Part shown: positions 1 to 20,278 of the stretch, piece by piece
Position numbering within the stretch: position 1 is the stretch's first letter
Layout of the letters: each line of letters starts with the position of its first letter
DNA from: a virus
Virus record (IMG/VR): IMGVR_UViG_3300037205_000041
Coordinates: 1-20,278 of that record
Strand: one strand, 5' to 3'
Length of the DNA: 20,278 nucleotides
Notes under the pieces: model-generated
Seen by the model: the letters and a program-made list of their open reading frames with translations, nothing else
Databases searched by the model: none
What the model was told of the DNA's origin: nothing
Position numbers and translations under genes: made by a program

Positions 1-159
1 GGTTGTGCTGTCCCGCCCGGAATCAAGGTCTGCTCCGCCCAGCAGCGCCGGCGCACGCCGGTCGCGTTCGCGGCGTGGCTCATCGCGATTGCAGGCCTTG
101 CGTCGGTCCAAACCGACGGCCCTGAGGGGAAATGCTGGCGATGCGGGGGCGAGCTGTGA
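1..159 (+). CDS. C-terminal fragment of an unknown small protein with a CxxC pair
   Basis: The frame starting at base 1 stays open to the TGA at 157-159, giving 52 residues of a protein whose start lies outside the window. It has a short hydrophobic stretch (AAWLIAIAGLA) in the middle and a terminal Cys-x2-Cys pair (CWRC) that could form half of a zinc knuckle. The next gene can start at a GTG overlapping this stop (GTGA, 156-159), the same coupling seen at several later junctions, which supports this frame over the overlapping one. Function unknown; other Cys ligands may lie upstream of the window. Confidence 0.5.
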   Translation, partial: GCAVPPGIKVCSAQQRRRTPVAFAAWLIAIAGLASVQTDGPEGKCWRCGGEL

Positions 160-314
160 TCGACAACAGGCCACTTTGGCAGCGCGCACTCGAGCGCCGG
201 AAGAAGCGCGGCCGCCCGATCGGAAGCAAGACGTTGAGGTGTGGCCGGTGCTCCCGGCTGATCGACCCCAACCGGAAGCATTTGGATCGGTGCCGATGTC
301 CGGGCGCGCCGTAA
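156..314 (+). CDS. Small Cys-cluster protein with an AT-hook-like basic stretch
   Basis: A 52-residue protein if started at GTG 156, which overlaps the upstream stop by 4 bases and has a G-rich tract six bases before it. ATG 141 (57 residues) and ATG 132 (60 residues) are alternatives in the same frame; ATG 132 has AGGGGA too close to it. Residues 14-25 form a basic stretch with an RGRP core as in AT-hooks. It is followed by C29-x2-C32, H42 and C46-x-C48, a plausible zinc-binding arrangement. A small nucleic-acid-binding protein is the natural reading, but no specific family is recognised. The AT-hook reading is an inference from four core residues. Confidence 0.6.
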   Translation: MIDNRPLWQRALERRKKRGRPIGSKTLRCGRCSRLIDPNRKHLDRCRCPGAP

Positions 315-399
315 GCGAGAACGCGATGCGGCGCGACATCGCCGGGAACGTCGTTGACATGGCCAGCAAGCGACGCCCTTGATCGCCAACTTCGGCGAA

Positions 400-411
400 G
401 CGCCACGCGGC
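400..411 (+). repeat. 12-base direct repeat, copy 1
   Basis: GCGCCACGCGGC occurs here and again, identical, at 489-500, 89 bases apart. With the bases on either side it can fold as GCGCC-ACGC-GGCGC, and it is followed by an A7 tract (414-420). It lies in the non-coding stretch before the HTH gene. Confidence 0.6.
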
Positions 412-488
412 GCAAAAAAATCGACGCGCGTCACTTGCGCCACATTCGGATGGAATTGCATGTACTTGGCCGATAGGCGCTCGACGCC

Positions 489-500
489 GCGCCACGCGGC
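489..500 (+). repeat. 12-base direct repeat, copy 2
   Basis: Exact second copy of the 400-411 sequence. Its 3' half merges into the first unit of the 10-base-phased array that starts at 495, so both elements may belong to one protein-binding region. Confidence 0.6.
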
Positions 501-529
501 ACTCCTAGGCACTCCTAGGGACTCCTCGG
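495..529 (+). repeat. 10-base-phased tandem array A (unit CTAGGCACTC)
   Basis: Units read CGCGGCACTC (495-504), CTAGGCACTC (505-514), CTAGGGACTC (515-524), then a partial CTCGG (525-529). The 10-base period puts each unit on the same face of the helix, typical of cooperative protein binding. A second array with the same core and period lies at 1958-1982. It sits upstream of the gene at 628, which encodes an HTH protein, so an operator is a reasonable inference. Confidence 0.7.
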
Positions 530-533
530 ATTT

Positions 534-588
534 GGCGCCCGATCATTAAGAGGGGCGCGCATCGCCGGAACTGGGCGCCGCTTTTTTT
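534..588 (+). terminator. Probable intrinsic terminator with a competing stem arm
   Basis: GGCGCCC (534-540) pairs perfectly with GGGCGCC (573-579), followed after two bases by T7 (582-588), the layout of a rho-independent terminator reading rightwards. The same 5' arm can instead pair over six bases with GGGCGC (553-558), and CGCC (563-566) can pair with GGCG (574-577). These mutually exclusive folds resemble an attenuator. The loop of the main stem is long (32 bases), so terminator strength is uncertain. It would end transcription from the left-hand genes or regulate read-through into the HTH gene at 628. Confidence 0.5.
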
Positions 589-627
589 ACCCGATTGGCT
601 GCCGCGAGTCGCGGCGAGGAGGACCAT

Positions 628-855
628 ATGGTCAAATCAGAGACGCACGTCATCGAGGAGATCGATGCGATCATGTCGCGGACGGGCATATCGTACAGCG
701 AGGTCGCGGCATCATGCCGTGTTGCCCCCACTACCGTCCGCTGGACGCTCACCACCCGCAAACTGCCCGCTCGGCAGGCAGCGGCGGCAGCGATGCGACG
801 CTTCGTGTCCGCTAACGCAAAAGCGCAGTCGCGTACGGATATACGATTCGCATAA
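628..855 (+). CDS. Small helix-turn-helix DNA-binding protein
   Basis: 75 residues. The ATG at 628 is chosen because GAGGAGGA (615-622) sits five bases upstream; a longer frame from 595 lacks such a site. Residues about 22-46 read as a helix-turn-helix of the lambda-repressor/XRE kind: a helix around SYSEVAASC, a turn at RVAPTT, and a recognition helix starting TVRWTL. It is too short for a full repressor with an oligomerisation domain, so a Cro-like or accessory regulator fits best. It lies directly downstream of the phased array and terminator, which makes autoregulation likely but unproven. Confidence 0.7.
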   Translation: MVKSETHVIEEIDAIMSRTGISYSEVAASCRVAPTTVRWTLTTRKLPARQAAAAAMRRFVSANAKAQSRTDIRFA

Positions 856-999
856 CTATCAGTCTGCGCGCTAATTCGTAGCGGCCGGCCGGGCAATCCC
901 GAGCGGGCCGCAGGAGTTGCAGTCCCGGCCGTTATCGGGTCAAACTGATGCCGGCTGGGTTTGCTCGTCCGGGCTGGACTCGGGCAAAGGAGAGACACT

Positions 1000-1611
1000 A
1001 TGGGCTACCGACTACCCGCATCGCTGCAGGCCGATCTGAGTTGGATCTGGAACGACTGTGAGGTCGCTATGGGTGTGCGGTCCTCGCTCGGATGGCAGAT
1101 CGCCCAGCTCGAACGAAGCGCGCCGCCCGACAAGCCCATGCCGGCGGATGCGGCCCGCTCGCCCGGCATCCGCCTCGCCCTGGCCGTCACGTCGACGCAC
1201 CAGGAGCGCCGCCAAGAACGCTGGGACGCAGCGGACGAGCGCATCCGTCTCTATTGGGAGACGCTGGCCGTGCACGAGGACCAGGCCACGAAGCCGGCCG
1301 AATTCCTCGGTTCCTCTCGGGACCACGAGCGCGCGAGTCGAATAGACAGGACCATCCGAACTCTTATCAAGTCTCCAAACGGTATCGCAAATCAGCGAAT
1401 ACTTTTTGTAGTTTACGGGAACCCATCCTACGCCCTCGTGGCGGATGACCTGTCGCGACTCGAGGTGTTTTCGATCGTCCGGAGCGAGCGAGAGGCCATG
1501 CTCGCGGGCGCCTCGCGGGCCTACGCGGCTGCTCACGACGAAGTCGCCGACGCAGCGCGCGATACACGACGGGCGAGGTTGGACAGGCTCCTCGGGGCGG
1601 TGGGCACGTGA
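1000..1611 (+). CDS. Conserved-looking protein of unknown function
   Basis: 203 residues starting at ATG 1000, with AAAGGAGAG (986-994) well placed upstream; a longer frame from 961 has no such site. No family is recognised. The protein is rich in charged residues and Ala, appears largely helical, and has one short hydrophobic beta-like segment (RILFVVYGN) around residue 130. The C-terminal third is a charged helix. It is separated from the HTH gene by 144 bases and overlaps the following HTH gene by 4 bases (GTGA), so the two are probably co-translated and may act together, perhaps in early regulation. Confidence 0.6.
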   Translation: MGYRLPASLQADLSWIWNDCEVAMGVRSSLGWQIAQLERSAPPDKPMPADAARSPGIRLALAVTSTHQERRQERWDAADERIRLYWETLAVHEDQATKPAEFLGSSRDHERASRIDRTIRTLIKSPNGIANQRILFVVYGNPSYALVADDLSRLEVFSIVRSEREAMLAGASRAYAAAHDEVADAARDTRRARLDRLLGAVGT

Positions 1612-1955
1612 CGTCGCCAAACACCCCACTTACCGTAGGGGAGATCGCCCGCACCCTCGGGTGGAGCACCGACCGCGCCCGCACGTGGCTCGACGGCCTC
1701 GCCGAGCGCGACCCGTCGATTATCGTCCGCGTCAGGGGCCGGCGCCAAACGACCCTCGCGAGCCTCCGACGCGTGTGCCCAGACGTAGCCAAGAAGTTCG
1801 CATCCGACCTGGATGTCGACGAAATTCGAGAGGAACAAGGAATGCTGTCAGAAGAAATCCGCCGCGTCGCAAAGGAGCTTGGAGAATTTCGAAGGAAGTC
1901 GCACGCTTGGCTCACGCGCGTCGAGGCGAAGATCGACCGGCTCGCGAGCAAATGA
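1608..1955 (+). CDS. Winged-HTH-like protein with C-terminal coiled coil
   Basis: 115 residues from GTG 1608, overlapping the upstream stop by 4 bases. Residues 8-30 (TVGEIARTLG, then STDRARTWLDGL) form an HTH. Residues 38-55 could be a wing (IIVRVRGRRQTTLASL). Residues about 68-115 are a heptad-like charged helix, likely a dimerising coiled coil. This layout suits a dimeric DNA-binding regulator of the excisionase/MerR type or a recombination accessory factor. The phased array B begins two bases after the stop codon. No enzymatic motif is present. Confidence 0.65.
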   Translation: MTSPNTPLTVGEIARTLGWSTDRARTWLDGLAERDPSIIVRVRGRRQTTLASLRRVCPDVAKKFASDLDVDEIREEQGMLSEEIRRVAKELGEFRRKSHAWLTRVEAKIDRLASK

Positions 1956-1957
1956 GC

Positions 1958-1982
1958 CTCGGTACTCCTCGGCACTCCTTGC
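1958..1982 (+). repeat. 10-base-phased tandem array B
   Basis: CTCGGTACTC (1958-1967), CTCGGCACTC (1968-1977) and a partial CTTGC (1978-1982) share the GGnACTCCT core and the 10-base period of array A at 495-529. The two arrays bracket the block holding the two HTH genes. It lies immediately downstream of the second HTH gene and about 200 bases upstream of the probable small terminase gene. Confidence 0.6.
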
Positions 1983-2011
1983 GCCGGGCGCAGACAGATC
2001 TATAGGGACTC

Positions 2012-2048
2012 GGCAGCGTGGGCGTCCTCTCCTGCGTTCCACGCTGCC
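2012..2048 (+). other. Perfect 10-base inverted repeat (hairpin)
   Basis: GGCAGCGTGG (2012-2021) and CCACGCTGCC (2039-2048) are perfect complements around a 17-base spacer. No T-tract follows, so this is not a standard terminator. It lies in the 231-base gap before the probable small terminase gene. An RNA structure in the leader of the packaging operon, or a DNA site such as a packaging-recognition site, are both possible. A weaker pair, CCAGGC and GCCTGG, lies further into the gap (about 2107-2136). Confidence 0.5.
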
Positions 2049-2186
2049 TGAGGCCCGGTTGACCGGATGAGCCATCGGGTTGATCGTCCTCGGAGCCACA
2101 CGTGATGCCAGGCCGCCAGAGCGCGCCCGAGCCTGGTCGGTAGGATGTCACGGTAAAAACGGCAGCGCTCGAATTGAGCCGATACC

Positions 2187-2729
2187 GTGTCAGACATCCC
2201 GCCCGGAGACGGCGACCCGAACTACCCCAAGCGGAAGTTCCGGAGCCCGCAAAGCAAATCGACTGGGCACGCGAAGCGTGACAGTTCGCGCGCGCGCATT
2301 TTGGCCAACGCGCCGAACGTCGCCGAGCGCGTGAACGAAGTGGTGCGCCTGATGGCGCACGGCGAGTGGTATGGGGCCGCCACGAGGCTTGAGCTGGCGA
2401 CACGATGGGGGGTCGAGCTGAACACGATCAGCGTGCACGCCGCGGAGGCATCGCGGCGGCTAGCCATTCCCCCGGAGCAGATTGATACGGAGCGCGCGGC
2501 GCACGCGGCGTTCGCGTCGCGGATGCAGCGAGATGCGACGAGCCGCGTCAACCTCATCACGGGCCTGCCGGACTACGCCAGCGCCCTGAAAGCGAACGAG
2601 CAGGCCGCGCGGTTCAAGGGCATCGAGCTCGACGCGAGGGCGTCGGTTAGTGCGACCGGCCCGATCAGCATCGAAGTGAAGGTGTGCCCGGACGAGCCGG
2701 AGCCGCCGGCGGTAAAACACCCAACGTAG
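2187..2729 (+). CDS. terS: Probable terminase small subunit
   Basis: 180 residues from GTG 2187; no strong ribosome-binding site is visible, so the start is uncertain. Residues about 52-95 contain an HTH-like segment (AATRLELATRWGVELNTISV) following a basic N-terminus. The C-terminal part is helical (FASRMQRDATSRVNLITGL, then ALKANEQAARFKGIEL) and could oligomerise. Small terminases recognise phage DNA through an N-terminal HTH and form a ring that loads the large subunit. The call rests on this layout and on the position as first gene of the operon carrying the large terminase and portal. A different DNA-binding protein remains possible. Confidence 0.6.
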   Translation: MSDIPPGDGDPNYPKRKFRSPQSKSTGHAKRDSSRARILANAPNVAERVNEVVRLMAHGEWYGAATRLELATRWGVELNTISVHAAEASRRLAIPPEQIDTERAAHAAFASRMQRDATSRVNLITGLPDYASALKANEQAARFKGIELDARASVSATGPISIEVKVCPDEPEPPAVKHPT

Positions 2730-2741
2730 ATTGGCGGCACC

Positions 2742-3233
2742 GTGAAGCTTTGGGTCGGACGCCATTCGGATGCGGGCGAGTATATCCCATACGACCCCAA
2801 GAAAGAGCGCGAGCGCCCTCTCACGGCCAAGGGCCGCGCGATGACGAAGGCGATCGGCTCCGCGATGGGAAGCGCGGGCGAGATCCCCAATGTGATCTTT
2901 TCGTCGCCGCTCATCCGCGCGCAGCAGACGGCCGACATCCTCGGCGCGCTGCTCGCCGTGCAGGTCAACGTGATTGACGACCTGGCCCCGAATCGCCCTC
3001 TCGAGGACCGCCTGCTCGAGCTGATGGGCCATTCGGAGATGAAGCGAATCATGATCGTCGGGCACCACGACAACATGGAGCCTGGCTTCGAGAATCTCGG
3101 CGGCAAGTTCGACCCGATCGCGATGGGTGAAGTGCGCCGACTCCGCATCGACCGCAAAACGGGTGACTGGTCGGAGCGTTGGCGCGCGCAGCCGAGCGAA
3201 TTCGGCTTTGAGGATCTGGACACCAAACGATGA
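2742..3233 (+). CDS. Histidine phosphatase family protein, SixA-like
   Basis: 163 residues from GTG 2742. It has the histidine-phosphatase signature: R7-H8 near the N-terminus (GRHSDAG, where H8 would be the phosphorylated nucleophile), SSPLIRAQQTADIL at residues 54-67 supplying the conserved Arg59, and VGHHDNM at 106-112 supplying the second catalytic His108. Length and the missing insertions match the small SixA branch, which removes phosphate from histidines of phosphotransfer proteins. The final 40 residues, after the catalytic core, are less typical. It lies inside the packaging operon, 12 bases after the small terminase gene and overlapping the next gene by 4 bases. The phage target is unknown. 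Confidence 0.85.
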   Translation: MKLWVGRHSDAGEYIPYDPKKERERPLTAKGRAMTKAIGSAMGSAGEIPNVIFSSPLIRAQQTADILGALLAVQVNVIDDLAPNRPLEDRLLELMGHSEMKRIMIVGHHDNMEPGFENLGGKFDPIAMGEVRRLRIDRKTGDWSERWRAQPSEFGFEDLDTKR

Positions 3234-3406
3234 AGGCTCGCATCTACGTCAACCGGCAGCTCGTCGCAGAGACCGAGCTCGCCGACATCGCCGAGCCGGG
3301 CCGCCCCGTGCCAGTGGCCGTCAACGACGAAGTGTCCGTAGTGTTTTTCGCGACCGACGAGCGCCGCCCCGCGGTAGCGCTCGAGGGCCGCGCCGAAAGG
3401 GCGTGA
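3230..3406 (+). CDS. Small protein of unknown function (58 residues)
   Basis: ATG 3230 overlaps the phosphatase stop (ATGA), and the stop TGA is at 3404-3406, one base before the next ATG. The product starts MKARIYVNRQLVAETEL and looks like a small beta-rich fold, with alternating hydrophobic segments (RIYVNRQLVA and VSVVFFATD). The tight fit between two coupled genes is the main support. No family is recognised. A role linked to packaging or to the phosphatase is only a positional guess. Confidence 0.65.
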   Translation: MKARIYVNRQLVAETELADIAEPGRPVPVAVNDEVSVVFFATDERRPAVALEGRAERA

Positions 3407-3407
3407 C

Positions 3408-3605
3408 ATGGCAACCGAGCACGAGAACCGACAAGAGGAGGCCATCCGGCACCTCGCCGAAGCCGTGAAGGCGCTCGCCGAAAACGAGATCCACGGCGCT
3501 ACGACGCTCCCGGCTGGGCCGGGCGCGACGAAGGCGCTGAAGCTCGCAGAGCACGTCCTGGCGCTCGTGGCCGTCGACGAGACCGAAACGGACGGTGCCG
3601 CATGA
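3408..3605 (+). CDS. Small acidic helical protein of unknown function
   Basis: 65 residues, ATG 3408, with GAAAGGG a few bases upstream inside the previous gene. The N-terminal half is a charged amphipathic helix (ENRQEEAIRHLAEAVKAL). The second half has a short Gly/Pro turn, then another helix and an acidic end (DETETDG). It overlaps the next gene by 4 bases (ATGA at 3602). It could be a small helical-hairpin accessory of the packaging module. No family is recognised. Confidence 0.65.
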   Translation: MATEHENRQEEAIRHLAEAVKALAENEIHGATTLPAGPGATKALKLAEHVLALVAVDETETDGAA

Positions 3606-4087
3606 GCATCCCGAGCGTGCCGCACATGGCCACGATCGGAGAGTCGATCGAGAAGACGCGCGCCGACCAGGCTCGTGGCCTCGCCGACATCCAGCGTCAG
3701 CTTCGCGGCAATCACACGATCGGGATGCCGGTTGAGTACCGCGACGATAAGGACGGGATGGCGCGCGACCCACACGGCCCGAAGCGGCGCGTCGGGAAAG
3801 CCGTCTGCCCGCAGTGCGGCGGCAAAACCGAGGTGCACCAGTCGCTCAACGTGTCCGATGGATCGTGGACACCTTCGGCCGAGCACGTTCTCGCGAACGT
3901 CTGCGGTTGGCGTCTGGTCAATGGCCTTACGTTCTGCGGAGGCGCGTGCGCCGTGGCGTATGGCGTCCAAATGAAACAGCATGTTGCCGTGCAGCCCGTC
4001 ATGCGGGTGGCCGATCAAGGCATCGCGAAGACGCTCTACGCCGACACGGTGACTGTCCCAGCGAAGCCGCCCCCGCAGAAGCGGTGA
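3602..4087 (+). CDS. Zinc-ribbon-like protein of unknown function
   Basis: 161 residues, ATG 3602, coupled at both ends by 4-base overlaps (ATGA upstream, GTGA downstream into the large terminase). The N-terminal third is helical (IGESIEKTRADQARGLADIQRQL). The central part has C69-x2-C72 followed by C101, C112 and C116 (FCGGAC), consistent with a split zinc site. The C-terminus is Pro/Lys-rich. Placement immediately before the terminase ATPase suggests a packaging-related role, but none is proven. Confidence 0.65.
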   Translation: MSIPSVPHMATIGESIEKTRADQARGLADIQRQLRGNHTIGMPVEYRDDKDGMARDPHGPKRRVGKAVCPQCGGKTEVHQSLNVSDGSWTPSAEHVLANVCGWRLVNGLTFCGGACAVAYGVQMKQHVAVQPVMRVADQGIAKTLYADTVTVPAKPPPQKR

Positions 4088-5418
4088 CAATTCAGCTCGA
4101 CTTTTCGCGGTGCAAGGCGCAATCGCGCGCGTTCCGCGAGCTCACCACCAAAAAGCGCGTGTGCAACGCGTGGGGCCGAGGGACGGGCAAAAGCTGGTTC
4201 GCGCGCATGAGCCTGTATCTCGACGTCGCGAAGTACGACGGCGTCGAGCGGCCCACTATCGGTGGGGGCAAAATTCGTGGCATCCGGCAAGTGTTGCTCA
4301 TGCCTACGATCGCCCAGTTCAAGAAGGTCCACGCGGCGGCAATCGACGCCGAGCTGTCACCCGGAGGGCCATGGGGCGCCCTCGGGGCCTCGATCAATCA
4401 CACCGACTGGCGCATCGAGTTTCCGGGCGGGTCCTGGATTCAGCTCGTCAGCGCGCAAAACGCATCCGGCGGTCTCGGCATCCGGTGCGACAAAGTGGTG
4501 GCCGACGAGTGCGACGACATCGACATCAGTGAGTACGAGCGGGTGTGTATCCCGTGGTTTTCTGAGCCGTGGTCGCTCGACATGCGGCTGCTCTCCGGCA
4601 CTCCCCGGCGAGGTCGGTACGGCCTTCTCTGGCGCGCGTTCTCCGTGTGGCCAAACGGCGACGCTGAGCACGAGCCGGTGCAGAATCACGTGGGCATCCA
4701 CGCCACCTACCGCGACGCGCCGTCCTACGTCAGCCAAGACATGGTGGCGGAGGCGAAGCGCACGATGTCTCCGGACACGTTCGCGCGCGAGTGGGAGTGC
4801 GACTTCGACTCGGGCGAGGGGCTCGTGTACCCGTTCTTCGATCGCGCGTTTCACGTTCGGCCACCGCCGGCGATGTATGCGTTTCGCGAGTTCATCGTCG
4901 GCTTCGATTACGGCTGGAACGACCCCTCCGTGTTCCTGGTCCTCGGCATCGCCGGCTTTGGCCGAGACACCATCTGTCACGTGCTCCGAGAGGTGTACGT
5001 CACGCAGAAAAGCGACACGGAGCTCGCCGACATCGCGGAAAGTATCGAGGCATCGTTCCCGCACGCCAGGTGGTACTCGGACCATCACCCAGCGACGATC
5101 GCCGCATTCAAAGGTCGGCACATCGACGTGGCCATGGCCGACAAGACCTACAAGGTCGAGTTCGGCGTCGCATTCGTCGCTGACGCAATTTTCATCCGCG
5201 AGTCCGAAGACAAGCGATGGTCGCAGTTCTACGTCGACCCATCGTGCAAGCGATTCATCGAGGAAATGGGGCTTTACCGCCGCAAGCGCGATCCTCGAAA
5301 CAAGGACCGCATCCTCGACGATATCGACACGTCCGCGAACGACCACGGGCCGGACGCGGCTCGCTACGCCCTCGTGACGCGCTTCTCTGGTCCCGACCGC
5401 CGGCTCATTCTCGGCTGA
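4084..5418 (+). CDS. terL: Terminase large subunit (packaging ATPase and nuclease)
   Basis: 444 residues from GTG 4084, overlapping the upstream stop by 4 bases; the frame is open further upstream but homology-like sequence begins here. The ATPase half has Walker A GRGTGKS at 31-37, Walker B VVADE at 138-142 with catalytic Glu142, and the coupling motif SGTP at 171-174. The nuclease half has an RNase H-like set of acids: Asp275 in GFDYGWND, Asp333 in YSDHHP, and Asp424 in NDHGPDAARYAL. It drives ATP-dependent DNA filling of the prohead through the portal and cuts the DNA. Length is typical. It is followed 7 bases later by the portal gene. Confidence 0.93.
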   Translation: MTIQLDFSRCKAQSRAFRELTTKKRVCNAWGRGTGKSWFARMSLYLDVAKYDGVERPTIGGGKIRGIRQVLLMPTIAQFKKVHAAAIDAELSPGGPWGALGASINHTDWRIEFPGGSWIQLVSAQNASGGLGIRCDKVVADECDDIDISEYERVCIPWFSEPWSLDMRLLSGTPRRGRYGLLWRAFSVWPNGDAEHEPVQNHVGIHATYRDAPSYVSQDMVAEAKRTMSPDTFAREWECDFDSGEGLVYPFFDRAFHVRPPPAMYAFREFIVGFDYGWNDPSVFLVLGIAGFGRDTICHVLREVYVTQKSDTELADIAESIEASFPHARWYSDHHPATIAAFKGRHIDVAMADKTYKVEFGVAFVADAIFIRESEDKRWSQFYVDPSCKRFIEEMGLYRRKRDPRNKDRILDDIDTSANDHGPDAARYALVTRFSGPDRRLILG

Positions 5419-5425
5419 CATCAAC

Positions 5426-7285
5426 ATGCCCATCCCGACAACGCCGGCACCCAGCGCGCCGCGCGGCGGCGGCAGCGACCCACGCGTCCAGAAGCTTTCG
5501 CCCGACAAGGTGCAGAAGCTCCTCGACTGCGCGAAGACGCCGAGAGTCCGCGAACTGGAACTCCTGCAGTCGCACGTCGAGGGCACGGCGTACGCCGGTC
5601 GCGTCCCCTTCAATCGCGACGACGTCCCGCTCGAAGAGCGCGCTCCGAACGTCATCTACCGGCTCGCCGCCATCGCCACCGAAAGCAACGCGGCCTTCGC
5701 CCTGGGCGACGGGCGCTTCCCGACCATTCTGTCTCTTTCGAGCGAGAGCGACGACGTTTTCGATCAGGCTCTGGGGCTGAGCGGAGACGACTCCGCCATC
5801 ATCGACTCGTTCAACGCGAGGCTCATCGATCTCGCCGGGCTCGAGACGGCTATCGGCGTCGCATACCGAATGGCGCAGGCATCGAAGTCGTGCGCCTTGG
5901 TGCTCGGATATCGGAGCGGCCTGCCGTTCGCCGATCTCGTGTGGTCGAAGCACTGCCTACCGTCTTTTGACGACCCAACGGACCCGTGCAAATGCACGAA
6001 GCTCGTCATCCGGTACCGATACACGGAGCAATGGCGAGATGCCGTCCGCACAAGCGGCGAATGGTGGACGCGAGTTTTCGAGTACCTCCGGGTCATCGAC
6101 GATGTGGCCGACACGGTTTACTGGCCCGTTTCAGTTTGGGAAGACACCGACGAGGGGGCCGTCGAGGGCGCATCGCCGGTCAAGACGCGCGTGACCCACG
6201 GCTTCGGCTTCTGCCCGGTGCACTGGTACGCGCGCAACCGCAAGAGCATTGTCGGCGAGACCTTCGACGGCGAGGCCGTGCACGACGGCCTTTGCGGGAT
6301 GCTCGAGCAGCTGGATCTTTGCCTGTCGCAGAAGCAGCGCGCGGGGCTCTATTGCGGCGACCCGCAGACGGTGATCACCGGCGTCAGCGACGAGGACCCT
6401 ATTGGGGGCGTCGGGCGTCGAGCGACCGGAGTCGAGCCAACGGACGTGCAGGGCGGTCGGCAATGGGCGAAGTCCTTCGCTCCGGCAAAGGGGCCGAACG
6501 GTGGTGCCATCAAGCGCGGCGCTGGCCAGGTGTGGCGCATCTCGGACCCTGGCGGCAAAGCGGAGATGCTCTGCCTACCGGCCGATGCCCTAGCCGCGCT
6601 CGACAGCAACGCAAAAGACCTCGCGCAAAAGCTTTGCGACGACATGGGCGTCACCATCGTTGACCCGTCCGTTTTTTCGGGCGGCGGAGATCTAAGCGGG
6701 CGCACGCTCGCGTTCATCTTTTCGAAGCAGATCAACCGCGTCTCGCAGGACCGCAAAAATATCGGCAAGTGCCTCATCCTGCCGGTGCTGAATATGTTCT
6801 ACCGGATGCTTCTCGCGAGCACCGACGGCGTCTACCTGCCTGGGCTGAAGAAGGTCGCGCCGATCCTGGCCCGCTTCTATCGCCCGATCGGCGACGGCCC
6901 ATCGCGGATATGGTTCGCGCCCCATCTCAAACTGAAATGGGGCGACTACTTCGAGCCATCCGACGTCGACGAGTCGACGCGAACGACCACGGCGATCGCG
7001 GCGAAACAGGCCGGCATCATCACGCTCAAGAGCGCGGTGGAGCACGTGCGGTCCGTCTTCGAGATCGGGTCGGTCGATCAGTACGTCGACGCGCTGCAGG
7101 ACGAGACCGACGCGAGCGCTGCGAGGGACGCGCAGCAGGCCATCGACATCGTGGCCGGCACCACCGCGGCCAAGAGCGGCGAGCCGTCGGCCACCCAGTC
7201 GCCCAACGCCGCTCCGCCGGCGACCGGGGCACCCAAAGCGAAGCGCGCAGGCATCAAGCCCGGAGTCAAGAAAGCGGCCCAGTGA
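5426..7285 (+). CDS. Portal protein
   Basis: 619 residues, ATG 5426, seven bases after the terminase stop and without an obvious ribosome-binding site. The protein is expected to form the dodecameric ring at one capsid vertex through which DNA enters and to which the neck attaches. Portal-like features are the segment around 285-320 (GMLEQLDLCLSQKQRAG, then DPQTVITGV), the stretch VFSGGGDLSGRTLAF at 416-430 followed by a long helix, and the C-terminal part at 505-560 (KWGDYFEP, then a long helical segment). The last 45 residues are Ala/Pro/Lys-rich and probably flexible. The subfamily is not certain; a Mu gp29 or SPP1-like portal is possible. Confidence 0.8.
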   Translation: MPIPTTPAPSAPRGGGSDPRVQKLSPDKVQKLLDCAKTPRVRELELLQSHVEGTAYAGRVPFNRDDVPLEERAPNVIYRLAAIATESNAAFALGDGRFPTILSLSSESDDVFDQALGLSGDDSAIIDSFNARLIDLAGLETAIGVAYRMAQASKSCALVLGYRSGLPFADLVWSKHCLPSFDDPTDPCKCTKLVIRYRYTEQWRDAVRTSGEWWTRVFEYLRVIDDVADTVYWPVSVWEDTDEGAVEGASPVKTRVTHGFGFCPVHWYARNRKSIVGETFDGEAVHDGLCGMLEQLDLCLSQKQRAGLYCGDPQTVITGVSDEDPIGGVGRRATGVEPTDVQGGRQWAKSFAPAKGPNGGAIKRGAGQVWRISDPGGKAEMLCLPADALAALDSNAKDLAQKLCDDMGVTIVDPSVFSGGGDLSGRTLAFIFSKQINRVSQDRKNIGKCLILPVLNMFYRMLLASTDGVYLPGLKKVAPILARFYRPIGDGPSRIWFAPHLKLKWGDYFEPSDVDESTRTTTAIAAKQAGIITLKSAVEHVRSVFEIGSVDQYVDALQDETDASAARDAQQAIDIVAGTTAAKSGEPSATQSPNAAPPATGAPKAKRAGIKPGVKKAAQ

Positions 7286-7752
7286 ACACGTCGATCGCCA
7301 ACCCCGCGAAGATCGCAGACGAAGTTTACGGGCGCTTCGCCCGCATTCCAGGCTTCGACCGGTTCATGCACTCCGTGTCGCTCCTATCCGCGCTGGCGTC
7401 CACGCCCGGGTGGGAGGACCCGTCGGGGAACAAGACCCAGCCCGGCGCGAAGCCGATTGGCCTCAAGCAATGGGGCGATGCCCAGATGATTGCCGGGCTG
7501 ATCACCGAAGCCGTCGCAGGAGCCCCATGGCCCGAGCCGGCCATCGACACCGAAGACTGCGGCTTAATCTTGCTCCAGTGGCAGGCATCGGCAAATGCCC
7601 AGCTAGACCTCGTGCTGCGATCGAGCCTCGTGCACAAGGCCTACGAGTGGACCCAGATGCGAGATGGGTTTCGGAGCGAACCGCATCGGTCGAACGACCC
7701 CCGCGAGGTCATCGCGTCGCTCCGGTCTGTCGTCCTAGGAGCCAAATGCTGA
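7282..7752 (+). CDS. Unknown protein following the portal
   Basis: 156 residues from GTG 7282, overlapping the portal stop by 4 bases, with AAGAAAG about ten bases upstream. It looks mostly helical, with several Trp residues, and has no recognised motif. The position between portal and capsid genes suggests a head-assembly or accessory role. It overlaps the next gene by 7 bases, so the group is probably co-translated. Confidence 0.7.
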   Translation: MNTSIANPAKIADEVYGRFARIPGFDRFMHSVSLLSALASTPGWEDPSGNKTQPGAKPIGLKQWGDAQMIAGLITEAVAGAPWPEPAIDTEDCGLILLQWQASANAQLDLVLRSSLVHKAYEWTQMRDGFRSEPHRSNDPREVIASLRSVVLGAKC

Positions 7753-8294
7753 CAACCTTCGAATGCCCGAAGTGCCGCAACACCGGGTTTCCTGGGTTCA
7801 CGATGGGCAACGACGCCCGCATGGTCGTGTGCTGCAACAAGTGCGGCTACGAGGCGCCCCACCTGGGCCCTGCCGATTTTAGCCAAGGCTTGGCCACAAC
7901 CGAGGCGGCGGCAGGCGACGTGAGGGGGTGGGCGGGGCGCGCCGTCGTGGTGGTCGACACGAGCGGCAGGGCGCCAGAGGTTGCAATGCGAACCGCGCCA
8001 GCGCCGATCGTCCAGCCGGCGGGCCACATGCACCCCGGCCATCCGGCGCCGATTGTCCAGCCATTGCAGCCTGGTGACGTCATCGGGTGGATCGAGTCGC
8101 GGGCGCAATGGCTCGCAGCTGAAGACGCCAAGCTAGAAGGCCAGGTCGCAGAATGCAAAGCGCGCCTCGCGGGCATTCGCGCGGAGGCCCGGCGCCTCAA
8201 CAAGATGCTGACCGCAGGCAAGGGCGCACGGGCTGAAGTCCACGAGCACACGGTGCGCTCGAATCACGTCGACGGCGCCGCGATGAAAAACTAA
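7746..8294 (+). CDS. Zinc-ribbon protein with C-terminal coiled coil
   Basis: 182 residues, ATG 7746, with TAGGAG (7736-7741) upstream. The N-terminus has C7-x2-C10 and C29/C30-x2-C33 (FECPKC and CCNKCG), a standard four-Cys zinc-ribbon arrangement. The middle is Pro/Ala/His-rich and contains a repeated APIVQP hexapeptide. Residues about 125-160 are a charged coiled coil (EDAKLEGQVAECKARLAG). A zinc head on a flexible stalk and coil suits a protein that binds nucleic acid or another virion protein. The exact role is unknown. Confidence 0.7.
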   Translation: MLTTFECPKCRNTGFPGFTMGNDARMVVCCNKCGYEAPHLGPADFSQGLATTEAAAGDVRGWAGRAVVVVDTSGRAPEVAMRTAPAPIVQPAGHMHPGHPAPIVQPLQPGDVIGWIESRAQWLAAEDAKLEGQVAECKARLAGIRAEARRLNKMLTAGKGARAEVHEHTVRSNHVDGAAMKN

Positions 8295-8298
8295 CATC

Positions 8299-8679
8299 AT
8301 GATCAATACCAACGCAGGCACGCCGTTCATTGGGTATTGCCAGCTCACCAATGGCGCGCCAGGCCCAACGAACTTCACGCTGTTCAGCGTCATGGGCCAG
8401 GCCGCTTACACGCTGCAGGCGACCGAGCGTTTGGTCATCACCAACATCACCGTGTCAAGCAACGACACGCAGGCTCTGACGACCGTGGACACGGGCGGGA
8501 CAACGCCCACGCCGCTCATGAAAACGTATCTCGGCTCGACGCAGCCTCCGGCCGTCGAGACGATACCGCCTGGCTGCTGTCACACGATCTTCGGCGTCGT
8601 CCCTCGCGCGACTGCGAGCGCGGTCACGGGCGCGAACACTGTCCAGATCATCATAAAGGGCTTCCTCACGAAGTCCTGA
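8299..8679 (+). CDS. Small beta-rich structural protein, paralogue of 12482-12868
   Basis: 126 residues, ATG 8299. The sequence is Thr/Gly/Val-rich with alternating hydrophobics, typical of a beta-sandwich. It is clearly homologous, roughly 40 percent by eye over almost the whole length, to the product of 12482-12868. Shared blocks include GTPxIG, LTNGAxGPTxFTL, VMG, ERxVI, SNDxxxAL, TVDT and VPRxxASAV. It sits two genes before the scaffold, so a capsid-decoration or other minor head protein is the best guess. It has a CC pair at about residue 94 not kept in the paralogue, which has a single Cys. Confidence 0.75.
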   Translation: MINTNAGTPFIGYCQLTNGAPGPTNFTLFSVMGQAAYTLQATERLVITNITVSSNDTQALTTVDTGGTTPTPLMKTYLGSTQPPAVETIPPGCCHTIFGVVPRATASAVTGANTVQIIIKGFLTKS

Positions 8680-8686
8680 ATCGTGC

Positions 8687-8701
8687 GGGCCATGGTGGCC
8701 C
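8687..8701 (+). other. Perfect 6-base stem with triloop in the gap before the 8741 gene
   Basis: GGGCCA (8687-8692) and TGGCCC (8696-8701) close a three-base loop. No T-tract follows. It lies in the 61-base gap between two head genes, about 40 bases before the next ATG. Confidence 0.4.
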
Positions 8702-8740
8702 TATCGAGAGCGCGTTTACTTACGACCAGATAGGTACGTC

Positions 8741-9217
8741 ATGGCAACGAAATTCGGCAACGTCAAAGGCATCAAGTTTCTTGAGGAGCCTCTCGGCGCG
8801 AACCGCGGCGGCGTGGCCCTCATATCCTTCGACATCGTTGGCGGCGCGGTCTACACGGGCGGCACGGATACCCTGCAGCTCGGGAGCGCGAGCGGCTCGC
8901 AGGCGTATGAGAACGAGGTGCTGTCCACGACAGCGCTTACCGTAGCGACGATGCTGCAGAATCGCCGCCGCGACGGCCGCACCGTGACGCTGGACGGGGC
9001 CATGGCTGGCCCCGCGCCTGGCGCGCAGGCCGCGGCTACCAACGGCCCGCTCATCAACGTGCAGACCCCGGCGATCTCGGCGGGCAACATCACGCTGAAC
9101 CTTTTCAGCGCAGCGACGGGCGGCTCGGCCATCACGACGACCACGGCCACATGGGACCGCGCCGCGACGGTGCTCGTGCAGTACACCGCGGCCTACCCGA
9201 GCAATAACCCCGAGTAA
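8741..9217 (+). CDS. Beta-rich head protein of unknown function
   Basis: 158 residues, ATG 8741 with ATAGGT upstream. It is rich in Ala, Gly and Thr with short beta-like stretches (GGVALISFDIVGGAVYTGG). The C-terminal part (ISAGNITLNLFSAATGGSA) is Thr-rich. The position before scaffold and capsid fits a decoration, stabilisation or minor head protein. No family is recognised with confidence. Confidence 0.7.
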   Translation: MATKFGNVKGIKFLEEPLGANRGGVALISFDIVGGAVYTGGTDTLQLGSASGSQAYENEVLSTTALTVATMLQNRRRDGRTVTLDGAMAGPAPGAQAAATNGPLINVQTPAISAGNITLNLFSAATGGSAITTTTATWDRAATVLVQYTAAYPSNNPE

Positions 9218-9235
9218 TCGGCGGCCAGTCTCGAG

Positions 9236-9265
9236 CCGCGCGCGCCCTCGCAAGGGGCCGCGCGG
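9236..9265 (+). other. GC-rich hairpin in the gap before the scaffold gene
   Basis: CCGCGCG (9236-9242) pairs with CGCGCGG (9259-9265). After a 2x2 internal loop CCC pairs with GGG, leaving a loop of about six bases. An overlapping alternative fold uses GGCGGC near 9220 with GCCGCC near 9266. There is no T-tract. It lies in the 139-base gap between the beta-rich protein and the probable scaffold. Confidence 0.4.
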
Positions 9266-9356
9266 CCGCCTCCCATCATCACGGGCGACGCGTCCCGGTC
9301 ATTCACGCGGCAAAGAAAACCCGAGTGCCTCGCGCGCACGGTGAGGAGCAATACGC

Positions 9357-10076
9357 ATGTTTATTCGCACGTCTCTGCCGTATCTCGCGCCCGACCCCGA
9401 TCCGGGTGGCGGCGCGCCCGCCCCGGTGCCGCCGGTGGCTCCAGTGACGCCGCCTGCTCCGACCGCGGTATCCGCGCCGCCTGGGCCATTGGCGGCACCT
9501 GGGGCGAGGTCGACGACGCGGGCGCCGGCACCCGAAGCACCGGAGCCGATGCCGGGCGAGCCGAAGTGGCTCGGCGCTCGGCTCGAGCAGGCGAAAAAAC
9601 AGGAGCGCAAACAGCTCAAGGTCGAACGGCGCGCCATCAAGGCCGCAGGCGAGGAAGCCAAGGCCATGACCGAGAGGGCCGCGGCCGACGTCGCAGCGGC
9701 GAAGCTCGCCGTCGACGCCATCCTGGCATCCGTGCCCGAAGCCGAACGCGCCATGCTGCAAAAGGCGGCCGGCGGCAGCGTGCAGGAAACGCTCAAAGCC
9801 TTCGCGATCTGGCAGGGCGCTAAAGGCATCGCTCCGCCCCCAGTCGTCGCGCCCGCGGTCGTCGCCCCTGTAGCCCCAGCAGCCCCCGGTCTGCCAGCGC
9901 CCGCGACCACCGTTGCCTCCGCGCCGGCGCCAGCCCCGCCCTCGGGCGCCGCGGCACCCGAAGATCACAAGTCGGTCTACGCGTCCTTGCGCGAAACGAA
10001 TCCGCTCCTTGCCGCTCAGTATCTGCAGTGGCACTCGACATCGATCTATCCAGACAAAAAGCTTGCCTGGAAATAA
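9357..10076 (+). CDS. Probable capsid scaffolding protein
   Basis: 239 residues, ATG 9357 with GAGGAG (9343-9348) eight bases upstream. The N-terminal 70 residues and residues about 155-200 are Pro/Ala-rich and likely disordered. In between (about 72-145) lies a highly charged long helix (LEQAKKQERKQLKVERRAI and following). The short C-terminal part, ending YPDKKLAWK, is more ordered. A helical, low-complexity protein directly before the major capsid gene is the usual form and position of a phage scaffold, which guides prohead assembly and then leaves. No protease domain is visible, so maturation, if proteolytic, needs another gene. Confidence 0.7.
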   Translation: MFIRTSLPYLAPDPDPGGGAPAPVPPVAPVTPPAPTAVSAPPGPLAAPGARSTTRAPAPEAPEPMPGEPKWLGARLEQAKKQERKQLKVERRAIKAAGEEAKAMTERAAADVAAAKLAVDAILASVPEAERAMLQKAAGGSVQETLKAFAIWQGAKGIAPPPVVAPAVVAPVAPAAPGLPAPATTVASAPAPAPPSGAAAPEDHKSVYASLRETNPLLAAQYLQWHSTSIYPDKKLAWK

Positions 10077-10127
10077 ACCCCGTGCCTCGGACACGCAGGC
10101 TCGGTCTGTAAAAAGGAAGACCATCAA

Positions 10128-11258
10128 ATGGCAATCATCAATAGAGCGAGCCTGCCCGAAGAGTTTTTTGACCTCACGAGCGGAATGCTGCTCGTCCAGC
10201 CCGAGCCGCAATACGTGTTCGCTCAGCTCTTCAAGGCGGCCATCGGGTCGGCCATGATGCTCGCTGCGGCGAATCAGATCGGAATCACGCCAGCGCGCAT
10301 GATTCCGTCGTCGGGCCTGCAGTACACGCTCCCGGGAGCGGACAGACTCACGCTCGCGACTCCGGACGGCCAGGCCAATCAGATGATCCTCTCCGTCGCC
10401 GAGCTGTCCAGGCCCCAGGTCGGGCACACCGTGCGCGTCAACCGCCCGCGGTACGGCTCCGGCGGGTTCACATTGGCCAACCGCGAGATCACATCCGGTT
10501 CGCTCATCAGCACGATCGCGACCGATCTGCAAAGCGAGCAGGTCACCATCACGGTCAAGCGTTACGGCGGCCCGTACGACCCTTCGCAGGCTGCCGTTGC
10601 CCCGTTGGCGCTGGACCGGTTCGACGCGTCGCGCTCGGTGCACTCGCTTGCGGGCGTCATCGGCACGCACATGCAGCGCGACTTCGACCACTGGGCGGAC
10701 GCGGTCTGCGCGCAGTTCCTCTCGAGCGGGTCGACGACCTTGTGGCCCCAGGGATTCGCGGCCGACTCGCAGTCCGCGACGGTGGGCGACATGCCCCTCG
10801 ATTGCGACCTGCTGTTCCGCGGGGTGGAAACCCTTCGGAACGCCAACATCCCGATGTTTTCGAATGGCCGCTATCGGGCGTTCATCACGCCGACCGGGGG
10901 CCGCCAGCTGCAGAACGACGCCCAAACCGGGAGTTTCATCCGCTACGACGTCAAAGGCGCGAACCCGATTACCGGCGAGGGAAGCGCCGCGCCGGGCCCC
11001 GGGTATATCGGCCATATCACCGGATGCGACATCTTCGAGGCCACCACGCTGACGAGCGCGGTGAACGGCAACGGCATCCCGGTCTACACGAGCTTCATGG
11101 CTGGACCTGGCATGATGGCCACCGGTGCCGGCGCGCTCCCGTACGTCGCGAGCTCGACGGACGACAACTACGGCGAGTCGGCGAAGGTCGTTTGGCTCTC
11201 CTACCTTGGATTTAACTTGGCTGACGCTCGATTCGGCGTGCAGCTCCACACGTCCTAA
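10128..11258 (+). CDS. Major capsid protein
   Basis: 376 residues, ATG 10128 with AAGGAAG (10113-10119) at ideal spacing, one of the best ribosome-binding sites in the window and in keeping with high expression. Length, the position right after the scaffold-like gene, and a mixed alpha/beta sequence with a long central helix-rich part fit the HK97 fold. Recognisable stretches are VHSLAGVIGTHMQRDFDHW (about residues 169-187) and RAFITPTGGRQLQND around 245. It is expected to form the icosahedral shell. A single-copy capsid gene without an attached protease fits the separate scaffold. The fold assignment is inferred from context rather than from a recognised signature. Confidence 0.8.
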   Translation: MAIINRASLPEEFFDLTSGMLLVQPEPQYVFAQLFKAAIGSAMMLAAANQIGITPARMIPSSGLQYTLPGADRLTLATPDGQANQMILSVAELSRPQVGHTVRVNRPRYGSGGFTLANREITSGSLISTIATDLQSEQVTITVKRYGGPYDPSQAAVAPLALDRFDASRSVHSLAGVIGTHMQRDFDHWADAVCAQFLSSGSTTLWPQGFAADSQSATVGDMPLDCDLLFRGVETLRNANIPMFSNGRYRAFITPTGGRQLQNDAQTGSFIRYDVKGANPITGEGSAAPGPGYIGHITGCDIFEATTLTSAVNGNGIPVYTSFMAGPGMMATGAGALPYVASSTDDNYGESAKVVWLSYLGFNLADARFGVQLHTS

Positions 11259-11317
11259 GACCAAAACACGCGCGGCCTGGGTCAAGTCGCGCGCGAGTGA
11301 AGGCCCCGCAAGAAAGG

Positions 11318-11335
11318 CGCTGCCGCCAGGCAGCG
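11318..11335 (+). other. Perfect 7-base stem with tetraloop just before the 11346 gene
   Basis: CGCTGCC (11318-11324) and GGCAGCG (11329-11335) close a four-base loop, ten bases before the ATG at 11346. No T-tract follows. It lies in the 87-base gap after the major capsid gene, where a hairpin could lower read-through, protect the capsid mRNA end or regulate the next start. Confidence 0.5.
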
Positions 11336-11345
11336 ATGATGTCCC

Positions 11346-11825
11346 ATGAGCTTCAATAACCGCATCGTAAAGTCTGGCGCCCAGGGCGCCCTCGTAGCGT
11401 TCGTGGCGCCACTTGCGTCATTCAAGGGCTCGCAGATCGCGCTCAACAACATCACGGCAGGGTCCACCGCGAGCAGCGCGGGGCTCGTCATTTCGATGGC
11501 GCAGAGCGATATCGAGTGGGAGTCGCTCTGCGCGCTCGTCGAGACTGACCTGACGACGAGCACCATCACGGCCACGACGAAGTGGCAGGTCTCCAACGAC
11601 GCGACGAACTGGATCGACTTCTTCGGCAAGAACCTCGCGGCGAACACGCTGAAGGCGGCTGCCGGGACGGGCTCGCTCGTCACGACCCAATGGGTCCAGT
11701 CGTTCGACGGCGTCAACTGCCCGTACCCGTACCTGCGCATGGCCGTGCAGGTCGGAGTCGTCACGGGCGGCGCCGGCGACAACGTGACCGTGAGCTACAA
11801 CTACCGCAAACGCTGGAACATGTAA
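11346..11825 (+). CDS. Beta-rich structural protein following the capsid
   Basis: 159 residues, ATG 11346. A hairpin lies immediately upstream and no Shine-Dalgarno sequence is visible. The product is Thr/Ser/Ala-rich, with a segment WQVSNDATNWIDFFGKN around residues 79-95 and a closing YLRMAVQ then VTVSYNYRKRW, an arrangement common in beta-sandwich virion proteins. Position after the capsid suggests a decoration or fibre-type head protein. No family is recognised. Confidence 0.7.
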   Translation: MSFNNRIVKSGAQGALVAFVAPLASFKGSQIALNNITAGSTASSAGLVISMAQSDIEWESLCALVETDLTTSTITATTKWQVSNDATNWIDFFGKNLAANTLKAAAGTGSLVTTQWVQSFDGVNCPYPYLRMAVQVGVVTGGAGDNVTVSYNYRKRWNM

Positions 11826-11837
11826 TCTGGCGCCGCG

Positions 11838-12482
11838 ATGGCTTTGCGACCCGAAGAGATTCTCAGAATCAAGTACCAGCTCGGCGTGAGTGTCACGCTG
11901 ATCGGTGCGGAGCCGTACATCACCTATCTGGCGGTGTTCGACAAGGCCATTCAGCCCTACATCATTGACCCGTCCACGACGTCGACGACGGCCGTCGTGG
12001 CGGGTACGACGCAGGCCATCACGGTCGCGGCCATTCCGCTCATCGTGGGCACGTCCACACCTGCTTTCGTCGCCGGATCATATTTGACCGTCGACGTCGG
12101 GCTAGCGCAAGAGGTTGTGCAGGCCATCGTTGTGACCGGGACGACTGTTTACGGCACATTCGCATTCGCTCACGGGGCCAACGGCCTATACACGGTCGCG
12201 ATGGCTGGCGGCGAGCAGGTCGTGCGGGAGATTCTCACTCGCATCGCGACGATCGAAACGAAGATGAACAGCATCGCGCCCAACGTGGCCGGCGTCAATC
12301 AAGCGGACGAAGTCTCATTTCACCCGTCGAGCACCGTAGCGTCGAGGCGTGGCACGCGCGACACGTTCGAGTCGCTAACGCAGCAGCGCGAGCAAGCGCG
12401 CGACGATCTGGGCGAAGCGATCGGCTTCGCTAATCTTCGCCGCCTGAAGCGTCAATCTGGGATGAGCTCGAGTCCGTACTGA
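11838..12482 (+). CDS. Probable head completion or connector-type protein
   Basis: 214 residues, ATG 11838. It starts with a helical segment (MALRPEEILRIKYQLG), followed by a Thr/Val-rich beta domain (about 45-125) containing YLTVDVGLAQEVVQAIVV and FAFAHGANGLYTVAMAGG. It ends in a helix-rich C-terminus (VVREILTRIATIETKM and on). Proteins of this layout occur near phage neck genes, which is why a connector role is suggested. The stop overlaps the next ATG by one base (TGATG). Not proven. Confidence 0.65.
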   Translation: MALRPEEILRIKYQLGVSVTLIGAEPYITYLAVFDKAIQPYIIDPSTTSTTAVVAGTTQAITVAAIPLIVGTSTPAFVAGSYLTVDVGLAQEVVQAIVVTGTTVYGTFAFAHGANGLYTVAMAGGEQVVREILTRIATIETKMNSIAPNVAGVNQADEVSFHPSSTVASRRGTRDTFESLTQQREQARDDLGEAIGFANLRRLKRQSGMSSSPY

Positions 12483-12868
12483 TGGGAAACGCCTCAGGAA
12501 CGCCTGTCATCGGGACTGCGACGCTCACGAACGGCGCGATCGGACCCACGCAGTTCACGCTCTACACCGTGATGGGCTCGAACCCACAGCCGTTGCAGCC
12601 GAACGAGCGGGTCGTAATCGATCAGATCCTGATCACGAGCAACGACCCAGCGCTCGCGCTTGTCACGGTGGACACCGACTCGTCCGTGCCAACAAAGCTC
12701 GTGTCGGCGTACGCGACATCGTCGTTCCCGGCCTACAGCGAGAATTTTGCGCCGGGTACGTGTCGTGGGGCCATCGGGCTCGTCCCTCGAATTTCGGCCA
12801 GCGCGGTGTCTGCGGGAAAGCAGATTAGCGCGGCCATCAATGGCCACATCCAAAGAGTGTCGCCCTAG
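12482..12868 (+). CDS. Small beta-rich structural protein, paralogue of 8299-8679
   Basis: 128 residues, ATG 12482, overlapping the previous stop by one base. It aligns nearly end to end with the product of 8299-8679 at about 40 percent identity by eye, without large gaps. Shared blocks are listed in that entry. One copy lies before and one after the capsid gene, so they arose by duplication and may form hetero-oligomers or occupy different sites on the head. The Cys pair of the first copy is reduced to one Cys here. The stop is followed immediately by a 14-codon frame. Confidence 0.75.
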   Translation: MGNASGTPVIGTATLTNGAIGPTQFTLYTVMGSNPQPLQPNERVVIDQILITSNDPALALVTVDTDSSVPTKLVSAYATSSFPAYSENFAPGTCRGAIGLVPRISASAVSAGKQISAAINGHIQRVSP

Positions 12869-12913
12869 ATGCCCAGGTATCTGGGATCGCGCGGCGGCGT
12901 GTCCGTGCTGTGA
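12869..12913 (+). CDS. Possible 14-residue coupling minigene
   Basis: An ATG directly after the previous TAG (12866-12868) opens a 14-codon frame whose TGA (12911-12913) overlaps the GTG start of the next gene at 12910. The tight stop-start fit on both sides is the only support; the peptide itself (MPRYLGSRGGVSVL) has no recognisable features. It may serve only to carry ribosomes to the GTG, or be chance. Confidence 0.3.
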   Translation: MPRYLGSRGGVSVL

Positions 12914-13695
12914 GCGCGACGGGGTCCAAGGTCGCCGTGGCAAGTGCGGCCGCCATCGACTTGGCCATCCGGCGCGCTGCCAAAAAGGTGCAGCGCGCAA
13001 TCGACGACGGCATCCAGCACGCCTCAGCAGACGTCGGAAATTCGGGCAATCACCGCTCGAAGGCAGCCGCGCTGCTGCTTCTGCTCAGCGCGTCGCGCGT
13101 GATGAGCGCACGAGTACAACAAGAAGTGCGGGCCGCGCGGCAGCAAGCGCGCGAGCTGTCCAGCGAGCGCCTTGGCATCGAGCTCGGCGCGGCGTCATCG
13201 CTTCCGGCCATCGCAATCGCCGCGGCAGCCATCGCATCGCACGGGCTCGTGTCGTCGCACGCCAGTTTCGAGGACGACGACGCGCGCGCGAGTCTCGCGG
13301 GGGATACGCTGGCGATGGCCTGGAGAGGCCTCGCAACGTACGCTGTCATTCGAGCTTTCAACACGAGCAAGCCGGCGGCCCGCGCGCTCGACGCGACGCG
13401 AGCGCCGATGACATCTCGAGGCGAGCGGACGGCGATCAGCGAGCTGTCGGACGCCTACACGGACGAGCGCGATCGATCTGTATCAGATGCAATGAAGGCA
13501 GATGCGGCGTTCGCGGATGCGGTTTCGCGGTCGCAACTGGCCAAGCAGTGGGACTGCACAGGCGAACGCCAGCCATGCCCGAAATGCTGGGCGCACCAAG
13601 GAGAGCGCGCGCCATTCGACGAAGACTTTTCGAATGGCGATGTGCCCGGTCAGATGCATCCGTCATGTAAGTGCATCTGGGTCGCGACGACATAA
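12910..13695 (+). CDS. Mu gpF-like / SPP1 gp7-like head morphogenesis protein
   Basis: 261 residues from GTG 12910; no strong ribosome-binding site is seen, and the start may rely on coupling to the short frame before it. The N-terminal 200 residues are Ala-rich helix. The C-terminus has the motif typical of the Mu F minor head family: C216, C223-x2-C226 (CPKCWAHQGERAPF), a Gly/Asp turn, then PGQMHPSCKCIW with H250, C253 and C255. These proteins are minor capsid components that travel with the portal. In Mu and SPP1 the gene follows the portal directly; here more than 5.6 kb separates them. Confidence 0.75.
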   Translation: MSATGSKVAVASAAAIDLAIRRAAKKVQRAIDDGIQHASADVGNSGNHRSKAAALLLLLSASRVMSARVQQEVRAARQQARELSSERLGIELGAASSLPAIAIAAAAIASHGLVSSHASFEDDDARASLAGDTLAMAWRGLATYAVIRAFNTSKPAARALDATRAPMTSRGERTAISELSDAYTDERDRSVSDAMKADAAFADAVSRSQLAKQWDCTGERQPCPKCWAHQGERAPFDEDFSNGDVPGQMHPSCKCIWVATT

Positions 13696-13699
13696 AAAC

Positions 13700-13766
13700 G
13701 TTGGGCGGGCGCAGCTGAGCGGCGCCTGCATCTCCTCTCGCTCCTGTTCGCTGCTGCCCGCCCGAC
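13700..13766 (+). other. Long GC-rich hairpin before the neck gene
   Basis: GTTGGGCGGGC (13700-13710) pairs with GCCCGCCCGAC (13756-13766), 11 pairs with one G-T. After a one-base bulge GCAGC (13711-13715) pairs with GCTGC (13750-13754). This 16-pair stem fills most of the only sizeable gap between 12482 and 15742 and ends seven bases before the ATG at 13774, which lacks a Shine-Dalgarno sequence. No T-tract follows. An mRNA-processing or translation-control element is a better fit than a terminator. Confidence 0.55.
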
Positions 13767-13773
13767 ACTAACC

Positions 13774-14247
13774 ATGACGACCCTCCGCGACTCGCTGCTG
13801 CCGGCCCTCGACGCCATCCGCGGTATTCCGTCGACACTCGGGCTCCGGCAGCAAATCCTGTCCGTCAAGAGGCGCGTGTGGACAGGTGAGCGCCCGGGAA
13901 TCGGCACGTATACGGACACGTCCGTGACCCTTTACGTGAACCTGGGTCTCGGAAACATCAAAGTGCGAAACCTCTCGCAAAAAGACGTGATCGCGTCGGG
14001 TGGTCTGTACACCGATCAGGACCTCGTCGCCGGCCCGATTACCCCGGCGTATACGGGCTCGGGTGCAGACGGGAACACGATCGGGATTTTCGATCCACCA
14101 GTCGGCACGAACCCGACTGAAGTGTTTTTCAACGTCGTCGGCCCAGGCTATTCGGCGACCGGAGACTGGTTCAAAAAAATCGGTCAGCGGACCGATCAGC
14201 CATTCCGGTACATGCTCTATCTGCGCAAGACAGGCCAGACCGTCTAA
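13774..14247 (+). CDS. Probable head-tail joining (neck) protein
   Basis: 157 residues, ATG 13774 with no recognisable ribosome-binding site but a strong hairpin just upstream. It starts with a helical segment (LRDSLLPALDAIRGIPSTLG), then beta-rich sequence with an SGGLYTDQDLVAGPITP stretch at about 72-88. The C-terminus is basic. Position between the F-like gene and an HK97 gp10-like gene matches head-closure or tail-joining genes. No named family is recognised. An A7 run at 14173-14179 lies near the end. Confidence 0.6.
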   Translation: MTTLRDSLLPALDAIRGIPSTLGLRQQILSVKRRVWTGERPGIGTYTDTSVTLYVNLGLGNIKVRNLSQKDVIASGGLYTDQDLVAGPITPAYTGSGADGNTIGIFDPPVGTNPTEVFFNVVGPGYSATGDWFKKIGQRTDQPFRYMLYLRKTGQTV

Positions 14248-14257
14248 GAGGTCCACG

Positions 14258-14704
14258 ATGGTCAAAGTCGATGGCCTCGCCGCCAGGGTAAGCGCCCAGA
14301 GCACGGCCATCGCGCTATTGCGGGCGACATGGCGAGTGGTAGATGCTGCCTTGGCGGCTGCCGAGGCATCCGAGCGCGCGACCACGATGTGGCGCGATCG
14401 GACCGGAGAGACGCGCGGTTCAATCAGGGCGCGGGTGTCAGGCAACGGCCTGAGCGCTCGCGTATCTGTCGCTGGCGCGGCGAAGTTTCTCGAGGGCGGC
14501 ACCCGGCCACACGTCATTCGGGCGAAAAACACGCAGGCGCTCCGGTTCATGGTCCAGGGCGTCGTGGTGTTCCGCCGCTCGGTGAATCACCCTGGCACCA
14601 AGCCGCGGCCGTTCGTCGCCGAGGCGCGCGAGCGCGCGGTCCAGATGCTCTCGTACTGCATCCCCGAATTTCTGGGAGCCGCGATCCGCGGCCACTCTAG
14701 CTAG
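14258..14704 (+). CDS. HK97 gp10-like tail/neck protein
   Basis: 148 residues, ATG 14258 with AGAGG seven bases upstream. The C-terminal half has the pattern of HK97 gp10-family proteins: FLEGGTRPHVIRAKN around 84-98, LRFMVQGVVVFRRSVNHPG, then TKPRPFVAEARERAVQML. The family joins the tail to the head and helps complete the tail end. The frame is open upstream to 14000, but the ATG at 14258 has the ribosome-binding site and starts the homology-like sequence. Confidence 0.75.
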   Translation: MVKVDGLAARVSAQSTAIALLRATWRVVDAALAAAEASERATTMWRDRTGETRGSIRARVSGNGLSARVSVAGAAKFLEGGTRPHVIRAKNTQALRFMVQGVVVFRRSVNHPGTKPRPFVAEARERAVQMLSYCIPEFLGAAIRGHSS

Positions 14705-14717
14705 GACACAATCCCAC

Positions 14718-15173
14718 ATGATTCTGCTTGCATCCGGCTTCATTGCACCGGCCGCCACCAAAACGGCGCTGATTATCGGCAGCACCGCCAACATTCGCCC
14801 GCGCATCCTGCGGTACGATTGGAGCACCAATGGCGTCCCGACGTCCGACCAGGGCATCGAGGTGCAAGTGCGGCGCGCGACGGCGCTCGGAACGTCGACC
14901 GCGTACACCATGAGAGCCACCGACCCAAGCGATGAAGGCCTGACGTTCTCCGCGACCGCAGGAGTCAACTGTACCGTCGAGCCGACCTACACGGCCGGCT
15001 CGTGGCTCCACGACCGCGCGGTGAACCCGCGCATGACCCATCAGTGGCAAGCGTACACGCCAGACGAGGAGCTGATTCTGCCGGCGGTCGCATCGAACGG
15101 TATCGGCTTCCAGATTGTTGGGCCGGGCGGCGCGGCCGGCAGTCTTCTCGTTAACGCCTCGATCAGGGAATAG
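14718..15173 (+). CDS. Beta-sandwich virion protein of unknown function
   Basis: 151 residues, ATG 14718, 13 bases after the gp10-like gene, with TAGGA upstream. It is beta-rich and contains EVQVRRATALGTSTAYTMR and WLHDRAVNPRMTHQWQAY, closing with GIGFQIVGPGGAAGSLLV. This layout resembles beta-sandwich proteins found beside phage tail and capsid genes, often annotated only as hypothetical. A capsid-decoration or fibre accessory role is an inference. Confidence 0.65.
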   Translation: MILLASGFIAPAATKTALIIGSTANIRPRILRYDWSTNGVPTSDQGIEVQVRRATALGTSTAYTMRATDPSDEGLTFSATAGVNCTVEPTYTAGSWLHDRAVNPRMTHQWQAYTPDEELILPAVASNGIGFQIVGPGGAAGSLLVNASIRE

Positions 15174-15180
15174 GCGCACC

Positions 15181-15480
15181 ATGGGATGGTCCAGAGACTT
15201 GGGCGTCGTCGGCGTCGGCGATGACGTGGAGGCGAAGCTCGTCAAAGCGACCACGACCGTCACTGCGGATGCGGCCACCGAAACATTCGTGCGCACGACG
15301 CAGTTATCGAGCACGGAAAGCCACACCTTGACGCTTGTCGCTGCGATGGCCAAGGGGGCGCTCAGTGTGCTTGGCGGCAAAGCGCACGTGCATGTTGGCG
15401 CCCGGTGCGCCATCGAGCCGGACGGGGCTACCACGACGAGCTTCACGCAGACCATCACGGTCACAACGCCAAGGGCATAG
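15181..15480 (+). CDS. Small Thr-rich beta protein of unknown function
   Basis: 99 residues, ATG 15181 after AGGGAATAGG. Beta strands alternate with Thr/Ser/Val-rich turns (ATTTVTADAATETFVRTTQL, then TSFTQTITVTTPRA). It is most likely a virion surface or structural subunit, by composition and location. It starts with MGW, as does the next gene product, probably by chance. Confidence 0.6.
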   Translation: MGWSRDLGVVGVGDDVEAKLVKATTTVTADAATETFVRTTQLSSTESHTLTLVAAMAKGALSVLGGKAHVHVGARCAIEPDGATTTSFTQTITVTTPRA

Positions 15481-15484
15481 GGCA

Positions 15485-15742
15485 ATGGGCTGGATGATCG
15501 ACTCAGGCCCGTACGGCGACACAATCACGGAAACGTTCACGTGCTGCCATTGCAACTCGATCCACGAGATGCAACGTGGCGGCACGGTCGCGATGTGCCA
15601 TTCATGTTGGAAGCGAGTTTGCGCGCGATGCCATGCCGTCGGGACATGCAGGCCATTCGAGAGAAAGCTCGACGAGTTCGAGCGGCGTATCCGCGCGGCG
15701 GAATCGCGGGGCGAGTTCCTGTCGAAGATTGGGATTGAATAA
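15485..15742 (+). CDS. Small Cys-cluster (zinc-binding) protein
   Basis: 85 residues, ATG 15485, with AGGGC upstream. Eight Cys and flanking His residues form a cluster: C20, C21, C23 (CCHC), then C38-x2-C41 and C46-x2-C49, and C55, with H22 and H50. This could bind two zinc ions. The C-terminus is a charged helix (RKLDEFERRIRAAESRG). It lies among virion-type genes, overlapping by one base a minigene that leads into the fibre gene. Function unknown. Confidence 0.7.
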   Translation: MGWMIDSGPYGDTITETFTCCHCNSIHEMQRGGTVAMCHSCWKRVCARCHAVGTCRPFERKLDEFERRIRAAESRGEFLSKIGIE

Positions 15743-15804
15743 TGGCGGACGGAACGCAGCTCGCGCCCGGTGTCGGTGGAGACACGCAGCTAGCAGGACA
15801 ATAA
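15742..15804 (+). CDS. 20-residue minigene between zinc protein and fibre gene
   Basis: ATG 15742 overlaps the previous TAA by one base and the TAA at 15802-15804 is followed directly by the fibre ATG at 15805, so the frame exactly fills the gap. The product carries two copies of a TQLA element (GTQLAPGVGG then DTQLAGQ). Such a perfect fit favours a real, translated coupling peptide. It could also be the remnant of a longer duplicated leader. No ribosome-binding site is visible; coupling from the upstream gene would be needed. Confidence 0.45.
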   Translation: MADGTQLAPGVGGDTQLAGQ

Positions 15805-17313
15805 ATGGGCACTTACGCCGATCGCGTCAAGGAGACTACGGCGACAACCGGGGCCGGGACCTTCACACTGGCTGGCGCGGTCACCGGGTATCAGTCGTTT
15901 GCGTCGGCCTACCCGAGCGGGACGACTGTCGTCTACTATTGCGCGACGGACGGCACGAATTGGGAAGTCGGGCAGGGCACGTATACGACCTCTGGCACGA
16001 CGCTCTCACGCACAACGATCCTCGCGTCCAGTAGCGGCGGGGGAGTCGTCAACTTCCCTGGCCCGTCGACGCAGGTATTCGTTACCGTCCCAGCCGCGGA
16101 TGCGAATCACCTGTCGCCGTTCGTGCTCAACGCGAATCCGACTCCTCCGACGATTGTCTCGACCGGAACCTACGCGCTGACCGCGACCGATCGGCTGTAT
16201 CCGACATTCAGGCCGGCAACTATCACGCTGACGGGCAATCTGACGCTGGCGATCGGGGGCGTGACAGGCACGTTCGCATTCGATCTGTCCCAAGTCACCT
16301 GCGGCAATTTTTCCGTCACGGTGACCAATGGCGCGGGCAGCGTTGTGCTGAATCCACCGCAAAATCTGACCATCGTCAATTGCGCCACCGCCGCAACGGT
16401 CACAATCTCGACGATTACACCTGTAGTCCAGATCTGGACCGCTAGCACCACGTGGACGTCGCCTGCCAACACGTTGGGCTATGGGACGCTAGTCGGTTGT
16501 GGAGGCGGTGGGCAAGGGGGTGGTGGCGCTGCGGGTGTTGTGGGAAGCCTGACGTCGCAGCCGGGCGGTGGTGGAGGCAGCGGCGCCACGCCGGTCATTC
16601 AGCCCGTGCTAATTGCTCCGAGCGAGCTCTACACGGTCACAATCGGGACAGGTGGAACCGGGGCAGGTACCGGAGGCGTTTTTGGCGGAGCCGCGCCCAC
16701 TCCCGGCGCAAACGGGGGGGATACCACGTTCGTCTATACTAGCATTACCATTTACGATGCCCCAGGCGCGGCCGGAGGCGAAGCGGGTGGCGTTGGAATG
16801 CCGGCGGGTGTCAGTGCGGGCGGAGGGCTCCCTTTCGGAGGAGTCAATCGAATCGGCAATGCAAATCCGACGTGGGTAGTCCCGGCCGGAGGTGGCTGGG
16901 GCGGGGCTTCGGCTGGGGCTAGCGCGACACCGACCTCGGGGAGCCAAGGGCAGAATGCAACGCTAACCCTGGCGGGCGCGCTCGGTGTAGGTGGTACTGC
17001 GGGTACTGCTGGAGCGACCAATGCGCCAAATGCCGGAGGATGCGGGTCTGGTGGGGGTGGCGCCGGCCCTGGCACCGTGAACACGTTCGGATTTTTGAAT
17101 AACGGCGCGAATGGCCGTGTGGGCGGTGCCGGAAGTGCCGCGGGCACCGGCGCTAATGGGGCCAACGGCTTGAATGGCGCCACTAATACGGGCGCCGGGA
17201 GCTCGGGAGGCGGGGCCGGAGGCAACGGAGCGGTAGCCGGAGGCAATGGCGGTCACGGGGGCACTACGGCTGGTAGTGGCGGATTGGCGCTATTCTATAC
17301 GGTCATTTCGTAA
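15805..17313 (+). CDS. Glycine-rich fibre-like (receptor-binding candidate) protein
   Basis: 502 residues, ATG 15805. Residues 1-100 are a compact domain (DRVKETT through LAGAVTGYQSF, FASAYPSGTTVVYYC, then TNWEVGQGTYTTSGTTLSRT) that many phages carry at the start of fibre and tail-spike-like proteins, so this end probably attaches to the virion. Residues 105-210 are beta-rich. From about residue 211 (W-TSP-GYG) to the end the protein is Gly-rich, with GGxGG, GGNGG and GATNAPNAGG repeats, resembling Gly-rich tips of phage adhesins that pack as polyglycine helices. The DNA uses more GGT, AAT and ACT codons than its neighbours. The poly-Gly fold is inferred. Confidence 0.75.
   Translation: MGTYADRVKETTATTGAGTFTLAGAVTGYQSFASAYPSGTTVVYYCATDGTNWEVGQGTYTTSGTTLSRTTILASSSGGGVVNFPGPSTQVFVTVPAADANHLSPFVLNANPTPPTIVSTGTYALTATDRLYPTFRPATITLTGNLTLAIGGVTGTFAFDLSQVTCGNFSVTVTNGAGSVVLNPPQNLTIVNCATAATVTISTITPVVQIWTASTTWTSPANTLGYGTLVGCGGGGQGGGGAAGVVGSLTSQPGGGGGSGATPVIQPVLIAPSELYTVTIGTGGTGAGTGGVFGGAAPTPGANGGDTTFVYTSITIYDAPGAAGGEAGGVGMPAGVSAGGGLPFGGVNRIGNANPTWVVPAGGGWGGASAGASATPTSGSQGQNATLTLAGALGVGGTAGTAGATNAPNAGGCGSGGGGAGPGTVNTFGFLNNGANGRVGGAGSAAGTGANGANGLNGATNTGAGSSGGGAGGNGAVAGGNGGHGGTTAGSGGLALFYTVIS
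17215..17246 (+). repeat. 11-base repeat pair inside the Gly-rich tip
   Basis: GCCGGAGGCAA occurs at 17215-17225 and 17236-17246, 21 bases apart and in frame, encoding AGGN each time. Such in-frame repeats allow the Gly-rich tip to gain or lose modules by slippage or recombination. Confidence 0.5.
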
Positions 17314-17323
17314 GGGGGCCATA

Positions 17324-17602
17324 ATGGCATTATCCGCAGCTTCCACAACTCTGGGTACGACGCTGGACGCCGCCGTTGCGGCCGCGGCCACCGCCCAGGC
17401 GGCTTACGATGCTCGCATCACGGCCCTAACCGCGTCCCTTCAGACTGCAATTCCGGCCCTCACGCAGGCACAAGCAACGGGACTCGCCAGGACGAGCCTA
17501 CAGCAGGCGTTCGGACCACCCGCATGGCGCGCAGCGTTGCAGGTGGCGATCAGCGAGGCGATGGCTACGTGGGCCGATACCGTCCTCGGCGCTGACGCGT
17601 AG
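17324..17602 (+). CDS. Small helical protein after the fibre gene
   Basis: 92 residues, ATG 17324 with AAGGGGG upstream. It is almost entirely Ala/Thr-rich helix (DAAVAAAATAQAAYDARITA), with a short Pro-containing loop (FGPPAW) near residue 66 before a last helix. Being directly downstream of a fibre-like gene, it may act in fibre assembly (chaperone) or as a small partner subunit. No family is recognised. Confidence 0.6.
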   Translation: MALSAASTTLGTTLDAAVAAAATAQAAYDARITALTASLQTAIPALTQAQATGLARTSLQQAFGPPAWRAALQVAISEAMATWADTVLGADA

Positions 17603-17604
17603 CC

Positions 17605-19158
17605 ATGCTAGGGTTTGACCCGGTTAGCGGGAGCCCGCTATCGGCGAGTGACGCATCGGCGGCCGCACTCGCATTCATTGGAGTTGACGAGCCGCAACGA
17701 ACGAAGCCCCGTCTGCCGCTAATCGACGACGCTCACGCGTTCGTTCAGGTGGCAACGACCACTAGGGGCATCACCCTCGACGAGCCGGCGACCCCTCCGA
17801 GGCACCGTTCACGTGCCCCGGAAGACGCGACGAGCTTCAGCGCCTTGGCCCAGTCGTCGTTCGGGTGGGCGGCAGTAGAACCGGTCAGCAGATGGCGCCC
17901 GAAGCAACCATCGCCGGATGACGGTCTGCGCTGGCCATTGTTGGCCCTGCCTGCGCGCCTCGCAGATGACGCGCCACGTCGGACATGGCAGCGCACGCGG
18001 CAAGTGCCCGACGAGCAAACCCTCAAGCCGTTCGTCCCCATCTCGCTTCTCACATACGGATGGGAGTCGCTCAGCCTCCTCTCCCCGCCGCGCAGAACAA
18101 CACCGCTCAACCTCGACCAATACCAGACAAATAAGCGGCTCGTGCCAGTCAACCCTTATAGTGGCTTTGAAATAGGCGGCGTAGTCGAGCCGCTGTCAAT
18201 CGTCAGCTCGAACAGCCTCCTGCAGGATTCAGATCCAGCGCTGTTCTATATGCTGGATTTCTTCGCGTACGTCATCAACACGTATCCGGGGCCGCGACTG
18301 TTGCAAGCGGCGTCTGCGGCCAATCTCCCAGTTGCCTCTGCCGTCGCGCAAAAATACCCGGTCAGCCCGCAATCGGAATTCCAGCAGAATCAGTTCCGAT
18401 TCCCGCTCTTGTGCGTTGCGCGAAAGCGTACGCAATCGGGACGCCTGACGGCATCGTGGGAACGCGATCGGAACACATTCGAACTGACGTATGCGCTCCC
18501 GCCGCTCGACCCTGGTCAGGCAGAAGCCATAATGCCCATACTCGCCGCTGTCGCGCGCGACCTGAGGCACAAGACCACCCAAGGATTCGACCCCGGCTAT
18601 ACGCCTCCCGGAGGCACTGCCGGTCAAAGCCCATGGGCGGTCGCTGGCGTGCAGGATATTGGCTTCGGCGATCCGTACCGCGATCTCGTCGAGATTGTGT
18701 CGTACGGCTATCTCGAGGGCGCCGGGAACCTGTTCTTTCCGTGCATCGTTATGAACGGCTATTTCTCCGAGCGCGACATGTACAACCGCACCGCGGCCGG
18801 GGCGGTGAAATTCGCGGGCGGCGACATCACCGCGGACCTGCAGGCATCAGACGGCACCGTCATCGCGGCGGTCATTCAGTCGTCTACCCAGCAAGCGCCC
18901 ACCGTCACGAGCCTGAGCGTCACGAGCGGGACGCATCTCGGCGGCACCGCAGTCACCATCACCGGGACGCTGTTTCTCCCCGGGGCCACGGTGCTCTTCG
19001 GCAACGCCTATTCCACCAGCGTGACGTGGAATTCGGCGACGTCGATCAGCTGCACGACGCCGGTCATGCAAGGCGCAGGCGCCTATGCGCTAGCTGTCAC
19101 GGTAACGAACCCAGACGGCCAAGTCGGCACCCTGCCGCTGGCCTTCACCTTCACATAG
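17605..19158 (+). CDS. Large structural protein with C-terminal IPT/TIG domain
   Basis: 517 residues, ATG 17605, two bases after the previous stop. The opening MLGFDPVSGSPLSA resembles short starts seen in other phage structural proteins. Residues about 25-170 are Pro/Arg-rich and may be extended. Residues about 205-400 look like a folded domain (FYMLDFFAYVINTYPG, then LTASWERDRNTFELTY). Residues 431-517 form a recognisable IPT/TIG Ig-like domain (APTVTSLSVTSGTHLGG, VTITGTLFLPGATVLFG, then AVTVTNPDGQVG). Such domains on virions usually bind surfaces or stabilise fibres. The central part is not recognised; a tail or neck component is possible. Confidence 0.65.
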   Translation: MLGFDPVSGSPLSASDASAAALAFIGVDEPQRTKPRLPLIDDAHAFVQVATTTRGITLDEPATPPRHRSRAPEDATSFSALAQSSFGWAAVEPVSRWRPKQPSPDDGLRWPLLALPARLADDAPRRTWQRTRQVPDEQTLKPFVPISLLTYGWESLSLLSPPRRTTPLNLDQYQTNKRLVPVNPYSGFEIGGVVEPLSIVSSNSLLQDSDPALFYMLDFFAYVINTYPGPRLLQAASAANLPVASAVAQKYPVSPQSEFQQNQFRFPLLCVARKRTQSGRLTASWERDRNTFELTYALPPLDPGQAEAIMPILAAVARDLRHKTTQGFDPGYTPPGGTAGQSPWAVAGVQDIGFGDPYRDLVEIVSYGYLEGAGNLFFPCIVMNGYFSERDMYNRTAAGAVKFAGGDITADLQASDGTVIAAVIQSSTQQAPTVTSLSVTSGTHLGGTAVTITGTLFLPGATVLFGNAYSTSVTWNSATSISCTTPVMQGAGAYALAVTVTNPDGQVGTLPLAFTFT

Positions 19159-19166
19159 GGGCAATC

Positions 19167-19568
19167 ATGAAGTTCGACGTCTTGCGCGTTCTGCCGCGCG
19201 GTACCGCCAGAGTGCCAGACTATGCCGCGCTGATGGGCACGCGCACGAATCGCTTTCACGGATGGGTCGCTGACAAGACTATCGGCGCGAAGTTCATCGA
19301 CGCGGACTCCAAGGCCGAGATGCGGCATCTCGTGCACGTCAAAAAGCTCGGCCTCGAGCACGTGATCGAAATCCGGATGAACGACCCGCACATCGGCGAA
19401 TACATCAGGCATTTGCGCGACGGCGACCTATGGCCGGCGGATCAGGAGACAGCTACGCGCGTGGGAGTGAAATTCGATCCCACGTTCGGTGGCGAGCACC
19501 ATGACGAAGCCAAGGCGGCGCAAGACGCCGACCTGGCGGAAATCAAACTTCTGCATGGAGTGGTCTAA
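19167..19568 (+). CDS. Putative DUF2635-like protein preceding the sheath
   Basis: 133 residues, ATG 19167 with AGGGGC upstream. Near residue 94 it has EYIRHLRDGDLWPAD, reminiscent of the YWxRRLxDGD ending of DUF2635 proteins (Mu gp38), which also sit directly before the tail sheath gene. The N-terminal two thirds are longer than the usual 60-80 residues. The likeness and the location support a role in tail assembly, but the similarity is short and not verified by a search. Confidence 0.5.
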   Translation: MKFDVLRVLPRGTARVPDYAALMGTRTNRFHGWVADKTIGAKFIDADSKAEMRHLVHVKKLGLEHVIEIRMNDPHIGEYIRHLRDGDLWPADQETATRVGVKFDPTFGGEHHDEAKAAQDADLAEIKLLHGVV

Positions 19569-19570
19569 TC

Positions 19571-20278
19571 ATGGCAGCGTTGGCATCGATCATACTGAAC
19601 GGTCTCGCCGCGAACTACCCGAACCCTGGCGTATTCTTTGAGCTCGACTTCGCTCAGGGGCCCGTCTCGGGCTCCGGCTCTGCGCGCACCGCCATCATCT
19701 TGGGCAACAAGACAACGGCCGGGTCTGCGACGAATGACACGGTCATATACGGGCCGGACACCCAGACGCCGGCACAAGTAGAGAACGACTGGATCAACTT
19801 GACCGGCGCGGGCAGTCAGCTGCACCGCGCCTATCTGCGTTTCACCGCAGTCAACAAGACCACGTCGCTCTACTTCGTTGCCGTCGCGCCGTCCGCAGGC
19901 GCGGCAGCGACTCTCGTAGAGACGATCACGAATACCGCCGGGGCGAGCGGGAATCACCGCTTATGGATCGGTGACCAATTTGTGGACACCGCAATCAATA
20001 GCGGCGACACGCCGACAACGATAGCCGCAAATATCGTCGCGAGCGTCAACGCCCAATTTCGATGGGGCGTCACCGCCGCGTCCGTCGCCGGCGTTGTCAC
20101 CTACACGTGTAAGAACCTCGGCCCAGAGGGCAACTGGTTCAGGGGCCAGGCGCTCATTACCAGCACCGGCACGATCACCACGACGACCTCGCTCACGACC
20201 AACACCCTGTTTACTGGCGGTACCACCCCAGACACGAACGCTAACGCGCTGGCCACCATCCTGCCTGGCAAATACTAT
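19571..20278 (+). CDS. Contractile tail sheath protein, Mu gpL-like (5' part)
   Basis: ATG 19571 with GGAGTGG upstream; 236 codons are open to the window's right edge, so the C-terminal half or more is missing. Recognisable features are the N-terminal NPGVFFELDFAQG segment, a segment SARTAIILGNKTTAG followed by a GAGSQLHRAYLRF stretch at about 78-90, then SLYFVAVAPSAG. This order matches Mu-type sheath proteins (PF04984 family), which form the contracting outer layer of myovirus tails. It is the strongest evidence that the virion has a contractile tail. Confidence 0.8.
   Translation, partial: MAALASIILNGLAANYPNPGVFFELDFAQGPVSGSGSARTAIILGNKTTAGSATNDTVIYGPDTQTPAQVENDWINLTGAGSQLHRAYLRFTAVNKTTSLYFVAVAPSAGAAATLVETITNTAGASGNHRLWIGDQFVDTAINSGDTPTTIAANIVASVNAQFRWGVTAASVAGVVTYTCKNLGPEGNWFRGQALITSTGTITTTTSLTTNTLFTGGTTPDTNANALATILPGKYY

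Follow-up and report, generated by a model that had tools for sequence, protein, structure and literature searches.

A SixA-like histidine phosphatase gene among the DNA-packaging genes of a phage clade

What would a phage do with a SixA-like histidine phosphatase encoded between the genes of its terminase? The question is raised by one gene of an IMG/VR virus record of 20,278 bases (the window). Few phosphohistidine phosphatases are known from bacteria, and the SixA-type enzymes belong to these few. Judging from the comparisons described below, the window protein represents a phage-specific subfamily of short SixA-like histidine phosphatases and is probably active.

The packaging locus

The phosphatase gene (GC of 0.66, 0.43 and 0.82 at the three codon positions) follows the gene of the terminase small subunit (TerS) and is itself followed by genes for proteins of 58 and 65 aa, a zinc-ribbon-like Cys4 protein, the terminase large subunit (TerL) and a putative portal protein, with a major head protein farther on (Table 1). 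The initial annotation had placed the gene inside a DNA-packaging operon, and with TerS upstream and a TerL of PHROG 2 downstream this placement holds. It had also considered the gene translationally coupled to its neighbours, which is the case downstream, where its stop overlaps the next start, but not upstream, where the TerS stop lies 12 nt away with no overlap. The most likely start of TerL is the one at 4084, chosen at a GTGA overlap. For the putative portal there was no convincing family match in Pfam or PHROG. Between positions 1950 and 5500 a consensus scan, which leaves other promoter types outside, found no promoter-like site (0.2 expected in shuffles), and the sole terminator-like site on the + strand is located at 4539, inside TerL. 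This anatomy suggests that the phosphatase is co-transcribed with the packaging genes.

Elsewhere in the window, the ORFs at 8299-8679 and 12482-12868 (126 and 128 aa) are apparent paralogues that match the same relatives (e.g. L093_7877_8260), and a 517-aa protein encoded at 17605-19158 has a C-terminal IPT/TIG domain (PF01833, 39.7 bits) and is perhaps tail-related.

Table 1. Positions in the window of the phosphatase gene, its characteristic codons and the surrounding genes
Feature	Position	Strand	Remarks
Terminase small subunit (TerS)	2187..2729	+	Homologues in relatives adjoin or overlap TerL
SixA-like histidine phosphatase	2742..3233	+	163 aa, GTG start, TGA stop
Codons of R7-H8	2760..2765	+	RH motif; His8 is the predicted phospho-acceptor
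Codon of R25	2814..2816	+	RPL motif; 98/98 rows
Codon of R59	2916..2918	+	SPxxR motif; 98/98 rows
Codon of H108	3063..3065	+	Second catalytic His, then phage-type H-D-N
IDRxxxxW signature, residues 136-143	3147..3170	+	Near the C-terminus, phage subfamily
ATGA	3230..3233	+	Phosphatase stop overlaps start of 58-aa gene
58-aa protein	3230..3406	+	No Pfam family
65-aa protein	3408..3605	+	No Pfam family; weak relative in L164, E 1.6e-4
161-aa Cys4 (zinc-ribbon-like) protein	3602..4087	+	Between phosphatase and TerL
Terminase large subunit (TerL)	4084..5418	+	PHROG 2, E 5.8e-30
Putative portal protein	5426..7285	+	Assigned by position after TerL
Major head protein	10128..11258	+	PHROG 1357, E 2.8e-7

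Fold, active site and predicted activity

The protein passes the Pfam model of the histidine phosphatases, branch 1 (PF00300), with 34.3 bits over a cut-off of 21.7. The NCBIfam sixA model (TIGR00249) matches it at E 7e-13 with 48.7 bits, short of the equivalog cut-off of 74.5, and the same model recognises the phosphatases of all five members of the phage clade described below at E of 0.001 or less (best 3.8e-13). Since the score is under NCBI's SixA equivalog cut-off, we filed the protein as a SixA-like subfamily; the name SixA is too strong for it. Its nearest solved structures by sequence are Nostoc Alr0221 and two SixA proteins, Alr0221 (PDB 3f2i) being the best match, at 1.7e-7 with the single sequence and 4.2e-12 by profile.

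An AlphaFold2 model built from a 22-row alignment (pLDDT 93.3, pTM 0.90) found its best VIA-align match in E. coli SixA (PDB 1ujb; Z 21.5, 2.1 Å, 150 of 156 residues), followed by Alr0221 (Z 20.3) and Agrobacterium SixA (19.8) and, at lower Z, by MutT1 C-domains (18.3), a phosphoserine phosphatase (17.8) and PGAM5 (17.7). Foldseek comparison of the model with 3f2i gave E 2.9e-13. In a library of viral models there were 30 matches at E of 0.001 or less, mostly giant-virus proteins, together with two phage proteins (TM-scores 0.62 and 0.56) and three unnamed proteins. Both the Pfam score and the predicted fold, nearest to that of E. coli SixA, thus agree with the description as a SixA-like histidine phosphatase from which the analysis started. 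With E. coli SixA the protein shares the fold, the length (163 aa without large insertions, covering those 150 residues) and the R7/H8/R59/H108 active site, although identity in the structural alignment is only 17%; unlike SixA, it has an HxDN loop and an IDRxxxxW signature and is encoded in a phage packaging locus. Alr0221, which also has the SixA-like fold, is a bacterial protein about 28% identical to that of the window, and its entry title names no function.

Both catalytic histidines (H8 and H108) and the arginines, already recognised from the sequence as those expected of an active enzyme, are in place: R7, H8, R25, R59 and H108 show no substitution in an alignment of 22 sequences that includes that of the window. 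When the alignment was widened to 98 rows, H8, R25, R59 and H108 were kept throughout and R7 in 95. The six phage proteins (the five of the clade plus one from a second setting, see below) have 36 invariant positions of 163, and the probability that four named catalytic residues would fall among these by chance is about 0.002 (hypergeometric). Also invariant in all six are D110 and N111, next to H108, and I136, D137, R138 and W143 near the C-terminus. The resulting motifs, HxDN after the second catalytic His and IDRxxxxW, are found in 6/6 phage proteins and in none of the 92 other rows, where the commonest loop after H108 is HNPG (48/92). An HxDN loop in place of HNPG may indicate a different substrate.

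Because the catalytic residues are equal and the fold is SixA-like, an active phosphatase is likely, and we make this prediction with good confidence. A pseudo-enzyme with a scaffold role might be suspected from the Gly preceding the second catalytic His, which is replaced in L158 and L094, but E. coli SixA has a Ser at that same position and the catalytic residues are invariant in six of six phage proteins, and this reading seems to us scarcely credible. More serious is the idea that the enzyme is active on small phosphoesters (nucleotides, or the phosphates of sugars or cofactors) and that its gene is a metabolic accessory gene serving to recycle phosphate or nucleotides. Catalysis in the superfamily is diverse, MutT1 C-domains and a phosphoserine phosphatase also match the model, and a passage of a 2025 review (PMC12713726) tables a sixA-like auxiliary metabolic gene of soil viruses as "not validated", with neither sequence nor locus; sixA was searched for and not found in the main text of one of the sources cited there, Trubl 2018 (PMC6172770). 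However, the single-domain small-molecule enzymes matched by the model have about 195-250 residues, while the window protein is SixA-sized and aligned over nearly all of SixA. This argument from length is weak because protein phosphatases such as PGAM5 are longer too, and we consider small phosphoesters a somewhat unlikely substrate.

Distribution, neighbourhood and origin

A scan of viral contigs using the phosphatase alone found no relative. Searches with TerL and the portal led to 124 viral loci, several from the same contigs (80 of 84 TerL relatives were kept), and phmmer comparison with the ORFs of these loci detected four close relatives of the phosphatase (L093, L094, L124 and L158), 48-59% identical to that of the window and with 52 positions invariant among the five. 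In each of the four, the phosphatase comes after the small-subunit position and is followed by the Cys4 protein and TerL; a profile confirms the small subunit in L124 and L093, as in the window, and in L094 and L158 it was recognised from its position alone. The phosphatase start overlaps the small-subunit stop in three of the five, the gap being 12 nt in the window and 104 nt in L158. The Cys4 protein keeps C69, C72, C112 and C116 in all five members, and a profile built on four of them detects the fifth, L158, at 2.3e-9. The 58-residue gene had been suggested to encode a partner of the phosphatase, a suggestion that did not stand up: a weakly similar gene is near in only one of the four relatives (L124; E 5e-6 in one comparison, over 26 residues). 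The terminase regions of L093 and L094 contain a peptide deformylase gene (PF01327, 113 bits each), downstream of the phosphatase in the former (1831-2415) and upstream of the small-subunit position in the latter (3528-4058).

A phage integrase is encoded in the records of both L093 and L124, as is a Mu Gp48-like protein, and that of L124 has Baseplate_J in addition, for which reason the clade looks temperate and perhaps contractile-tailed; this gene content comes from greedily called ORFs, with Pfam run on 59 of 71 and 56 of 72 respectively, and such calling misses genes in GC-rich DNA. Among 50,697 phage records, no named relative of the phosphatase was found beyond host and distant matches, and none of the head protein or the L093 portal; megablast of the window against phage records gave no match. 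TerL has one close named relative (MW202476, 41%), which is without the phosphatase.

With the Pfam model applied to whole records, the phosphatase was found in 4 of 108 other TerL- or portal-related IMG/VR records, many of them fragments. The successive batches gave 0/16 (window aside), 0/16 (in a batch that also held L204), 3/46 new and 1/30, at E of up to 1 (first batch) or 0.1. L094, with 17.9 bits under the cut-off, was counted as a carrier from its phmmer match, and two further records with 12-bit matches were left out of the count. In a quick portal tree of 78 rows (the window and 77 rows from 101 matches, after dropping those under 400 aa and those identical over the last 200 residues) the five carriers group together in a single clade (SH-aLRT 100), and the carrier state requires a single change, a value reached by none of 500 shuffles. 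The sister pair in this tree, L163 and L164, is without the phosphatase. In these two sisters the Cys4 profile has weak matches (E 0.04 and 0.07) upstream of the portal. The ORF at the terminase position of L164 (4589-6001), next to a related portal, has no phmmer match to the window TerL, perhaps by exchange of the terminase module. The gene is absent from most records with a homologous terminase and is not a core packaging gene; as 104 of the 108 related records are without it, it is not required for packaging as such.

A second setting appeared when the scan was made with the five-row alignment, which recovered the four relatives already known and also detected L204, with a phosphatase 41% identical to that of the window; a scan with all six phosphatases added no further relative. 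In L204 the preceding gene encodes a TerL of another type (PHROG 38), its stop overlapping the phosphatase start, and the portal (PHROG 145) comes next. Two other records were found with this type of TerL. L260, whose TerL is 89% identical to that of L204, lacks the phosphatase, its TerL being immediately followed by the portal; in L261 (TerL 39% identical) there is none near TerL. Presence in L204 and absence in L260 therefore indicate that the gene was gained in the line of the former or lost in that of the latter, fairly recently. The behaviour of the gene is that of a small cassette, apparently mobile between phages. The six-row phosphatase tree is in weak conflict with those of TerL, the portal and the head protein (p-AU 0.028 and 0.045, for two groupings), a hint of exchange.

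The position of the gene might suggest a switch in packaging, in which phosphoryl groups would be removed from the terminase, the adjoining Cys4 protein or another assembly factor between steps. It is found between the small-subunit position and TerL in 5/5 of the clade, with an overlap between its start and the preceding stop, that of the small subunit in three members and that of TerL in L204. Yet relatives with homologous TerS and TerL lack it: of the 27 rows where a TerS homologue was found (some from the same contig or near-copies, with the TerL start taken as that of the longest ORF), 22 have TerS adjoining or overlapping TerL, the exceptions being the carriers L124 and L093 and, with other sequence in that place, L102 and L098/L171 (one contig). 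L260, with its TerL 89% identical to that of L204, does without it as well, and histidine phosphorylation of terminase is not known to us. That most terminase relatives are without the gene argues against a necessary role in packaging, whereas a terminase neighbourhood in two different head modules leaves some room for a packaging role. Altogether we regard as improbable both such a switch and, more broadly, a terminase-coupled phosphatase acting on TerS, TerL, the Cys4 protein or host enzymes that feed NTPs, such as nucleoside diphosphate kinase; if true, the latter would link DNA packaging to histidine phosphorylation.

In the 96-row phosphatase tree, from which L030 and one identical sequence had been dropped, the six phage phosphatases form one branch with support 100/97 and a long stem (0.77). 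This branch is joined to four bacterial rows at 87/86, and its placing among bacterial proteins is weakly supported. Leave-one-out profiles give the phage proteins 132-240 bits, against at most 64 for the 92 other rows, which were collected with one search pattern from 299 + 149 genomes of two phyla and a few plasmid or phage records. The score gap and the single branch rule out a recent host copy, with nearer bacterial kin possible outside the sampled genomes. Nor was there any sign of the degraded copy that the initial annotation had contemplated, the gene having its own branch and being conserved across the clade; dN is below dS in 15 of 15 phosphatase pairs (e.g. 0.41 vs 1.13 between the window and L124, with dS near saturation). 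The phosphatase of Vibrio phage GR11A falls in another branch, on a long and therefore unsure end branch, so that phages may have acquired such genes more than once.

Two apparent phage homologues were rejected: in "Acinetobacter phage MD-2021a" sixA is found among the host genes gpsA, pyrD and purF, and MT837895 appears to be a bacterial contig whose phosphatase is longer. The first codon of a sixA gene marks the exact beginning of 22 IMG/VR records (L028-L049, positions 1-387). The encoded protein has 98-99% identity to its counterpart in Acinetobacter nosocomialis (L082), a pattern that suggests prophages adjacent to sixA, or trimming of host flanks at this gene.

Substrate and significance

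The gene most likely entered an ancestor of this clade of uncultivated, probably temperate phages between TerS and TerL and would have been retained there since. The anatomy of the locus suggests that the enzyme is produced alongside the packaging genes, hence late in infection. This would be poor timing for countering host defence signalling via phosphorylation, a role that its nature as a small cassette, seemingly moving between phages, might otherwise suggest. PADLOC, a library of defence and not counter-defence genes, had no match for the phosphatase, its three small neighbours or the L204 copy, and we consider such a role very improbable.

By analogy with the family, His8 would accept the phosphoryl group, assisted by H108, R7 and R59, and water would then free the phosphate. 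In SixA, His8 is required and a transient phosphohistidine forms during removal of phosphohistidine from NPr, according to PMC7948535; PMC12934123 describes SixA as acting also on Ndk and, in its discussion, the basis of its specificity as unclear. From this family background a phosphohistidine protein of the host is our preferred, though tentative, substrate. No phage-encoded substrate is in sight, because the PTS, Ndk and histidine-kinase families (Pfam) are not represented among the 56 and 59 called ORFs of the long relatives L124 and L093. The candidates, the least certain part of the proposal, would be a PTS phosphocarrier of the NPr/HPr type, nucleoside diphosphate kinase or an HPt domain. 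With equally little certainty, the phage might in this way shift host phosphotransfer or nucleotide metabolism while virions are being filled.

Proteins of the same superfamily are known in Vibrio phage GR11A, Tenacibaculum phage PTm1, Acinetobacter phage ME3 and Lactococcus phage PLg-TB25 (ORF58). The last three are longer than the window protein (234, 194 and 198 aa), and ORF58 of PLg-TB25 is far from the terminase ORFs 27-28 (PMC5431838). PHROG 12933, of unknown function, matches all six phage proteins by its N-terminal part, only to about position 84 of 197. In the relevant parts of the open-access literature we came across no SixA-like family described from a terminase operon; this covers PMC12054119, where a host sixA appears in a gene table, PMC5431838, PMC7698700 and PMC10436341, where the wording "histidine phosphatase" glosses phoH. 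A viral sixA is already on record in this literature, as an unvalidated metabolic gene (PMC12713726).

If the enzyme merely recycled phosphoesters, it would be a modest accessory gene. As a clade-wide phage variant with its own active-site loop, found beside the terminase in two head modules, it offers a natural probe of the specificity of SixA-type enzymes, and raises the question of which phosphohistidine protein a phage would switch off during DNA packaging.
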